From the NCBI GenBank assembly GCA_003220225.1, contig QHRU01000048.1, forward strand, positions 1 through 64,000: a stretch of 64,000 bases of DNA, read 5' to 3'. This DNA is from Candidatus Rokuibacteriota bacterium. GTDB lineage: Bacteria; Methylomirabilota; Methylomirabilia; Rokubacteriales; CSP1-6. Under the pieces are notes generated by a model. It was not told the origin of the DNA. It ran no database searches and saw only the letters and a list, made by a program, of their open reading frames with translations. Position numbers and translations under genes: made by a program. Positions 1-64,000 of this stretch are shown in pieces. Each line of letters begins with the position of its first letter. Position 1 is the stretch's first letter.

Positions 1-1
1 A

Positions 2-220
2 CTCCCTGCTTCACTGCCGAGATCGCAAAATCAGCGTGGAGGGAACGACTGGACCAAAGCGCTCCGAACCGCACTACGCCTCGAGCATTTCTCCGAGTAC
101 CGCCACGACCAGGCCAACCGCAACGCGTTCAGCGTCCGCAACGTGGGCGGCCGCGGGCTGGCGCCGACGTCGGATGCGCAGAACACGATCACCGTCGCGC
201 TCTACTACTCGTTCTTCTGA
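2..220 (+). CDS. C-terminal fragment of an outer-membrane beta-barrel protein
   Basis: The reading frame is open at the left edge of the window and ends at a TGA at 218-220, so only the last 72 residues are present. The final residues read NTITVALYYSFF. An amphipathic alternating strand ending in Phe is the usual signature for BamA-dependent insertion of outer-membrane barrels. Charged and polar turns upstream (RLEHFSEYRHDQANRN) fit barrel hairpins. The family cannot be named from this piece; an MtrB/PioB-like, porin or other large barrel is possible. It converges on the next gene with 6 bp between stops. Confidence 0.55.
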   Translation, partial: LPASLPRSQNQRGGNDWTKALRTALRLEHFSEYRHDQANRNAFSVRNVGGRGLAPTSDAQNTITVALYYSFF

Positions 221-226
221 GCGGCC

Positions 227-592
227 TCAGCGGGCCGCAACCTCGTACTCTTCCTCGACCTCGTCGGGGATGGTGGCGGGGTGATCGAGCGGGAGAGCGA
301 CAGGCTGCGGCCGGTGGGACTCGATCACGCGGATGGTCATCCGCTCCCCGGCGCAATCGCACCAGTTCTGGAGGTCGAAGGATGGGCGGTTGGCCCGGAG
401 CCACACGGACATCGCGCCGAAGACGCCGAGGGTCACGAAGTAGCGGAACGCGATCCGGGCCGCATGGGGCGACTGCCCGGCTTCCACGGCGGCGAGGGCG
501 GCCAGCTGGGGGACGGTCACCGCATAGAGGAGTTCCCATCGTGGCCGGCCGATGGCCGATCCTGCTACCCGTTGGCGCTGGGTGTCGCACAT
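227..592 (-). CDS. Small hypothetical membrane protein
   Basis: The product is a 121-residue protein that I do not recognise. The ATG at 592 is preceded by a good ribosome binding site (GGAGG, 8 bases before the start), which fixes the start inside a much longer open frame antisense to the next gene. Two hydrophobic stretches, at about residues 22-38 and 50-66, suggest a small inner-membrane protein. The C-terminal third is polar and ends in an acidic run (EVEEEYEVAAR). There are Cys residues at about 78 and 80 (WCDC). It is divergent from the KimA-like gene and shares a 171 bp intergenic region with it. Confidence 0.6.
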   Translation of the reverse strand: MCDTQRQRVAGSAIGRPRWELLYAVTVPQLAALAAVEAGQSPHAARIAFRYFVTLGVFGAMSVWLRANRPSFDLQNWCDCAGERMTIRVIESHRPQPVALPLDHPATIPDEVEEEYEVAAR

Positions 593-763
593 CGCGGTGA
601 CCTCCGATTGGGACTCTGGCACCCCCTGGTTCAAGCCGGCGTTAAGAGGCTGACCGCCGCCGTTAAAATTCCGTAAAAATTCGCCGCCCGCCGGCGAAAC
701 CGGCCGGCCGTCGGCCCAGCCGGGGCTAGACTCCGGGCTCATGCGCCTCCATGCGGGGCCGGC

Positions 764-2590
764 GTGAGATTCACGCTGCTGAAGCGTGTGCTCGTCGGCC
801 CGCCGATGCCGCTGGCCCAGGCCCGCCACGAGCGGCTGCGCAAGCGGGTCGCGCTCGCCGTCTTCTCCTCCGACGCGCTCTCGTCCGTCGCCTACGCGAC
901 GGAAGAGATCCTTCTCATCCTCGTGCTGGCCGGGACCGTCGCCCTGCACTACTCGGTCCCGATCGCGCTGGCCATCACCGCGCTGCTCGCGATCGTCACG
1001 GTCTCCTACCAGCAGACGATCCATGCCTATCCCAGCGGCGGCGGCTCGTACATCGTCGCGCAGGACAACCTCGGGACGGTGGCGGGGCTGGTGGCGGCGG
1101 CCGCGCTGCTCGTCGATTACGTGCTGACGGTCTCGGTGTCGGTCGCCGCGGGCGTGGCGGCCGTGACGTCGGCGTTGCCCGACCTGGCGCCCCACAGGGT
1201 GGCGATCGGCGTCGCGTGCGTGGCCGCCATCGCGCTCGCCAACATCCGCGGCGTACGCGAGTCGGGGCGCATCTTCGCCGTCCCGACCTATTTCTTCATC
1301 GTGTCGTTCGGCTTGATGATCATCGAGGGCTTCTTTCGGCTGGCCACCGGCAGCCTGCCCAGGACGCCGCCGCCGGACCTGCCCGCGGTGGAGACGCTGA
1401 CGTGGTTCCTGATCCTCCGCGCGTTCTCGTCCGGGTGCACGGCGATGACGGGGACGGAAGCGATCTCGAACGGCATCCCGGCCTTCCGGCCGCCGGAATC
1501 CCGCAACGCCGCCATCACCCTCGGCTGGATGGCCGTGATCCTGGGCACGTTCTTCGTCGGCCTGACTGTGCTCGCGGACCGCCTCGGCGTCGTGCCGGTG
1601 CCGGAGGAGACCGTCGTCTCCCAGATCGCGCGCCGTCTGCACGGCACCGGTCTCTTCTACTACGCGATCCAGGCGGCCACCGCCCTCATCCTCGTGCTGG
1701 CCGCCAACACCTCGTTCGCCGACTTCCCGCGGCTCTCGTCGCTGCTGGCGCGCGACCGCTTCGTGCCGCGCCAGTTCGCGAACCTCGGCGAGCGCCTGGT
1801 CTTCTCCAACGGGATCATGGTGCTGGGCGGGCTGGCCGCGCTGCTGCTGGTCGTCTTCGGCGGCGAGACCCACGCCCTGATCCCGCTCTACGCGGTCGGC
1901 GTCTTCATCTCGTTCACGCTGTCACAGTCGGGGATGGTCCGGCGCTGGTGGCATCGACGCGAGCCCGGCTGGCGCCACCGGCTCGCCATCAACGGCGTGG
2001 GAGCGGTGACGACGGGCATCGTGACGCTCGTCATCGCGGCCACGAAATTCACCCACGGCGCATGGATCGTCGTGCTCGTGGTCCCGACGCTGGTGGCCAC
2101 CTTCATGGCCATGCGCCGCCACTACGACGACGTGGCCGAGCAGCTCTCGCTGGAGGGGCTGGCAGCGCCGCCCGAGCTCCGCCATACGGTGCTGATCATC
2201 GTGGGCGACCTGCACCGCGGGGTTGTGCGCGCCGTTCAGTACGCGAAGACGCTGGCGGCGCCGAGCGTCGCCGTGCGTGCCGTCTTCGTGGAGACCGACC
2301 CCGCGAAGACGGCGAAGCTGGAGGAGAAGTGGGCGCGCTGGGGACTGGGCGTGCCGCTGGTGATCCTGAACTCGCCCTACCGGTCGCTGCTAAGGCCGCT
2401 CGTCGAGTACCTCGACGCGCTGCAGGCGCAGGGCGACGACCACATGGTGACCGTCGTCATCCCCGAGTTCCTGCCCTCGAAGTGGTGGCAGCACGTGCTG
2501 CACAACCAGACGGCGCTCCTCGTCAAGGGCACGCTCCTGTTCCGCAAGAACACCGTCGTCGTCGACGTGCCGTATCTGCTGAAGCGCTGA
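764..2590 (+). CDS. KimA-like APC-family potassium/proton symporter
   Basis: A 608-residue APC-superfamily permease. Its length and its N-terminal motif (LSSDALSSVAYATEEI, about residues 36-51) match the KimA/YdaO group, whose Bacillus member is a high-affinity K+/H+ symporter of 607 residues. About twelve hydrophobic segments fill residues 30-445. They are followed by a soluble C-terminal part (about 450-608) with a universal-stress-like pattern (VLIIVGDLHRGVVRAVQYAK), as in KimA. The start is GTG at 764; nearby upstream ATGs are in other frames, and the ribosome binding site is weak. No c-di-AMP riboswitch is recognisable upstream. An amino-acid permease is the alternative. Confidence 0.8.
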   Translation: MRFTLLKRVLVGPPMPLAQARHERLRKRVALAVFSSDALSSVAYATEEILLILVLAGTVALHYSVPIALAITALLAIVTVSYQQTIHAYPSGGGSYIVAQDNLGTVAGLVAAAALLVDYVLTVSVSVAAGVAAVTSALPDLAPHRVAIGVACVAAIALANIRGVRESGRIFAVPTYFFIVSFGLMIIEGFFRLATGSLPRTPPPDLPAVETLTWFLILRAFSSGCTAMTGTEAISNGIPAFRPPESRNAAITLGWMAVILGTFFVGLTVLADRLGVVPVPEETVVSQIARRLHGTGLFYYAIQAATALILVLAANTSFADFPRLSSLLARDRFVPRQFANLGERLVFSNGIMVLGGLAALLLVVFGGETHALIPLYAVGVFISFTLSQSGMVRRWWHRREPGWRHRLAINGVGAVTTGIVTLVIAATKFTHGAWIVVLVVPTLVATFMAMRRHYDDVAEQLSLEGLAAPPELRHTVLIIVGDLHRGVVRAVQYAKTLAAPSVAVRAVFVETDPAKTAKLEEKWARWGLGVPLVILNSPYRSLLRPLVEYLDALQAQGDDHMVTVVIPEFLPSKWWQHVLHNQTALLVKGTLLFRKNTVVVDVPYLLKR

Positions 2591-2600
2591 GCCGGGCGCG

Positions 2601-3620
2601 TCAGTTCTTCAGCCCGTAGAGCCGCCGCGCATTGTCGGAGAGGATCTTCCGCTTCTGCGCGTCGCTCATGTCTCCGCGGTCGCGGATCTCGTCGATCGAC
2701 TGTGGATACGAGTTGTCCCAGTGCGGGAAGTCGGAGGCGTAGACGATCTGGTTCTCGCCCAACAGCTTCAGCGCCTGCGGCAGCAGCCACTCGTCGGCCT
2801 CGCACGAGACGTAGATCTTGCCGGAGCGCACGTAGTCGCTCGGCTTCTTCTTGAGCACGGGGGCTTCCGCCGCGCGCTTGGCGTACTCGTCGTCCATCCG
2901 CTCCATCCAGTACGGCGCCCAGCCGCAGCCCGCCTCCAGAAACGCGATCCTCAGATCCGGGAAGCGCTCGGGAATGCCCTCGAAGACGATCGAGGTGATC
3001 TGGCGCATCTGGCCGAAGGCGTGTGAGCACGTGTGCGCCTGGATGAACTGCGGGAAGAGCTCGACGCCGGCGCCCCCGAGGTGCGAGCCGGAGGCGTGGA
3101 TGCCGAGCATGACGTCCAGACGCTGCGCCATCTCGTAGATCGGCGTGAAGCGCGCGTCGCCCAGCACGTGGCCGCCGTCGGCGGCGAGCATGGCGCCGCA
3201 GAGGCCGAGCTGGCGGACGCCGCGCTCCAACTCGGCCGCCGCCGCCTCCGGGTCCTGGATGGGCAGCAGCGCGACGGCCTGCAGCCGCGGGCTCTTCTTG
3301 ATGAACTCCTCGTGCAGGAACGTGTTGTAGGCGCGGCAGATGGCGGCGGCCCACGCGCGATCCTTCAAGAACGACAGGAACAGCCCCGACGTCGGGTAGA
3401 GGACCGTGACCTCCATCCCGCCGTCGTCGAGCGCCTTCAGCCACTGCTCGGCGGTGCCGCCCACGCTGCCGAGCGTGCCGAGCAAACGCCTGTCCCAGCC
3501 GTCCGCCGGGTAGAGCGGGAGCGAGAGCGGGCGGCGGCGATACGGCTCGTCGAGGTACTTCGCCACCTGCTCGCTGGTCTCGGTGACGTGGCCGTCGGCG
3601 TCGACGATGGGGATGTTCAT
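2601..3620 (-). CDS. Amidohydrolase 2 (ACMSD-like) family metal-dependent hydrolase
   Basis: A 339-residue TIM-barrel hydrolase of the Amidohydro_2 family, which includes aminocarboxymuconate-semialdehyde decarboxylase. The N-terminal metal motif is VDADGHVTE. Other likely ligands are the His residues in LGIHASGSH and the Asp in VYASDFPHWD. Its start overlaps the stop of the TonB-C gene in ATGA, so it is translationally coupled and is the last gene of a three-gene reverse-strand operon. Neighbouring a decarboxylase-type TPP enzyme suggests catabolism of an unidentified carboxylic or aromatic compound. The substrate cannot be told from sequence. Confidence 0.8.
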   Translation of the reverse strand: MNIPIVDADGHVTETSEQVAKYLDEPYRRRPLSLPLYPADGWDRRLLGTLGSVGGTAEQWLKALDDGGMEVTVLYPTSGLFLSFLKDRAWAAAICRAYNTFLHEEFIKKSPRLQAVALLPIQDPEAAAAELERGVRQLGLCGAMLAADGGHVLGDARFTPIYEMAQRLDVMLGIHASGSHLGGAGVELFPQFIQAHTCSHAFGQMRQITSIVFEGIPERFPDLRIAFLEAGCGWAPYWMERMDDEYAKRAAEAPVLKKKPSDYVRSGKIYVSCEADEWLLPQALKLLGENQIVYASDFPHWDNSYPQSIDEIRDRGDMSDAQKRKILSDNARRLYGLKN

Positions 3621-4090
3621 GGGTTGTCCCCCTGTTTGAGAATCTTCTCGAGGCTGCTTTCGACGACGTACCTGAACGTGGCGCGGATCGGCACGTTCTT
3701 GGCGCTGAGCGTGTCGGGAATCGGCGGAAACGGCGCGGCCTGCTTGACGGCGTTCACGGCGTAGTCGTCGTAGATCTGGAAACCGGACGATTTCAGAACG
3801 TTGACGAAGGCGAGCGCGCCGTCCTTTCTGATACCGAACTCGGCGACGAGCTCCGTCGTCTTGTATTCGCACTGTCGCGTCTGCTCATTCTTGACGCACG
3901 GAAAGCTCCATTTCGCCTTGATGGCGCTGCGCACCTTTTCGAGATACTCGGCGTGCTGCGGAGCAGGCGAGTCGAGCGGGATCGACGCGCTCCAGGTCTC
4001 GTCATCGTCGCCGGCACCGGCCGCTGCCGTCTCGAGCGAGGCGGCGGACATTGCGAGGATCAGCGTAATGATCAGGAGGACGTGCTTCAT
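3617..4090 (-). CDS. Secreted TonB C-terminal domain protein
   Basis: A 157-residue protein with a signal peptide (residues 1 to about 24, hydrophobic core LLIITLILAMSA, cleavage near AAA/GAG). The second half is a TonB-C fold, seen in the pattern FGIRKDGALAFVNVLKSSGF followed by AAPFPPIPDTL. It lacks the N-terminal membrane anchor and Pro-rich spacer of true TonB, so it is a periplasmic TonB-C/TolA-like protein rather than an energy transducer. It lies 2 bp after the TPP-enzyme stop and overlaps the amidohydrolase start by 4 bp. Its role in this operon is unknown. Confidence 0.75.
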   Translation of the reverse strand: MKHVLLIITLILAMSAASLETAAAGAGDDDETWSASIPLDSPAPQHAEYLEKVRSAIKAKWSFPCVKNEQTRQCEYKTTELVAEFGIRKDGALAFVNVLKSSGFQIYDDYAVNAVKQAAPFPPIPDTLSAKNVPIRATFRYVVESSLEKILKQGDNP

Positions 4091-4092
4091 TG

Positions 4093-5799
4093 TCACGGCT
4101 TCTTGCACATCACGTTCAGCAGCGCCTGGCGTTTTTCCTCGCGCACGACCTTGAGCGCACGGCGAAACGCGTCGGGCAGCGCGGCGGGGCTCTCCACGCG
4201 CTCGGCCCAGCCGCCGGAGGCCTGGCAGACCATCTCGTAGTCCGGCGGCGGGTCCAGCTCGGTCAGGGGCATGCCGGTGCGCTTGGCCCAGCCGTCGGGC
4301 GCGTGCGAGATGACCGCGCGCTTCACGGCGTTCCACGCGCGGTTGTTGAAGACGATCCAGAGCACGGGGATGTCGTAGGCGCGCGCCACCCAGTGGGCCG
4401 CCGTCGGTGCGCCGAAGATGTAGGCGCCGTCGCCGACGCAGCAGATGACCGTGTGATCCTGCTTGGCCAGCTTGGCGCCGAGCGCGGCGCCCACACCCCA
4501 GCCGAGCCCGCCCGACGAGGGTGAGCCGAAGTAGGTTCCGGGCGTGCGGAAGCAGCACTGGCTCGCGTCGAGGTCGTACTCGTTGACGACGATCGTGCGG
4601 TCGTCGAGCACGTCGCCCACGCAGCGCGAGAGCCACGGCATCTCGATCGGCGTGTCGTCCTTCAGCGCGCGCGCCCGCGACTCGATGGCCGCGCGCCGCT
4701 CGCGGCCCGCCGCGGCCTGCTTGGCGCGCCGCTCCGCCACTACGCGCGGCTCGACCTGCTTGCCCACGGCGTCCGCCAGCGCGGCCAGCGTCAGGCGCGG
4801 GGCGCCGGGCAGCGCCACGTCGGCGCCGAAGCCGCGGATCGGGTAGCGCGAGAAGAGCGGGTCCACCGCGACCTGGATCAGGCGCGCGTCGGCGCGCGGC
4901 GACTTCAGCGACGGGAACCACGGCACGTCGGATTCCACGACGACGATGACGTCGGCCTCGTCGAGGTACGGCGTGGCGTCGAAGCCGCCGTGCAGGTCGT
5001 GGTGCTGCGGGAAGTTCACGTGCGTGTGGAACTGCTCGACGGCCGGCGCCCCGAGCGCCTCGGCCAGCGCCACGAGCGAGGCGACGGCGCCGGGATCGCG
5101 CCCCGCCGCCTTGGCGATGATCAGCGGCCGACGCGCCGCCGCGAGCAGCTTCGCGGCCTCGGCGATCGCCTCCGGCCCCGCCACCGTCGCCGTCGGCTTC
5201 GGGGCGCGCGAGGTCGGCGAGTACTCGAACGACTCCTGCGCCTCGGACAGCACCTCGCGGGGCAGCGTGAGGTACACGGGGCCCTGGGGCTCGGCGCTGG
5301 TGATGGCCAGGGCGCGGTCCACCACCGTCTCCAGCTGGAGGAAGTTGCGGAGCTCGTAGTCCCACTTCACGAACTCGCGAGCGAGCGAGGCCTGGTCGAA
5401 CGACTCCTGCGCCCAGTGGATCGGGCGGTTGCGCGCGCCCGGCATCCCGGCCTCGGTGATCGGGTTGCGGCCGGCGGTGAAGAGCATCGGGACCCCGACG
5501 CGCGAGGCGTTGATGATCCCGGCCAGCGCGTTGGCGGCGCCCACGATGACGTGCACCATGACCGCCTGCGGGCGCCCGGTCACCATCGCGTAGCCATGCG
5601 CCATGGCGACGGCAGGCGTCTCGTGCGGCACCGTCACGGGCTTGGGCAGCGCCTGGCCCTGCGCCAGCCGCTTGGCCCACGCCTCGATGAGCGGCGCGAA
5701 GTCGGTGCCCGCGTTCGCGAAGAGGTACTCGACGCCGCGGGCGGCGAGCAGCTCGAGATAGGCCTCGGCGGTGGACTCGATCGCGATCTTCTTGGTCAT
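4093..5799 (-). CDS. Thiamine pyrophosphate-dependent enzyme, acetolactate-synthase-like
   Basis: A 568-residue enzyme with the three-domain layout of the acetolactate synthase/benzoylformate decarboxylase family. The cofactor-activating Glu lies in VPHETPAVAMAHGYA near the N-terminus. The TPP/Mg motif GDGAYIFGAPTAAHW... ending in FNN is near residue 450. I chose the ATG at 5799 because GAGGA lies 5 bases before it; the in-frame ATG at 5823 has no ribosome binding site. It heads an operon with the TonB-C and amidohydrolase genes. Decarboxylation or carboligation of a 2-oxoacid is expected. Residues specific for true acetolactate synthase were not checked. Confidence 0.8.
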   Translation of the reverse strand: MTKKIAIESTAEAYLELLAARGVEYLFANAGTDFAPLIEAWAKRLAQGQALPKPVTVPHETPAVAMAHGYAMVTGRPQAVMVHVIVGAANALAGIINASRVGVPMLFTAGRNPITEAGMPGARNRPIHWAQESFDQASLAREFVKWDYELRNFLQLETVVDRALAITSAEPQGPVYLTLPREVLSEAQESFEYSPTSRAPKPTATVAGPEAIAEAAKLLAAARRPLIIAKAAGRDPGAVASLVALAEALGAPAVEQFHTHVNFPQHHDLHGGFDATPYLDEADVIVVVESDVPWFPSLKSPRADARLIQVAVDPLFSRYPIRGFGADVALPGAPRLTLAALADAVGKQVEPRVVAERRAKQAAAGRERRAAIESRARALKDDTPIEMPWLSRCVGDVLDDRTIVVNEYDLDASQCCFRTPGTYFGSPSSGGLGWGVGAALGAKLAKQDHTVICCVGDGAYIFGAPTAAHWVARAYDIPVLWIVFNNRAWNAVKRAVISHAPDGWAKRTGMPLTELDPPPDYEMVCQASGGWAERVESPAALPDAFRRALKVVREEKRQALLNVMCKKP

Positions 5800-5890
5800 G
5801 GTGTCCTCGGAGTCCTCCGACATGGCGCGGCCGAGTGGCCGGCCGCGAAAGTGGCCTAGACTAGCACGGCCGCGCTATAACAGTAGCGGC

Positions 5891-6856
5891 ATGGTCGCGC
5901 GCGCCGAGGCCGTCTCCGTCATCCTGCCCGTGCTCAACGAGCGGGACAATCTCGAGCCGCTCCACGCGCGCCTGACGGCGGCGCTCAAGCCGCTGGGCCG
6001 CGACTACGAGATCGTCTTCGTCGACGACGGCAGCACCGACGGCTCGTGGGACGTGATGAAGCGGCTGGTCGCCTCCGACCGCGCGGTGAGGCTCGTGCGC
6101 CTGCGGCGCAACTTTGGCCAGACGGCGGCCCTCGCGGCCGGCCTCGCCCACTCGCGCCACCCCGTCATCGTCACCCTCGACGCCGATCTCCAGAACGATC
6201 CCGCGGACATCCCGCGCCTGCTGGCCGTGCTCGACGCGGGCGACGACGTCGTCTGCGGCTGGCGCCGCGCGCGACACGACCCGTGGTTGACGCGCCGGCT
6301 GCCGTCCGCGCTCGCGAACCGGCTCATCCGCTGGCTCACCGGCGTGCGCATGCACGACATGGGCTGCACGCTGCGCGCGTATCGTCGCGACATCCTCGCC
6401 GACGTTCATCTGTACGGCGACATGCATCGCTACCTGCCGGTGCTGGTGGGATGGGTGGGCGGCCGCATCGGAGAGATCGAGGTGAGCCACCACCCGCGCG
6501 CGGCCGGGGCCTCGAAGTACGGCCTCCTGCGGATCTTCCGCGTGGCGGTGGACCTCCTGAGCATCAAGTTCCTCGGCGACTACGCCACGCGCCCCAACGC
6601 GATCTTCGGCGGCTTCGGCCTGGCCAGCCTCGGACTCGGCGCGCTCGCGTTCCTCGTCGTCGCGTATCGCGTGCTCGTGCTGCGCCGGCTGGAACCCACG
6701 CCGATGGTCTTCCTGATGATCCTCTTCGTCCTCACCGGGGTGCTCTCGCTCTTCATCGGCTTCCTCGCCGACATCGTGATCCGCGGCTTCTACGAGACGC
6801 AGCGTAAACCCGCCTTCTACGTCCGCGAGACGGACGGCATGCAGGGAGTCGAGTAG
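5891..6856 (+). CDS. GtrB/DPM1-like polyprenol-phosphate glycosyltransferase (GT2)
   Basis: A 321-residue GT-A glycosyltransferase. It shows the N-terminal nucleotide-sugar motifs VSVILPVLNERDN and VFVDDGSTDGSW, then the DAD motif in VTLDADLQND. The C-terminus has two hydrophobic segments (about residues 238-262 and 276-298), the layout of GtrB/ArnC-type enzymes that load a sugar onto undecaprenyl phosphate at the inner membrane. It is followed after 5 bp by asnB, and YfhO lies beyond. The context suggests modification of a cell-envelope glycan. The sugar is unknown. The start is the ATG at 5891; upstream in-frame codons run into the divergent TPP-enzyme start region. Confidence 0.85.
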   Translation: MVARAEAVSVILPVLNERDNLEPLHARLTAALKPLGRDYEIVFVDDGSTDGSWDVMKRLVASDRAVRLVRLRRNFGQTAALAAGLAHSRHPVIVTLDADLQNDPADIPRLLAVLDAGDDVVCGWRRARHDPWLTRRLPSALANRLIRWLTGVRMHDMGCTLRAYRRDILADVHLYGDMHRYLPVLVGWVGGRIGEIEVSHHPRAAGASKYGLLRIFRVAVDLLSIKFLGDYATRPNAIFGGFGLASLGLGALAFLVVAYRVLVLRRLEPTPMVFLMILFVLTGVLSLFIGFLADIVIRGFYETQRKPAFYVRETDGMQGVE

Positions 6857-6861
6857 CGCCC

Positions 6862-8745
6862 GTGTGCGGGATCGTCGGCTTCGTGCTGGCGCGGCCGGAC
6901 GGCCGGCCCGAGCAGGCCGTCCTCGAGCGCATGGCCGATCGCATCGCGCACCGCGGCCCCGACGACGAGGGCTTCGTCGTGCGCGGGCCGGCCGCCCTCG
7001 GGGTCCGCCGGCTGCGCATCATCGACCTCGAGACCGGCCGCCAGCCGATGACCGGCGAGGACGGCACCGTGTGGGTGGCCTTCAACGGCGAGATCTACAA
7101 CTACCGCGAGCTCACGAGGCGGCTGACCGCCGCCGGCCACGTGTTCCGCACGCGCTCGGACACCGAGACGATCGTGCACGCGTGGGAGGCGCGCGGCCCC
7201 GACGCCCTCGACGACCTCGAGGGGATGTTCGGCCTCGCCGTCTGGAACGACGCGACGCGCACCCTCGTGCTCGCGCGCGACCGCCTCGGCATCAAGCCCG
7301 TCTACTACGCGGTGCTCCCCGAGGGCCTCGTCTTCGCCTCCGAGCTGAAGGCGATGTTCGAGCATCCCGGCGTCTCGCGCGAGCTGGACATGCAGGCGCT
7401 CTCCGCGTATCTCGCCCACGACTGGGTGCCGGCGCCGCGCTCGATGCTGAAGAGCGTGCGCAAGCTGCCGCCGGGCCACCGGCTGATCTACGCGGGCGGC
7501 GAGGCGCGCGTGGAGTGCTGGTGGGATGTGCGCTACGACGGCGGCGAGCCCATGGTCGAGGTGCAGGCCGCGGCCAAGCTCGGCGCCGTGCTCGACCTCG
7601 CGGTCCGCCAGCACCTGCTCTCCGACGTCCCGCTGGGCGTGTTCCTCTCGGGCGGGCTCGACTCGAGCACCGTCGCGATGTTCGCCCGGCGCCACGTGAA
7701 TCGCCTCAGCACGTTCTCGATCGGCTTCGACGACCGCTCCTTCGACGAGTCGACGTACGCGCGGCGCGTGGCCGCCATCCTCGGTACCGAGCACCACGAA
7801 GAGGTCCTGGGCCCGAACGCGGCGCTCGATCTGGTCGAGGGCCTGGGCGATCTCGTCGACGAGCCGCTCGGCGACGCCTCGATCCTGCCCACGTATCTGC
7901 TCTCGCGCTTCGCGCGGAAGTCGGTCACCGTCGCCCTGTCCGGCGACGGCGGCGACGAGCTGTTCGCCGGCTATCCGACCTACCAGGCGCACCGCGTGGC
8001 GCACACCTGGGCGCGCGCGCCCCGAGCCGCCCGCGCGGTAGCGCGCGCGGCGGTGAACCGGATGCCGGTCTCGCACGACAACCTCAGCCTCGACTTCCGC
8101 CTCAAGCGCTTCGTGGCCGGCGCCGACCTCGATCTCGTCACGCGCCACGCCGTGTGGATGGGCTCCTACACGCCCGCCGAGCAGCGCGGCCTGCTGACGC
8201 CGGGCGCGCTCGCGCGGCTCCCCGACGGACCGTCCTACGCCGAGTGGGAGCGGATGGCGGCGGCGGCGCCGGCGGAGCCCTGGCTCCACCGCGTCCTCTA
8301 TCTGGACCTCAAGGGCTATCTCGGCGAGGGCGTGCTGCAGAAGGTGGACCGCGCGTCGATGGCGTGCTCGCTGGAGGTGCGCGTGCCCCTGCTCGACCGC
8401 CGCGTGGTGGAGGTCGCCGCCGCGCTGCCGCCCGAGATGAAGCTGCGCCGGCTCACCACCAAGCACGTGCTCAAGTGGCTGCTGCGCAACCGGCTGCCCC
8501 GCGACATCGTGCGGCGGCCCAAGCGGGGCTTCGGCGTGCCGCTCGCGCGCTGGTTCCGCACCGAGCTGCGGCCGCTCGTGCACGAGGTGTGCGATGAGGG
8601 CGCGCTGCGCCGCGGCGGCCTCTTCGAGCCCCGCGCGGTCTCCGACCTCATCGGCCAGCACATGCGCGGCGAGGCGGACCACCGCAAGAAGCTCTACACG
8701 CTGCTCGTGTTCCTGCTCTGGGCGCGGCGCCACCGCGTGGCGTAG
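6862..8745 (+). CDS. asnB: Asparagine synthase (glutamine-hydrolysing)
   Basis: A 627-residue class-II glutamine amidotransferase. The GTG start is immediately followed by Cys2 (M-C-G-I-V-G-F), the glutaminase nucleophile after Met removal, so the start is certain. The second half carries the ATP pyrophosphatase P-loop LSGGLDSST and the downstream SGDGGDELFAGYP motif. AsnB-type enzymes amidate aspartate; paralogues in envelope-glycan loci can amidate other carboxylates. The gene sits 5 bp after a GtrB-like glycosyltransferase, so either role is possible here. Confidence 0.9.
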   Translation: MCGIVGFVLARPDGRPEQAVLERMADRIAHRGPDDEGFVVRGPAALGVRRLRIIDLETGRQPMTGEDGTVWVAFNGEIYNYRELTRRLTAAGHVFRTRSDTETIVHAWEARGPDALDDLEGMFGLAVWNDATRTLVLARDRLGIKPVYYAVLPEGLVFASELKAMFEHPGVSRELDMQALSAYLAHDWVPAPRSMLKSVRKLPPGHRLIYAGGEARVECWWDVRYDGGEPMVEVQAAAKLGAVLDLAVRQHLLSDVPLGVFLSGGLDSSTVAMFARRHVNRLSTFSIGFDDRSFDESTYARRVAAILGTEHHEEVLGPNAALDLVEGLGDLVDEPLGDASILPTYLLSRFARKSVTVALSGDGGDELFAGYPTYQAHRVAHTWARAPRAARAVARAAVNRMPVSHDNLSLDFRLKRFVAGADLDLVTRHAVWMGSYTPAEQRGLLTPGALARLPDGPSYAEWERMAAAAPAEPWLHRVLYLDLKGYLGEGVLQKVDRASMACSLEVRVPLLDRRVVEVAAALPPEMKLRRLTTKHVLKWLLRNRLPRDIVRRPKRGFGVPLARWFRTELRPLVHEVCDEGALRRGGLFEPRAVSDLIGQHMRGEADHRKKLYTLLVFLLWARRHRVA

Positions 8746-8770
8746 GCCTCACGCCGCCCGAGGCCGCGCG

Positions 8771-11212
8771 TCAGGCCTGGCGGCGGTGCGCGCGGCGCGC
8801 CAGCGGCTCCGCGAAGCAACACGCGACGACGGCGAGAGCGGCGAGGCTGACGACTTTCGCGGTCCGATAGGACGTCGGCGCGAACTCGAAGACGACCTCG
8901 TGTCGCCCGGCGGGGACGTGGACGGCGCGGAAGAGGAAGTCCGCCGGGTAGACGGCCGCCGGAGCACCGTCGACGCGCGAGCGCCAGCCCGGGTGGTAGG
9001 TCTCGGAGAGCAGCAGGTACGCGGGCTGCGCCGCCTCGGTGCGCACGACGACGCGGTTGGCCTCGTAGGCGGCGATCGTCGCCTGGCCCGAGGCCGTCCC
9101 GGCCACCCGCGGGCTCGCGGGATCCTCCAGCAGGACCGTCGCGCGCGGATCGAAGTCGGCAGCCGTGACGCGCGCCAGCGCCTCTTCGTTGGAGACCACC
9201 GCGGAGCGGCCGACGAGGAACGCGCGCGGCAGCGCGCCGAGGTTCTCGTAGACGCGGATCTCGTTGTCGTAGACGCGGCGGAAGCCCGCCCGGCCGTCGT
9301 AGGCGTCCGGCGCCCCGGGAAGGACGGCGGGGTTCGGCGCCAGCACGTACTTGACGTTCATGAGGTTCAGCAGCGGCCCGTGACGGGCGGGATCGAATCG
9401 GAACGTGCGGATCGTGTTGTCGGGACCGGAGGCGAAGCCGTTCACGGTCCGCTGCAGCTGCGTGTAGCGCTTGAGGTTGAGCACCTCGAAGAGATCCACG
9501 TCGAAGAGCCGGTAGGGAAGCTTGGCGTCGGGCGGCATGAACCGGTCCGGCAACGTGGCGGTCACGCGAAACAGCGACGGATCGCCGTGCAGCAGGCGCA
9601 CCACGGGCGTCTCCGGGTAGACGTGCGCCGTCGGGATCGGCGGGTTGAAGTCGCCGAAGTGCCACCACATGTCGGCGAACGCCAGCACGATCACCGCCGT
9701 CCGGAAGGCTCCGGCGCCCATGGCGCGCCGCGCGCGCAGCGCCGCCGCTGCCGCGAGACCGCCGAGCACCACCACGACGCCGACCTGCGCCCAGGCCGCC
9801 GCCGAGAGCGATGGCAGCCGGTAGCCCCCGATCGCTTGCATGCCGAGGCGCATGACCACAGGAGTGGCGAGCACGACGATCGCGAAGCCGCCGAGCCAGG
9901 CGCGCCAGCGCGCGCGACCGTCCCGCTGATCGGCGAGGAAGCGGTCGTAGCCCAGCGCCGCGGCCACGACGAGCGCGAACCGGAAGAGCAGCCGCAGGCG
10001 GCCGTTGTTGGCGAGCCCGATCACCGGCGCATAGTTGACGAGGTTGAAGACGGGCAGCGCGTAGGCGACGCCGAGCGCGCCGAGGGCGAGCACGAGCCAG
10101 AAGCCCACGCGCGGCACGTCGCGGCGGCGGCCCCCGGCGTACGCGGCGAAGAACAGCGGCACGAGCCCCGCGTACACCATCATCTCCATCATGTTGTAGC
10201 CGCGGAACCAGTAGGTGCTGTGCGCGGGCGTGCCGAAGTAGAGCGGCGAGACGGCCATGAGCGCGGTGGGCAGGTCGCGGCCGATGATCGTCCAGTCGCC
10301 GCGCACGCCGTACACCACGGCGGCCGCGGCGTTCGGCGCGGGCTCCGTGCGCGCGCGTCCCTGCATGGGGATCTCCGCGTCACGAATCAGCCCGGCCGTG
10401 GGGACGAGCTGCACGGCGGCGACGGCGAGGCCGAGCGCGACCGCCGCCGCGAGCAGCGCCAGCCGCCGCGCGGCGATCGGCGTCGGCCCCGCGCGGAAGC
10501 CGCGCCACAGGGCGTAGACGGCGAGCGAGACGAGGACGTGCACGGCGGTCTGCGGATGCCCGCCCATGCCGGCGGCGCCGACGAAGAGGGCGGCGGCGGC
10601 CACGAAGCGGGCGCCGCCGCCGGCGAGCAGCCGCTCGGCCGCCCAGAAGAGCCACGGCATCCACATCTCCACGAGCGTGTTCGTGCGCCCGAGCCAGGCG
10701 ATCGTCCAGCCGCTGAACGCGAAGGCGACGCCGGCGAAGACGGCGGCGCTGCGCGAGACGCCCAGCGCGCGAGCGAACAGGACCATGCCCCAGCCGGCCA
10801 CCACCAGCGTGATCACGCCCTTGAGGTTGGAGACCATCGGCGGCGCGAACACGCGGCCGAGGACGAGCGCGACCGGCTCGAAGACGGTGGACTGGATGGC
10901 GACGCCCGGGATGCCGAGGCCCAGGTAGGGATTCCACCACGGGATCTCGCCGCGCGAGAGCGACGTCTGCACGTGGACGAGCTGCGGGTAGATCTGCAGC
11001 CCGTTGTCGACGTGGGTGAGGAAGTTTCGCGGCTTGGTCACGTACGCGCCCGGCGGCACCGCGACGCGGAAGCTCGGATCGACGTAGAAGAATCCGTCGC
11101 CGACGAAAAGCGTCTGGTCGACGTAGATGCGCGGGCCGAGGAAGAGGGAGGCGAAGACCAGGAGGCCGGCGACCACGGCCAGGTGCCCGAGGGGGCGGGT
11201 CATCCGGACCAT
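8771..11212 (-). CDS. YfhO family integral membrane protein
   Basis: An 813-residue polytopic membrane protein. The N-terminal two thirds hold about a dozen hydrophobic helices; the last 300 residues are a soluble, probably extracytoplasmic domain. The early motif PWWNPYLGLGIPG and the C-terminal SETYHPGWRSRVDG...FRAVHVPAGRHEVVFEF are typical of the YfhO family, which is related to GT-C glycosyltransferases that modify cell-wall polymers. It converges with asnB. The start is the ATG at 11212, or the ATG at 11203; neither has an obvious ribosome binding site. Confidence 0.8.
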   Translation of the reverse strand: MVRMTRPLGHLAVVAGLLVFASLFLGPRIYVDQTLFVGDGFFYVDPSFRVAVPPGAYVTKPRNFLTHVDNGLQIYPQLVHVQTSLSRGEIPWWNPYLGLGIPGVAIQSTVFEPVALVLGRVFAPPMVSNLKGVITLVVAGWGMVLFARALGVSRSAAVFAGVAFAFSGWTIAWLGRTNTLVEMWMPWLFWAAERLLAGGGARFVAAAALFVGAAGMGGHPQTAVHVLVSLAVYALWRGFRAGPTPIAARRLALLAAAVALGLAVAAVQLVPTAGLIRDAEIPMQGRARTEPAPNAAAAVVYGVRGDWTIIGRDLPTALMAVSPLYFGTPAHSTYWFRGYNMMEMMVYAGLVPLFFAAYAGGRRRDVPRVGFWLVLALGALGVAYALPVFNLVNYAPVIGLANNGRLRLLFRFALVVAAALGYDRFLADQRDGRARWRAWLGGFAIVVLATPVVMRLGMQAIGGYRLPSLSAAAWAQVGVVVVLGGLAAAAALRARRAMGAGAFRTAVIVLAFADMWWHFGDFNPPIPTAHVYPETPVVRLLHGDPSLFRVTATLPDRFMPPDAKLPYRLFDVDLFEVLNLKRYTQLQRTVNGFASGPDNTIRTFRFDPARHGPLLNLMNVKYVLAPNPAVLPGAPDAYDGRAGFRRVYDNEIRVYENLGALPRAFLVGRSAVVSNEEALARVTAADFDPRATVLLEDPASPRVAGTASGQATIAAYEANRVVVRTEAAQPAYLLLSETYHPGWRSRVDGAPAAVYPADFLFRAVHVPAGRHEVVFEFAPTSYRTAKVVSLAALAVVACCFAEPLARRAHRRQA

Positions 11213-11253
11213 AGTACGGCACGGCCTCGCAGTTGGAGTAGAGTTATGGCGCC

Positions 11254-11991
11254 ATGACGACCGGACGCGTGCGCGGCGGCTTCAACCAGTACGGCTTCAC
11301 CGTCGGCATCCTCATGCTCGACACGCGCTTTCCGCGCATCCCCGGGGACATGGGCAACGCGCAGACGTTTCCGTTCCCGGTGCGCTACCAGCGCGTGACC
11401 GGCGCCGATCCCGACCTCGTCGTGCGGCGTGGCGCCGAGGGCCTGCTGCCCGCGTTCGTCGAGGGCGCCCAGGCGCTGGAGCGCGAGGGCGTGGGCGCCA
11501 TCACGACCAACTGCGGGTTCCTCATCAAGTACCAGGCCCAGCTCGCGCGCGCCGTGCGCGTACCGGTGTTCACCTCGAGCCTGCTGCTGGTGCCCCTCGT
11601 GCACCGGATGCTGCCGCCGGGCGGGCGCGTGGGCGTCATGACCGTCAACGCCGGCACCCTCACACCCGATCACCTCACGAGCGCCGGCATCGGTGCCGAG
11701 GTGCCGCTGGCGGTGGTGGGGATGGAGACGGAGAAGGAGTTCACGCGGGCGCTGCTCGACAACGAGCTGGAGCTGGACGTGGACCTCGCGCGCGAGGAGC
11801 ACGTGCGCGTCGCGCGCCGGCTCGTGGCGGATCACCCCGACATCGGCGCCATCGTGCTCGAGTGCACCAACATGCCGCCGTACACCGCCGACATCCAGCA
11901 CGAGACCGGCCGCCCCGTCTTCGACATCGTCTCGCTCGTGACCATGGTGCACGACGCGCTCGTCGCCGGCCGGCCGCCCCGGCGCGCCTGA
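11254..11991 (+). CDS. Aspartate/glutamate racemase family protein
   Basis: A 245-residue protein of the Asp/Glu/hydantoin racemase superfamily. Two cysteines sit where the catalytic pair is expected: ITTNCGFL (about residue 87) and VLECTNMPPY (about residue 206). The GGRVGVMTVN motif fits the start of the second alpha/beta lobe. The family includes amino-acid racemases and maleate isomerases/arylmalonate decarboxylases, and the substrate is not evident. The next gene follows 9 bp later on the same strand. Confidence 0.75.
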   Translation: MTTGRVRGGFNQYGFTVGILMLDTRFPRIPGDMGNAQTFPFPVRYQRVTGADPDLVVRRGAEGLLPAFVEGAQALEREGVGAITTNCGFLIKYQAQLARAVRVPVFTSSLLLVPLVHRMLPPGGRVGVMTVNAGTLTPDHLTSAGIGAEVPLAVVGMETEKEFTRALLDNELELDVDLAREEHVRVARRLVADHPDIGAIVLECTNMPPYTADIQHETGRPVFDIVSLVTMVHDALVAGRPPRRA

Positions 11992-12000
11992 CGGCGCCGC

Positions 12001-12717
12001 GTGGCGCCTCTCGTCGCCGGCGTCGACGGCTGTCGCGCGGGCTGGGTGGTCGTGTTGAGCGAGGGCGCGCGCTCGGAGGTCACCGTGGCGCGCGACTTCG
12101 CCGGCGTCCTCGGGCTCACGCGCGGCGCCCGCGTCGTCGGCATCGACATGCCGATCGGCCTGCTCGACGCGGCCGCGCCGGGCGGCCGCGAGTGCGACCG
12201 CCACGCGCGCCGGCTCCTCGGCCGGGGCCGCGCGTGCTCCGTCTTCAGCCCGCCCGCGCGCTGCGCGCTGACGCGGCCGACCTATCGCGCCGCTCTGTCC
12301 GCCAATCGCGCGAGCAGCGCGGCGCGGCTCGGCATCTCGATCGAGTGCTTCTTCCTCTTTCCGCGGCTGCGCGAGGTCGACGAGGCGCTCACCGCGGACC
12401 CCACGCTGGCGGACCGCGTGACCGAGGTCCATCCGGAGCTCTCGTTCCGGGCTCTCGCCGGCGCGCCGATCGGGCTGGTCGAGCCCAAGCGCTCGCCCCG
12501 CGGCCTGTCGCGCCGGCTCGCGCTCTTGCGCCCCGCCTTTCCGCGGATCGCGCGGGCGCTGAAGGCGCGCGGGTCCGGCCTGGCGCCGGACGACGTGCTC
12601 GACGCCCACGCCGTCGCCTGGAGCGCCGCCCGCGTGGCCCGCGACACCGCCGTCTGCCTGCCCGCCCGGCCGGCGCCCCGAGACGCGCGCGGGCTGCCGA
12701 TGGCCATCTGGTACTGA
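12001..12717 (+). CDS. DUF429 domain protein, predicted RNase-H-fold nuclease
   Basis: A 238-residue DUF429 protein starting at GTG. The signature elements are the N-terminal AGVDGCRAGWVV, a second acidic strand VVGIDMPIGLL, ECDRHARRLLGRGRACSVF, and the terminal DDVLDAHAVAWSA. The alternating Asp residues suggest an RNase-H-like fold with metal-binding acids, but no activity is established for the family. It is 9 bp downstream of the racemase-family gene and 20 bp upstream of the next gene. Confidence 0.75.
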   Translation: MAPLVAGVDGCRAGWVVVLSEGARSEVTVARDFAGVLGLTRGARVVGIDMPIGLLDAAAPGGRECDRHARRLLGRGRACSVFSPPARCALTRPTYRAALSANRASSAARLGISIECFFLFPRLREVDEALTADPTLADRVTEVHPELSFRALAGAPIGLVEPKRSPRGLSRRLALLRPAFPRIARALKARGSGLAPDDVLDAHAVAWSAARVARDTAVCLPARPAPRDARGLPMAIWY

Positions 12718-12737
12718 ACCCCCATCAGGAGGATGCG

Positions 12738-13088
12738 ATGCCGATCACCAGCCGCTACCTGTTCACCGCCTCGATGGACGTCGATCCCGCCAAGGATGCG
12801 CTCTTCAACGAGGTCTACGACCGCGAGCACGTGCCGACCATTCTGAAGGTGCCCGGCGTGATCTCGGCGCTGCGCTTCAAGCGCCGCCCGCTGGAGATGA
12901 TCATCGGCGGCGAGCGCAAGAAGATCGTCATCGAGGGCGAGCCGACCTACACGGCGCTCTACGAGCTCGAGGATCCGTCCGTGCTGGTCAGCGCGGAGTT
13001 CGCGAAGGCCGTCGAGCTGGGACGCTGGCCGGGCGAGGTGCGGCCGTTCACGAAGAACCGCAAGCACTTCATGTGGGAGAAGATCTAG
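12738..13088 (+). CDS. Hypothetical protein, dimeric alpha/beta-barrel-like
   Basis: A 116-residue protein preceded by a strong AGGAGG ribosome binding site (12728-12733) that defines the ATG at 12738. The N-terminal pattern TASMDVDPAKDALFNEVYDREHVPTILKVPGV resembles ferredoxin-like dimeric barrels (EthD/DUF4286-like), in which a conserved His-Val follows a helix. No catalytic motif is visible. It ends 5 bp before the stop of the converging Nudix gene. Confidence 0.6.
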   Translation: MPITSRYLFTASMDVDPAKDALFNEVYDREHVPTILKVPGVISALRFKRRPLEMIIGGERKKIVIEGEPTYTALYELEDPSVLVSAEFAKAVELGRWPGEVRPFTKNRKHFMWEKI

Positions 13089-13092
13089 GGGG

Positions 13093-13488
13093 CTAACGTC
13101 TCGAGGCCAGCCGCTCGATGAGCGCGCGATCGGCCGGCGGAAAGTCGTAGGCGGCCAGCCGCTCGGGCTCCACCCACGCCATCGGCTGACCCTCACGCGG
13201 CTCGATGGCACCGGACTCCACGCGGCAGTCGTAGAAGTGGAGCACGACGGTGCGGTCGGGATACTCCCACCGCACCGTCTCCACGAGCTTGCCCACGCCG
13301 AAGGTGGCGCCCAGCTCCTCCGTCAGCTCGCGCCGCAGCGCGATCGCCGGCGATTCGCCCGCCTCGAGCTTGCCGCCGGGGAACTCCCAGAGTCCCGCCA
13401 GGTGGCTGCCGGTGCGTCGCTGGGTGATGAGATAGCGGCCGGCTCCATCACGGATGAGGGCGGCGGCGACCTCGATGACGAGCGGCAC
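13093..13488 (-). CDS. Nudix hydrolase, MutT-like
   Basis: A 131-residue Nudix protein with a complete Nudix box, GGKLEAGESPAIALRRELTE followed by ELGA, matching G-x5-E-x7-REUxEExGU. The start is taken as the GTG at 13488 (MPLVIEVAAALIRDG), two bases after the mutY stop. MutT enzymes remove 8-oxo-dGTP from the nucleotide pool. The immediate upstream neighbour is a MutY-type glycosylase lacking its own Nudix-like C-terminal domain, so the pair plausibly forms an oxidised-guanine repair operon. Other nucleotide substrates are possible. Confidence 0.85.
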   Translation of the reverse strand: MPLVIEVAAALIRDGAGRYLITQRRTGSHLAGLWEFPGGKLEAGESPAIALRRELTEELGATFGVGKLVETVRWEYPDRTVVLHFYDCRVESGAIEPREGQPMAWVEPERLAAYDFPPADRALIERLASRR

Positions 13489-13490
13489 GA

Positions 13491-14165
13491 CTACGACCGT
13501 GCTTCGCCGGCGAGGGTGGGAAACGCGGCGCAGGAGCGCCGCATCGGGCAGGGGGCGCAGCGCGGCCGGCGCGGCGTGCACCAGGTCGCGCCGAAGTCCA
13601 TGAGCGCCTGGTTGAAGTCGTAGCCGCGCCCGGCCGGCACGAGCGCCTCGGCCAGGTCCCACATGCGCGCCTCGCCGCGCAGGTGTTTGAGCCGCCGCGG
13701 GCCGAAGAACACGCGGCCGAGCACGCGCCGCACGTTGGTGTCGAGCACGGCCGCGTCGCGGCCGAAGGCGAAGGACAGCACGGCGCCCGCGGTGTAGCGG
13801 CCGACGCCGGGCAGCGCGCGGAGCGCCTCGCGGTCGTCGGGCAGGCGGCCGCCGTAGCGCGCGACCGTCTCGCGCGCGATGGCGTGCAGCCGCACGGGGC
13901 GGACGTTGTAGCCGAGCGGGTACCAGAGGCGGCGCACCTCGTCCACGTCGGCGGCGGCCAGCGCGCGCAGCGTCGGGAAGGCTCGCAAGAACTGCCGGTA
14001 CTTCGGGATCACGCGGTCCACCTGGGTTTGCTGGAGCATGATCTCGGAAACGAGCACGCGGTAGGGCACGCGCGTGCGGCGCCACGGCAGGTCGCGTCCG
14101 TGGCGCGCGTACCACGCGAGCAGGCGGCGCTGGAACGCGCGGACGGCGGACGGCGGCGGCGCCAC
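13491..14165 (-). CDS. mutY: A/G-specific adenine DNA glycosylase, short form
   Basis: A 224-residue HhH-GPD base-excision glycosylase. It has the catalytic Glu region SEIMLQQTQVDRV, the helix-hairpin-helix LPGVGRYTAGAVLSFAFG, the catalytic Asp in AVLDTNVRRVLGRVF, and a 4Fe-4S cluster as C-x6-C-x2-C-x5-C (CTPRRPRCAPCPMRRSC). It stops right after the cluster, so it lacks the C-terminal 8-oxoG-recognition domain of full-length MutY (about 350 residues). The GTG at 14165 is the chosen start; a TTG at 14195 is possible but would abut the divergent gene's ATG. Confidence 0.8.
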   Translation of the reverse strand: MAPPPSAVRAFQRRLLAWYARHGRDLPWRRTRVPYRVLVSEIMLQQTQVDRVIPKYRQFLRAFPTLRALAAADVDEVRRLWYPLGYNVRPVRLHAIARETVARYGGRLPDDREALRALPGVGRYTAGAVLSFAFGRDAAVLDTNVRRVLGRVFFGPRRLKHLRGEARMWDLAEALVPAGRGYDFNQALMDFGATWCTPRRPRCAPCPMRRSCAAFPTLAGEARS

Positions 14166-14194
14166 GGCGCGCAGTCTAGCACGCGGCGAGTACA

Positions 14195-15202
14195 ATGGAC
14201 GCCGTGCCAGACCACGAGAGTCTCGCCGAGTATCGTGCCGCGCGCGACGCCGTCGGCGTCGTCGACCGCTCCGACCTCGGCGTCGTCGAGGTCACGGGCC
14301 GCGACCGCGCGAAGTTCCTCCACGCGCTGCTGAGCAACGACATCGCCGCGCTGGCGCCGGGCCAGGGCTGCGCCGCCACCCTGCTCGACATCCACGGCAA
14401 GGTGCAGGTGACGCTCGTCGTCCTGGTGCTGGACGACCGCATGCTGCTGCTGACACCGCCCGGCATGGGCGAGTCCACCGTGGCCGCGCTCGACCACTAT
14501 CTCTTCGCCGAGAAGGTGACCCTCGAGGACGTCACCGGCCAGCGCGCGCTGCTCATGCTGGTCGGCCCGGCGGCAGAGGAGACGGCCAAGCGGCTGACGG
14601 GCGCGGCGCCGCCGGACGCGCCATGGTCGCACGTGGCCGCGTCGCTCGATGGTCCGCCCGAGGATATCGACGCGCGCGTCGTCCGCGGCGGCGGCGAGAC
14701 CGGCCAGCGCGAAGTCTGGCTCGTCGTGCCGGCGACGGCGCGCGAGCGCGCGTGGAAGGCCGCGCTGGCGGCGGGCGCGCGCCCGCTCGGCGTCGCGGCG
14801 CTCGAGTCGCTGCGCATCGAGGCCGGCACGCCGCGCTTCGGCGTGGATGTCGATGCCACCGTGCTGCTGCCCGAGATCCCGTCGGCGCACCTGATCTCGC
14901 ACACCAAGGGCTGCTATCCCGGCCAGGAGGTCGTCGTCCGCATCCGCGACCGCGGTCACGTCAACCGCCATCTCCGTGGCCTGCTGCTCGAGGGCGAGTT
15001 GGTGCCGCCGCGCGGCGCCGAGGTCGTCGCCGACGGCGCCGTCGTCGGCCAGGTGACGAGCGCGACGCTGTCGCTCGGACTGCGGCGCGCGATTGCGCTG
15101 GCGTTCATCAAGCGTCAACAGGAGCCCGGCGCGCGCGTGCGCGTGAGCGTGGGGGCCGCCACGCTGCCGGCAACGGTCAGCGACCTGCCGTTCGCGCGCT
15201 GA
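14195..15202 (+). CDS. YgfZ/GcvT-like folate-binding protein
   Basis: A 335-residue protein of the YgfZ branch of the aminomethyltransferase fold. The diagnostic motif K-G-C-Y-P-G-Q-E is present ([15 protein letters not shown], about residue 240). The N-terminal [25 protein letters not shown] matches the folate-binding half. YgfZ-type proteins support assembly or repair of certain Fe-S enzymes using tetrahydrofolate. It is divergent from the 4Fe-4S MutY gene and 7 bp before the DUF255 gene, with which it probably forms an operon. Confidence 0.8.
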
Positions 15203-15209
15203 GCCCGCC

Positions 15210-17249
15210 GTGAGCGAGAAGCCGACCGTGAGCGAGAACCGCCTGTCCCGTGAGACGAGCCCGTACCTGCTGCAGCACGCGCACAATCCGGTGGACTGGT
15301 ATCCGTGGGGCGAGGAGGCGTTCGCCCGCGCGCGCGCCGAGGACAAGCCGATCTTGCTCTCGGTCGGCTACTCCGCGTGTCACTGGTGTCACGTCATGGA
15401 GCGCGAGTCGTTCGAGAACCCCGACACCGCCGCCGTGATGAATCGCCACTTCGTCAACGTCAAGGTTGACCGCGAGGAGCGGCCGGACGTCGACCACATC
15501 TACATGCAGGCCGTGCAGTCGATGACGGGGCAGGGCGGCTGGCCGATGACCGTCTTCCTCGCGCCCGACGGCACGCCGTTCTACGGCGGGACGTATTTCC
15601 CGCCGTCGGATCGCCACGGCCTGCCCGGCTTTCCGCGCCTGCTCCAGGCGCTCGCCGAGGCATGGGTCACCCGCCGCGCCGACGTTCTCGACAACGGCCG
15701 CCAGCTCGCCGGCGCCCTCGGCCAGGAGTCACGGCTGCGCGCGGCCGGGACGCTGCTCACGGACGAGATCCTCTTCGCGGCCTTCCAGGGCGTGTCGGCG
15801 CAGTTCGACGAGGAGCACGGCGGCCTCGGCGGCGCGCCGAAGTTCCCGCAGCCGATGATCTGGGAGTTCGTGCTGCGCTTCGCGCGCCGCAGCGACAACC
15901 CCTACGCGCGCCGCATGGTGCACACGACGCTCGTGAAGATGGCGCGCGGCGGCATGTACGACCAGCTCGGCGGCGGCTTCGCGCGCTACTCGGTCGATCC
16001 CCTGTGGCTGGTGCCGCACTTCGAAAAGATGCTCTACGACAACGCCCAGCTCGCGTCGCTCTACCTGCACGCCTGGCAGGCGTTCGGCGATCCCGAGTGC
16101 CGGCGCGTGTGCGAGGAGACGCTCGACTACGTGCTGCGCGAGATGACCGATCCCGCCGGCGGCTTCTACTCCGCGCAGGACGCCGACTCCGAGGGCCACG
16201 AGGGCAAGTTCTTCGTGTGGACGCCGGACGAGATCCGCGCCGTGCTCGGCGCCGACGCCGACGCGGCCATGGCGTACTGGGGCATGGATCGCGGTCCGAA
16301 CTTCGAGGGCAAGAGCATCCTCTGGCTGCCGGGCGAGCCGGATCCGGCGCGCGCGGCCGAGTGGCGTCGCCGGCTCTTCGACGCGCGCGAGCGCCGCGTG
16401 AAGCCCGGACGCGACGACAAGGTGCTGGCGGCATGGAACGGCCTCATGGCGCGCGCATTCGCCGAGGCGGGGCGCGCGCTCGGCCGCGGCGACTACCTCA
16501 CGGCCGCGCGGCGCAACGCCGAGTTCGTGCTCGGCTCCGTGCGGGCAAACGGCCGCCTGCTCCGGACGTGGAAGGCGGGCCAGGCCAAGCTCAAGGGCTA
16601 CCTCGAGGACCACGCGATGGTGGCCGCCGCGCTCCTCGAGCTGTACGCCGCGACCTTCGACCGGCTCTGGCTCGACGAGGCGCGCGGCCTCGCGGACGAA
16701 ATCCTGCGGCTCTTCTGGGATGAGAGCGTCGGCGGGTTCTTCGACACGGGCTCCGACCACGAGCGCCTGATCGTCCGGCCGCGCAACCTCTACGACAATG
16801 CGGTGCCCTGCGGCTCGTCGGTCGCCGTCGAGGTGCTGTTGCGTCTCGCCGCGCTCACCGGCGACGAGCGCTACGAGCGTCACGCGCTCTCCGCGCTGCG
16901 CCCGATGGCTGATCTGATGGGACGTCACCCGACGGCCTTCGGCCGCTTCCTCTGCGCGCTCGATTTCCACCTCGGCCCGCGCGTCGAGGTCGCGCTGGTG
17001 GCGCCGACGAAGCTCGAGGAGACCGCACCGCTCGCGGAGGAGGTGTTCGGACGCTTCATGCCGAACCTCGTCGCGGCGGGCATGGTGAGCGGCCGTCGCG
17101 AGGCTTCGGCCGGCGTGCCGCTGCTCGAGGGCCGTGCGGCCGTCGACGGCAAGGCGACGGCCTACGTCTGCCGGAATTACGCGTGCGAGCTGCCGGTCAC
17201 CGAGCGCGCGGCGCTCGCCGGGCAGCTCGACGCGCTGCCCAACCGCTGA
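15210..17249 (+). CDS. DUF255 thioredoxin-fold protein (YyaL/SPATA20 family)
   Basis: A 679-residue protein with an N-terminal thioredoxin-like domain containing [18 protein letters not shown] (CxxC) and the family hallmarks [20 protein letters not shown] and [13 protein letters not shown]. The remaining 500 residues resemble the alpha/alpha-barrel (six-hairpin glycosidase-like) region of the YyaL family ([29 protein letters not shown]). The biochemical function of the family is not established. The GTG at 15210 is used; a second in-frame GTG lies 18 bases downstream. Confidence 0.85.
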
Positions 17250-17253
17250 GCGC

Positions 17254-17506
17254 GATGAGACATCCTGTGTCAAGCCCGAGGCGCGCCACGGCTGTGCCGG
17301 GGCGCGTCCGAGCGATAGCCGGGGGAGTCCGAGGGGGGCATAGCCCCCTTCGCTTGAAGAGGCTGGGGGGCCATATCGGGGCCCCCCACGACGATCGATG
17401 AGACATCCTGTGTCAAAGCCGAGGCGCGCCACGGCTGTGCCGGGGCGCGTCCGAGCGATGGGGGGTGTGGGGGGCCATATCGGGGCCCCCCACGACGATC
17501 GATGAG
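17254..17506 (+). repeat. Two-copy structured intergenic repeat
   Basis: Two modules occur twice. Module A is 63 bp, at 17254-17316 and 17397-17459, beginning GATGAGACATCCTGTGTCAA and differing at two bases after that. Module B is about 38 bp, at 17365-17402 and 17469-17506. It contains an 8-bp-stem inverted repeat (GGGGGGCC, 7-base loop, GGCCCCCC) and ends ACGACGATCGATGAG. Module A has its own inverted repeat (GGCGCGCC...GGCGCG). Between the first A and B there is an extra hairpin (GGGGGGC-ATA-GCCCCC, about 17332-17347). This looks like a REP/BIME-type element or tandemly repeated terminator-like hairpin. Confidence 0.75.
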
Positions 17507-18251
17507 CCCGACGCGCCGAGCGCTCCTGGCCGTGCTCGCCGTTGCGCTCGTCCCGGTGCGCGCCTCCCCCCAGCTCGACGAGCTGCTCAAGCAGCTGCCC
17601 CCGCTGCCCGGCGGCACCCAGCTGCCGTTCCCCCAAGGCGGCGCGCTCGGCGACGTGAAGATCGGCCAGGCGCTCAAGCAGGCGCTCCAGATCGGCATCG
17701 AGAACGCGGTCAAGCTGACGGGACGCACCGACGGCTACTTCAAGAACCAGACGATCAAGATCCTCATGCCGGAGAAGCTCAAGACGTTCGAGCGCGGGCT
17801 GCGCGCCGTCGGCTACGACCGCCAGGTGGACGACTTGATCTTGAAGATGAACCGCGCCGCCGAGCGCGCGGCGCCGGCGGCCAAGAAGATCTTCTGGGAC
17901 GCGATCGGCGAGATGACCATCGACGACGGCCGCCGGATCCTGAACGGCTCCGAGACGGCGGCCACCGACTACTTCAAGGACAAGACGACGAGCGAGCTGA
18001 CCGCCGCGTTCTCGCCCATCGTGCACCGCACGATGGGGGAGGTCGGCGTCACCAGGCAGTACCAGGACCTCTTCGGCCGCGCCCAGAGCATTCCCTTCCT
18101 GAGCCTGGAGGCCTTCGACCTCGATCGCTACGTCGTCGGCCGAGCCCTCGACGGCCTCTTCCACATGGTCGGTGACGAGGAAAAGAAGATCCGCGCCAAC
18201 CCCTCGGCGCGGGTCACCGACCTGCTGCGTGAGGTGTTCGGCCACCGCTGA
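17502..18251 (+). CDS. DUF4197 domain exported protein
   Basis: A 249-residue protein with a signal peptide (residues 1 to about 22: positive start, core ALLAVLAVALVPV, Ala-rich end). The DUF4197 body includes ALKQALQIGIENAV, FKNQTIKILMPEKL, and TDYFKDKTTSEL. The family is periplasmic and of unknown function. Oddly, the ATG lies inside the last copy of the upstream repeat (ACGATCGATGAG) and has no recognisable ribosome binding site. Its 3' end overlaps the converging membrane-protein gene by 38 bp. Confidence 0.8.
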   Translation: MSPTRRALLAVLAVALVPVRASPQLDELLKQLPPLPGGTQLPFPQGGALGDVKIGQALKQALQIGIENAVKLTGRTDGYFKNQTIKILMPEKLKTFERGLRAVGYDRQVDDLILKMNRAAERAAPAAKKIFWDAIGEMTIDDGRRILNGSETAATDYFKDKTTSELTAAFSPIVHRTMGEVGVTRQYQDLFGRAQSIPFLSLEAFDLDRYVVGRALDGLFHMVGDEEKKIRANPSARVTDLLREVFGHR

Positions 18252-18693
18252 CACCGCGTCGCCTCAGCGAGAGGCGAGATCCCGCGGCGCCGGCGCCCGC
18301 GTAGTAGCCGCCGAGGGTGAAGAGGTACGCGGCGAGCACCCAGTGGAATGCGATCGGGATCCCGTGCGTGCGCGAGATGAGCCAGCGGACCAGCATTGCG
18401 AGGGCGTAGACGTAGCTGAAGCCGCGGAGCGCGCGGCCGACCCGCCGCCGCGGCCGCGCCAAGAGCCCGGCGCCACGCCACACCTGCCAGTCGATCGTCA
18501 GCTGCACGGCCAGGATCAGGATCTGCACCGGCAACAAGACCGGATAAGGCAGGAGCCCCGAGTACCACGCGCCCATGGGCGGGAGCCACGAGACTCCCGC
18601 GAACGCGGCGAGCGCCTGCCCGGCGACCCGCGCGAAGAACAGCGCGGTGAGGAGGGTGAGCACGAGCGCGGTGCCGGAGGCGTCGCGTCTCAC
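18214..18693 (-). CDS. Small multi-pass membrane protein of the oxidase/GH3 operon
   Basis: A 159-residue protein with about four hydrophobic segments (ALVLTLLTALFFARVAG; YPVLLPVQILILAVQL; a third near FSYVYALAMLVRWLI; FHWVLAAYLFTLGGYYAG). I do not recognise the family. The GTG start (18691-18693) overlaps the GH3 stop in GTGA, so it is coupled to that gene and is the last member of the operon. The C-terminal 20 residues are polar and overlap the opposite-strand DUF4197 gene, which may mean the true 3' end is poorly constrained. A transporter or membrane anchor for the pathway product is only a guess. Confidence 0.6.
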   Translation of the reverse strand: MRRDASGTALVLTLLTALFFARVAGQALAAFAGVSWLPPMGAWYSGLLPYPVLLPVQILILAVQLTIDWQVWRGAGLLARPRRRVGRALRGFSYVYALAMLVRWLISRTHGIPIAFHWVLAAYLFTLGGYYAGAGAAGSRLSLRRRGVSGGRTPHAAGR

Positions 18694-20396
18694 GACGGGA
18701 CCTCGGCGGGCTCGTCGACGCACCGCACGACCTCGGCGCGGCTCGCGTCGTCCCATGCCGGCGCGATCGGACTCCACTTGTGCTGCGCCTCGCGGCGCCC
18801 GCGCGCGAAATCCGCGCGGCAGAGGCGCTCGGACCAGCCGGCGCGCATCACGAAGAGCCGCGGCCGCTGCAGACGGGCCGAGCCGCGCTTGCACGCGTAC
18901 TCCATGTTGACGTCGCCGAGGCCGTGGTCGAAGGCGGCCACGAAGTCGGCGAGGGCGCGCCCATCGGCGGCGGGCCGCGGCAGCTCGACGAGCAGGTCGT
19001 AGCGCGAGGTCTCCACGTCGGGGACGAGACGGAACTGCCAGACGCCCAGCCCGGTCGCGCGCTCGGCCGCACGCACGGCGTGGAGCACGTGATTGAGGTG
19101 CAGCTTCTCGCCCGTGATGTTCACCATGTCGCGGCCCTTGCGCACGAACGCGACTTTCGGCGTGCGCCGGTGGAATCCCTGGACCTCGACGATGTCGTTG
19201 AGGTCGTAGCGATAGAGTCCGTTGCCGCCCGTGACGATCACGTAGTAGCGCCGCCCGACCTCGAGCTCGTGAGCGAGCAGGGTGCGTGGCGTCGCCTCCT
19301 CGATCGCCTCCTCGGGGACGAACTCGAAGAAGTTGGCGTGCACGGCCAGCACGCCGGCCGCCGAGTGGTCGTCCACGGGAATCGTCAGGCGACCCTCGCT
19401 GGCCACGAGCCCCAGGTCGCGGCGCGCGACGCGCGGGCCGAAGTGGGCGTCGAGGTGGCGCGCCTGGATGCCGGCGCTGCCGCCGAGCCAGCACGCGACG
19501 AGCGAGAGGTCCGGCCAGCACTCACCGAGGACGAGCCGGCCGTGCCCCTCGACGACGCGCGCCAGCGCGGCGGCGCGCCGTGGATCCGGCGCGAGCCCGG
19601 CCGCGAGGGCCGCGCGGAGCTCGCCGGCGCTCACGCCCGCGTGAGTCGTCGGCTCGACGTGATCGACGCCGAGGGTGCCGTCGTGCACCGCGCGCACGAG
19701 GGCGGTGGCGCGGCGCGCCGCCGTGTCCGCGAGGCGGAGCAGCGTGCTCGGGTTCGGCATGCCGATCGACGAGATCGAGCGCGCGAGCGCCAGGCGCGCG
19801 GCGACGAAGTAGCGCGTCTCGTGGTCGCGGATCAGCGCGGCGGCGTACGGGACCGCGTGCCGCCGGCGGATCGGCCAGGGCAGGCGCTGGAACGTCAGCC
19901 CCGTCATCGCTCCGTACGGCAGGCCGCCCGGCGTCACCCCCTCGACGGCCGGACTCACCATCGCGAGCACGTGGCCATCCAGCATCGCGGGATGGTCGCG
20001 GAGCGCGTGCACGGTCCACAGCCGCATGAGCGCGGCCATCACGCCTGCCCACGACGCGGTCACCGGCACGAGCTTCGGCTCGCCGGTGGTGCCGCTGGTG
20101 GCGGTGAACATGAACGGCGTCTCCGCGGTCAGCACGCGCCGCTCGCCGGCCACGATGCGCGCGACCCACGGGCGGAACGCCTCGTAGTCGCCGATCGGCA
20201 CTCGCCGGGCGAACTCGGCGGGCGTCGCGCCGGCCGCGAAGGCGTGCTCGCGCCCGAAGGCCGTGTCGGCGTTGTCGCCGAGGAGCCGGCGCAGGACGCG
20301 CATCTGGGCGCTGACCGGGTGATCGGCGGCGGCTTCGAAGGCGCGCCGGTGGCGCCACTCGTGGGCGGCGATGGCGTAACGGAGCAGGCGTCCCAT
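18690..20396 (-). CDS. GH3 family acyl-adenylating enzyme
   Basis: A 568-residue protein of the GH3 (auxin-responsive) family of the ANL adenylating superfamily. The phosphate-binding motif FTATSGTTGEPKLVPV (about residues 96-111) and the nucleotide motif NGLYRYDLNDIVEV (about 405-418) are intact, followed by MVNITGEKLHLNH. Plant GH3 enzymes adenylate a carboxylate and join it to an amino acid; bacterial members are mostly uncharacterised. It sits one base after the enolase-superfamily gene and overlaps the membrane-protein gene, in an operon headed by a diiron oxidase. Amide-bond formation on an acid made by the upstream enzymes is a reasonable inference. Confidence 0.85.
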   Translation of the reverse strand: MGRLLRYAIAAHEWRHRRAFEAAADHPVSAQMRVLRRLLGDNADTAFGREHAFAAGATPAEFARRVPIGDYEAFRPWVARIVAGERRVLTAETPFMFTATSGTTGEPKLVPVTASWAGVMAALMRLWTVHALRDHPAMLDGHVLAMVSPAVEGVTPGGLPYGAMTGLTFQRLPWPIRRRHAVPYAAALIRDHETRYFVAARLALARSISSIGMPNPSTLLRLADTAARRATALVRAVHDGTLGVDHVEPTTHAGVSAGELRAALAAGLAPDPRRAAALARVVEGHGRLVLGECWPDLSLVACWLGGSAGIQARHLDAHFGPRVARRDLGLVASEGRLTIPVDDHSAAGVLAVHANFFEFVPEEAIEEATPRTLLAHELEVGRRYYVIVTGGNGLYRYDLNDIVEVQGFHRRTPKVAFVRKGRDMVNITGEKLHLNHVLHAVRAAERATGLGVWQFRLVPDVETSRYDLLVELPRPAADGRALADFVAAFDHGLGDVNMEYACKRGSARLQRPRLFVMRAGWSERLCRADFARGRREAQHKWSPIAPAWDDASRAEVVRCVDEPAEVPS

Positions 20397-20397
20397 G

Positions 20398-21540
20398 TCA
20401 TCCCTCCGTCGACAGCTCTCTGACCGTGATCGCGCGCCGGCGCAGGCGCTCCTCCACGACGCGGATGCCGAGGCCGGGGCCCGTCAGCAGCGGGGCCTCG
20501 CCCCGGTGGCCGAAGCGCACGCTCTCGACGCTGACGTCCTCTGCGAGCAGCAGCGTGCCGAACGACCCCTCGACGAAGGTGACCTCCGGCAGCGCGGCGG
20601 CGAGGTGGCGGCCGGCGGCGGAGAGGATGGCCGTCTCGCCCACCTGACTTCCCACCTGGACGCCGACACCTACCGCGCTCCCGCGCGCGGCGATGGCGAG
20701 CGAGCGGGCCAGGCCGCCGCACTTGGAGATGCGCACGTTGAAGAAGTCCGCCGCCTTGGCCTCGATCAGAGCGTCGGCGTCGGCCTCCGTCACCAGCGAC
20801 TCGTCCACCATCACGGGAACCGGGGTGGCCTGTCGCAGCCGGGCGAGGTCGTCGACGGGCCCGCGTGGTAACGGCTGCTCGACCGCCGCGATCCCCAGTG
20901 GCGCCACGGCGTCGAGGACGGCGACGGCGCGCTCGAACGTCCAGGCGCCATTGGCGTCCAGCCGCAGGGTGACGCCCGGGCCGAGCGCCTCGCGCACCGC
21001 CGTCACGCGGGCGACATCGTCGTCGAAGCCGACCTTGACCTTCACGTGGCGCATGCCAATGGCCCGCATCCGGCGCGCGTGCTGGACGGCGCGCTCGACC
21101 GATCCAGCGGTGACGACGCCGCTGTACGTCACCCGCGTCCGCCTCGGCGGCAACACGCTCGCCATCGGGCGGCCGACGCGGCGAAGCGCACAGTCGAGCA
21201 TGGCCAGCTCCAGCGCGGCGCGAGCGGCGTTCGGGGCGAGTGCCCCGGCCAGGTACGTCTCCGGTAGGAAGGTGGCGAGACCCGGGAGGTGACCGGCGGG
21301 CGGCAGGTCGCGACCGGCCACGCGCGGCCAGAGGTCACGGCCGAGATGCTCGAGCATCGTCTCGACCGTCTCGCCGGTGACGTAGGGGCGCGGCGCTCCC
21401 TCGCCGAAGCCCTCGGTCCCCGCGTCGTCGCGGACGCGCACGACGACGGAGTCGGACCAGCGCCGCTCGGTGGCGCTGTGGCTGAAGGCCTCGACGAACG
21501 GGATGCGGAGCGCGTAGAGCGTCGCACCGACGAGCCTCAT
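20398..21540 (-). CDS. Enolase-superfamily enzyme (muconate-lactonising subgroup)
   Basis: A 380-residue enzyme with an N-terminal capping domain and TIM barrel. Catalytic elements of the muconate-lactonising subgroup are visible: K-x-K in HVKVKVGF, metal ligands in LRLDANGAW, AAVEQPL and VMVDESL, and the opposite Lys in NVRISKCGG. The subgroup includes dipeptide epimerases, o-succinylbenzoate synthase and N-acylamino-acid racemases, so the reaction is probably epimerisation or dehydration via an enediolate. Its ATG overlaps the oxidase stop (ATGA). Neighbouring a GH3 ligase, an amino-acid- or dipeptide-type substrate is plausible but unproven. Confidence 0.8.
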   Translation of the reverse strand: MRLVGATLYALRIPFVEAFSHSATERRWSDSVVVRVRDDAGTEGFGEGAPRPYVTGETVETMLEHLGRDLWPRVAGRDLPPAGHLPGLATFLPETYLAGALAPNAARAALELAMLDCALRRVGRPMASVLPPRRTRVTYSGVVTAGSVERAVQHARRMRAIGMRHVKVKVGFDDDVARVTAVREALGPGVTLRLDANGAWTFERAVAVLDAVAPLGIAAVEQPLPRGPVDDLARLRQATPVPVMVDESLVTEADADALIEAKAADFFNVRISKCGGLARSLAIAARGSAVGVGVQVGSQVGETAILSAAGRHLAAALPEVTFVEGSFGTLLLAEDVSVESVRFGHRGEAPLLTGPGLGIRVVEERLRRRAITVRELSTEG

Positions 21541-22223
21541 CGCGGCGTCCCCGCCGCGGTCGCGTCGCGGAAGTAGCGCCGCGTGAACACGTTCTCGCGC
21601 AGCGTCATCTCGACGATCGTCAGCGCCTCGTCGTCGGTGAACTCGTAGTAGGCGGCGTACGCTCCGAGATCGGCCAGCCCCTGCTCGGCGTGGCGCACGT
21701 CCACCTCCGAGTGGTGGGTGAACCACTCGAGCGCCGGGGCCGCCAGCCCGCGGTGGGTCGCCAGCGCCCGGGCCATGCGGCCGGAGACCCGCGAGAGCAT
21801 GAACTCGAAGGCGACGATCTCGGTGAGCGCGGCCAGCCCGACCTCGCGCAACGCGCTGTAGAGCAGGGGCTCGGTGACTATCCGTCGAACGTCGTCCGCC
21901 GCCCGGGCCTCGACCTCCACCAGCCGGTGTCCGAGCCCGGCGGCCCGGAGCAGATCCTCCAGCAGCGCGGGGTGCGGGCGCTCCGACTCCGCTTCGAGGC
22001 CGAGCTCCTCGAGGAGATTTCCGAGGAGGTCGCGGGCCGCCGCGGGAGGCGCGAGCGCGTACAGGAAGGCCACGAGCTGCGGCGACTTCAGATGGGCGCG
22101 CGCCACGTTCTCGATGAAGGCGTCGTAGTCCCCGCAGCCCGCTTCCAGCGCCGCGAACTCCGGCGATCCGGTGAAGGCCTCGACCTGCCGTTCGAACAGC
22201 GCGCGGACCGTCTTCGTCTCCAT
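21537..22223 (-). CDS. Haem-oxygenase-like diiron oxidase (CADD/TenA-like fold)
   Basis: A 228-residue all-helical protein starting at the ATG at 22223, which has a strong ribosome binding site (AGGAGGA). Six likely metal ligands fall at the spacings of Chlamydia CADD: E77, H84, E140, then H171, D175, H178 in THHSEVDVRHAE. This family (HDOs) includes CADD, UndA, BesC and SznF, which oxidise or fragment small carboxylic or amino acids with O2. It is the first gene of an operon with an enolase-family enzyme, GH3 and a membrane protein, and has a sigma-54-like sequence upstream. The substrate is unknown. Confidence 0.75.
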   Translation of the reverse strand: METKTVRALFERQVEAFTGSPEFAALEAGCGDYDAFIENVARAHLKSPQLVAFLYALAPPAAARDLLGNLLEELGLEAESERPHPALLEDLLRAAGLGHRLVEVEARAADDVRRIVTEPLLYSALREVGLAALTEIVAFEFMLSRVSGRMARALATHRGLAAPALEWFTHHSEVDVRHAEQGLADLGAYAAYYEFTDDEALTIVEMTLRENVFTRRYFRDATAAGTPR

Positions 22224-22259
22224 GTCGTCCTCCTGTCGATCCAAGGCTGTGCGGGCATA

Positions 22260-22278
22260 GTCCACGTGACGTGCCAGA
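22260..22278 (-). promoter_or_regulatory. Candidate sigma-54 promoter of the oxidase operon
   Basis: Reading the minus strand, CTGGCACGTCACGTGGAC has a perfect -24 element (TGGCAC). At the correct spacing it has a degenerate -12 element (GTGGA against TTGCA, matching T, G and A). Transcription would start near 22250, giving a leader of about 27 bases with the AGGAGG site in it. The divergent gene encodes a sigma-54 activator. The mismatch at the conserved C of -12 weakens the call. Confidence 0.4.
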
Positions 22279-22348
22279 GGTTGGAGGCCGTAAAATCAAG
22301 GCTTTTCCGAGAATGCAGTCGGGAAGCTGGACATTCGAGGCCCATCCT

Positions 22349-22374
22349 CTGTACATTCACTGTCGGGTGTACAT
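22349..22374. promoter_or_regulatory. Paired TGTACAT motifs, possible activator binding site
   Basis: TGTACAT occurs twice (22350-22356 and 22368-22374) with an 18-base period, directly before the sigma-54 activator start and 70-125 bases upstream of the candidate oxidase-operon promoter. Each copy contains the palindrome TGTACA. Position and spacing fit an upstream activating sequence or an autoregulatory site. No experimental counterpart is known to me. Confidence 0.35.
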
Positions 22375-22377
22375 CAG

Positions 22378-23919
22378 ATGTCCGGGGTGACCTTCCTAGC
22401 CGGCGGCGATCGCGCCCTCGCCGAGGCGATCTCGCGCCTGGCCTACTGCAACCCGTTCCTGCCGGAGCGGATCGAGTGCGAGCGCGCGGCGCTGGGCCCC
22501 GCCTTCGTGGCCGGCGGCACCCTCTGGCACGCCACCGGCGAGCCCGATCCGATGCCGAACGTGGCCGCGCTCGGCAAGCTCTCGGAGGCGCTGGCCGGGC
22601 GTCTGGCCGCGCGGCTCACCGAGGGCGTGAGGCCGAGCGCCGAGGACCTTCAGCTCTACGAGGACGTGGTCGTCTACCTGCTGTTCAGCCGCTACGAGGA
22701 AGAGCTCTATCGGCTGCTCGACGACCGCCGCGTGGCGACCGCCCCCGTGGGCTTCTACCGGAAATTCCGCCAGGACGTCGAGCGCTTCCTGCAGATTCCG
22801 CGGGCCACGCTGCTGGCCGATCGCGACGTGCCCCACCTGCTGGCCAGCTACTTCCAGATCCGCCGGGCGTTCCACCACATCTTCCGCAACATCATTGGTA
22901 ACTCGGCGTCGATCGTCCGACTGCGCGCCGCCGTCTGGCAGTCCATCTTCACGCGCGACATGCGGCGCTATCGGCGCTCGCTCTATCAGCGGCTGGGCGA
23001 CATCGCCACGCTCATCTGCGGGCCGTCGGGCACGGGCAAGGAACTGGTGGCGCACGCGATCGGCCTGGCGCGCTACATCCCGTTCGATCCCGAGCGCCAG
23101 GCGTTCGCCGAGGACGCCGCCGGCGCGTTCTACACCCTGAACCCCTCGGCGCTCTCGCCGACGCTGATCGAGTCGGAGCTGTTCGGCCACCGCCGCGGCG
23201 CGTTCACGGGCGCCGTGCAGGACCGCACCGGCTGGCTGGAGGTCTGCCCGCCGCTGGGCGCGGTGTTCCTCGACGAGATCGGCGAGCTCGACGCGGCCGT
23301 CCAGGTGAAGCTGCTGCGCGTGCTCCAGACGCGGAGCTTCCAGCGACTCGGCGACACGCGTGACCGGCGCTTTTCGGGCAAGATCATCGCCGCCACCAAC
23401 CGCGACCTGCCGCGAGAGATGGAGGCCGGCCGCTTCCGCGAGGACTTCTACTACCGGCTCTGCTCGGACCTCATCGTCACGCCCCCGCTCGCCGAGCAAT
23501 TGCGCGACGCGCCCGCCGAGCGGGGCGCCCTGGTGCGCTTCATCGCCCGGCGGGTTGCGGGCGACGCCGAGGCGGAGAGCCTCGCGCAGGAAACCGAAGG
23601 CTGGATCGACGCGCACCTGGGCGCCGGATACCGCTGGCCGGGCAACGTTCGTGAGCTGGAGCAGTGCGTGCGCAACGTGATGATCCGCGGCGAGTATCGG
23701 CCGCCGCGCGCGGGCAACCCGTCGGCGCGCCGGCGCATCGCCGACGAGGTGATGGTCGGCACGCTCAGCGCCGAGGAGGTCCTACGGCGCTACTGCACGC
23801 TGGTCTACGCGGACACCGGCAGCTACCAGGAGACCGGCCGCAGATTGGGCCTCGATCGCCGGACGGTACGCGAGAAGGTCGACCCCACTCTTCTCGATGA
23901 GTTGCGGCGTGATAGCTGA
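22378..23919 (+). CDS. Sigma-54-dependent transcriptional activator with unknown sensor region
   Basis: A 513-residue bacterial enhancer-binding protein. Walker A is GPSGTGKE (residues 215-222), the sigma-54 contact loop GAFTGA is at 274-279 within ESELFGHRRGAFTGAV, and Walker B is VFLDEIGE (296-303). The conserved WPGNVRELEQCVRN follows, then a C-terminal Fis-type helix-turn-helix (GSYQETGRRLGLDRRTVREKV). The first 200 residues are not a receiver, GAF or PAS domain that I can see; they are helical, with a short aromatic and basic stretch before the AAA domain. It is divergent from the oxidase operon and precedes the subtilase gene, so both are candidate targets. Confidence 0.85.
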   Translation: MSGVTFLAGGDRALAEAISRLAYCNPFLPERIECERAALGPAFVAGGTLWHATGEPDPMPNVAALGKLSEALAGRLAARLTEGVRPSAEDLQLYEDVVVYLLFSRYEEELYRLLDDRRVATAPVGFYRKFRQDVERFLQIPRATLLADRDVPHLLASYFQIRRAFHHIFRNIIGNSASIVRLRAAVWQSIFTRDMRRYRRSLYQRLGDIATLICGPSGTGKELVAHAIGLARYIPFDPERQAFAEDAAGAFYTLNPSALSPTLIESELFGHRRGAFTGAVQDRTGWLEVCPPLGAVFLDEIGELDAAVQVKLLRVLQTRSFQRLGDTRDRRFSGKIIAATNRDLPREMEAGRFREDFYYRLCSDLIVTPPLAEQLRDAPAERGALVRFIARRVAGDAEAESLAQETEGWIDAHLGAGYRWPGNVRELEQCVRNVMIRGEYRPPRAGNPSARRRIADEVMVGTLSAEEVLRRYCTLVYADTGSYQETGRRLGLDRRTVREKVDPTLLDELRRDS

Positions 23920-24243
23920 GTCTCGAATTTAGCTTCGTTTCGCCGTTCGCTCCTCTGCGCGGCGCCTGCTCCAGGCTCCTCAGGCCGATTCCGGGCCTCG
24001 GCGACTGACGATTCCCGTCAGGCGTGGACAGATTGGACCGACGAATCTGGCATTGCGGAAGAGGGGGTTCGCACCGTAACCCAATGATCCGGCAGAGCGT
24101 AGCGGCTGTGGCATCCGCTCTGCATCTCCGAGCGTCGTCATGTGTCGTCTGCCTGTGTCTTCAACGGGTCCCTACTGCCGCGGACGCGCCTCCGCGCACT
24201 CGAACGGCTCGGTACAGCCGTCATTCGTGTTGCGGAGGCCGCA
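23920..24243. other. 324-base non-coding region upstream of the subtilase gene
   Basis: No convincing gene is present; open frames here lack ribosome binding sites. Two short inverted repeats follow the activator gene: AGGCC/GGCCT (23982-23998) and CTGACG/CGTCAG (24005-24021, 5-base loop). Neither has a T-tract, so they are weak terminator candidates. A sigma-54-like promoter lies at 24109-24124. The GGAGG at 24233-24238 serves the subtilase ATG at 24244. Base composition is visibly less GC-rich than the flanking genes. Confidence 0.6.
24109..24124 (+). promoter_or_regulatory. Candidate sigma-54 promoter of the subtilase gene
   Basis: The sequence TGGCATCCGCTCTGCA aligns with the sigma-54 consensus TGGCAC-N5-TTGCA. 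It keeps both invariant dinucleotides (GG at -24, GC at -12) at the correct 10-base separation and matches 9 of the 11 specified bases. A start near 24136 would give a leader of about 108 bases. It lies immediately downstream of a sigma-54 activator gene on the same strand. Confidence 0.45.
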
Positions 24244-27200
24244 ATGGGGCGCCACACCCGACTCGTAGCCGTCCTGATCATCCTGATCGCTCTCGCGCTG
24301 ATCCCGGGGGGGACATCGCTGGCCGGGCGTCGTGACGACGATCGCCGAGGCGCCGCCGCCAAGCTCGAGGAAAAATCAGAGGCCTGGCGGCAGGCGAAAT
24401 CAGAGGACTCGGACGACGACGACAAGGGCCCGTGGGTCAACGGCGTGTCACCGAAAGTTCGCAAGCGCGTCGCCGGCGGCGACCGCGCGCGTGTCCTCGT
24501 TTCGCTGCGGCTGCCGGGCCGCGGTCACGTTCCCGAAGGCCGCCTGACCCACGCGGCCGCGGCCCTGCAGCGCTCCGACATCAAGCAGGTCGGCGGCCAG
24601 CTGATGTCGCGGCTGCGCAAGGCCAACTATCGCATCGTGCACCGATACGACTACGTGCCGCTCATCGCGCTCGAGGTCGACGCCGACGCGCTCGCCGGCC
24701 TCGAAGGCTCGTCGCTGTGGGTGGACCGCGTCTTCGATGACGCGATCAAGCGGCCCATCCTCGCCGAGAGCGTGCCGCTCATCGGCGCCGATCGCGCGTG
24801 GGGTCGCGGGTTCGACGGCAGCGGTACGGTCGTCGCGGTGCTGGACACGGGCGTGGATTCCACGCACCCGTTCCTCCTCGGCAAGGTGGTCGAGGAAGCC
24901 TGCTACTCGAGCATGCTGGCCAAGCACAGCACGACGTTCTGCCCCAACGGCGCCGAGGAGCAGGTCGGGCCTGGAGCGGCGGTGCCCTGTCCGCTCGACG
25001 CGCAGGGTTGCTTCCACGGCACGCATGTCGCGGGTATCGCGGCCGGCGACGGCGCCACCGCCGGCGTGACGTTCTCGGGCGTGGCTCCGGGCGCCCAGCT
25101 CATGGCCGTGCAGGTGTTTTCCAAGTTCATCTCCGTATCCGACTGCGGGCCGTTCAACACGCCGTGCGTCGGCGCGTACACCTCGGACCTCATCGCGGGC
25201 CTCGAGCGCGTGTACGCCGTGCATGGCACCCGTAACATCGCGTCCGTCAACATGAGCCTCGGCGGCGGCTCGTTCAGTGCGTACTGCGACGCCGAGCCGG
25301 AGAAGGCGATCATCGACACGCTGCGCTCGGCCGGGATCGCCACGGTGGTTGCGTCAGGCAACGACGGCTCGCCGACCGCGCTGTCGTCGCCGGCCTGTAT
25401 CTCGTCCGCCGTCAGCGTCGGATCCACCACGAAGTCGGACGCCGTGTCGTCCTTCTCGAACGTCGCGCCGTTCATGTCGCTGTTCGCCCCGGGCGAGGAC
25501 ATCCTCTCGTCGGTCACCGGCGGAGGCTTCGCCATGCTGAGCGGAACGTCCATGGCGACGCCGCACGTGGCCGGCTCCTGGGCGATCTTGAAGCAGGCGG
25601 CGCCGGCGGCCACGGTGGATCAGACGCTCGCCGCGCTGCAGTCGACGGGCGTGCCCATCACCGACACGCGGAGCGGGACGCCGGTCACCCGACCGCGCAT
25701 CCGCGTCGACCTGGCGCTGAACCAGCTGGACCCGCCGACGCTGACGGTGGCGGCGGTGACACCCGGCCAGGGGAAGACCGGGACGACGGTTTCGGTGACG
25801 ATCGACGGTACCGGCTTCGTGACGGGCGCCGGTGTGAACGCGGGCGCGGGGATCACGGTGAGCAACGTCGCCGTCCTGTCCGCGACGCGGCTGACGGCGC
25901 GCTTCGCGATCGCCGCCGGCGCGACGCTCGGCGGGCGCAACGTGAAGGTCACGATCCCGAGCGAGATGGCGACGCTGAACAACGCCTTCACCGTGGTGCC
26001 GGCGGTGACGCTCAACCTGGCCTACAACGGCAAGCTGCGTGACCGCGTCGGTGGGGGCGATACCGCCCGAACGCCGGACGGCGCCCTCGACGGGACGTTG
26101 ACGCTGACGCTGAACGCGACCGACGGCCGCACGATCACCGCGCTGCGCCTGCAGAATGCGAGCGGCGGCGTGTGGGACACGACGGCGCCGAACGCCGCGT
26201 GGCTGCTGGGCGTGGCCGCCGCGCTGGATAGCCCGCTGCTCAACGACGCCACGACCATGGGCGTGAACACGACGTTGACCGACGGCGGAACCCTGCGCCT
26301 GTTCGCCTCGGATTATGGCAACGGGCTCGGCTTCGCAGTCGGGCAGCAGCTGACGGTGACCGCGACGTTGTCGGACGGCACGTCGGTGCAGGCGACGACG
26401 ACGGTGAGCAGCACGACGCCGACCGTGACCGCGGTCACGCCGAATCAGGGGACGTCGGGCTCCGCGGTGTCGGTGACGATCGACGGCAGCGGGTTCGTCA
26501 ACGGCGCCGCTGTCAGCGCGGGCGTCGGGATCACGGTGAATGGCGTCGTCTTCGTGTCGTCGACGCGGTTGACGGCGACGTTCACGATCGCCAGCGACGC
26601 GGGGGGCGGCGCGCGCGACGTGACGGTGACGAGCCCCGGTGGCACCGGCGGGACGCTCGCCAACGCGTTCACGGTGACGACGCCGCAGACCGCCAGGCTG
26701 TCCCTCGTCTACAACGGCAAGCTACGGGACAGGGTGGGAGGCGGTGACACGGCCCGGGCAGCCGATGGCGCGGCCGACGCGACGCTGACCCTGACGCTGA
26801 GTGCGGTCGGGGGGCGCACGGTAACGGCGCTGCAGCTTTCGAACGGGATCGGCGGCACGTGGGACACCACCGCGCCGAATGCCGCCTGGCTCCTCGGCGT
26901 GGCGCTCTCGCTGGACGGGGCGCTGCTGAACAACCCGACGACGATGGCCGTGAACCAGGCGGTGGCCGATGGCGGCAGCCTGCTGCTGTTCGCGTCGGAC
27001 TACGGTGGGGGTCAGGGATTCGCCAACGGTACGACGCTGACGGTCACCGCGACGTTTTCGGATGGAACCTCCGCGCAGGCCGTGGCGACGGCGACCGCTG
27101 CCGTCGTGGTGGGCGCGGTGACGCCCAACCAGGGGACGACGGGCACGACGGTGCCGGTGACGATCGACGGCAGCGGCTTCGTCCTCGGGGCGACGGTGAG

Positions 27201-29145
27201 CGCGGGCGCGGGTATCACCGTGAGCAACGTCACGTTTGTCTCCTCGGCCCGACTGACGGCATCGTTCGCGATCGACGGTGCAGCGACTGGAGGACCGCGA
27301 GCGGTCACTGTGACCAACCCGAACGGCGGCGGCGGAACGCTGGCCAACGGGTTCACGGTGAACGTGCCGGTGCCGGCCACGGTGACGCTGGCCTACAACG
27401 GCAAGCTGCGCGACAAGGTCGGCGGGGGTGACACCTTCCTCGGCGGGGATGGCGCGGCCGACGCGACCATGACCCTGACGCTGAGCGCGGCCGGTGGGCG
27501 GACGGTGACGGCGCTGCAGCTTTCGAACGGGATCGGCGGGACGTGGGACACGACCACGCCGAACGCCGCCTGGGTGCTGGGCGTGGCGCCCTCGCTGGAC
27601 GGCGCGCTGCTCAACAACGCGACGACGATGGCGGTGAATGCGACGGTGGCCGATGGCGGCAGCCTGACGCTGTTCGCGTCGGACTACAACGGCGGCATGG
27701 GATTCGCGCCCGGCAGGACGCTGACGGTGACCGCGACGTTCTCCGATGGGTCGTCGGCCCAGGCGGTGACGACGGTGACCAACACCGCCGTCACGGTGAG
27801 CGCGGTGACGCCCAGCCAGGGGACGATGGGCACGACGGTGGCGGTGACCATCGACGGCGGTGGCTTCGTGAGCGGAGCGATGGTGAGCGCGGGGGCGGGC
27901 ATCACCGTGAGCAACGTCATGTTCGTGTCCTCGGCCCGACTGACCGCATCGTTCGCGATCGCCAGTGGTGCCATGAGCGGGCCGCGGGACGTGACGGTGA
28001 CGACCCCGGGCAGTGGCGGAGGAGCGCTGACCAACGGCTTCACCGTGAACCTGCCGGCGGCGGTGACGCTGGCCTACAACGGCAAGCTGCGCGACAAGGT
28101 CGGCGGGGGTGACACCTTCCTCGGTGGGGACGGTGCGGCCGACGCGACCATGACCCTGACGCTGAGCGCGGCCGGCGGGCGGACCGTGACGGCCCTGCAG
28201 CTTTCGAACGGGATCGGGGGGACGTGGGACACGACCGCGCCGAACGCCGCCTGGGTGCTCGGCGTGGCGCCCTCGCTGGACGGGGCGCTGCTGAACAATG
28301 CGACGACGATGGCGGTGAATGCGGCCGTGGCCGATGGCGGCAGCCTGACGCTGTTCGCGTCGGACTACAACGGGGGCATGGGATTCGCGCCGGGCAGGAC
28401 GCTGACGGTGACTGCGACGTTCTCCGATGGGTCGGCGGCCCAGGCCGTGACGACCGTGACCAGCAGTGTCGTCACGGTGAGCGCGGTGACCCCCAACCAG
28501 GGGACGACGGGCGCGACGGTGGCGGTGACGATCGACGGCAGCGGATTCGTGAGCGGAGCGAGGGTGAGCGCGGGGGCGGACATCACCGTGAGCTACGTCG
28601 TGTGGGTGTCCTCGACCCGACTGATTGCATCGTTCGCGATCGCCGGCGGTGCCACGAGCGGGCCGCGGGACGTGACGGTGACGAACCCGGACACCGGCGG
28701 AGGAACGCTGACCGGCGGATTCACGGTGAACTCGCCGGTGACGCTGACGCTGGTCTACAACGGCAAGCTGCGCGACACGGTCGGCGGAGGTGACACTGCC
28801 CTCGCTCCGGATGGCGCGGCCGACGCGACGATCACGCTGACGCTGAACGCGGCGGGGGGCCGCAGCGTGACGGCGGTCCAACTGGTGAACGGGGTCGGCG
28901 GAGTCTGGGACACGATCGCGCCGAACGCCTCCTGGGTGCTGGGCGTGGCGCTCTCGCTGAACGGGGCGCTGCTGAACGACCCGACGACGATGGCGGTGAC
29001 CACCACGGTGGCCGACGGCGGCAGCCTGACGCTGTTCGCGTCGGACTACCTCGGGGGCGTGGGTTTCGCGCCGGGCAGGAACCTGACGGTCACCGCCACG
29101 TTCTCCGACGGCACCTCCGCCGTGGGCACCGTCACCACGCCATAG
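24244..29145 (+). CDS. Secreted subtilisin-family (S8) protease with five large tandem repeats
   Basis: A 1633-residue exported serine protease. The ATG at 24244 follows GGAGG. Residues 1 to about 28 form a signal peptide (core VAVLIILIALALI), followed by an Asp/Lys-rich stretch and a probable I9-like propeptide. The S8 catalytic triad is complete: D201 (AVLDTGVDSTH), H258 (FHGTHVAGIAAG) and S436 (SGTSMATPHVAG). From residue 500 to the end there are five repeats of 227-229 residues, each an IPT/TIG-like domain (VTPNQGTTGTTV...TIDGSGFV) plus an unrecognised domain beginning YNGKLRD. There is no LPXTG, autotransporter barrel or other anchor. It may be sigma-54 controlled. Confidence 0.85.
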   Translation: MGRHTRLVAVLIILIALALIPGGTSLAGRRDDDRRGAAAKLEEKSEAWRQAKSEDSDDDDKGPWVNGVSPKVRKRVAGGDRARVLVSLRLPGRGHVPEGRLTHAAAALQRSDIKQVGGQLMSRLRKANYRIVHRYDYVPLIALEVDADALAGLEGSSLWVDRVFDDAIKRPILAESVPLIGADRAWGRGFDGSGTVVAVLDTGVDSTHPFLLGKVVEEACYSSMLAKHSTTFCPNGAEEQVGPGAAVPCPLDAQGCFHGTHVAGIAAGDGATAGVTFSGVAPGAQLMAVQVFSKFISVSDCGPFNTPCVGAYTSDLIAGLERVYAVHGTRNIASVNMSLGGGSFSAYCDAEPEKAIIDTLRSAGIATVVASGNDGSPTALSSPACISSAVSVGSTTKSDAVSSFSNVAPFMSLFAPGEDILSSVTGGGFAMLSGTSMATPHVAGSWAILKQAAPAATVDQTLAALQSTGVPITDTRSGTPVTRPRIRVDLALNQLDPPTLTVAAVTPGQGKTGTTVSVTIDGTGFVTGAGVNAGAGITVSNVAVLSATRLTARFAIAAGATLGGRNVKVTIPSEMATLNNAFTVVPAVTLNLAYNGKLRDRVGGGDTARTPDGALDGTLTLTLNATDGRTITALRLQNASGGVWDTTAPNAAWLLGVAAALDSPLLNDATTMGVNTTLTDGGTLRLFASDYGNGLGFAVGQQLTVTATLSDGTSVQATTTVSSTTPTVTAVTPNQGTSGSAVSVTIDGSGFVNGAAVSAGVGITVNGVVFVSSTRLTATFTIASDAGGGARDVTVTSPGGTGGTLANAFTVTTPQTARLSLVYNGKLRDRVGGGDTARAADGAADATLTLTLSAVGGRTVTALQLSNGIGGTWDTTAPNAAWLLGVALSLDGALLNNPTTMAVNQAVADGGSLLLFASDYGGGQGFANGTTLTVTATFSDGTSAQAVATATAAVVVGAVTPNQGTTGTTVPVTIDGSGFVLGATVSAGAGITVSNVTFVSSARLTASFAIDGAATGGPRAVTVTNPNGGGGTLANGFTVNVPVPATVTLAYNGKLRDKVGGGDTFLGGDGAADATMTLTLSAAGGRTVTALQLSNGIGGTWDTTTPNAAWVLGVAPSLDGALLNNATTMAVNATVADGGSLTLFASDYNGGMGFAPGRTLTVTATFSDGSSAQAVTTVTNTAVTVSAVTPSQGTMGTTVAVTIDGGGFVSGAMVSAGAGITVSNVMFVSSARLTASFAIASGAMSGPRDVTVTTPGSGGGALTNGFTVNLPAAVTLAYNGKLRDKVGGGDTFLGGDGAADATMTLTLSAAGGRTVTALQLSNGIGGTWDTTAPNAAWVLGVAPSLDGALLNNATTMAVNAAVADGGSLTLFASDYNGGMGFAPGRTLTVTATFSDGSAAQAVTTVTSSVVTVSAVTPNQGTTGATVAVTIDGSGFVSGARVSAGADITVSYVVWVSSTRLIASFAIAGGATSGPRDVTVTNPDTGGGTLTGGFTVNSPVTLTLVYNGKLRDTVGGGDTALAPDGAADATITLTLNAAGGRSVTAVQLVNGVGGVWDTIAPNASWVLGVALSLNGALLNDPTTMAVTTTVADGGSLTLFASDYLGGVGFAPGRNLTVTATFSDGTSAVGTVTTP
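25741..29139 (+). repeat. Five tandem coding repeats of 681-687 bp in the subtilase gene
   Basis: The tyrosine codon of the YNGKLRD motif recurs at 26023, 26710, 27394, 28075 and 28756, giving periods of 687, 684, 681 and 681 bp. Units 3 and 4 are almost identical in DNA over long stretches (same YNGKLRDKVGGGDTFLGGDG), while units 1, 2 and 5 have diverged. This points to recent duplication or gene conversion between the middle units. Confidence 0.9.
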
Positions 29146-29149
29146 CGCC

Positions 29150-30394
29150 TCACCGATACGCGCACGGCGGCACCGGCGTCCTGAATGGCGCCTGCGTGAG
29201 GTGGCCGCCCGGCGCGAAGAGTCGCAGCTGCTCGGCGGGCGGCGCCGGCGCCAGCCGGCGGCCGCGCAGCGTCAGGTAATAGCCTGCGCGCACCACATCC
29301 ACTCCCGCGGCGCGTAGATCCGCCTGGCCGCGCAGCGTCGTCGTACGCCGCGACTCCACCAGCGCGCGCGCCGTCGCCGGGCCCACGCCCGGCACGCGCA
29401 GCAGCGCCTCGTACGACGCGCGCGTCACCTCCAGCGGGAAGAACGATGGCTGGGCGCGCGCCCACGCCGTCTTCGGATCGCGCTCGAGGTCCAGGTTGCC
29501 GTCGGCGCCGAACGCCAGCTCGTGGAGCGCGAAGCCGTACTGCCGCAGCAGGTGCTCGGCCTGGTAGAGGCGGAGCTCGCGCGCCGCGGGGGTGGCCGGC
29601 AGGTTCTCGAGCGGTGTGCCCGCGACCGGCTGGAACGCACTGAAGTGCGCGTGATGCAGCAGCCGCCGTCGCTCGAGCCGGTCGACGACCGTGAGGATCT
29701 CGCGATCGCGCTCACCGGCGGCGCCCACGACGAACTGGGTCGTGGTGCCGGAGGACGGCAGCGCGCCAGGGCTGCCCCGCCGCGCCGCCAGCAGCCGCCC
29801 GGCGTGCTCGAGCTTCGGCAGGAGGTCGCCGGAGAAGCTCTTGTCGCGGGTGAGGCGATGAACGTGGTCGTCGCTCGGCCCCTCCAGATTCACCGAGATG
29901 CGGTTGGCGAGACGCGCAGCCTCCTCCACCTGCGCCGGCTCCGCGCCCGGCAGGAGCTTGATGTGGACGTACCCGCCGAAGCCCTCGCGCCGGCGCAGCA
30001 GGTCGAGCGTCGCCAGCATGCGATCGGTCGCGCGCTCGGGCCGGCCCGGAACTCCCGAGGTGAGGAAGAGGCCCGAGGCGAGGCCCTTGCGGTGGACGTC
30101 CATGAAGGTGCGCGCGGTCTCGTCGGGCGAGATCGACACGCGTGGGACGTTGCCACCGCAGAAGGTCGGACAATAGCCGCACGACAGCGAGCACGCGTTG
30201 GTCTGCATCACGCGCATGAGGTTCGTGGAGCCACCGCCTGGCAGCCTGACCGCCGCGATTCCTACCGACGCCAGCGGGTTCTTGCCGACGGGCGCCGGCC
30301 CCGCCAGGCGAGATGGGCGGCGCAGCCGTGGAACGCCCTCACGGTCGGCGAGGGCGGAGTCGGCCAAGAGCTCCATCCGGCGGCGCAGGTCCAT
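29150..30394 (-). CDS. Radical SAM protein of the UDG-linked putative DNA modification/repair type
   Basis: A 414-residue radical SAM enzyme. The cluster motif is CxxxCxxC in TNACSLSCGYCPTFCGG (about residues 68-76). A C-terminal helix-hairpin-helix is visible (LLRVPGVGPATARALVESRR), a DNA-binding feature. The order (N-terminal rSAM, QPVAGTPLENLPATP, HhH) matches the family annotated as putative DNA modification/repair radical SAM proteins, normally encoded beside a uracil-DNA-glycosylase-like partner. No such partner is adjacent here. It converges with the subtilase gene (4 bp between stops). Confidence 0.75.
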   Translation of the reverse strand: MDLRRRMELLADSALADREGVPRLRRPSRLAGPAPVGKNPLASVGIAAVRLPGGGSTNLMRVMQTNACSLSCGYCPTFCGGNVPRVSISPDETARTFMDVHRKGLASGLFLTSGVPGRPERATDRMLATLDLLRRREGFGGYVHIKLLPGAEPAQVEEAARLANRISVNLEGPSDDHVHRLTRDKSFSGDLLPKLEHAGRLLAARRGSPGALPSSGTTTQFVVGAAGERDREILTVVDRLERRRLLHHAHFSAFQPVAGTPLENLPATPAARELRLYQAEHLLRQYGFALHELAFGADGNLDLERDPKTAWARAQPSFFPLEVTRASYEALLRVPGVGPATARALVESRRTTTLRGQADLRAAGVDVVRAGYYLTLRGRRLAPAPPAEQLRLFAPGGHLTQAPFRTPVPPCAYR

Positions 30395-30426
30395 GCCGGA
30401 TAGATACCAAACAAACGACGAGTAGT

Positions 30427-31155
30427 CTAGTCCCGCTCCAGGAAACCCTCGGTCATGGCGTTGACCTCGGGGATGCCCGTCTTCGCGATCGCGTTGATGC
30501 GAGCCTTCATTTCAGAGAGCGGCCGGAACGGTTTGGCCAGGAGCATTTGCGCGTGTTCCCTCGCGTGTTTCATGAGGTCGCTTCCGGGCACGATGCGGTG
30601 GACCAGGCCCATTGCGCGGGCTTCCTCGGCGCCGTAACGCCGGCACTCGAGGATGATCTCCTTGGCGCGTGCGGGGCCGACGAGGCGGACGAAGCGCGTG
30701 GTGGACGCGACGCCGAGCGGCACGCCGAGGTCGACCTCCGGGATCCAGAACTGCGCCTCCGCGGCGGCGATCCGGAAGTCGCAGGCCAGCGTCAGCCCCC
30801 AGCCGCCGCCCACCGCGTGGCCGTTGACGGCACAGAGGGTGATCTGCTCGAGGCCCTCGAGCGTCGTGTTGACGCGCTCGAAGAGCCGGCGGAACTGCGA
30901 CTTGCGCGTGGCCATCGCGTGGCGCCGCTCCTCGGCCGACATCGAGCTCTTCAGCTTGGCGTCGGCGCCGGCCGAAAAGACCGGCGGCGCGCCCGTGACG
31001 ATCACCAGGCGCACGGCGGCGTCGTCGCGCAGCTCGCTGAAGGCGCGGCCAAGCTCGGTCAGCATGGGGTCGCTCAGCGAGTTGCGGCGATCGGGACGAT
31101 TCAGGGTCACCGTGGCCACGGCGCCGTCGCGGTCGAGGCGGACGTTGTCGCTCAT
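30427..31155 (-). CDS. Enoyl-CoA hydratase/isomerase family (crotonase) protein
   Basis: A 242-residue crotonase-fold protein. The oxyanion-hole region SAGADAKLK and NGHAVGGGWGLTLACDFRIA are recognisable. Of the two catalytic glutamates of rat hydratase, the second is kept (WIPEVDLGVP), but the first (E in GGGCEL) is replaced by Gly (GGGWGL). A simple enoyl-CoA hydratase is therefore less certain, and isomerase or other crotonase chemistry is possible. It is divergent from an acyl-CoA synthetase with 27 bp between start codons, suggesting shared control of an acyl-CoA pathway. Confidence 0.8.
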   Translation of the reverse strand: MSDNVRLDRDGAVATVTLNRPDRRNSLSDPMLTELGRAFSELRDDAAVRLVIVTGAPPVFSAGADAKLKSSMSAEERRHAMATRKSQFRRLFERVNTTLEGLEQITLCAVNGHAVGGGWGLTLACDFRIAAAEAQFWIPEVDLGVPLGVASTTRFVRLVGPARAKEIILECRRYGAEEARAMGLVHRIVPGSDLMKHAREHAQMLLAKPFRPLSEMKARINAIAKTGIPEVNAMTEGFLERD

Positions 31156-31182
31156 GCGCGAAGGGATATCATAAGAGCCTCC

Positions 31183-33120
31183 ATGAGCGAGCAGATCGTT
31201 TGGCGGCCCACCGCGGAGTACGTCGAGCGCGCGAAGATCACCCGGCTCATGCGGCGCCTGGGCGTGGGCACGCTGGAAGAGCTCCAGCGCCGCTCGGTGG
31301 ACGACCCCGAGTGGTACTGGCGCGGGGTGATCGAGGATCTCGGCATCCGCTTCACGAAGCCGTTCAGCCGCGTGCTCGACGCCACGCGCGGCCCGGCGTG
31401 GCCGCGCTGGTTCCCCGAGGGCCGGCTGAATTTCGCCGACAACTGTGTCGATCGCCACCTCGACGCCGGCCGCGGCGGCAAGCCTGCGATCGTCTGGGAG
31501 GGCGACGACGGCTCGAGCCGCACGCTGACGTACGCGGAGCTGGCGGCGGAGGTCAACCGGCTCGCCAACGCCTTGAAAGCGCTCGGCGTCGGCCCGGGCG
31601 ATCGCGTCGGCATCTTCCTGCCCATGTCGCCCGAAGCCGCCATCGCCACCCTCGCCGTCGTGCGCGTCGGGGCCGTCTACACGCCGTGCTTCTCGGGCTT
31701 CGGCGGGCAGGCGGTCGCCTCGCGGCTACAGGACTCCGAGGCGAAGGTGCTGATCACGGCCGATGGCTTCTTTCGCCGCGGCCAGGTCGTGAAGATGAAG
31801 GAGACCGCCGACGAGGCGGTGGCATTGTCGCCGAGCGTGGGGCGGGTGATCGTCTACCGGCGGCTCGGCCGCGAGATCCCCTGGAGCGCCGGCCGCGACG
31901 TGTGGTGGCACGAGGCCGTCGCCGGAACGTCCGACGCGTGCGCGGCGCTGGAGGTGGAGGCTGACCATCCGTGCCTCATCATCTACACGTCGGGCACCAC
32001 CGGGAAGCCCAAGGGCGCGGTGCTCACGCACGGCGGATTTCTCCTGAAGGCCGCCCACGACTTCGCGTACTGCCACGACGTCGGCGAGAGCGACCGGCTC
32101 TTCTGGCTCACCGACCTCGGCTGGCTGATGGGACCGATGCTGATAACGGGGGCGCTCGCGCAGGGCGCGACCGCCGTGGTGTTCGAAGGCGTGCCGGACT
32201 ATCCGAAGCCCGACCGTCTCTGGGCCCTCGTCGAGCGCCATCGCGTGACGATCATGGGGCTGTCGCCCACGGCCGTGCGCGCGCTGATGCCGCACGGCCC
32301 CGAGCACGTCCACGCTCACGACCTCTCGTCGCTGCGCATGCTGGGCTCCACCGGCGAGCCGTGGAACCCGGAGCCGTACCGCTGGCTCTTCGAGAACGCC
32401 GGTAAGACGCGGATCCCGATCAGCAACTACACCGGTGGAACGGAAATCTCCGGCGGAATCCTGGGCTGCTTTCCCATCGCTCCGATCAAACCCTGCTCCT
32501 TCACGGGCCCGATCCCCGGCATGGCCGCCGAGGTCTTCGACGACGCCGGCCGTCCCGTGCGCGGCGCCGTCGGCGAGCTGGTCGTGACGAAGCCGTGGCC
32601 GGGAATGACGGCCGGTTTCTGGCACGATCCCGCGCGCTACGAGGAGACGTACTGGTCGCGCTGGAGGGACGTGTGGGTGCACGGCGACTGGGCCACGATC
32701 GACGAGGACGGCTTCTGGTACATCCAGGGACGCTCCGACGACACGCTCAAGATCGCGGGCAAGCGCCTCGGCCCGGCCGAGGTGGAATCCGTGCTGGTCG
32801 GCCATCCCGCCGTCGCCGAGTCGGGCGTCATCGGTGTGCCGCACGCGGTGAAGGGCGAGGCGATCGTCTGCTTCGTCGTGCTACGCCCCGGCCACGAGCC
32901 CGGCGAGCCGCTGCGCAAGGAATTGGCCGAGCGCGTCGCGGCGTCGATGGGGAAGGCGCTCAAGCCCGAGAAGGTGCTGTTCACGGGCGACCTGCCCAAG
33001 ACGCGCAGCGCGAAGATCATGCGCCGCGTGATCCGCGCGACCTACCTCGGCAAGGAGCCGGGCGATCTCTCGTCGCTGGAGAATCCCACCGCCGTCAAGG
33101 CGGTGGCCGACGCGCGCTGA
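31183..33120 (+). CDS. Acetyl-CoA synthetase-like AMP-forming acyl-CoA ligase
   Basis: A 645-residue ANL-superfamily ligase of acetyl-CoA synthetase length. The AMP/phosphate-binding motif is IIYTSGTTGKPKGAVLTHGG (about residues 266-285), followed by NYTGGTEISGG, a YIQGRSDDTLKIAGKRLGP hinge, and the C-terminal catalytic Lys in PKTRSAKIMRRVIR. The N-terminal domain (PEWYWRGVIEDLGIRFTKPF) matches acetoacetyl/acetyl-CoA synthetases. The start is the ATG at 31183. The exact acid substrate is not predictable. It is divergent from the crotonase gene. Confidence 0.85.
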   Translation: MSEQIVWRPTAEYVERAKITRLMRRLGVGTLEELQRRSVDDPEWYWRGVIEDLGIRFTKPFSRVLDATRGPAWPRWFPEGRLNFADNCVDRHLDAGRGGKPAIVWEGDDGSSRTLTYAELAAEVNRLANALKALGVGPGDRVGIFLPMSPEAAIATLAVVRVGAVYTPCFSGFGGQAVASRLQDSEAKVLITADGFFRRGQVVKMKETADEAVALSPSVGRVIVYRRLGREIPWSAGRDVWWHEAVAGTSDACAALEVEADHPCLIIYTSGTTGKPKGAVLTHGGFLLKAAHDFAYCHDVGESDRLFWLTDLGWLMGPMLITGALAQGATAVVFEGVPDYPKPDRLWALVERHRVTIMGLSPTAVRALMPHGPEHVHAHDLSSLRMLGSTGEPWNPEPYRWLFENAGKTRIPISNYTGGTEISGGILGCFPIAPIKPCSFTGPIPGMAAEVFDDAGRPVRGAVGELVVTKPWPGMTAGFWHDPARYEETYWSRWRDVWVHGDWATIDEDGFWYIQGRSDDTLKIAGKRLGPAEVESVLVGHPAVAESGVIGVPHAVKGEAIVCFVVLRPGHEPGEPLRKELAERVAASMGKALKPEKVLFTGDLPKTRSAKIMRRVIRATYLGKEPGDLSSLENPTAVKAVADAR

Positions 33121-33162
33121 TTCGCTTCGAGTGTTGAGCGCCGGGGTCAGACGGCGAGCCGA

Positions 33163-33828
33163 TCAGACGGAGCTGGGCGCGTCTCGCAAGTCGGGCACGG
33201 GCTGCGTCTCCTCGGTCACCATCGTCGTCGCCCGCACGGAGAACATCGCGAGCAACGCGGCGCCGACGGCGATCCGGAGCCAGCGGGCGCGCGAGAACCT
33301 GACCATCACGAAGCCGACCAGCCCGATGGCGAGCGCGATCTGGACGACCGTCATCGCGCTGGCCCACTGGCGCTGCAGCGCGCCGAGATTGGCGCCGGCG
33401 CCGTAGCCGACCAGCACATAGGAGGTCGCCCACATCGCTGCGCCGAGCGCGTCGCATACCAGGAACCGGCCGTAGGGGAGCCGCCGTGCGCCGGCCATCG
33501 GCGGCACCACTACGCGCGCGCCGATGACGAACCGACCGAAAACGAGCGTCGTCGTCCCTGGCGTCCAGTGGCGGCCGAACCTCGCGAAGACCCGGTGACC
33601 TCCCATCCGTCCCATCCAGTAGCTGACGGAATCGGCGATGATCACGCCCGCCGCCGCCACCGTGATGGCCCACGCCGGATCGAGATGGCCCTTGACCGCC
33701 AGCCCGCCGATCGTCAGCAGCAACAGCTCGCCGGGAATCGGCAGCGCGGCGCAGTCGAGCGCGACTGCGAGGAACACGACGAGGTATCCGTGCGCCAGGA
33801 CCAGGCCGGCCAGGAACTCGAAGCTCAT
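33163..33828 (-). CDS. DedA family membrane protein
   Basis: A 221-residue integral membrane protein. DedA features include the N-terminal re-entrant region CAALPIPGELLLLTIGG, the SYWMGRMGG motif and FGRFVIGARVVVPPMAGARRLPYGRF with its conserved Arg residues. DedA proteins act as lipid scramblases/flippases in the inner membrane, including undecaprenyl-phosphate recycling for some members. The ATG at 33828 has AGGAG just upstream, slightly close at 2 bases. The intergenic region before it holds two palindromes. Confidence 0.8.
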   Translation of the reverse strand: MSFEFLAGLVLAHGYLVVFLAVALDCAALPIPGELLLLTIGGLAVKGHLDPAWAITVAAAGVIIADSVSYWMGRMGGHRVFARFGRHWTPGTTTLVFGRFVIGARVVVPPMAGARRLPYGRFLVCDALGAAMWATSYVLVGYGAGANLGALQRQWASAMTVVQIALAIGLVGFVMVRFSRARWLRIAVGAALLAMFSVRATTMVTEETQPVPDLRDAPSSV

Positions 33829-33912
33829 GGCTCCTGGAACGAGCAAGCCGAGTACCAGGCCCGTAGTGCTTATAAATGAGGTAGTTACGACTAAGTCCGA
33901 GCAAAACCGGAA

Positions 33913-33946
33913 CTGACCAGCGGTCAGTAACTGATCGGCCGGTCAG
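33913..33946. promoter_or_regulatory. Tandem palindromes, possible TetR-type operator pair
   Basis: Two palindromes lie side by side: CTGACCAGCGGTCAG (33913-33927) and CTGATCGGCCGGTCAG (33931-33946). Each is preceded by AA, so they form a direct repeat of an inverted repeat. The second covers the malG-like stop codon. They lie 85-118 bases upstream of the dedA start. No T-tract follows, so an operator is more likely than a terminator. TetR-family sites commonly have this TGACC...GGTCA form. Confidence 0.4.
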
Positions 33947-34800
33947 CCCTTTACCGCTCCGGCAGTGAGGCCGGAGACGTAGTAGTCGAGGAACCACACG
34001 TAGATGACGACGATCGGCACGCTCGCCAGCACGGCACCCGCCATCAGCGAGCCCCAGTAATAAATGTCCCCGCGGATCAGGTCCGCGGTGACGCCGACCA
34101 CCGCCGTCTTGTTGCCGCTCTGCGAGACGAACGTCAGCGCGTAGATGAACTCGTTCCAGCACAGCGTGAAGCCGAAGAGCGCGGCGCACACGACGCCCGG
34201 CACCGCCATCGGCAGCACGATGCGCAGCAGCGTCTGCAGCCGGCTGGCGCCGTCGACGAGCGCGCACTCCTCCACCTCGCGCGGGACCGTGCGGAAGTAG
34301 CCCATCAGCAGCCACGTCGAGAAGGGCACGAGGAAAGTCGGGTAGGTGACCACGAGCGCCCAGATGGAGTCCGAGAGGCCGAGCCAGTTCACGACCTGCG
34401 AGAGCGGCAGGAAGAGGAGCGTGGGCGGCACCAGGTACGTGATGAACACGGCGGTGCCGAAGGAGCCGACGCCGCGGTAGCGCAGCCGCGCCAGGCTGTA
34501 GCCGGCCAGGATCGCGATCACGAGCGAGATGCTCATCGCGATCACGCTGACGATCAGGCTGTTCTTCATCCAGATCAGGAACTCGGTGCGCCGGAAGAGG
34601 AAATCATAGTGGTCGGTGATCGCCCCCGTCTGGATCCAGAAGGGCACCGCCTTGAGGTTGTAGAGCTCGGCGTTGCGCTTGAACGACGTGACGAACATGA
34701 AATAGAACGGGAACAGCGCGAAGAAGACGAATGGCGTCAGGTTCGCGTACGTCAGCGCCGCGCGCAGCCGCCGGGCCCGGACGCTGGCCGCGCTCGCCAC
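33943..34800 (-). CDS. ABC sugar transporter permease, MalG-like
   Basis: A 285-residue inner-membrane permease with six hydrophobic segments. The coupling-helix EAA loop is EVEECALVDGASRLQTLLRIVLP, and the family's C-terminal FLDYYVSGLTAGAVKG is typical of MalG/UgpE-type carbohydrate permeases. The start is the GTG at 34800, one base after the MalF-like stop. It is the third gene of a binding protein, MalF, MalG operon; the next gene downstream is dedA, and no ATPase gene is present. Confidence 0.85.
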   Translation of the reverse strand: MASAASVRARRLRAALTYANLTPFVFFALFPFYFMFVTSFKRNAELYNLKAVPFWIQTGAITDHYDFLFRRTEFLIWMKNSLIVSVIAMSISLVIAILAGYSLARLRYRGVGSFGTAVFITYLVPPTLLFLPLSQVVNWLGLSDSIWALVVTYPTFLVPFSTWLLMGYFRTVPREVEECALVDGASRLQTLLRIVLPMAVPGVVCAALFGFTLCWNEFIYALTFVSQSGNKTAVVGVTADLIRGDIYYWGSLMAGAVLASVPIVVIYVWFLDYYVSGLTAGAVKG

Positions 34801-34801
34801 C

Positions 34802-35743
34802 TCAGTCCCTCCGGATGTAACGCAGCTGGAGGAAGACGACCATGGCGAGCATCGGGAAGAGGAAGAGCGAGATCGCCGCTCCCTGGCCGAGGTTGCCGCC
34901 CTGCAGGCCGATCTGATAGGCGAGCGTCGCGAACAGGTGCGTGGTGTTCACGGGACCGCCGCGCGTGAGGATCTGCACGATGTTGAAGTCGCTGAACGTG
35001 AAGATGGTGGAGAAGAGGATCACCACCGCCAGCACCGGCTTGAGCAGCGGTAGCGTGACGTGCCAGAAGCGCTGCCGGCTGCTGGCGCCGTCCACCTCGG
35101 CTGCCTCGTAGAACTCGCGCGGGATCGACATCAGCCCGGCCAGCACGGTGATGGCGAAGAACGGCAGCCCGCGCCAGACGTTGACGATGATCACCGCCGC
35201 CATCGCGTAGTTGGTCTGGCCGAGCCAGTTCGGCCCCGGCGCACTGATGAGGCCGAGGCGGATGGCCGTCCAGTTCACCACGCTGTAGAGCGAGTCGAAC
35301 ATCCACCACCAGCCGAGGGTCGAGAGCGCGGTGGGAATCACCCACGGCAGCAGCACGGCGCCGCGCAGCACGCGTTTGAAGCGCACGTCGCGCGCGAGCA
35401 GCACGGCCAGCCAGACACCGAGCAGCGTCTTGAGCGTGAGCGCGAAGCCGGTGAAGACGAACGAGTTCTGGACGGTCTGGCGGAAGACGTCGTTGCCGAG
35501 GATCTCCCGGTAGTTGGTGAGCCCGACGAACTGGCCGGGCGAGCCGACCCAGTAGTCGGAGAGGCTGAAATAAATCGCCATCCCGAACGGATAGGCGACG
35601 AGACAGGTGAGCAGCACGAGCGCGGGCAGGATGAGGCCGTAGCCGAAGACGTGCTCCTGCTCCCGCCACTGTCGGAGCCGCTCGAGGCGGCCACGCCCGC
35701 CGCCCAGCCCGGCCGCCTCCAGGGCGCGCTGCGAGACGGCCAC
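34802..35743 (-). CDS. ABC sugar transporter permease, MalF-like
   Basis: A 313-residue permease with six hydrophobic segments and the EAA loop EFYEAAEVDGASSRQRFWHV. GLTNYREILGNDVFRQTVQNS is characteristic of MalF/UgpA-type carbohydrate permeases. I place the start at the GTG at 35743, one base after the binding-protein stop; a longer open frame into that gene has no support. It pairs with the MalG-like permease to form the membrane channel. Confidence 0.85.
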   Translation of the reverse strand: MAVSQRALEAAGLGGGRGRLERLRQWREQEHVFGYGLILPALVLLTCLVAYPFGMAIYFSLSDYWVGSPGQFVGLTNYREILGNDVFRQTVQNSFVFTGFALTLKTLLGVWLAVLLARDVRFKRVLRGAVLLPWVIPTALSTLGWWWMFDSLYSVVNWTAIRLGLISAPGPNWLGQTNYAMAAVIIVNVWRGLPFFAITVLAGLMSIPREFYEAAEVDGASSRQRFWHVTLPLLKPVLAVVILFSTIFTFSDFNIVQILTRGGPVNTTHLFATLAYQIGLQGGNLGQGAAISLFLFPMLAMVVFLQLRYIRRD

Positions 35744-35744
35744 G

Positions 35745-37040
35745 CTACCCGACCTTGAGCTGACCCTTGATCGCGCGCGCGACCTGGTCCTGCGCCCAGT
35801 CCATCGCACGCTTGGTTGGCATCCCGTTCACGGCCTTGGCCGTCATGTCGGGCAGGACGAAGGCTTCATCGATGCGCTGGGCCGCATCGCTCGGCTTGGC
35901 CGGCCAGCCGCGTGGGTGCGCGTACTCCGCCTCCTTGGGCAGCATCGCGAACTTCGGGTTGCGCGCCCAGATCGGGTGGTCGGCGAAGTGCCGGAGCGGC
36001 GGGTGGTTGAAGGCGTTGGAGGCGCCGATCCAGGCGTCGTAGTTCTCCTTGCGGAACAGGAACTGGATGAACTCCTTGGCCACGTCGATGTTCTTGCTGA
36101 ACTTCCAGACACCGAGCCCGAGGATCGGCACCGCGGAGTGGATGCCAGCCGGCCCCGCGGGGCTCGTATGGTGGTTGATGTCGTCGGCGATCGGCATCTT
36201 TTCTTTCAGGGCGGCGTTGTACGGGCTGATCGGGTTGTGGATCCACGAGCCCTTGCCGGAGAGGATGAATCGGTTGTTGGAGGCGTCGTCCCAGGACAGG
36301 ACCTCCGGCTCCATCGCGTCACGAAAGAGCTCCTTCCACCACTCGATGACTTGCGCCGTCTTGTCGGAGTTGATGGCGGGCGTCTTGCCGTCGGCCTCGA
36401 TGACCTTCGCCCCGTACGACCACAGCACCGACCACGCCGTCGTGTTCGCGTCCCCGCAGTGGCTGATGGCGATCCCCACCGGGTTGCCCTGCTTCTTGAG
36501 CGTCCTGCCGTGGCTCAGCAGTTCCGCCCACGTCTTGGGCGTCTCGAGCCCCGCCTTCTTGAAGTGAGCCATGTTGTAGGTGGCGGGGAAGGAGATCCAG
36601 AACCACGGCACGGCCCTCCAGCCCGACTTGGTCTGGTTGGCCTCCGCCGCGAACGGATACCAGCCGCCGTGCTGCTTGCCGAGCTTGTCCACGACGTCGC
36701 CCACGTCGGCGAGCTGGCTCTCGAAGAGGAAGGGGATGGCGTCGTGCGTGCGGATCATGTCGTGCCCCGACTGCGACTGCGCCTCGGCGGCGAACTTCGC
36801 CATGAGCTGCAGGTGCGCGATGGTGTCCACGCGCACGCTGACCCCCGCCTGCTTGCTGAACGCCTCCGCCTGCTTGCGGAGCTCGTCGTCGGACGCCGGC
36901 ACGAAGTGGTTCCACGACAGGAAGGTCAGCTCGCGCTTCTGCGCGTAGGCGGGAGGCTTGCCGAGCGCCAGCCACGACCCCATGCCGACCGAGGCGATGG
37001 CGGAGGTCTCGAGGAATTGACGGCGGGTTGCTCTCTTCAT
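35745..37040 (-). CDS. Extracellular solute-binding protein (family 1), Tat-exported
   Basis: A 431-residue periplasmic binding protein. The N-terminus MKRATRRQFLETSAIASVG carries a twin-arginine motif, so export is probably by Tat and folded. The body has the family-1 sugar-binding pattern, and LFRKENYDAWIGASNAFNHPP is near the hinge-proximal C-terminal third. The ATG at 37040 has AGGAG 7 bases upstream. It heads the ABC importer operon. The ligand is unknown; carbohydrates, polyols or glycerol phosphates are usual. Confidence 0.85.
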   Translation of the reverse strand: MKRATRRQFLETSAIASVGMGSWLALGKPPAYAQKRELTFLSWNHFVPASDDELRKQAEAFSKQAGVSVRVDTIAHLQLMAKFAAEAQSQSGHDMIRTHDAIPFLFESQLADVGDVVDKLGKQHGGWYPFAAEANQTKSGWRAVPWFWISFPATYNMAHFKKAGLETPKTWAELLSHGRTLKKQGNPVGIAISHCGDANTTAWSVLWSYGAKVIEADGKTPAINSDKTAQVIEWWKELFRDAMEPEVLSWDDASNNRFILSGKGSWIHNPISPYNAALKEKMPIADDINHHTSPAGPAGIHSAVPILGLGVWKFSKNIDVAKEFIQFLFRKENYDAWIGASNAFNHPPLRHFADHPIWARNPKFAMLPKEAEYAHPRGWPAKPSDAAQRIDEAFVLPDMTAKAVNGMPTKRAMDWAQDQVARAIKGQLKVG

Positions 37041-37153
37041 GGCCACACTCCTGCGAAACCGGGATGGGACGGGTGTCGCGACCGTGGCGGACTAAGTAGC
37101 ATCGGCCCCCCGCCAAGTCAAACGGCGCCGAGGCTGGTATACTCGCCTCTGGC

Positions 37154-37239
37154 GCCGTGGGGGGAGGATTCCTGAGAACCGGGTGCGGCCCGGGACCCCT
37201 CGAACCTGCTCCGGGTAATGCCGGCGAAGGGAACACGGC
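37154..37239 (+). ncRNA. TPP (thiamine pyrophosphate) riboswitch aptamer
   Basis: The conserved THI-box sequences are present in order: CTGAGA (37172-37177), ACCCCTCGAACCTG and CCGGGTAATGCCGG, then CGAAGGGAA. The ends form a perfect P1 helix, GCCGTG (37154-37159) with CACGGC (37234-37239). It precedes thiS-thiG-thiE on the same strand, the expected targets. TPP binding would repress them. Confidence 0.95.
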
Positions 37240-37250
37240 GCGAACAGACG

Positions 37251-37290
37251 CGGCCGCACCCTCGACAGGGGGAGCGGCCGTTTTCGTTTT
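37251..37290 (+). terminator. Riboswitch expression-platform terminator
   Basis: A 7-bp stem CGGCCGC (37251-37257) pairs with GCGGCCG (37274-37280), with an inner CCC/GGG helix, and is followed immediately by TTTTCGTTTT. It lies 11 bases after the TPP aptamer and ends one base before the thiS ATG. Regulation by premature termination is indicated. The purine-rich AGGGGGAG that could serve as the ribosome binding site lies inside the hairpin, so translation could be masked too. Confidence 0.85.
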
Positions 37291-37291
37291 G

Positions 37292-37492
37292 ATGAAGATC
37301 ACGGTCAACGGGCGCGAGATGGAGGTCGCCGACGGGCTCAGCCTCGAGGGCCTCCTCACACACCTCGCGGTCAAGCGCGAGTACACCGCGGTCGCGGTGA
37401 ACCGCGAGATCACGCCGAAGGCGTCGTACGCCTCGGTGGCGCTGCGCGACGGTGACCGCGTGGAAATCGTTCGGCCCATGGGAGGTGGTTGA
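37292..37492 (+). CDS. thiS: Thiamine biosynthesis sulfur carrier ThiS
   Basis: A 66-residue ubiquitin-like protein ending in Gly-Gly (RPMGGG), the tail that is adenylated and thiocarboxylated to donate sulfur for the thiazole ring. MKITVNGRE and the [20 protein letters not shown] core fit ThiS. The ATG is directly after the terminator T-run of the riboswitch. A longer frame starting at 37157 would run through the aptamer and is rejected. thiG follows after one base. Confidence 0.9.
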
Positions 37493-37493
37493 G

Positions 37494-38276
37494 ATGCACG
37501 ACACGAACCTCGTGCTCGGCGGCAAGGACTTCACGTCACGGCTCATCGTCGGGACCGGCAAGTATTCGAGCAACGAGATCATGCGCCAGGCGCACGAGGA
37601 GTCGGGGGCCGAGATCGTCACCGTCGCCGTGCGGCGCGTGAGCCTGCCCGGTAAGGGCGAGTCGATCCTGGACTTCATCGACACCAAGCGCTTCACGCTG
37701 CTGCCCAACACGGCCGGCTGCTACACCGCCGACGAGGCGGTCCGCACCGCGTACCTCGCGCGGGAGGCCGGACTCGGCGAGATGGTCAAGCTGGAGGTCA
37801 TCGGCGACGCCCGCACGCTCTTTCCCGACGTGCAGGGCCTGCTGGAGGCGACCAAGACGCTCGCGCGCGAGGGCTTCGTCGTCATGCCGTACACGAACGA
37901 CGATCCGATCATCGCCAAGCGGCTCGAGGATGCGGGCGCCGCGTGCGTGATGCCGCTCGGCGCGCCCATCGGCTCGGGTCTCGGCATCCGCAACCCGTAC
38001 AACATCAAGATCATTCTCGAGACGGTCTCCGTTCCTGTCATCGTGGACGCCGGCGTTGGCACCGCCTCCGATGCCGCCATCGCGATGGAGCTCGGCTGTG
38101 ACGGCGTGCTCATGAACACCGCGATCGCGGGCGCCCGGGATGCGGTGGCGATGGCGCGCGCGATGCGGCTGGCCGTCGAGGCCGGCCGGCTCGCCTACAA
38201 GGCGGGGCGGATCGGCAAGAAGCTCTACGCGACAGCGTCCTCGCCGATCGAGGGCCTGCCTGATTGGACCAGCTGA
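37494..38276 (+). CDS. thiG: Thiazole synthase ThiG
   Basis: A 260-residue TIM-barrel enzyme that condenses deoxyxylulose 5-phosphate, dehydroglycine and ThiS thiocarboxylate to the thiazole phosphate. The Schiff-base Lys is in [10 protein letters not shown]. The phosphate-binding parts are [18 protein letters not shown] and [18 protein letters not shown], ending in [10 protein letters not shown]. Length is normal for the family. It is one base after thiS and overlaps thiE by 13 bases. Confidence 0.95.
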
Positions 38277-38887
38277 GGCTCTGCCTCGTCACCGATCGTG
38301 GCCAGGCCCGCGGCCGTGACCTCGTCACCGTCGTGGGCGACTGCCTCGCCGCGGGGCTTCCCGCCGTTCAGGTGCGCGAGAAGGACCTCGCGGCCGCCGA
38401 GCTCGCCGTGCTGTGTCGCCGCCTTCGTGCGCCCACGCGCGAGCGTGGCGCGCTGCTGATCGTCAACGACCGCGTCGACGTCGCGCTGGCCACGGGCGCC
38501 GACGCCGTCCAGCGCACGGCGGCGTCGCTGCCCCTCGAGGACATTCGCGCGATCGCCGGCGGGCGGCTGCGCGTCGGCGCTTCGGTCCACTCGCTCGAGG
38601 ACGCGGTCGAGGCGGAGGCGAAGGGCGCCGACTGGGTCGTGTTCGGTCCCGTTTACGACACGCCGTCGAAGCGGCGCTACGGCGCTCCGCAGGGGCTCGA
38701 CGCGCTCGCCAAGGTCGCGGGACGCGTCCGGCTCCCCGTGATCGCCATCGGCGGCCTCACCCCCGCGCGCGTCTCCGAGGTGCGCGCCGCCGGGGCGAGC
38801 GGGGTGGCCGTCATTGCCGCCATCCTCGACGCGCCGTCACCGGCCGACGCCGTCCAGCGCTTCCTCGACGCGCTGGCGTCGGCCTGA
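38264..38887 (+). CDS. thiE: Thiamine-phosphate synthase ThiE
   Basis: A 207-residue TIM-barrel enzyme joining hydroxymethylpyrimidine pyrophosphate and thiazole phosphate. The motifs are AVQVREKDL (QxREK), [24 protein letters not shown] and the phosphate site [10 protein letters not shown]. The start is a TTG (38264) inside the thiG 3' end; no better in-frame start gives the complete N-terminal strand (LRLCLVTDR). It is the last gene of the riboswitch-controlled operon, followed by a hairpin. Confidence 0.9.
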
Positions 38888-38903
38888 GGGTTACGCCGTT
38901 CGA

Positions 38904-38926
38904 GCGCCGGCTTTGCCGGCGCAATC
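38904..38926. terminator. Terminator-like hairpin between thiE and the converging sensor gene
   Basis: GCGCCGGC (38904-38911), TTT loop, GCCGGCGC (38915-38922): a perfect 8-bp GC stem. It is followed by AATCCTGTTCT rather than a clean T-run. It separates two converging genes and could work in both directions. Confidence 0.5.
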
Positions 38927-38945
38927 CTGTTCTGGGGGAGGCGAA

Positions 38946-39815
38946 TCACTCGCTCGACTTCTTGATGTCGAGGATCGGAGGCAGGGCCCCGATCTGGGGC
39001 GCCTCCTCCACCTGCGTGATGCGATTCATCCGCGCGACGATGTCGCGGATACGCTCGCCGCCCTCGCGGGCGCGGTCGATCCACTTGGCCTCCTCGCTGT
39101 CCGGCGTCAGCTTGCGCGCGGCGAGGCCGAGCCCGCCGAGCACGGCGGTGAGGGGATTGTTGATCTCGTGCGCGGCGGCGCGCGCCAGCAGCGTCACCGC
39201 GCGCAGCTGGGCGGCGTCACGGCGCGCGGCCTCGGCGGCGCGGCCCGCCACGACGTCGCCGAAGAGCCGCGCGACGAGCCCGATGCCGACCACGTACAGG
39301 ACGAGAGTGTGCAGCCACACCGGCGCGAAGAGCGCGGCGCCGCGGCGGCCGAGGATGAGGAAGGTGCCCCACGTGATCGCGTAGACCACGATGGCGAGCG
39401 CGAGCGAGTGGCGGAAGCCGACGCCGCCCTCGCGCCGCGCCCACGCGCGCACCGCTGCCGCCGCCCCCACCGTCGCCACGATGCCGAGGGCGCCCGCGAC
39501 GGCGCCGCCGCCGCCGAGCCAGAGCCGGTAGGCGGCGGTGATCGCGCCCGCGATTGCTCCGGCCAGCGAGCTCTCCACGAGGGTGACCAGCGCGAGCGGA
39601 ATCAGGCGCGGGTCGATGAAGCGTCCGTCGCCCACCTCGATGCGCGACTTCGTCATCAGGATGGCGAGCAGGGCGAACACCACGCCGTTGACCAGGGGTC
39701 GCCAGCGCGCCCGGCGCGGCGACTCCTGCGCGTCGAACCAGCGCCAGGTGTAGGAGTAGAAGATCAGGCCCAGCGCGATGGCGCCTGCCGCCTCGACGAC
39801 GTGGTGGTAGTCCAT
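38946..39815 (-). CDS. Membrane sensor with HisKA domain but no ATPase domain
   Basis: A 289-residue protein. Residues 1 to about 195 form a multi-pass membrane region resembling the 5TMR-LYT receptor (FIDPRLIPLALVTLVESS, then AYRLWLGGGGAVAGALG). A HisKA dimerisation domain follows, with the phospho-acceptor His in ARAAAHEINNPLTAVLGGLG. The protein stops about 60 residues after that His (PPILDIKKSSE), so the HATPase_c domain is absent. It could be phosphorylated by another kinase or act as a scaffold; a 3' truncation is the alternative. Confidence 0.75.
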   Translation of the reverse strand: MDYHHVVEAAGAIALGLIFYSYTWRWFDAQESPRRARWRPLVNGVVFALLAILMTKSRIEVGDGRFIDPRLIPLALVTLVESSLAGAIAGAITAAYRLWLGGGGAVAGALGIVATVGAAAAVRAWARREGGVGFRHSLALAIVVYAITWGTFLILGRRGAALFAPVWLHTLVLYVVGIGLVARLFGDVVAGRAAEAARRDAAQLRAVTLLARAAAHEINNPLTAVLGGLGLAARKLTPDSEEAKWIDRAREGGERIRDIVARMNRITQVEEAPQIGALPPILDIKKSSE

Positions 39816-39847
39816 GGCGGGTAGAATAGCGCCGGAAAGGAGCCTCC

Positions 39848-41176
39848 ATGACGAAGAACGAGCTGAAGGAGCGCGTGTACGCCGCCATCGACCGCCGCGC
39901 CGAGGAGATCGTCGGGCTCGGCGAGCGGATCCGGAAGCATCCCGAGCTGGGCTTCAAGGAGGTCAAGACCGCGCGGCTGGTCGAGGAGACCTTCGCCGGG
40001 CTCGGGCTCAACCCGAAGGCCGGCCTCGCCCTCACCGGCGTGCGCGCCGAGGCGCCGGGTCGCGGGGGCGACGGCCCGACGTTCGCGCTGCTCGGTGAGC
40101 TCGACGGACTCGTCGTGGCCGGTCATCCGGAGGGGGATCCGACGACGGGCGCCGCGCACGCCTGCGGCCACAACGCGCAGGTGGCGGCGCTGATGGGCGC
40201 CGCGATGGGGCTGCTCGACGCGAGGGCGCTCGACGCGCTCAGCGGCCGTGTCGTGTTCTTCGCCGTGCCCGCGGAGGAGTACGGGGACATCGAGTGGCGC
40301 GTGGCGCAGGCGCGCGCCGGCAAGCTCGAGTTCCTCGGCGGCAAGCCCGAGCTGCTCCGGCTCGGCCACTTCGACGACGTAGACCTCTCCATGATGATCC
40401 ATCTCACGTCGCGGCCCGAGGACGGCAGGACGGGCGTGCCCGCCTCCAACAACGGCTGCATCGTGAAGACGATCCGCTACGTGGGCCGTGCCTCCCACGC
40501 CGGCGGGGCGCCGCACCTGGGCGTCAACGCGCTCTACGCCGCGCAGGTCGGCCTCACGGCCGTCAACGCGATCCGCGAGACCTTCAGAGACGAGGACACG
40601 ATCCGCGTGCATCCGATCATCACCCACGGCGGCTCGCAGGTGAACGTGATCCCGGGCGAGGTGCGCCTGGAGACCTACGTGCGCGGGCGCACGGTCGACG
40701 CGATCCTCAACGCGCAGAAGAAGGTGGACCGCGCGTTCAAGGCGGGTGCGCTCGCGCTGGGCGCGAAGGTGGAGATCGAGACGCTGCCCGGCTACATGCC
40801 GATGGCCTGCGACCCGGGCATGGCCCGCCACTACGAGGCGAATGCCGCCAAGCTGGTCGGCGCCGAGCACTATCGGCAGATCGGTCACCGCACGGGCTCG
40901 ACCGACATGGGCGATCTCAGCATGGTGATGCCGATCCTGCATCCCTACGTCGGCGGCGCGACCGGCAGCGGTCACGGCGCGGACTACAAGATCGTCGATC
41001 CGCAGCTCGCGTACGTGACGAACGCCAAGGCGCTGGCCGCGATGGCCGTCGACATGCTGGCGGAGGGCGCCGCGGGCGCGCGCGAGGTCCTCAAGGACGC
41101 GAAGCCGCCGATGACGCGCGAGCAATACCTGGCCTTTCAGCGCGGGCTGGCGCGACGCGAGACGTACGAGGGGTGA
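39848..41176 (+). CDS. M20 family amidohydrolase (AbgB-like)
   Basis: A 442-residue metal-dependent hydrolase. It has the N-terminal IRKHPELGFKEVKTARLVEE motif of the M20D/AbgB group, the metal-binding CGHN in GAAHACGHNAQVAAL, AVPAEEYGD, and a lid-domain RASHAGGAPHLGVNA. AbgB-type enzymes cleave amide bonds such as p-aminobenzoyl-glutamate or N-acyl amino acids. A strong ribosome binding site (AAAGGAGCCTCC) fixes the ATG at 39848. Its stop overlaps the start of the next gene (GTGA). Confidence 0.85.
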   Translation: MTKNELKERVYAAIDRRAEEIVGLGERIRKHPELGFKEVKTARLVEETFAGLGLNPKAGLALTGVRAEAPGRGGDGPTFALLGELDGLVVAGHPEGDPTTGAAHACGHNAQVAALMGAAMGLLDARALDALSGRVVFFAVPAEEYGDIEWRVAQARAGKLEFLGGKPELLRLGHFDDVDLSMMIHLTSRPEDGRTGVPASNNGCIVKTIRYVGRASHAGGAPHLGVNALYAAQVGLTAVNAIRETFRDEDTIRVHPIITHGGSQVNVIPGEVRLETYVRGRTVDAILNAQKKVDRAFKAGALALGAKVEIETLPGYMPMACDPGMARHYEANAAKLVGAEHYRQIGHRTGSTDMGDLSMVMPILHPYVGGATGSGHGADYKIVDPQLAYVTNAKALAAMAVDMLAEGAAGAREVLKDAKPPMTREQYLAFQRGLARRETYEG

Positions 41177-41772
41177 GACGCGGCGCGCTCGGCGTGGCGG
41201 CGATTCTGCTCTGCGCCGTCGTCGGCGCGGCACGCGCGCAGGACTCGATCGTCTGTCCCGCCGGTACGCAGCGCGGCACCGCGCAGCGCGCGACCGGCAG
41301 TGAGCAGTGGTGCGCGCGGCCCGGCACGAATCCCAGGATCCTGCACGGGCCGTTCGCGTCGTGGCAGCCTGCCGGCGCCATCCAGGTCCGCGGCGAGTAT
41401 CGCGACGGCAAGCCGAGCGGGACGTGGAAGTCGTGGCACCCGGGCGGCGCGCAATCCGGCGAAGTCACGTTCGTGGACGGCAAGCCCACGGGCATGCTGC
41501 TCGGCTGGTATCCGAACGGTCAGGCGAGCTTCGTCGGCGGCTTCCGCGACGGCACGGCCATCGGGATGATGGAGATCTTCGATCCCGAGGGACGCATGCG
41601 CGGCGCGGTCGACTTCGGCTCGGACGGCATCGAGCGCAGCCGCCGCGCCTGGGACGACGCCAACCGGGCCATCGACCCGAAATCCTCGGAGGCGACCGCG
41701 ATCGAGACGCGCGCGGTCCAGTCCTCGCTCCTCATCTATATGGCGCTCATGGCCTCGAGCGTCGTGCGCTGA
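41173..41772 (+). CDS. Exported MORN/YwqK-type repeat protein
   Basis: A 199-residue protein starting at a GTG that overlaps the previous stop (GTGA). A signal peptide is visible (core GVAAILLCAVVGAARA, cleavage near ARA/QD). Three or four MORN-like repeats follow: GPFASWQPAGAIQVRGEYRD, GKPSGTWKSWHPGGAQSGEV, GKPTGMLLGWYPNGQASFVG, GTAIGMMEIFDPEGRM. Such repeats appear in proteins annotated as YwqK-family antitoxins, but with a signal peptide and no partner toxin that name would be misleading. The function is unknown. Confidence 0.75.
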   Translation: MRRGALGVAAILLCAVVGAARAQDSIVCPAGTQRGTAQRATGSEQWCARPGTNPRILHGPFASWQPAGAIQVRGEYRDGKPSGTWKSWHPGGAQSGEVTFVDGKPTGMLLGWYPNGQASFVGGFRDGTAIGMMEIFDPEGRMRGAVDFGSDGIERSRRAWDDANRAIDPKSSEATAIETRAVQSSLLIYMALMASSVVR

Positions 41773-41849
41773 TGCGACGCCTCGCCCTGGTGGCCGTCGT
41801 CTTCCTCGAGTGGGTGATGCGCCACACGGGGACCAGGCGCGCGGAGTAG
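41772..41849 (+). CDS. Possible 25-residue membrane peptide
   Basis: An ATG overlapping the preceding stop (TGATG) opens a 25-codon frame, MRRLALVAVVFLEWVMRHTG and five more residues. A basic start followed by LALVAVVFL looks like a single short membrane segment. Coupling to the upstream gene is the only support; it may be non-coding. Confidence 0.25.
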   Translation: MRRLALVAVVFLEWVMRHTGTRRAE

Positions 41850-41881
41850 GGGCCCGAGTCACGAGCTGGCTCTCGAAGTGG

Positions 41882-41908
41882 TATCATTCATGGTATGAGA
41901 TCTACCAT
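41882..41908 (+). promoter_or_regulatory. vapBC promoter and operator over the start codon
   Basis: A -10-like TATCAT (41882-41887) would place the transcription start at about 41893-41895, on the vapB ATG itself. There is no ribosome binding site upstream. An inverted repeat ATGGTA (41890-41895) / TACCAT (41903-41908) straddles the start codon. This is the usual position and form of a VapBC autoregulatory operator. No good -35 is visible. Confidence 0.5.
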
Positions 41909-42149
41909 TGATTCTGCCGGCCGACTCGTGATCCCCAAGGATGTTCGACGCGAGGCGGGACTGCGTTCGGGCATGCCAGTGGAAGTCATTGCCCGAAATG
42001 GTCGCGTAGAGATCGAGCCCGCCCCGTTGCCGGTCCGCCTGGTGAAGAAGGGTCGGCTGTTGGTGGCCGTGCCTCGCAGGAGGGTTCCCCCGATGACTGC
42101 CGAGACGGTGGAGCGTACGCGCGAGCGCCTGCGAGGCGAGCGCGGCTGA
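41895..42149 (+). CDS. vapB: AbrB-fold antitoxin, VapB-like
   Basis: An 84-residue protein with an N-terminal SpoVT/AbrB swapped-hairpin DNA-binding domain (MRSTIDSAGRLVIPKDVRRE, then AGLRSGMPVEVI). The C-terminal half (PLPVRLVKKGRLLVAVPRR) is the expected toxin-neutralising tail. The gene is 4 bp before a PIN-domain gene. The start codon lies inside an inverted repeat and may be the first base of the mRNA. Base composition is lower in GC than its neighbours, which fits an acquired module. Confidence 0.85.
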   Translation: MRSTIDSAGRLVIPKDVRREAGLRSGMPVEVIARNGRVEIEPAPLPVRLVKKGRLLVAVPRRRVPPMTAETVERTRERLRGERG

Positions 42150-42153
42150 GGCG

Positions 42154-42594
42154 GTGCCGGGTTTCACGCCGGATACGAGCTGCATGGTGGCCGCCGTCTG
42201 CGCGTGGCACGAACACCACACCCGGGCGACGGCGGCGATCGGCCGCCGGCTCAGGGGCCGCGAACGGATGATCGTGGCGGCGCCTGCGCTCATCGAGGCC
42301 TATTCGGTCCTGACCCGCCTTCCCGCTCCCTACCGTCTCGCGCCGGCCGATGCCCTTGCCGTCCTTCAGAACGGTTTCGTGCGCGGCGCACATCTGGTGG
42401 CCCTGCCGGCGACGGCCTATCGCGTCGTGCTCGGCAACGCCCCGATATCGGGCATCGCCGGCGGCAGAATCTATGATGAAGTCATCGGGGCCTGTTGCTT
42501 GCGAGGACGAGCGACGACGCTGCTAACGTTCAATGTCGGACATTTCGAGTCGTTCCGCGCGCGCGGTCTGGACGTCGTCGTTCCCGCGGACTGA
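42154..42594 (+). CDS. vapC: PIN-domain ribonuclease toxin, VapC-like
   Basis: A 146-residue PIN protein starting at GTG. The acidic metal-binding residues are D7 (FTPDTSCMVAAV), a Glu near 43 (APALIEAYSVLTRLP), and Asp near 108 and 126 regions (GGRIYDEVIGACCL; TTLLTFNVGHF has Asn where some family members have Asp). VapC toxins cleave specific tRNAs or rRNA and are held inactive by VapB. It directly follows vapB. The overall layout is complete, so the toxin is probably functional. Confidence 0.8.
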   Translation: MPGFTPDTSCMVAAVCAWHEHHTRATAAIGRRLRGRERMIVAAPALIEAYSVLTRLPAPYRLAPADALAVLQNGFVRGAHLVALPATAYRVVLGNAPISGIAGGRIYDEVIGACCLRGRATTLLTFNVGHFESFRARGLDVVVPAD

Positions 42595-42601
42595 GAGGTC
42601 G

Positions 42602-43402
42602 ATGTACGGCAAGAGCCCCGTCGAGTTCCCGCGGCGCATCGTCTGCCTCACCGCAGAGACGACGGAGATCGCATTCATGGTCGGGGCGGGGGACCGCGTC
42701 GTCGGCGTACCGGGCACCGCGCGGCGGCCGGAGGCGGCGCGCGATCGGGCGCGCGTGGGCGGCTTCACCACCTTCCGCACGGATCGGATCCTGGCCCTCG
42801 AGCCGGACCTCGTGCTCGGCTTCTCCGATCTACAGGCCGACGTCGTCGCCGAGCTCATCGGCGCCGGCGTGGCCGTGCTCTGCACCAACCAGCGCCGGCT
42901 CGACGAGGTGCTGGCCGCGATCCTCCTCATCGGCGGCGCCCTCGGCTGCGAAGCGGCCGCGCGCGACGTCGTGGCCGACATGCGCGACGAGATCAAGCAG
43001 ATGCACGAATACACCTCCGTGTGGCCCGATCGCCCGCGCGTCTACTTCGAGGAGTGGATGGACCCGCTCATCGCGGGCATCGGCTGGGTTTCGGACCTGA
43101 TCGAGGTCGCGGGCGGGCGCGACGTCTTCGCCGACCTGCGCGACCGGCGCGCGGCGCGCGAGCGCGTCGTGACCGCGGCCGACGTCGCGGCACGCGATCC
43201 CGAGATCATCCTCGCGTCGTGGTGCGGCAAGCCCGTGGACGGCGCGGCGATCACCGCGCGTCCGGGCTGGGACAAGATCGCTGCCGTCGCCTCCGGCGAG
43301 GTCCATGAGATCGCCGGCGAGGACGTGCTCTCGCCGGGCCCCTCGCTCGCGCAGGGGCTGAGGCGTATCCACGAGATAATCCAGCGTTTTCAAGCGCGCT
43401 AG
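42602..43402 (+). CDS. BtuF-like cobalamin/iron-complex binding protein without signal peptide
   Basis: A 266-residue protein with the helical-backbone class III periplasmic-binding fold (PRRIVCLTAETTEIAFMVGAG, VGGFTTFRTDRILALEPDLV, RVYFEEWMDPLIAGIGWVSD). This is the BtuF/FecB group. No signal peptide is visible from the ATG at 42602 (MYGKSPVEFPRR), and the in-frame extension to 42533 reads into vapC and adds none. No permease or ATPase lies nearby. It may be a cytoplasmic homologue, as several annotated cobalamin-binding proteins are. Confidence 0.75.
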   Translation: MYGKSPVEFPRRIVCLTAETTEIAFMVGAGDRVVGVPGTARRPEAARDRARVGGFTTFRTDRILALEPDLVLGFSDLQADVVAELIGAGVAVLCTNQRRLDEVLAAILLIGGALGCEAAARDVVADMRDEIKQMHEYTSVWPDRPRVYFEEWMDPLIAGIGWVSDLIEVAGGRDVFADLRDRRAARERVVTAADVAARDPEIILASWCGKPVDGAAITARPGWDKIAAVASGEVHEIAGEDVLSPGPSLAQGLRRIHEIIQRFQAR

Positions 43403-43485
43403 GAGCTTGGCGGACCCGCTACAATAATCACGTCTGAAAAATTTGGGGCCGGCCGGCGCCGGCGGTTAGGATTAGGCCCTTCCTG

Positions 43486-44943
43486 ATGACTGAAAATCTC
43501 GCTCGGCAACGACCCGAGAGCTTCTTCTCCGACAGGTTCAACGTCACGCCCGGGCTCATGGAGCGCCTGCTCGGCAGTAACCTCGCCGGCCGTGTCGACG
43601 ACGCCGACATCTACCTCGAGTACCGTGTCAACGAAGAGCTGGTACTCGAGGAAAACGTCGTGAAGCGGGCGTCCCGTCACGTGAGCCAGGGGGCGGGCGT
43701 TCGGGCCCAATCCGGCACGCGGACGGGCTACGCCCACACCGACGATCTCGCGGTGCACAACCTCGAAGAAGCCGCGCGCCAGGCGCGAGCGATCGCGGAC
43801 CGCGCGGGCCAGTCCGGCGTGGTCGCCGTGCCCGGACGCGGTCGCCCCCACGATCTCTATGCCCTCGCCGAGCCGCCGATCGTCACCCAGCTCACGCGCA
43901 AGCTCGAGCTGCTCAGGTCCATCGACGCCGCGTGCCGCGCGGCCGACCCGCGCGTGACGCAGGTGATCGTCTCCCTCACGAGCGAAGAAGTCGTCATGCT
44001 GATCGCCACCGCCTCCGGCTGGACGGTCGGCGACGTGCGCCCGCTCACGCGGCTGAACGTGACGGCGATCGCCGAGGAGGGCGGCCGACGCGAGATCGGC
44101 TCTTTCGGCGGCGGCGGGCGCGTGCCGTTCGACTTCTATCTCGAGGCCGAGCGCTGGAAGCGCTTCGCCACCGAGGCCGCGCGGCAGGCCACGCTGAAGC
44201 TTCGCGCTGTGGACGCGCCGGCGGGCGCGATGACGGTCGTGCTCGGGCCGGGCTGGCCGGGCATCCTGCTGCACGAGGCGATCGGCCACGGCCTCGAGGG
44301 CGACTTCAACCGCAAGGGCGTCTCGGCGTTCGCGGGCCGCGTGGGCCAGAAGGTCGCCTCCGAGCTCGTGACCGTGGTCGACGACGGCACGATCGCCAAT
44401 CGCCGCGGCTCGCTGAACGTCGACGACGAGGGCACGCCGACGGGACGCAACGTGCTGATCGAGAACGGCATGCTGGTCGGCTACATGCAGGACCGCCTCA
44501 ACGCCCGGCTGATGGGCGCGGCGCCGACGGGCAACGGCCGTCGCGAGTCGTACGCGCACCCGCCGCTGCCGCGTATGACCAACACCTTCATGCTCGCCGG
44601 CCAGGACGACCCGCGCGACATCCTGAGGTCGGTGAAGCACGGGCTCTACGCCGTGAACTTCGGCGGCGGGCAGGTGGACATCACGAGCGGCAAATTCGTC
44701 TTCTCCGCGAGCGAGGCCTACCTGATCGAGAACGGCGAGGTGACAAAGCCGGTGAAGGGCGCGACGTTGATCGGCAACGGGCCCGACGCGCTGACACGCG
44801 TGAGCCGCGTCGGTCACGACCTGGCGCTCGACGAGGGCGTCGGCACCTGTGGCAAGGACGGCCAGTCGGTGCCCGTAGGCGTCGGCCTGCCGACGATCCG
44901 CATTGACGAAATGACGGTCGGCGGCACGGCGGTGGGCAAGTGA
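43486..44943 (+). CDS. tldD: Metalloprotease subunit TldD
   Basis: A 485-residue TldD. The zinc-binding HExxxH is in ILLHEAIGHGLEGDFNRK (about residue 263), with RMTNTFMLAGQDD and FGGGQVDITSGKFVFSASEAY downstream. TldD/TldE form a heterodimeric protease that degrades unfolded peptides and matures some peptide antibiotics. It is the first gene of a five-gene coupled operon, with its stop overlapping the tldE start (GTGA). Confidence 0.95.
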   Translation: MTENLARQRPESFFSDRFNVTPGLMERLLGSNLAGRVDDADIYLEYRVNEELVLEENVVKRASRHVSQGAGVRAQSGTRTGYAHTDDLAVHNLEEAARQARAIADRAGQSGVVAVPGRGRPHDLYALAEPPIVTQLTRKLELLRSIDAACRAADPRVTQVIVSLTSEEVVMLIATASGWTVGDVRPLTRLNVTAIAEEGGRREIGSFGGGGRVPFDFYLEAERWKRFATEAARQATLKLRAVDAPAGAMTVVLGPGWPGILLHEAIGHGLEGDFNRKGVSAFAGRVGQKVASELVTVVDDGTIANRRGSLNVDDEGTPTGRNVLIENGMLVGYMQDRLNARLMGAAPTGNGRRESYAHPPLPRMTNTFMLAGQDDPRDILRSVKHGLYAVNFGGGQVDITSGKFVFSASEAYLIENGEVTKPVKGATLIGNGPDALTRVSRVGHDLALDEGVGTCGKDGQSVPVGVGLPTIRIDEMTVGGTAVGK

Positions 44944-46286
44944 GCAACGTCGACACGACGCTGCTCGCCGACGTCCTCAAGCGCGCCACCGCGCGCGGCG
45001 CCACCGCCGCCGACGGCTTCCTGATCGAGGAGCAGTCGTTCAGCGCCTCCGTGCGCCTCGGGCAGGTCGACACGGTCGCGCACTCGCGCGAGCAGCGCCT
45101 GGCCCTGCGCGTGTTCTCCGGCCGGGCCTCCGCCGCCGCGTCGACGTCGGATCTCTCCCGCGAATCGCTCGAGCGCGTGGTGGACGAGGCGACCGCGCTG
45201 GCACGCGTGACCGCCGAGGACCCGCACGCCGGCCTGCCCGACCCCGCCGAGCTGATCGATCGGGTGCCCGAGCTCGAGCTGGAAGACCACGAGGGTCCCG
45301 AGCCGACGCCGGAGCAGAAGATCGAGCTGGCGCGCCGGGCCGAGGCGGCGGCGCTGGCGGCCGACCCGCGCATCACCAACTCCGAGGGCGCAGAGTACTT
45401 CGACCGGCGCGCGCGTTATGCCTACGCGACGTCGCACGGCTTCGCGCGCGGCTACAGCACGTCGTCCTTCGGCCTGACCGTCTCACCGGTGGCCGCGAAG
45501 GATGGCGAGATGCAGCGCGACGTCTGGTACACGTACGCCCGGCGTCGGCGCGCGCTCGACGATCCCGAGTCCGTGGGTCGGACGGCGGCCGCCCGCGCGC
45601 TGCGCCGGCTCGGCGCGCGCAAGGTGAAGACCACCGAGGTCCCGGTGATCTTCGATCCCGACACCGCGGCCAGCCTGCTGCGCTCGGTCGCGGGCGCCGC
45701 CAGCGGGCCGAGCCTCTACCGCCGCGCGTCGTTCCTGCTCGAGCGGCTCGGCACGCGCGTCGGCGCGCCCGCGGTGACCATCGTGGACGACGGCCTCCTG
45801 CCCGGCGCGCTCGGCTCGCGGCCGTTCGACGGCGAGGGCCTCGCCACGCGGCGGACCGTGCTCGTGGGCGAAGGCAAGCTCGAGTCGTACCTGCTCGACA
45901 CGTACTCCGCGCGCAAGCTGGGCCTGAAGTCGACACATCATGCGAGCCGCGACGGCGCGGGCGTCTCCGTGGGCACGACGAATCTCATGCTGCTGCCCGG
46001 TACGACGCCGCCCGAGGAGCTGATCGGCTCGGTGAAAAGCGGCCTCTACGTCACGGAGCTGATCGGGTTCGGCGTGAACGGCGTGACCGGCGATTACTCG
46101 CGCGGCGCCGCCGGGCTCTGGATCGAGGACGGCCGGCTGGCGTTTCCGGTCGAGGAGGTCACCGTGGCGGGGAATCTGCTGGAGATGTTCGACCGCATCG
46201 AGGGCATCGGCAACGACCTCGTGCTGCGCGATCGCGTCTCGGCACCGACGCTGAAGATCGCGCGCATGGTCGTGGCGGGCGACTAG
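44940..46286 (+). CDS. tldE: TldE/PmbA protease subunit
   Basis: A 448-residue partner of TldD without its own HExxxH, as usual for TldE/PmbA. Family landmarks are YATSHGFARGYSTSSFGLTV, SFLLERLGTRVGAPAVTIVD, and GLYVTELIGFGVNGVTGDYS. The start is the GTG overlapping the tldD stop. tatD begins on the very next base after its TAG. Confidence 0.95.
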   Translation: MSNVDTTLLADVLKRATARGATAADGFLIEEQSFSASVRLGQVDTVAHSREQRLALRVFSGRASAAASTSDLSRESLERVVDEATALARVTAEDPHAGLPDPAELIDRVPELELEDHEGPEPTPEQKIELARRAEAAALAADPRITNSEGAEYFDRRARYAYATSHGFARGYSTSSFGLTVSPVAAKDGEMQRDVWYTYARRRRALDDPESVGRTAAARALRRLGARKVKTTEVPVIFDPDTAASLLRSVAGAASGPSLYRRASFLLERLGTRVGAPAVTIVDDGLLPGALGSRPFDGEGLATRRTVLVGEGKLESYLLDTYSARKLGLKSTHHASRDGAGVSVGTTNLMLLPGTTPPEELIGSVKSGLYVTELIGFGVNGVTGDYSRGAAGLWIEDGRLAFPVEEVTVAGNLLEMFDRIEGIGNDLVLRDRVSAPTLKIARMVVAGD

Positions 46287-47072
46287 ATGGTCGTCGACAG
46301 CCACTGCCACCTGCACGATCCGGCCTTTCCCGACCCGCTCGACGCGCTGCGCGTGGCGCTGGCCCACGACGTCTGGGGCGTGGTCGCCGTCGGCTGCGAC
46401 GCCGAGACGAACGCGCGGAACCTCGCGCTCGCGGCCGCGGCGCCGAAAACGGTGTGGGCGTGCCTCGGCTTCCACCCGGACCAGGATCGGCTCACGGAGG
46501 CGGACCTCGAGGCGGTGGAACAACAGCTCGCCGAGCACCACTCGCGCGTCGTCGGCGTGGGCGAGGTCGGGCTGCCGTGGTACTCGCTCGAGGGCAAGGC
46601 CGACGCTGCGGAGCGCGCGTCGCGCGGCCGCGCGCGCCTCGACCGGCTGCTGGCGCTCGCCGCGCGCTACGACCTCGCGGTCTCCCTGCACGCCCCTCAC
46701 GGCGCCGCCGTCGGCGCGCTGGAGGCGCTCGAGCGCCATCACGTCGAGCGCGCCGTCTTTCACTGGCACAAGGCTCCGGCCGAGGTCACCCGTCGGATCG
46801 TCGACGCGGGCTACTTCGTCTCGGTCACGCCCGAGGTGGTGTACCGCGAGCGCGACCGCGCGCTGGTCGAGCAGGTCCCGCTCGAGTCGCTCCTGGTGGA
46901 GAGCGACGCCCCGTGGCAGTACGACGGCGAGTTCGCGGGGCTGCAGTCGGGGCCGTGGCTGGCCGCGCGCGTGGCCGAGGAAGTCGCCAAGCTCAAGCGG
47001 GAGCCGATCGAGGACGCGATGTTCCAGCTGTCCACGAACGCCTGCCGGCTGTTCCACCTCGCCTGGGCGTGA
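46287..47072 (+). CDS. tatD: TatD family metal-dependent hydrolase/DNase
   Basis: A 261-residue TIM-barrel hydrolase. Metal ligands are in VDSHCHLHD, VGEVGLPWY, SLHAPHG, FHWHKA and VESDAPWQ. TatD enzymes are 3'-5' exonucleases or peptidase-like hydrolases of the amidohydrolase superfamily. The ATG abuts the tldE stop with no spacer, and its own stop overlaps the next start (GTGA). Confidence 0.85.
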   Translation: MVVDSHCHLHDPAFPDPLDALRVALAHDVWGVVAVGCDAETNARNLALAAAAPKTVWACLGFHPDQDRLTEADLEAVEQQLAEHHSRVVGVGEVGLPWYSLEGKADAAERASRGRARLDRLLALAARYDLAVSLHAPHGAAVGALEALERHHVERAVFHWHKAPAEVTRRIVDAGYFVSVTPEVVYRERDRALVEQVPLESLLVESDAPWQYDGEFAGLQSGPWLAARVAEEVAKLKREPIEDAMFQLSTNACRLFHLAWA

Positions 47073-47776
47073 GCGCCGAGCGGCACTCGATCGCGCTGCC
47101 CGCCGGCAAGCTCTCGCTCGTCCTGCACGCGCCCGAGACACCGCGCCGCGTCCCGTGCGTGATCGCGTGTCACGGGCTCTCCGCCTCGAAGGACTCCGAC
47201 AAGTACCTGCTGCTCGGCGACGCGCTGCCGGCGGCGGGGCTCGCGCTGGCGCGCTTCGACTTTCGCGGGTGTGGCGAGTCGAGCGGCCGCGAAGAGGAGA
47301 CGACGATCGCGACACGGATCGAGGACGTGGAGGCGGTGCTGGGGCACCTCGAGGGACACCCGCGGCTCGACGGCCGTATCGGGCTGCTGGGCTCGAGCCT
47401 CGGCGGCTTCGTCGCGCTGTTCGTCGCATCCCGGCGGCCGAACGTTCCGGTGGTGACGTGGAACGCGCCCGCGAGCCTGACCGGGCTGGCCAACGACGAC
47501 CTGCGCGAAAACCGCGGCCTCGGCGTGAGCTTCGCCATCGAGTACATGGAGGGCCGCTACGCGCTGGCGCCGAAGAACGTGGCGCGCCACCTGGTCGTCC
47601 ACGGCGAAGCCGACGACGTCGTCACGCTCGACCATGGCGTGCAGCTGCACGACCAGGCGGACGAGCCCTGCGATCTGCTCGTGATTCCCGGCGGCGACCA
47701 CCGCCTGACCGATCCCGCCCATCGCGCCGAGGCGGTGACGGCGAGCGTGGCCTGGCTCAGCCGGTTCCTGGCATGA
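47069..47776 (+). CDS. Alpha/beta hydrolase
   Basis: A 235-residue serine hydrolase with the nucleophile elbow GLLGSSLGGFVAL (Ser about residue 111), an oxyanion region VIACHGLSASKDS, RFDFRGCGESSG, an acid near GEADDVVTLDHG, and a final His in GGDHRLTDPAHR. It belongs to the acyl-peptide-hydrolase/esterase-like small hydrolases, and the substrate is not known. It sits between tatD and an M20 peptidase with 4-base overlaps on both sides, which suggests a role in peptide or ester turnover. Confidence 0.8.
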   Translation: MSAERHSIALPAGKLSLVLHAPETPRRVPCVIACHGLSASKDSDKYLLLGDALPAAGLALARFDFRGCGESSGREEETTIATRIEDVEAVLGHLEGHPRLDGRIGLLGSSLGGFVALFVASRRPNVPVVTWNAPASLTGLANDDLRENRGLGVSFAIEYMEGRYALAPKNVARHLVVHGEADDVVTLDHGVQLHDQADEPCDLLVIPGGDHRLTDPAHRAEAVTASVAWLSRFLA

Positions 47777-48924
47777 GCCGCGATCGCCTCCGCGACGAGT
47801 TCCTCGAGCTGGTGCGCATCTCCAGCGTGTCCAAGCGCGAAGGCAACGTCGCCAAGCGTCTGACCACGATCCTCGAGGGTATGGGAGCGACCGTGCAGGT
47901 CGACGACGCGGGAGACAAGGTCGGCAGCGACACCGGCAACTTGCTCGCGCGTTTTCCCGGCACGGCATCGGACGTCGCTCCGTTTCTCTTGTGCGGCCAC
48001 ATGGACACCGTGCCGCCGGCCGACCACGTCCGCCCCGTCGTCGACGGCGACGTCATCCGCACCGATGGCACCACGGTGCTCGGCGGCGACGACAAGTCGG
48101 GCATCGTCGCCATCCTCGAGGCGGTGCGTCTGCTGCACGAGCGCAGGATCCCGCACGGGCCGGTCGACGTGCTCTTCACGATCTGCGAGGAGATGGGTTT
48201 GCTCGGGGCCAAGCACTTCGACGTCGGGCGCCTGCGCGCGCGCACTGGATTGGTCCTCGACTGCGACGGCGTGCACGAGCTGATCACGCGCGCGCCGGCC
48301 GCCAACCGGATGCAGTTCACCGTGCACGGCCTCGAGGCCCACGCGGGGCTGGCGCCGGAGCAGGGGATCAGCGCGGTGCGGGTGGCGGCGGAGGCGATCG
48401 CGGCCATGCGGCTGGGCCGCGTGGACGCCGCGACCACCGCCAACGTCGGCCGCATCGAGGGCGGGCTGGCCAGCAACATCATTCCCAACCGCGTCGTGCT
48501 GCGCGCCGAGACGCGCAGTCTTACGCTCGAGGGACTGCAGACGCAGACGCGGCACATGCTCGACTGCTTCGAGCTCGCCGCGTCGCGCCACTCGGTGACC
48601 GTCGCGGGCAAGACGACCGCCGCGCGCGTCGAGGCGCACGTCGAGCGCGACTACGAGCCGCTGAGCGTCGCCGACGATACGCGCATCGTGCGCCTCGTGC
48701 GCGGCGCGGCGGAGCGACTGATCAAGCCCTTCAAGACGCGCGCCACGGGCGCTGCCTCGGACGCCAACGTGTTCAGCGGGCGCGGCGTCGAGGTGGCCAA
48801 CCTCGGCTGCGGCATGCGCCAGATCCACACCGTCAACGAGTGGGTGGACGTCAACGACATGGTGGCGACGACGGAGTTACTGGTGGAAACCGTGCGGCTG
48901 CACACCGCGGGCGGCGTCGACTAG
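47773..48924 (+). CDS. M20/PepT-like metallopeptidase
   Basis: A 383-residue dizinc peptidase. Metal and catalytic motifs are FLLCGHMDTVPP, TTVLGGDDKSGIVAILEA (bridging Asp) and FTICEEMGLLGAKHF (base Glu and ligand), with GLEAHAGLAPEQGISA in the lid and TGAASDANVFSGRG and RQIHTVNEWVDV near the end. The pattern is that of peptidase T/YqjE tripeptidase-like enzymes. The ATG overlaps the previous stop (ATGA). It ends the tldD-tldE-tatD operon, giving a set of proteases and peptidases likely to work in sequence. Confidence 0.85.
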   Translation: MSRDRLRDEFLELVRISSVSKREGNVAKRLTTILEGMGATVQVDDAGDKVGSDTGNLLARFPGTASDVAPFLLCGHMDTVPPADHVRPVVDGDVIRTDGTTVLGGDDKSGIVAILEAVRLLHERRIPHGPVDVLFTICEEMGLLGAKHFDVGRLRARTGLVLDCDGVHELITRAPAANRMQFTVHGLEAHAGLAPEQGISAVRVAAEAIAAMRLGRVDAATTANVGRIEGGLASNIIPNRVVLRAETRSLTLEGLQTQTRHMLDCFELAASRHSVTVAGKTTAARVEAHVERDYEPLSVADDTRIVRLVRGAAERLIKPFKTRATGAASDANVFSGRGVEVANLGCGMRQIHTVNEWVDVNDMVATTELLVETVRLHTAGGVD

Positions 48925-48935
48925 CCCGATCGAAC

Positions 48936-49487
48936 GTGCCGGTGCCCGAGCGCATTCACATCGTCGGCGCGTCGGGCAGCGGGACGACCGCGCTCGCCGC
49001 GGCGATCGCGGCCAGGCACGGCCACCGTCACCTCGACACCGACGATTTCTACTGGCTGCCCACCGATCCGCCATATCGCGAGAAGCGTCCGCGTGGGTCG
49101 CGACTCGCGCTCCTTCGTGACGCGCTCGCCGCGTCGCCGCGCTGGGTGCTGTCGGGATCGCTGTGTGGGTGGGGCGATCCGCTGATCCCGGAGTTCGAGC
49201 TGGTGGTCTTCCTCGTCGTCCCCTCGGACGTCCGGCTCACCCGACTGCGCGCGCGGGAGATCGCGCGCTACGGCCTCGACGCGATCGCTCCCGGCGGCTC
49301 GCGTCACCAGGCGTACGTCGAGTTCCTGGATTGGTGCGCGGGCTACGACGGGGGCGGTCTGGACATGCGGAGTCGGGCCCTGCACGAAGCGTGGCTGGCG
49401 GCCTTGCCGGGGCCCGTGCTACGGCTGGAGGGCGATCGCCCGGTCGGCGACCAGCTGAGGCGGGTCGAGCTACACGGCGTACGGTGA
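48936..49487 (+). CDS. P-loop nucleoside/shikimate-kinase-like ATPase
   Basis: A 183-residue P-loop protein. Walker A is GASGSGTT near the N-terminus (residues 11-18). A following DTDDFYWLPTDPPYREKR motif resembles the acceptor-binding strand of adenylate-kinase-like small kinases. LTRLRAREIARYGLDAI could be the lid. The reaction is unknown. The start is the GTG at 48936; a GTG at 48942 is possible. The 3' end overlaps the converging gene by 18 bases. Confidence 0.7.
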   Translation: MPVPERIHIVGASGSGTTALAAAIAARHGHRHLDTDDFYWLPTDPPYREKRPRGSRLALLRDALAASPRWVLSGSLCGWGDPLIPEFELVVFLVVPSDVRLTRLRAREIARYGLDAIAPGGSRHQAYVEFLDWCAGYDGGGLDMRSRALHEAWLAALPGPVLRLEGDRPVGDQLRRVELHGVR

Positions 49488-50078
49488 GACGAGGCTGCTG
49501 GTGACCGTCCGGGCCTCGAGCTCCGGGCAGTAGCTGAACCCCTCCGGCCGTGACGCCAGCAGCGGATCCAGCTCCGGGAGCAGCGCCTCCACGCTGAACG
49601 CGGACGGGCTCGCGGCGGCGAGCGCCGCGCACTCGTGCACGCCGAGCATCAGCGTGGAGATCCGCGGCTGCTCGAGGGAGTGTGCCAGCAGCAGGTACGC
49701 GGGCTGGTACAGGCTCACCGCACGTTCGACGAAATGCGCGAGCGCGGCCAGCACCGGCGCCGAGTAGCCGGGCCGCGCGGTCAGCAGGAGCATGGCGAGC
49801 ACGGAGGCGTGCAGCGGCACCCGCCGGAACTCGCGCACGACGATCAGGGTGTGGTCGCCGGGCTCGCTCACCGGCGTGGGCGGCGCCCAGGCCTTTGCGT
49901 CGTGGACCGTGTAGACCGCGAAGCGCGTCAGGTCGTCCTGACTGCGGAAGCGTGAGCGTGCATGGACGCGCGCGTCGAAGAGATCGTCGGCGACGGCGAT
50001 CCCGTCGAGAGGGCCTGCCGACGCCATCGAGCGGTACAGCCTGAGGCCGCGCATCCAGACCGGCCGCGTGCGAAGCAT
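49470..50078 (-). CDS. Hypothetical protein with antibiotic-monooxygenase-like (ABM) region
   Basis: A 202-residue protein starting at the ATG at 50078 (MLRTRPVWMRG); a TTG at 50096 is possible, and neither has a clear ribosome binding site. Residues about 90-170 (VLAMLLLTARPGYSAPVLAA, then ERAVSLYQPAYLLLAHSLEQ) follow the dimeric alpha/beta-barrel pattern of ABM/quinol-monooxygenase-like domains. The rest is unrecognised. It is divergent from the sensor kinase operon. Confidence 0.5.
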   Translation of the reverse strand: MLRTRPVWMRGLRLYRSMASAGPLDGIAVADDLFDARVHARSRFRSQDDLTRFAVYTVHDAKAWAPPTPVSEPGDHTLIVVREFRRVPLHASVLAMLLLTARPGYSAPVLAALAHFVERAVSLYQPAYLLLAHSLEQPRISTLMLGVHECAALAAASPSAFSVEALLPELDPLLASRPEGFSYCPELEARTVTSSLVSPYAV

Positions 50079-50363
50079 GCGTGCGGCAAGGAGCAACTCG
50101 CGTGCCGCCCGGCGGTACCTCGCTTCCTTTGGTCCGGCGCGGAGATGCGCGACATCCCAGATTTTTCAAACGTTCACGTCCGTTCGCGCCCGACGGCAGG
50201 CCGTCAGAGGCGTAACGAGGCCGACGCAGCGTTGTAAGGCCGGGATTTGGCGGCGTTTCCGCGCAGCCACCCATCGGTTGGGTAAACTTTTTCACAGAAA
50301 AACTCAATCTGCGCTTCGACTTAGCGCGCGCTCGTGTGATGATTTGAGTGAGGAGCCGCGGCA

Positions 50364-51878
50364 CTGTCAGCCGAGATCCTTTACCGGTACGCGAACCTCG
50401 TACTCGCTGTGTCGGCGCTCGGCGTCGCGACGCTCATCGTCGCGGCCATCGGACGGCGGCGGGCGTGGCAGCCGGAGCCACTGGGGGTGGTGTTCTGCCT
50501 CGTCTTCCTGGCCATCGGCGTCCGGGCGGCGGTCCGGGTCTGGACGGGCAGCGTGGCGGTGGCCACGCCGGCCCTGGTGGTGGTCGACTGGCTGGCGGCG
50601 GCGGCCGCGGTGGCGTTTCTGTCGCTCCACGCCCGGTACGGCGTGTTCATCGACAACGCGGAGATGGTCCGCGACTACGCTGAGAAGGATCGCCAGGCGC
50701 GCGCGCTCGCGCAGGTCAACGCAGAGCTGCGGCGCCTCGACGAGCTGAAGTCGGAGTTCCTCGCGATGGTGAGCCACGAGCTGCGCACGCCACTGACCGC
50801 GATCGTCGGCTACAGCCGGCTCCTCCTGCGCCAGGCGCACGGCACGCTCACGCCGAAGCAGATCGAGTATCAGGAGGCGATCTTCCGGGGCGCGCAGCGC
50901 CTGAACGACCTTATCAACGATCTGCTCGACGTCTCGCGCCTCGAGGCGGGACGCATCGAGCTGACGCCCCGCTCCCTCGACCTGCGCCAGGTCGTCGGGC
51001 AGGTCGGGACGGTGGTGACCGCGGCCGCGCAGGCGCGTCGCATCCACATCCGCACCGTGCTGCCGCCCGACCTGCCGTCGGTGCAGGCCGATGCCTCGCG
51101 GCTGCAGCAGATCCTCGTCAACCTCGTCGGCAACGCCGTGAAGTTCAGCACGCCGGGCGGCGAGATCCGGATCCTGGCCGGCCGGCAGCGCGAGCAGGTG
51201 TGGGTGGCGGTGGAGGACGACGGCGTCGGGATCGCCAAGGACGAGCTGGGACGGATCTGGGATCCGTTCTACCAGGTCGAGGCGCCCATGCGGCGCCGCC
51301 ACGGCGGCTCGGGGCTCGGCCTCGCCATCGTTCGGCGCCTCGTCGAGCTGCACGGCGGCGTCGTCCGCGTGGAGAGCGAGGGCGAGGGCCGCGGCAGCCG
51401 CTTCACCTTCACGCTGCCCGTGGCCACGCTGCCCGCCGACACGAGCGCGCAGACGGTTGAGCCACTGCTGCAGCTCGAGCTGGTGCTTGCGGGCCGCGAG
51501 GTGCTCGTCGTGGAGGACGAGCGCGCGACGCAGGAGCTGATACGCGCGGTGGTGGAGGATCTGTTGGGTGGCCGCGCGCGCATCTGTGACAGCGGCGAGC
51601 ACTGCCTGCAGCTCGCGCGCGAGCGTACGCCCGCCCTGGTGCTGCTGGATCTCATGCTGCCGGGGCTGAGCGGTTGGGAGGTCGCGCGGCGGCTGCGCCA
51701 GGATCCACGCACCTCGTCGGTGCCGATCATCGCGGTCTCCGCGCTCTCGCGGCCCCAGGAGCGCGAGTCGGCGCTGCACGCCGGCTGCGACGCCTACGTG
51801 GCGAAGCCGTTCACGCCGGACGAGCTGGCGCGGCTGATGGCCACGACGCTCGATACCCAGGACGTGACGACGCCATGA
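50364..51878 (+). CDS. Membrane hybrid histidine kinase, probable CTG start
   Basis: A 504-residue kinase if started at CTG 50364, which has AGGAG 8 bases upstream and completes the first hydrophobic helix (SAEILYRYANLVLAVSALGV). The first GTG at 50409 would cut that helix and has no ribosome binding site. Layout: three membrane segments (residues 1-95), coiled linker, HisKA (MVSHELRTPLTAIVGYS), HATPase (NLVGNAVKF, DDGVGIAKDEL, GGSGLGLAIVRRL), then a receiver with phospho-Asp in VLLDLMLPGLSG and Lys in YVAKPF. It overlaps the next kinase (ATGA). Confidence 0.8.
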   Translation: MSAEILYRYANLVLAVSALGVATLIVAAIGRRRAWQPEPLGVVFCLVFLAIGVRAAVRVWTGSVAVATPALVVVDWLAAAAAVAFLSLHARYGVFIDNAEMVRDYAEKDRQARALAQVNAELRRLDELKSEFLAMVSHELRTPLTAIVGYSRLLLRQAHGTLTPKQIEYQEAIFRGAQRLNDLINDLLDVSRLEAGRIELTPRSLDLRQVVGQVGTVVTAAAQARRIHIRTVLPPDLPSVQADASRLQQILVNLVGNAVKFSTPGGEIRILAGRQREQVWVAVEDDGVGIAKDELGRIWDPFYQVEAPMRRRHGGSGLGLAIVRRLVELHGGVVRVESEGEGRGSRFTFTLPVATLPADTSAQTVEPLLQLELVLAGREVLVVEDERATQELIRAVVEDLLGGRARICDSGEHCLQLARERTPALVLLDLMLPGLSGWEVARRLRQDPRTSSVPIIAVSALSRPQERESALHAGCDAYVAKPFTPDELARLMATTLDTQDVTTP

Positions 51879-54214
51879 AGACGCAGGCCGCGCGCATCCT
51901 CGTCGTCGAAGACAACGCCGACACCGCCGCCCTCCTGCGCGATCTGCTCGAGGGCGAGGGCTATGAGGTCGAGACGGCGGCCACCGGCGAGGCGGCCTTC
52001 GAGGCCCTCGCGGTGGCGCCCGACATCGACCTGATGGTGCTCGACCTCATGCTGCCCGGTATGAGCGGCTACGAGGTCATCGAGCGCCTGCGCGCGCAGG
52101 CGGAGCTGTCCGATCTGCCGATCCTCGTGCTCAGCGCGCTCGGCAGCGCCTCAGCCCGCGTGCGGGGCCTGCGCGAGGGCGCCGACGACTACATGACCAA
52201 GCCGTTCCTGCCCGAGGAGATCGTCGCGCGCGCGCGCACGCTGGTCACGCGCAAGCTCCTGGCGCGGCGCACGGGCGAGCTGGAGGCGCTGAGCCGCATC
52301 GCGCAGGCCGCGCTCACTGCGCCCAGCCCCGAGCTCCTGCTCTTCCGCTTGGTCGAGATCGTCGTCGAGGTGTTCAACGCCGACGTCGCCGTCATCTACA
52401 TGCTGGACGAGGCGCGCGCCGAGCTGCGTCCGCGCGCGGCCGTCGGCCTGCCGCCCGGCGTCGAGCCGGCGCCGATCCCGATGGGCGTCGGCGCGGTGGC
52501 CACGGCCATCGCCACCCGCGAGCCCGTCCTCATCTCCGAGGGCGCCGGCGGCGTGGGCGAGCCGCTGACGCGCCGCGAGGCGTTCCGCTCGCTGATGGTG
52601 GCCCCGCTGGTCGTGGCCGGCTTCCCCATCGGCGTGCTCGAGGTGGCGTGTCGCACGCGGCGGCTCGGCGGTCGCGCCGACCGGCTGCTGCGCATCGTGG
52701 CCGATCGCGCGGCGGTGGCCATCGAGCACGCGCGCCTCGAGAACGAGGCGCGCGAGCTGGCGGACGTCGTCCGGCGCATCGGCGAGGGGGTCGTGGTCGC
52801 CGACGGCGACGACCGCATCGTCTTCGCCAACCGCGCCTTCCACGAGATGATCGGCGCCAGCGACTCGCTGGTCGGTGTCCGCTGGACGGACTTCCTGGCC
52901 GGCGCCCAGGACGTGGCCGTGCTCACCGCGCAGATGCGCGCGCCGTCGTTCCAGGGCGAGGTGCTCCTGCTCACGCGCGCGGGCGATCCGAGGCCGGTGC
53001 TGGCCACGCTGTCGGCGGCCGAGCGGCACGACGGCGGCGGCATCCAGCGCATCGGCGTCTTCCGTGACATCAGCCGCGAGCACGAGCTACGCTTCCGCGT
53101 GATCCGCGAGCAGAAGTTCCGCACGCTCGGCTCGCTCGCCGCCGGCGTCGCCCACAACATCAACAACCGGCTGACGCCGGTGCTGGGATGGACGGAGATG
53201 CTCCAGGAGCGCCTCGGCGCCGACAAGGCGATCGCGCGCGACGAGCTCAAGCACGCGCTCACTGTCATCCACCAGGGCGCCTCCGACAGCGTGGAAACGG
53301 TGCGGCGGCTCCAGGAATACTCGCGGCCGGCGCGGGTGAAGGGTCCCGAAGCGGTGCAGCTGCGCGACGTGCTCGAGCAGCTGCTGGCGCTTACGCGGCC
53401 GCAATGGGACAACGAGGCCGCGCGGCGAGGCATCCGCTACGAGATCGAGCTCAAGGCCGACCCGGCGCCCGCCGTCCTCGCCGTCGCCAGCGAGGTGCGC
53501 GAGGCGCTCCTGAATATTCTCGAAAACGCGCTCACGGCCATGCCGCAGGGCGGGCGGCTCACCCTGCACGTGCATGGCGAGGCCGATCGCGCGGTCGTGT
53601 CGATCTCCGACACCGGCAAGGGGATGAGCGCCGAGGTGCAGCGCCTGGCCTTCGAGCCGTTCTTCACCACGCGCAGCACCGAGGGCGGCACCGGCCTGGG
53701 CCTGAGCCTCGCGCAGGAGATCGTGCAGCGCTACCGCGGCACGATCGCGCTCTCGAGCGGCGAAGGCGCGGGCACCACCTTCACGCTGTCCTTCCCGTCC
53801 ATCACCGCGGAGGCTGCGCGCACGCCCGCCTTCCTGCCGACGCTCGAGCCGCTGCGGATCCTGGCCGTCGAGGACGAGCCGGACGTACTCGACGTGCTGC
53901 GCGCCATGCTCACCGGCGCCGGCCACACGGTGGTCACGGCCGCCTCCGGTCGCGAGGCGCTCGATCTCTTCGAGCGCGAGGCGGTCGATCTCGTCATCAC
54001 CGACCTCGGCATGCCGGGCATGACGGGCTTGACGCTCGCCCAGGAGCTGAAGCGGCGGCGCGCGGTCCCGGTGCTACTGCTCACCGGGTGGGCCGACGAG
54101 CTGGACGCCGCGACGGCGCCGTCGGTCGACCTGGTCGTGGCCAAGCCCTTCACGCGCGAGCGTCTGTTCGAGGCGCTGGCGCACACGCTGCCCGACCGCG
54201 TCCGGCCGGCCTGA
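51875..54214 (+). CDS. Cytoplasmic REC-GAF-PAS-kinase-REC hybrid histidine kinase
   Basis: A 779-residue signalling protein with no membrane segments. Order: receiver (VVEDNADTAAL, phospho-Asp in MVLDLMLPGMSG, residues 1-120), GAF (about 140-280), PAS (about 290-400, IVFANRAFHEMIGASD), HisKA with GVAHNINNRLTPVLGWTEML, HATPase (NILENALTAM, DTGKGM, GGTGLGLSLAQEIV), and a second receiver (VEDEPDVLDVLR, VITDLGMPGM, VAKPF). Its ATG overlaps the upstream kinase stop, so the two probably form a phosphorelay. The phospho-acceptor His is followed by Asn-Ile-Asn-Asn rather than the usual Glu. Confidence 0.9.
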   Translation: MKTQAARILVVEDNADTAALLRDLLEGEGYEVETAATGEAAFEALAVAPDIDLMVLDLMLPGMSGYEVIERLRAQAELSDLPILVLSALGSASARVRGLREGADDYMTKPFLPEEIVARARTLVTRKLLARRTGELEALSRIAQAALTAPSPELLLFRLVEIVVEVFNADVAVIYMLDEARAELRPRAAVGLPPGVEPAPIPMGVGAVATAIATREPVLISEGAGGVGEPLTRREAFRSLMVAPLVVAGFPIGVLEVACRTRRLGGRADRLLRIVADRAAVAIEHARLENEARELADVVRRIGEGVVVADGDDRIVFANRAFHEMIGASDSLVGVRWTDFLAGAQDVAVLTAQMRAPSFQGEVLLLTRAGDPRPVLATLSAAERHDGGGIQRIGVFRDISREHELRFRVIREQKFRTLGSLAAGVAHNINNRLTPVLGWTEMLQERLGADKAIARDELKHALTVIHQGASDSVETVRRLQEYSRPARVKGPEAVQLRDVLEQLLALTRPQWDNEAARRGIRYEIELKADPAPAVLAVASEVREALLNILENALTAMPQGGRLTLHVHGEADRAVVSISDTGKGMSAEVQRLAFEPFFTTRSTEGGTGLGLSLAQEIVQRYRGTIALSSGEGAGTTFTLSFPSITAEAARTPAFLPTLEPLRILAVEDEPDVLDVLRAMLTGAGHTVVTAASGREALDLFEREAVDLVITDLGMPGMTGLTLAQELKRRRAVPVLLLTGWADELDAATAPSVDLVVAKPFTRERLFEALAHTLPDRVRPA

Positions 54215-54249
54215 GCCGGCTCTTCATCCGGACGGCGCCCACGAGCGCG

Positions 54250-54750
54250 ATGAACATCCTCACGGTCAATCTGCTCTTCAGCACGCTCGTGTTCGGGATC
54301 GCCGCCAGGATCTACGTCCTCCCGCGCCTTCGCGACTGGGGACGCGAGCGCGTGCTCACCGCGATCCTCGTGCTTCATTCGTTCCGGCACCTCGGCCTGA
54401 TGTTCCTCGCGCCCGGGGCCGTCTATGTGGGCCTTCCGCCGGCTTTCGCCCGTCCTGCGGCGCTCGGCGACCTCATCGCGGCGCTGCTCGCCCTGGTGGC
54501 GCTCGCGGCGGTGAGGCGCCGCGATGAGGCCGGCCGCCTTCTCGTGTGGATCTTCAACGTCGAGGGGTCGCTCGACCTCCTGGTGGCGATCGTCCTGGCA
54601 ACGGCCAACCGAGCGGCGCCGTACATGGGACCGGCCTACTGGATTCCGGCCTTCTGGGTGCCGGCGCTGCTGGTGACGCACTACATCGCGTTCGTCGTGC
54701 TCGTGAAGCACTGGCCGCGCGCGCAGGAAGGACGACGGGCATCACGTTAA
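54250..54750 (+). CDS. Small multi-pass membrane protein
   Basis: A 166-residue protein with about five hydrophobic segments (MNILTVNLLFSTLVFGIAA; VLHSFRHLGLMFLAPGAVYV; LIAALLALVALAAV; LDLLVAIVLATAN; WVPALLVTHYIAFVVLV). His, Arg and Trp residues lie inside or near the helices (HSFRHLG). I do not recognise the family. The ATG at 54250 has a weak ribosome binding site. The next reading frame starts 2 bases after its stop. Confidence 0.6.
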   Translation: MNILTVNLLFSTLVFGIAARIYVLPRLRDWGRERVLTAILVLHSFRHLGLMFLAPGAVYVGLPPAFARPAALGDLIAALLALVALAAVRRRDEAGRLLVWIFNVEGSLDLLVAIVLATANRAAPYMGPAYWIPAFWVPALLVTHYIAFVVLVKHWPRAQEGRRASR

Positions 54751-54752
54751 CG

Positions 54753-55083
54753 ATGCGACCTCGGCGTGCGTTCCTGCTCTGGAGCGCAGCGGCTACGGTA
54801 TACGTACTACTCTCGCTGGTGGCAGTTCTTCGCGCCGTCCTTGGACTCGCTACGCACGGCCATCCAAACGGGCTGGAGGTTGATGTGGATCTTTGGCCCA
54901 CTCGCCACCTTGATTTACGGGATGGGTGGCCCGGCCTTTTATCTGGTCGAGACGGTGTTGCTCCTGGCGCTCTCCATCACCGCTAGCACACGTCGAACGC
55001 GAGCATCGGCGGCCGTCTTCATCGCCTGCGGTCTTGTCCTGTGGATTGCGTCGGGCGTCCTGGCGATGGTCGTATTGGTTTAG
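54753..55083 (+). pseudogene. Small membrane protein, apparently frameshifted
   Basis: The ATG at 54753, two bases after the previous stop, opens a frame whose first 35 residues are hydrophobic (FLLWSAAATVYVLLSLVAVL) but which then turns polar and stops at 54986. In the next frame (54766-55083) the first 40 residues are polar, while the later part is clearly membrane-like (GWRLMWIFGPLATLIYGMGG; VFIACGLVLWIASGVLAMVV). One +1 shift at about 54845-54890 would join both into a single protein of about 110 residues with three helices. A sequencing indel or a decayed gene would explain it. Confidence 0.45.
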
Positions 55084-55117
55084 GTCGGTCTGCCGACCGA
55101 TCGCGGCGGCGCGGGCC

Positions 55118-55519
55118 CTAACGCAGGTGGATCTTGCCGCCGCCGGGTAGCCCGCCCTTGGGATCGAAGCCCGGGGGCAGGGTCGGCGGCACCACGATCT
55201 GGGACGCGGCCTCGCGGCGCAGCTCCTCCAGCTCGCGACGGGTGCGTTCGATGGCCGCGGTGGCGCCGGCGGCGAACTTCTCGATGGCGTCGGCCAGCGA
55301 CGTCGCGTCGATCTCGAAGACGAGCGGCAGCAGGCCCGCCTGCGTCAGCAGCTGGGCTTCGCCGACGTAGACGACCGGGCGGCCGGGGTCGGGCGAGCCG
55401 TCGGTCTTGATCGGCGTCATCACGCGCAGGGTCCCCACGCGACGGTCGGTGATCACGTCCTCCCGGTACAGGGAGGTCGGGTCCATTCTGGGCTCGCCGG
55501 TCCGCATCTCGGGCGCCAT
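55118..55519 (-). CDS. Hypothetical cytoplasmic protein
   Basis: A 133-residue protein that I do not recognise. The middle (TLRVMTPIKTDGSPDPGRPV and GEAQLLTQAGLLPLVFEI) looks like a beta-rich fold. A helix with ELEELRREAAS follows, and the tail is Pro/Gly-rich (PPTLPPGFDPKGGLPGGGK). No signal peptide. The ATG at 55519 lies 4 bases after the uppP stop, so it is probably the last gene of the enoyl reductase-uppP-hypothetical operon; an internal ATG at 55504 or nearby may be the start instead. Confidence 0.6.
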   Translation of the reverse strand: MAPEMRTGEPRMDPTSLYREDVITDRRVGTLRVMTPIKTDGSPDPGRPVVYVGEAQLLTQAGLLPLVFEIDATSLADAIEKFAAGATAAIERTRRELEELRREAASQIVVPPTLPPGFDPKGGLPGGGKIHLR

Positions 55520-55523
55520 GCCC

Positions 55524-56342
55524 CTAACGATACCAGACGGCGACGATGACCGCGGCCAGCGCGAGGCGGTAGATGATGAACGGCAGCAGCGAGCGGCGCT
55601 TGAGGTAGTTCACCAGGAACCACACGGCGAACCAGCCCGCCAGGAACGAGACGAGCAGGGCGACCAGGATCGGACCCGTGTCGCCGACGCGCTCGCCGGC
55701 GCGGATGAGGTGCAGCGCCTCCTTCATCCCCGCGCCCGCAGTGATCGGGATGCCGAGCAGGAACGCGTAGCGCGCCGCCGTCGCGCGGTCGAGGCCGGCG
55801 AAGAGCCCGGTGGTGATCGTGATGCCCGACCGCGACGTCCCCGGGACGAGCGCCAGGGTCTGCGCGATGCCGACGACGATCCCCTGGGCCCAGCCGACGT
55901 GCTCCAGCGGATCGTCGGGCCGATCGCCGGGATTGGGGTGCGTGCGCCGTGGCGGCGGCGCCGGGCGCGCGTGCCGATCGGCGAGCAGCATCACGAGGGC
56001 CCAGAGCGCCGTGGTGCCCGCGATCAGCAGTGGCGCGCGGAAGTTGGTCTCGACGTGCTTGCCGAAGACCAGGCCGGCCACGGCGCCGGGGATCGTCGCG
56101 AGCACGATGATCACGCCGAGCCGGCGGTCCAGCGCGCCGCTGAAGAGCGCGAAGATCTCACTGCGGAAGTAGGCCAGCAGCGCCGCGAGCGTGCCCAGAT
56201 GCAGCGCCGCGTCCACCGCGAGGCCCTGGTCCGGCCAGCCGAAGACGTGAGGCACGAGGATCAGGTGCCCGGAAGACGAGACGGGCAGGAACTCGGTCAG
56301 GCCCTGGACGAGGCCCAGGACCAGCGCGTGGGCGTAGCTCAC
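55524..56342 (-). CDS. uppP: Undecaprenyl-diphosphatase UppP/BacA
   Basis: A 272-residue inner-membrane phosphatase that recycles undecaprenyl pyrophosphate to the monophosphate carrier. Both active-site motifs are present: GLVQGLTEFLPVSSSGHL near the N-terminus and GIAQTLALVPGTSRSGITI in the middle. Length is normal. The GTG start overlaps the stop of the enoyl-reductase-like gene (GTGA). The window also holds several undecaprenyl-linked glycosyltransferases that need this carrier. Confidence 0.95.
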   Translation of the reverse strand: MSYAHALVLGLVQGLTEFLPVSSSGHLILVPHVFGWPDQGLAVDAALHLGTLAALLAYFRSEIFALFSGALDRRLGVIIVLATIPGAVAGLVFGKHVETNFRAPLLIAGTTALWALVMLLADRHARPAPPPRRTHPNPGDRPDDPLEHVGWAQGIVVGIAQTLALVPGTSRSGITITTGLFAGLDRATAARYAFLLGIPITAGAGMKEALHLIRAGERVGDTGPILVALLVSFLAGWFAVWFLVNYLKRRSLLPFIIYRLALAAVIVAVWYR

Positions 56343-57157
56343 CCGACGATTTCTTCGCCGCCGTCGACGCCGATCACGTTGCCGGTGATCCAGTAGGTGT
56401 CGGGGTGCGACAGCACGACGATCGCCTTGGCCACGTCCTCGGGCGTGGTGAGACGGCCACCGGGGTTGCGCCGCCGCGCCTGCGCCATGATCTCCTCGTT
56501 CCCGGGGATCTTCTGCAGCGCGGGCGTGTTGGTGACGCCGGCGCGGATCGAGTTGGCGGTGATGCCGCGCGGGCCCATCTCGGCGGCGAGCTGGCGGATG
56601 TTGGACTCGAGCGCGGCCTTGGCCGCCGACACCGGGCCGTAGTTCGGCAGCACGCGCGCGCCGCCCGAGGAGGTCATCGCGTAGATGCGGCCGCCGCGCG
56701 TCATGAGCCCGCGGCCGACCAGCTCCTGCGTCCAGTAGATCAGGCTGTGAGCCATCACGTCGAGCGTCATGTCCATCTGCGGCTGGGTGACGGCGTCCTT
56801 CATCGGATCGGCGATGAAGAGCTTGAGGGTCCCGAAGGCCAGCGAGTGCAGCATCACGCGCACGCGGCCCATCTCGCCGCGTGCCTCCAGGACCTTCTGC
56901 ATCTCGCCGGTGACATCCGCGCGCTTCTCGTCGTCGGCGGCGTTGACGTTGAAGAAGCGCGCCTCGCGGCCGAGCGCCTTGATCTCGCTCGTGATGCGCT
57001 CGACGTTGGGCAGCGTCGCCTTGCGGTCGAGGTGCACGCCGAAGATGTTCATGCCGGCGCGCGCGAGGGCCAGGCTGACCGCCTCGCCGAAGCCCGAGGA
57101 GGCGCCGAGGACGAGGGCCCAGCCGTCGAGTCGGATCGGAGCCGCGTCGCCAGTCAC
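56339..57157 (-). CDS. Enoyl-ACP-reductase-like SDR (Y-x6-K type)
   Basis: A 272-residue Rossmann-fold reductase. The nucleotide motif is VLGASSGFGEAVSLALA. The active site is Tyr-x6-Lys (YGPVSAAK), which is the spacing of FabI/FabL enoyl-ACP reductases rather than the YxxxK of ordinary SDRs. HSLAFG and RAGVTNTPA also fit the enoyl-reductase group, and the N-terminal glycine pattern is closer to FabL. It probably reduces enoyl-ACP in fatty-acid synthesis. It is coupled to uppP by a 4-base overlap. Confidence 0.75.
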   Translation of the reverse strand: MTGDAAPIRLDGWALVLGASSGFGEAVSLALARAGMNIFGVHLDRKATLPNVERITSEIKALGREARFFNVNAADDEKRADVTGEMQKVLEARGEMGRVRVMLHSLAFGTLKLFIADPMKDAVTQPQMDMTLDVMAHSLIYWTQELVGRGLMTRGGRIYAMTSSGGARVLPNYGPVSAAKAALESNIRQLAAEMGPRGITANSIRAGVTNTPALQKIPGNEEIMAQARRRNPGGRLTTPEDVAKAIVVLSHPDTYWITGNVIGVDGGEEIVG

Positions 57158-57207
57158 GGCGTCAAGTCTAGCATCCGCGTCGACAGCGTCGTAGAATTCG
57201 GCCCGCC

Positions 57208-57936
57208 ATGCCGAAGACGGCCGGGATCATCCTCATCGGCAACGAGATCCTTTCCGGCAAGACGGTCGACGCCAACGCCGCCTACCTCTGCCGCGAGCTG
57301 CGCGAGCTGGGCGTGGAGGTGCGGCGCGTCGTCGTGATCCCGGACGAGGTGTCGCTGATCGCCGAGGAGGTCGCCGCGTTCAGCAAGGCGTTCGACCTCG
57401 TCTTCACCTCGGGCGGCGTGGGGCCGACGCACGACGACGTGACGATCGAGGGCGTGGCCCGCGCGATGGGGGTGCCCGTCGTCCGCCATCCCGAGCTGGT
57501 GGCGCTGCTCGAGCGCTACTACCGCGACAAGGTCACCGACGCGGCGCTGCGCATGGCCGAGATCCCGGAGGGCGCGGAGCTGATCACCGGGAACGGGCTG
57601 CGCTTTCCCAACGTCGCCATGCGCAACGTCTACGTGCTGCCCGGCGTGCCCGAGATCTTCCGCCGCAAGTTCGACGCCATGCGCGAGCGCTTTCGTGACG
57701 CGCCGATCCATCTCAAGAACGTCTTCGTGCGCATCGGCGAGGGGACGCTGGCGGATTACCTCAACCGGCTGCTCGACGGGTTTCCGCTGCTGCTCGTCGG
57801 GTCCTACCCGGAGCTGTCGAATCCGGAATACCAGGTGAAGGTGACGTTGGAGTCACGCGACCGCGGGTATCTCGAGCAGGCGCTCGCCGACTTCCTGGGC
57901 CGGCTGCCGGGCGACGCGGTCGTGAAGGTCACCTGA
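57208..57936 (+). CDS. CinA-N/MoaB-like molybdopterin-binding domain protein
   Basis: A 242-residue protein of the COG1058 type. AGIILIGNEILSGKTVDANAAYL and FTSGGVGPTHDDVTIEGVA are the signature of the CinA N-terminal/MoCF-like domain. It lacks the C-terminal deamidase domain of full CinA. Stand-alone members have been linked to ADP-ribose or NAD-related pyrophosphatase activity, and the role here is unproven. It is divergent from the enoyl-reductase gene and 15 bases upstream of the ArnT-like gene. Confidence 0.8.
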   Translation: MPKTAGIILIGNEILSGKTVDANAAYLCRELRELGVEVRRVVVIPDEVSLIAEEVAAFSKAFDLVFTSGGVGPTHDDVTIEGVARAMGVPVVRHPELVALLERYYRDKVTDAALRMAEIPEGAELITGNGLRFPNVAMRNVYVLPGVPEIFRRKFDAMRERFRDAPIHLKNVFVRIGEGTLADYLNRLLDGFPLLLVGSYPELSNPEYQVKVTLESRDRGYLEQALADFLGRLPGDAVVKVT

Positions 57937-57951
57937 CGGGAACGCCCCCCG

Positions 57952-59679
57952 GTGCGCGGGATCCCCCTCGGCGTCGCGGTCGTCGCGGCCGCGCTCTACC
58001 TGCTGCGGCTCGGGCACGCGCCGTACGTCGACCCGCCCGAGGGCTTTCACGCCGCCATCGCGCATGAGATGACTCGGCTCGGCGACTGGGTCACGCCGCA
58101 CGTGAACGGCGTGCGGTATTTCGACAAGCCGCCTATCCTCTACTGGATCATGGCCGGCGCGTTCGCCGCCGCCGGCGTCGGCGAAGCCGCCGCGCGCGTG
58201 GGCCCCGCGCTGGCCGCCGTCGGCATCGCCGCCGTCACCGCGCGGCTCGGCTTCATCCTCGGCGGCGGGCGCGTCGCGCTGCTGGCCGGGCTCATGGTCA
58301 TCGCCAACCTCGGCATGTACCTGTACGGCCGGCTCGTGAAGCCGGACATGGTGTTCATCCTCTGCATCGTCCTGGCCTACACGGGCTTCGCCGTCGCGTA
58401 CAAGGGCGCCGGGCGCTGGGGCCTCGTCGTCTTCTACGCGAGCCTCGGCGCGGCCACCATGACCAAGGACGTGCTCGGCGCGCTGGGTCCCCTCGTGGTG
58501 GTCGGCCTCTTCCTGATTCTCACGCGCGAGCGGCCGCTGGCCCCGTGGGCCCCGTGGTGGGGTGTGCTCCTGCTGCTGGCGCTCGTGGTGCCGTGGTACG
58601 CGCTCGTGGAGGCGAGGAACCCCGGCTTCCTCTGGTACACGCTCGTGGACAACCACCTGCTGAATTTCACGCGGCACCGCCTCTTCCCCGACGAGGACGT
58701 GCCGCTCGGCACGCTGCAATTCCTCGGCGTGACGCTCCTGGCCTTCCTGCCGTGGTCGCTCGCCACGCCGTGGGCGGTGGCGCGCGCGCTGCGCCGGCCG
58801 TGGGAGGACGTGACCGCGCGATTGTGGGTGCTGATCGCGCTGTGGCCGATCGTCGTGATCGGCTTCTTCGCGCTGTCGCCGTTCAAGCTGCCGCACTACG
58901 GGCTGCCGGCCCTTCCCGCGCTGGCCCTGCTCGTGGCGCGGCTCTGGGACGAGTCGATCGACGCGGCGCCCGGCTCGCTGCGGCCGCGCGCGCTCATCGT
59001 GCCCATCATCGTCGTGTTCGTGCTGGCCGCCCTCGCATTCGGGCTGGCCGCCCTCGATCGGCTGCCGCTGCCCGCCGGCGCGATGGGCAACGTGGACCTC
59101 GCCACGCGCAACCTCGCCGCGCGCGGGCAGGTGTCGTCGCCGGCGCCGCTCGAGCCCTACCTGCCGGTCCTGCACACCTGCACCGTCATCTGCGGCGCCG
59201 GCGCGCTCGTGCTCGCGTGGGCCGCCTGGCGCCGGCGACCCGCTCTCGGCGCGTGGGCGGCCGTCGCGGTCACGCTGGCGTTCCTGCCGGCGGCGGGCGA
59301 CGGCATGGCGCTCTTCGCGCGCAGCCGTTCGGTGCGCCCGGTGACGGAGGCGCTCGTGCTGCGTCTGAAGCCGGGCGATCAGGTCATGCACGAAGGGCCG
59401 CTCGAGAACAGCGGCTCGGTGCTGCTGGCGCTCGACCGTCCCGTGACGATCGTGAACGGGCTGCAGTCCAATCTCGCGTTCGGCGCGACCTTCCCGGAGG
59501 CGCGCGACCGCTTCTGGGACGGCACGCGGCTGGCGCAGGAGTGGCCGAAGCCGGGCCGACGATTCTTGATCACGGGCGTCGGGCCCGAGCGCGGCGTGGT
59601 GCGCATGCTGCCGCCGGGCTCCGTGCGCCTGATCGCGAAGGCCGGGGGGCGGTGGCTGTATGCCAATGTTGAAAATTGA
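57952..59679 (+). CDS. ArnT-like GT-C (family 39/83) membrane glycosyltransferase
   Basis: A 575-residue polytopic protein with about twelve hydrophobic segments starting at GTG. The first periplasmic loop carries VDPPEGFHAAIAHEM, where Asp/Glu are the likely catalytic and metal-binding acids of ArnT/PMT enzymes, and RYFDKPPILYWIMAG is the classic ArnT/PMT motif. These enzymes transfer a sugar from undecaprenyl phosphate to lipid A, protein or another acceptor on the periplasmic side. The 3' end overlaps the methyltransferase start by 20 bases. It opens a four-gene glycan operon. Confidence 0.85.
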   Translation: MRGIPLGVAVVAAALYLLRLGHAPYVDPPEGFHAAIAHEMTRLGDWVTPHVNGVRYFDKPPILYWIMAGAFAAAGVGEAAARVGPALAAVGIAAVTARLGFILGGGRVALLAGLMVIANLGMYLYGRLVKPDMVFILCIVLAYTGFAVAYKGAGRWGLVVFYASLGAATMTKDVLGALGPLVVVGLFLILTRERPLAPWAPWWGVLLLLALVVPWYALVEARNPGFLWYTLVDNHLLNFTRHRLFPDEDVPLGTLQFLGVTLLAFLPWSLATPWAVARALRRPWEDVTARLWVLIALWPIVVIGFFALSPFKLPHYGLPALPALALLVARLWDESIDAAPGSLRPRALIVPIIVVFVLAALAFGLAALDRLPLPAGAMGNVDLATRNLAARGQVSSPAPLEPYLPVLHTCTVICGAGALVLAWAAWRRRPALGAWAAVAVTLAFLPAAGDGMALFARSRSVRPVTEALVLRLKPGDQVMHEGPLENSGSVLLALDRPVTIVNGLQSNLAFGATFPEARDRFWDGTRLAQEWPKPGRRFLITGVGPERGVVRMLPPGSVRLIAKAGGRWLYANVEN

Positions 59680-60385
59680 GTGGCCGAAGTCGGATGATGG
59701 CCCGGTGAGCCGCGCGTCCCGCTACACGCTGAAGGGCGACCCGTACAGCAGCCACTCGGTCATCCTCGACTGGCTCGGCGACGGGCGCGGCCGCCGCCTC
59801 CTCGACGTCGGCGCCGCCGACGGGCTGCTCTCGCGCCGGCTGACCGAGCGCGGCTGGAAGGTGACCGGCCTGGAGGCCGATCCCGCGGCGGCGGCGGCGG
59901 GCGCCGCGCACTGCGAGCGCATGATCGTCGCCGACCTCGACGCGGGCGTCCCGCCGCTGGAGGGTGGGTTCGACGCGATCGTCTGCGCCGACGTGCTCGA
60001 GCACCTGCGCGATCCCGCCGCCGCGCTGGCGGCCGTGCGCCACGCGCTGGCCCCGGACGGCGAGGTGGTGATCTCGATACCGAACGTCGCTCACCTCTGG
60101 GTGCGGCTCTCGCTCCTGGCCGGACGCTTCGACTACGCCGAGCGCGGGATCCTCGATCGCACGCACTTGCGCTTCTTCACGCGGCGCACGCTGGTGGCGC
60201 TGGTGACCGGCGCCGGGCTCCGCGTGACGCGGCTGACGTCGACGCCGGTGCCACTCTATCAGGTGGTGCCGCCGCGCTGGCACGGGCGCGCGCTGGCGGC
60301 CGTCCATGCGCTGAGCGCGCGCAGCGCGCGCGTGATGCCGCGCCTGCTCGCCTACCAGTTCGTCGTCGGGGCCAGGCGCGCGTGA
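59660..60385 (+). CDS. Class I SAM-dependent methyltransferase
   Basis: A 241-residue methyltransferase with motif I LLDVGAADGLLSRRL, the acidic residue at the end of strand 2 (VTGLEADP), and IVCADVLEHLRDP at motif IV, as in UbiG/methyltransferase-11/23 enzymes. Start is the ATG at 59660, inside the ArnT-like gene; ATG 59666 is an alternative. It lies between two glycosyltransferases, so methylation of a sugar or lipid-linked intermediate is likely. Confidence 0.85.
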   Translation: MPMLKIEWPKSDDGPVSRASRYTLKGDPYSSHSVILDWLGDGRGRRLLDVGAADGLLSRRLTERGWKVTGLEADPAAAAAGAAHCERMIVADLDAGVPPLEGGFDAIVCADVLEHLRDPAAALAAVRHALAPDGEVVISIPNVAHLWVRLSLLAGRFDYAERGILDRTHLRFFTRRTLVALVTGAGLRVTRLTSTPVPLYQVVPPRWHGRALAAVHALSARSARVMPRLLAYQFVVGARRA

Positions 60386-61155
60386 GCCAGACGCGCGCGC
60401 CGAAAGTCGTCGTCGTGATGCCCGCCTACAACGCGGGCCGGACGCTGCGCATGACCTACGAGCAGCTGCCGAAGGACACGGTCAACCTCGTGATCCTCGT
60501 CGACGACGGCTCCACCGACGCCACGCTGGACGTCGCACGCCAGCTCGGGCTGGAGATCTTCGTCCACAATCGCAACTACGGCTACGGGGCCAACCAGAAG
60601 ACCTGCTACACCGAAGCGCTGCACGCCGGCGCCGACGTCGTGGTCATGGTCCATCCCGACTACCAGTACGATCCGACGCTGGTGCCGCAGATCGTCGAGC
60701 CCATCACGCGCGGCGCGGCCGACGTCGTGCTGGGCTCGCGGCTCAAGAGCGGCTCGGCGCTCGCGCAGGGGATGCCCTGGTGGAAGTTCGTCGCCAACCG
60801 GTTCCTCACGTGGGTCGAGAACCGCGCGTTCGGGCTGCGGTTGTCGGAGTACCACACGGGTTACCGCGCGTTCCGCCGCGAGGTGCTGGAGACGGTGAAC
60901 TTCCGGGCGAACGCCGACGGCTTCATCTTCGACCAGGAGATCATCGCGCAGGTGGTGGCGGCACAGTTCCGCATCGCGGAGATTCCGGTGCCCACGCGCT
61001 ACTTCCCCGAGGCCTCCTCCGCCAGCTTCCTCGCGTCCACCGTGTACGGCCTGCGCATCCTCGCCGTCGTCTTCTGGTATCTCCTCAGCAAGTGGGGTGT
61101 CCGGCGCTCGCGCCGGTTCGACAGCCTCCGCGCCCGCTACACGCGTCTCCGTTGA
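60382..61155 (+). CDS. GT2 glycosyltransferase, DPM1-like
   Basis: A 257-residue GT-A enzyme. The motifs are VVVVMPAYNAGRTL, ILVDDGSTDATLD, HNRNYGYGANQKTCY and VHPDYQYDPTLV, where His-Pro-Asp replaces the common DAD. There is no strong C-terminal membrane pair, only one hydrophobic stretch near YGLRILAVVFWYLL. It resembles dolichol/undecaprenyl-phosphate mannosyl- or glucosyl-transferases. The start GTG overlaps the previous stop (GTGA), and the next gene starts with TTG in TTGA. Confidence 0.85.
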   Translation: MSQTRAPKVVVVMPAYNAGRTLRMTYEQLPKDTVNLVILVDDGSTDATLDVARQLGLEIFVHNRNYGYGANQKTCYTEALHAGADVVVMVHPDYQYDPTLVPQIVEPITRGAADVVLGSRLKSGSALAQGMPWWKFVANRFLTWVENRAFGLRLSEYHTGYRAFRREVLETVNFRANADGFIFDQEIIAQVVAAQFRIAEIPVPTRYFPEASSASFLASTVYGLRILAVVFWYLLSKWGVRRSRRFDSLRARYTRLR

Positions 61156-62681
61156 GAGGGCTCGCGCGCGGGCTGGACGGCGCGGCCCTCGTGCTCGCCG
61201 CGCTGGCGGTCGCCGTGCTCGCCGCCGGGCGCGTGCGCCTCGGGGGGGTGACCCTCGAGCGCGCGGAAGATCTCGTGGTCGTGCTGGCGCTGGTCGTCGG
61301 CGCGCGGCTGGCGCTGGCGCCCGTCGCGCTGCCTCGCATCTCGCCGCGCGCGCTGGTCGCCGGCGGCGTCGCCATCTACGTCCTCGCCATGGGTGTGGTC
61401 GTCGTCACCCGTCACGTGGCGCTGCGCACCCACGCGCTCGACCTCGGCTATTACATCCAGGTCGTGTGGAACCTGGCCCACGGCAACGGCGCGCGGGTCA
61501 CGCTGCCGCCGATGCACGCGTGGGGCGATCACTTCTCGCCCATCCTTTATGTCTTCGTCCCGCTGGGGTGGCTGGCGCCCGGTGCGAGCGCGCTCCTGCT
61601 GGCGCAGACGCTCATCTTCGCGGCCGGTGCCGTCCCCATGGCGGCCTTCGCCGCGCGCCGGCTCGGCGACGCTCGTCTCGGAGCGGGCTTCGCGCTGCTC
61701 TATCTCTCGAGCCCGACGCTGCACGGCATCAACGTCCGAGACATCCACCCGGCGGCCTTCGCGATCCCGCTGCTGATCACCGCCGCGTGGGCGGTGGACG
61801 CGGGGCGCCCCGCGTGGGCCGCCGTGGCCGTCGTGGCCGCGCTCGCCGGGCGCGAGGACGCCGCGATCGCCGGCGTCGGCTTCGGCGTGTGGCTGGCGCT
61901 GGCGCGCCGTCGATGGGCGGTCGGCGCCGCCGTCGCCGTCGCCTGCGTCGCCCTGCTGTGGCTCGACATGAACGTGCTCATGCCGCATTTCCGCGGCGAG
62001 CCGTACCCTCATCTCGTCAAGCGCTACGCCTATCTCGGCGAGACGCTGCCCGAGGTGCTCGCCAGCGTGGTTGTGCGGCCGTGGCGCTGGGCGCGCGTCG
62101 TGTTCACGCCCGAGAAGGCGCTCTACCTGCTCGCACTGCTGGCGCCGCTCGGCCTTCTGCCGCTCGCGGCGCCGGGCGCCGCGGCCGCCGCGCTGCCCGG
62201 GCTGGCCGTGAACCTCCTGTCCACCGACGCCTTCCTCTTCCACCACCGCACGCCCTACCAGGCGTTCGTGCTGCCGTTCCTGATGCTGGCGGCGGTCGAG
62301 GGCTTCGCCACGCTGCGCGAGGCCGCGTGGTGGCCGCGGCGAATTCCGCGCGTCGCGCCCCTCGTCGCCGCCGGCGTGGTGGCCGTCGTGCTCGCCTCGC
62401 GCACGGTGAACGAGCTCGGCGTCAGCAAGTGGGCGCTGGGTCCGGAGCAGCGCGCGGCCCACGCGCTGATGACGCGCGTGCCGCCGCTGATCCCCGTGAG
62501 CGTCAACGAGCGGCTGGTGCCGCATCTCGCCACGCGCGCCGAGTGCTACATCTTCCCGGCGGGCGTCGACCGCGCGCAATGGGTGCTGGATCGCGAGTCG
62601 AGCATCACGCGCGAGAAGGTGGGCGGCTTCGAGGTCGTCGCGCGCGAGCGGGGCTGGACGCTGCTGCGGCGAAAGTCTTAA
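61152..62681 (+). CDS. DUF2079 polytopic membrane protein (GT-C-like)
   Basis: A 509-residue protein with about twelve hydrophobic segments. DUF2079 landmarks are HALDLGYYIQVVWNLAHGNG, MHAWGDHFSPILYVFVPLGW and INVRDIHPAAFAIPLL. The Asp/His-rich loops face the periplasm and look like a GT-C active site; the family is probably a lipid-linked-sugar glycosyltransferase. The start is TTG 61152, overlapping the previous stop in TTGA; upstream frames belong to the GT2 gene. It ends tail-to-tail over the SnoaL-like gene by 4 bases. Confidence 0.8.
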   Translation: MRGLARGLDGAALVLAALAVAVLAAGRVRLGGVTLERAEDLVVVLALVVGARLALAPVALPRISPRALVAGGVAIYVLAMGVVVVTRHVALRTHALDLGYYIQVVWNLAHGNGARVTLPPMHAWGDHFSPILYVFVPLGWLAPGASALLLAQTLIFAAGAVPMAAFAARRLGDARLGAGFALLYLSSPTLHGINVRDIHPAAFAIPLLITAAWAVDAGRPAWAAVAVVAALAGREDAAIAGVGFGVWLALARRRWAVGAAVAVACVALLWLDMNVLMPHFRGEPYPHLVKRYAYLGETLPEVLASVVVRPWRWARVVFTPEKALYLLALLAPLGLLPLAAPGAAAAALPGLAVNLLSTDAFLFHHRTPYQAFVLPFLMLAAVEGFATLREAAWWPRRIPRVAPLVAAGVVAVVLASRTVNELGVSKWALGPEQRAAHALMTRVPPLIPVSVNERLVPHLATRAECYIFPAGVDRAQWVLDRESSITREKVGGFEVVARERGWTLLRRKS

Positions 62682-63067
62682 GACGCGGCGCGGCCGAGCA
62701 CGTGCGACGCGTGGTGGTGGACCATGCGCCACCCGCCATCACTCCGCTCGAAGAGGTTCGTCGCGAGGATCGAGGTGACACCGACGCGGCCGTTCGTCTC
62801 GGACAGGATGTTCTCGGTGCAGGTGACCCAGGCGAGGTCGCCGTCGCCCGCCGCCCGCACGTCGGTGAGCGTGAAGCTCATCTCCTGCGTGTTGGCGAAG
62901 ATCGCCTCCCACGACGCGCGCACGGCCTCCCAGCCGGTGAGGAGCGGCCAGCCCGGGTGCACGCACTTGACGTGCTCGCCGTGCGCCCACACCTCTTCCA
63001 TCGCGCGCAGGTCGAGCGCCTCGAACGCGCGGTAGAAGCGCGCGTTCGCCTCTTCGACGTCTTTCAC
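62678..63067 (-). CDS. SnoaL/NTF2-like protein
   Basis: A 129-residue cone-shaped alpha+beta protein starting at GTG. VEEANARFYRAFEALDLRAMEEVWAHGEHVKCVHPGW is the typical start of DUF4440/SnoaL_3 proteins, and WRMVHHHASH the typical end. Such proteins bind small ligands or act as ketosteroid-isomerase-like enzymes, and the substrate is unknown. It lies 13 bases after the Rieske-protein stop on the same strand, so the two may be co-transcribed. Confidence 0.8.
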   Translation of the reverse strand: MKDVEEANARFYRAFEALDLRAMEEVWAHGEHVKCVHPGWPLLTGWEAVRASWEAIFANTQEMSFTLTDVRAAGDGDLAWVTCTENILSETNGRVGVTSILATNLFERSDGGWRMVHHHASHVLGRAAS

Positions 63068-63080
63068 GGGCCGGCGTGTT

Positions 63081-63434
63081 TCACGGGCAGGTGACGACGA
63101 GGATGTCGCCCTCGCGCCGCAGGGGCAGGCGCGTGAGCGAGTCGCCGGCACACGGGCCGGCCGTGCAGTAGCCGGTGGCGGGCTCGTAGAGGGCGCCGTG
63201 CGTGGAGCAAATGAACGTGCGGCCGTCCTCGGCGAAGAACTCGTTGGGCCAGAGGTCGAGGGGGGTGCCGACGTGGGGGCAGCGGTTGACGTACGCGTGG
63301 TATTCGCCGTCGTGATTGACGACGAATCCCTCGACACCGCGCCCGCGGCACTCGAGCCGGAACTTCGTCGTCCGCCCGGGCGTCAGCTCGGCGGCGGAAC
63401 AGCGCCACTCCGCCGGGGCCGTCATGCGCTGCAT
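63081..63434 (-). CDS. Rieske 2Fe-2S ferredoxin-like protein
   Basis: A 117-residue Rieske domain with both cluster motifs: CPHVGTPLD (C-x-H) and CSTHGALYEPATGYC (C-x2-H). There is an unusually long spacer between them containing LWPNEFFAEDG, typical of a Rieske subgroup of small soluble proteins. It probably carries one electron to an unidentified oxygenase or other partner. Start ATG 63434, or ATG 63425. It is divergent from the ABC ATPase with 14 bases between start codons. Confidence 0.85.
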   Translation of the reverse strand: MQRMTAPAEWRCSAAELTPGRTTKFRLECRGRGVEGFVVNHDGEYHAYVNRCPHVGTPLDLWPNEFFAEDGRTFICSTHGALYEPATGYCTAGPCAGDSLTRLPLRREGDILVVTCP

Positions 63435-63448
63435 GTTACCATCGAGCC

Positions 63449-64000
63449 ATGCCTTCGCCCGCCTCGGCCCTCGCCATCGACGCGCGCGAGGTGGCGAAGA
63501 CGTTCCGCTCCGGATGGCTCCGCCCCCGCGAGACGGCCGCGCTGCGCGGCGCGACGCTCGCCGTCCCTCGCGGCGCCATCGTCGGGCTGCTCGGCCCGAA
63601 CGGCGCCGGCAAGACGACGTTCCTGTCGATCCTCGCCACGCTGCTCATCCCCGACCGCGGCACCGTGCGTGTGCTCGGGCTGGACGTCGTGCGCGACTCG
63701 ATGGCGCTGCGGCGGCGTCTGAACATGGCCAGCGGACGGCCGTCGTTCCTCTGGAGCCTGCGGGTGGCCGAGATCGTCGCCTTCTACGGCCGCCTCTACG
63801 GGCTCTCGGGGGCGGCGCTGCGCGCGCGCGTGGACGCCCTGATCGAGCAGTACGAGCTGACGCCGTACCGCCGCGTGCCGTACAGCGAGCTCTCCACGGG
63901 GCTCAAGCAGCGCGTCGCCCTGGCGAAGTCGCTCGTCAACGATCCCGAGCTGCTCTTCCTCGACGAGCCGACGCTGGGGCTCGATCCCGACGTGTCGATG
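63449..64000 (+). CDS. ABC transporter ATP-binding protein, 3' end outside the window
   Basis: The first 184 residues of an ABC ATPase. Walker A is LLGPNGAGKTTFLS, the signature motif is the variant YSELSTGLKQRVALAKSLV (LSTG for LSGG), and Walker B is LLFLDEPTLGLDPD. The start MPSPASALAIDAREVAKTF is at the ATG at 63449. The DrrA/CcmA-type sequence suggests an exporter (multidrug, or polysaccharide/lipid) whose permease should follow to the right. Confidence 0.85.
   Translation, partial: MPSPASALAIDAREVAKTFRSGWLRPRETAALRGATLAVPRGAIVGLLGPNGAGKTTFLSILATLLIPDRGTVRVLGLDVVRDSMALRRRLNMASGRPSFLWSLRVAEIVAFYGRLYGLSGAALRARVDALIEQYELTPYRRVPYSELSTGLKQRVALAKSLVNDPELLFLDEPTLGLDPDVSM

Follow-up and report, generated by a model that had tools for sequence, protein, structure and literature searches.

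A trio of genes encoding a heme-oxygenase-like dimetal enzyme (HDO), an enolase-superfamily enzyme (ENO) and a GH3-type ligase (GH3) is carried by a soil bacterium of the Candidatus Rokuibacteriota type (Methylomirabilota) and recurs in the same order in a second phylum. The genes lie in a stretch of 64,000 nucleotides, here called the window; the genome, in which it is contig C42, measures 6.0 Mb. The evidence strongly supports the view that HDO, ENO and GH3 are one functional unit. Since bacteria that are only distantly related co-inherit it, the trio very probably makes an amide or lipid molecule of new identity. Its enzymes are of known kinds, but their combination is new: each enzyme belongs to a known superfamily, yet falls outside the named equivalogs. 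The preliminary description of this DNA knew of no pathway with this gene set, and a literature search bore this out, since no paper was found that joins the HDO, enolase-superfamily and GH3 families. In our view the novelty is that GH3, in what would be a pathway to an amide or aminolipid, has two partners that were not to be expected.

Organization of the operon

Four open reading frames on the minus strand occupy positions 18214-22223 of the window. In order of transcription they encode HDO (21537-22223, 228 aa, Pfam Haem_oxygenas_2, PF14518), whose ATG start lies just downstream of an AGGAGG; ENO (20398-21540, 380 aa, MR_MLE N and C domains), of the muconate-lactonising/N-acylamino-acid-racemase type; GH3 (18690-20396, 568 aa, GH3 N, M and C domains), an acyl-adenylate-forming amide synthetase; and MEM (18214-18693, 159 aa, GTG start), a small membrane protein predicted by modelling to have four helices. 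HDO and ENO overlap by ATGA, ENO and GH3 are separated by a 1-base gap, and GH3 and MEM overlap by GTGA, exactly as first described. Compared with two relatives, dN/dS is about 0.17-0.30 for HDO, ENO and GH3 and 0.36-0.45 for MEM; dN is thus well below dS in all four reading frames, as expected of real genes that are kept by purifying selection. Among named loci, the closest belong to the Candidatus Rokuibacteriota MAGs AR22 and AR8.

A divergent gene on the plus strand (22378-23919) encodes a sigma-54 activator, an AAA+ enhancer-binding protein of 513 aa (Sigma54_activat, E = 3e-45) that contains GAFTGA and has an N-terminal domain with no match in Pfam. Three further Rokubacteria loci (L017, L018 and L029) have a homologue in the equivalent position, and the genome of the window also encodes sigma-54. 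A sigma-54-like promoter, TGGCAC-N5-GTGG (22262-22276, minus strand), lies 53 bases ahead of the ATG of HDO. It is the only match in the window, where 0.23 would be expected, which is mildly unusual; the motif TGGCAC-N5-GTG(A/G) is found 40-53 bases before the HDO start codon in all five Rokubacteria loci. Compared with the canonical TGGCAC-N5-TTGC, the -24 element is perfect and conserved, and the -12 element, which reads GTGA or GTGG, is atypical. Between the activator and HDO, two direct repeats of the form ATGT(A/C)(C/T)A are spaced exactly 22 bp apart in 5/5 Rokubacteria loci. Those of the window, ATGTACAG (22349-22356) and ATGTCCAG (22327-22334), both on the minus strand, are probable binding sites of the activator; 0.00 such pairs are expected by chance. 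A third repeat-like site, ATGTACAC (22367-22374, minus strand), occurs in the window only. The conserved activator, repeats and promoter were absent from the preliminary description and are new here.

Co-inheritance of the trio in two phyla

Two phyla were scanned systematically, with 95 Methylomirabilota genomes and 379 genomes of the phylum of the 'delta proteobacterium' MAGs, which may be Myxococcota. Only a few best candidates were scored per genome, and the MAGs are incomplete. A profile search found the HDO family in 5/95 and 6/379 genomes, 11 in all, and the GH3 clade of the window was found in exactly the same genomes, its distribution in Methylomirabilota being accordingly patchy (5/95). 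ENO accompanies them in all 11: it was detected by tblastn in the five Rokubacteria and by profile in five genomes of the other phylum (G095, G096, G138, G214 and G344), while G233 has only a fragment of it, located at the edge of a contig. For independent genomes, the probability that the HDO and GH3 sets coincide by chance would be 2.5e-13 and 1.7e-8 in the two phyla, values that are far too small given kinship and linkage; because the genomes are related, the counts are not independent events. In three genomes (G344, G233 and G214), however, part of the trio is on a different contig and the co-occurrence still holds. Physical linkage alone is therefore no explanation, and this co-occurrence argues strongly that HDO, ENO and GH3 form one pathway.

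Rokubacteria share the order HDO-ENO-GH3, with sequence identities of about 70-80%. In the other phylum the same order is seen at 45-50% identity in three genomes (L015, L060+L066 and L062), two of which are MAGs of an uncultured 'delta proteobacterium'. The four genes had been proposed to be one co-expressed biosynthetic unit; conservation of the trio and of its order in other genomes and in a second phylum supports this proposal. Other GH3 lineages include ENO-GH3 pairs without an HDO of this family (L075 and L071). A search of plasmids, made to find named hosts, returned distant GH3s only and no HDO.

HDO: fold and candidate metal ligands

HDO matches Pfam Haem_oxygenas_2 with E = 1.4e-17 (64.5 bits against a cut-off of 28.9). 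Its AlphaFold2 model has a pLDDT of 85, and a Foldseek search with this model ranked CADD chains first (E = 1.6e-5), followed by PqqC, HrmI and TenA. Among the 11 relatives, no change is seen at H84, E140, H171, D175 or H178, nor at E72 or E73. The preliminary description had placed six ligands at CADD spacing, and five of these stand. The sixth, E77, was probably misassigned: relatives have either E or D there, and the spacing to H84 differs in L062. E73 is more likely to be the first ligand, as it aligns opposite the ELG glutamate of FlcD, in which the crystal structure identified the iron-binding ligand pair E181/H191 (PMC11363339). An ungapped profile alignment to CADD, by contrast, sets E81 of CADD opposite position 77 and favours E77. 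With the first glutamate taken from the FlcD alignment, the E-H-E-H-D/E-H motif of the superfamily is kept as E73, H84, E140, H171, D175 and H178.

The enzyme shares the seven-helix fold and E-H-E-H-D-H ligands of CADD/NePabS and other PF14518 enzymes (UndA, BesC, SznF, HrmI and FlcD), with CADD as its best structural match, and differs from them in forming its own clade, at about 20% identity, with new operon partners. Identification as the thiaminase TenA was rejected, since all six candidate ligands are present and invariant and CADD ranks above TenA in the fold search; this supports the view that HDO has a dimetal site. It was also rejected as CADD itself. The CADD model TIGR04305 gives 25.9 against a cut-off of 200, and the sacrificial lysine of CADD (K152) is aligned with M150, a position that is M, I, V or F and never K in the 11 relatives. 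Characterised HDOs oxidise mainly fatty or amino acids (PMC13108848).

ENO: active site

ENO matches the C domain of Pfam MR_MLE with E = 2.1e-51 and the N domain with E = 3.4e-5. Its matches in the PDB are 4m0x, 2p88 and 1jpm, the second of which (2p88/2p8b) is presumably an N-succinyl-Arg/Lys racemase. The best resemblance in both NCBIfam and the PDB is to muconate/chloromuconate cycloisomerases, yet the scores are far below all NCBIfam equivalog cut-offs. The bases K167-x-K169 and K273 and the metal ligands D195/E221/D246 are invariant (10/10) and place the protein in the MLE subgroup. This arrangement (KxK, a second lysine, D/E/D ligands, similar length) is common to N-succinyl/N-acylamino acid racemases, dipeptide epimerases and muconate cycloisomerases. 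ENO is unlike these enzymes at the eighth strand, where E324-G-S326 aligns with D-F-D of 1jpm and replaces the D-x-D of dipeptide epimerases, and in its family-specific stretches QVGETAILSA and EGSFG. In CELFGP, a motif of chloromuconate cycloisomerase, the glutamate aligns with G325 of ENO. Catalysis in the enolase superfamily involves removal of the alpha-proton from a carboxylate, and N-succinylamino acid racemases rely on two lysines (PMC8142540); the two-base lysine pair of N-acylamino acid racemases is present in ENO. One enolase match, in G433, adjoins a MenD-like gene and was set aside, as by our reading it appears to be the menaquinone enzyme MenC.

GH3: motifs and relatives

All three Pfam domains of GH3 score above cut-off (N, 5e-55; M, 1.6e-21; C, 7.7e-9). 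The nucleotide-binding motifs TSGTTGEPK, ASEG and GLYRYDLND have counterparts in every member of the clade and match those given for OlsH and plant GH3s (PMC12493201), in agreement with the original assignment. Structure matches are to plant GH3s, including GH3.12. The GH3s of the trio from the 11 genomes form one clade with a support of 100/100 and score above 690 bits, the next best protein scoring 431; second-tier GH3s of the deltaproteobacterial phylum fall outside this clade and have varied neighbours. GH3 enzymes act on aromatic acids too, and plant GH3.12 couples 4-substituted benzoates.

OlsH of Singulisphaera acidiphila is a bacterial GH3 that joins fatty acids to ornithine and so yields N-acyl-ornithine (PMC12493201). 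The OlsH pathway likewise places a bacterial GH3 ligase, with all nucleotide motifs, in a small operon with lipid-modifying genes. It differs from the operon described here in its GH3 clade and in its partners, which are OlsG and OlsI rather than HDO and an enolase, and the window GH3 was rejected as OlsH itself (NCBIfam NF052613, 83 bits against a cut-off of 620). Another bacterial GH3, L109, is found in a natural-product cluster of Streptomyces at 35% identity, although in a polyketide setting with neither HDO nor enolase. From its BorL and thrS genes we take this cluster to be of the borrelidin type.

MEM and the neighbours of the trio

The predicted model of MEM has four long helices (pLDDT 81), with no matching family in Pfam and no fold match in the PDB. 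MEM accompanies the trio only in Rokubacteria, where it is complete in three genomes and partial in one, the fifth locus (L029) ending inside GH3. A homologue of 40% identity is found beside a GH3-ENO pair (G240; L071), where the gene order is FA_hydroxylase-GH3-ENO-MEM. MEM was not found at the deltaproteobacterial trio loci, and it is thus a lineage-specific extra, the other phylum having acyltransferase, P450, exporter and methyltransferase genes instead. The idea that MEM exports or anchors the product finds no support in these results.

Beside the pathway genes of the deltaproteobacterial phylum we found an acyltransferase of the CAT/2-oxoacid-dehydrogenase type (6/6 genomes), an ICMT/PEMT-type methyltransferase, and a transporter, which is MMPL in L091-L093 and MFS in L015, L016 and L062. 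P450s are located near the pathway genes in four genomes (L015, L062, L092 and L016). The CAT-like acyltransferase was not found in the five Rokubacteria genomes, a search with no positive control among those genomes. The MMPL, ICMT/PEMT and FA_hydroxylase neighbours are consistent with a lipid product.

A proposed pathway and its alternatives

The reading that we favour, tentatively, is that GH3, ENO and HDO are the three obligatory enzymes of a dedicated, sigma-54-controlled pathway for an oxidised and/or racemised N-acyl amino acid, probably lipid-like. The genes with their order, catalytic residues, co-inheritance and conserved regulatory sites are observed; the substrates, the order of the steps and the product class of the trio we infer. 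The carboxylic acid that GH3 would adenylate and couple to an amino acid is most likely a fatty one. ENO, by its two-lysine machinery, would remove and return the alpha-proton of the resulting N-acyl amino acid to give the other enantiomer (or an epimer). With dinuclear iron (or Fe/Mn) and O2, HDO would carry out an oxidation (desaturation, N-oxygenation or oxidative decarboxylation) on the amino acid, on the fatty chain or on the completed amide, and this O2-dependent step may come before or after the GH3-ENO sequence. The scheme is the simplest one, since an N-acyl amino acid is the natural type of substrate of such a racemase and since OlsH and the substrates of known HDOs agree with it. 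Several observations count against it: GH3 scores far below the OlsH cut-off; GH3s also use aromatic acids; ENO, with E-G-S at the dipeptide-epimerase D-x-D position, could be a dehydratase or a cycloisomerase; and Rokubacteria appear to be without the acyltransferase of the other phylum, in the search that lacked a positive control. More doubtfully, this may be the first pathway to pair an HDO, an enolase-superfamily racemase and a GH3, with an oxidised D-configured N-acyl amino acid, of a new class of specialised bacterial lipids or amides, as its product in Rokubacteria and a deltaproteobacterial lineage, and with MMPL/MFS export in the latter.

The resemblance of ENO to muconate/chloromuconate cycloisomerases raises the somewhat unlikely alternative of an aromatic or cyclic amide. 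ENO would then act as an OSBS/MLE-like dehydratase or cycloisomerase, or HDO would cleave or rearrange a precursor, to give an aromatic or cyclic acid to which GH3 couples an amino acid. The match to GH3.12 and the P450s of the four deltaproteobacterial-phylum genomes would fit, but ENO scores far under the equivalog cut-offs and has G325 at the CELFGP glutamate, ring-cleavage or aromatic pathway genes do not adjoin the operon, and the MMPL, ICMT and FA_hydroxylase neighbours indicate lipids. It is unlikely that GH3 makes a lyso-aminolipid that MEM or the CAT-like acyltransferase O-acylates to an acyloxyacyl amino-lipid of the OlsH/OlsI kind, with HDO and ENO modifying the head group only. The OlsH precedent, the acyltransferase adjoining the deltaproteobacterial-phylum loci and a PEMT-like methyltransferase, which parallels OlsG, speak for such a lipid; against it, neither an OlsI-type alpha/beta hydrolase nor OlsG was seen at the Rokubacteria loci, the search of the five genomes for the acyltransferase came out negative, and the OlsH score is far under cut-off.

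Many sigma-54 activators control catabolic operons, and the activator, together with the patchy distribution of the genes in the family, could point to a catabolic or detoxifying operon that is induced through it and oxidises, racemises and conjugates an environmental acid. We consider this decidedly unlikely, as GH3 spends ATP on building an amide, the genes near the trio in the other phylum are exporters rather than importers or dehydrogenases, and catabolic genes do not recur beside the Rokubacteria operon. It is very improbable that HDO makes pABA in the manner of CADD and that GH3 then conjugates this product, for instance with glutamate: HDO matches CADD better than any other protein, both in structure and in sequence, and GH3.12 takes 4-substituted benzoates, but the lysine at the CADD K152 position is missing, the TIGR04305 score is low, and ENO is left without a role.

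Significance

HDOs with a known function number about a dozen among more than 10,000 sequences (PMC13108848). For bacterial GH3s, knowledge of the chemistry comes largely from OlsH, a recent example. Being small and always co-inherited, the trio offers a tractable system of three soluble enzymes with testable partners, and could yield both a new HDO reaction and a physiological role for an orphan clade of the enolase superfamily. It could also yield a natural product from Rokubacteria, of which we know of no cultured member.

Genes adjoining the operon and its relatives

Window 22224-23919 holds a sigma-54 activator gene divergent to the operon, together with conserved direct repeats spaced 22 bp and a -24-like promoter; the first ~190 aa (N-terminal) of the activator matched no Pfam domain. 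Downstream of the activator, a 1667-aa ORF (24142-29145) appears to encode a subtilase and, behind it, several repeat units that are nearly identical. In the Rokubacteria locus L018 (10842-12092), the membrane protein (MEM) frame runs stop-free into the next, lipoprotein-like ORF, through either a fusion or a sequencing error.

In three deltaproteobacterial-phylum loci, the HDO gene is adjoined by genes for an ICMT/PEMT-type methyltransferase, an MMPL exporter and a CAT-like acyltransferase (L091:1-6894; L093:2225-8118; L092:2669-8564, the last also with a P450). In G233, a genome of the same phylum, the orthologous HDO is on a different contig from ENO-GH3, which is immediately followed by a DUF3050 gene (L063:2035-3027; Pfam, 1.4e-80) that also matched Haem_oxygenas_2 weakly.

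Other clusters with ENO or GH3 genes

A GH3 gene is also found in a polyketide cluster on a Streptomyces sp. SGAir0924 plasmid (L109:1-12383), together with a P450, an aminotransferase, an LLM oxidoreductase and thrS; we take this cluster to resemble that of borrelidin (BorL). L071 (5241-9388) contains an FA_hydroxylase-GH3-ENO-MEM-like operon, in which the FA_hydroxylase adjoining the GH3-ENO pair is presumably a diiron oxygenase of another family than HDO. Two clusters share an ENO relative and an adenylating enzyme. To these L106 (4830-10172) adds an L-lysine 6-transaminase (scoring above the TIGR03251 cut-off), an SDR and a carrier protein; L075 (3762-11561) adds a homologue of this transaminase, assigned by eye, and GH3. 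These two clusters are a further pathway of the ENO/GH3 type.
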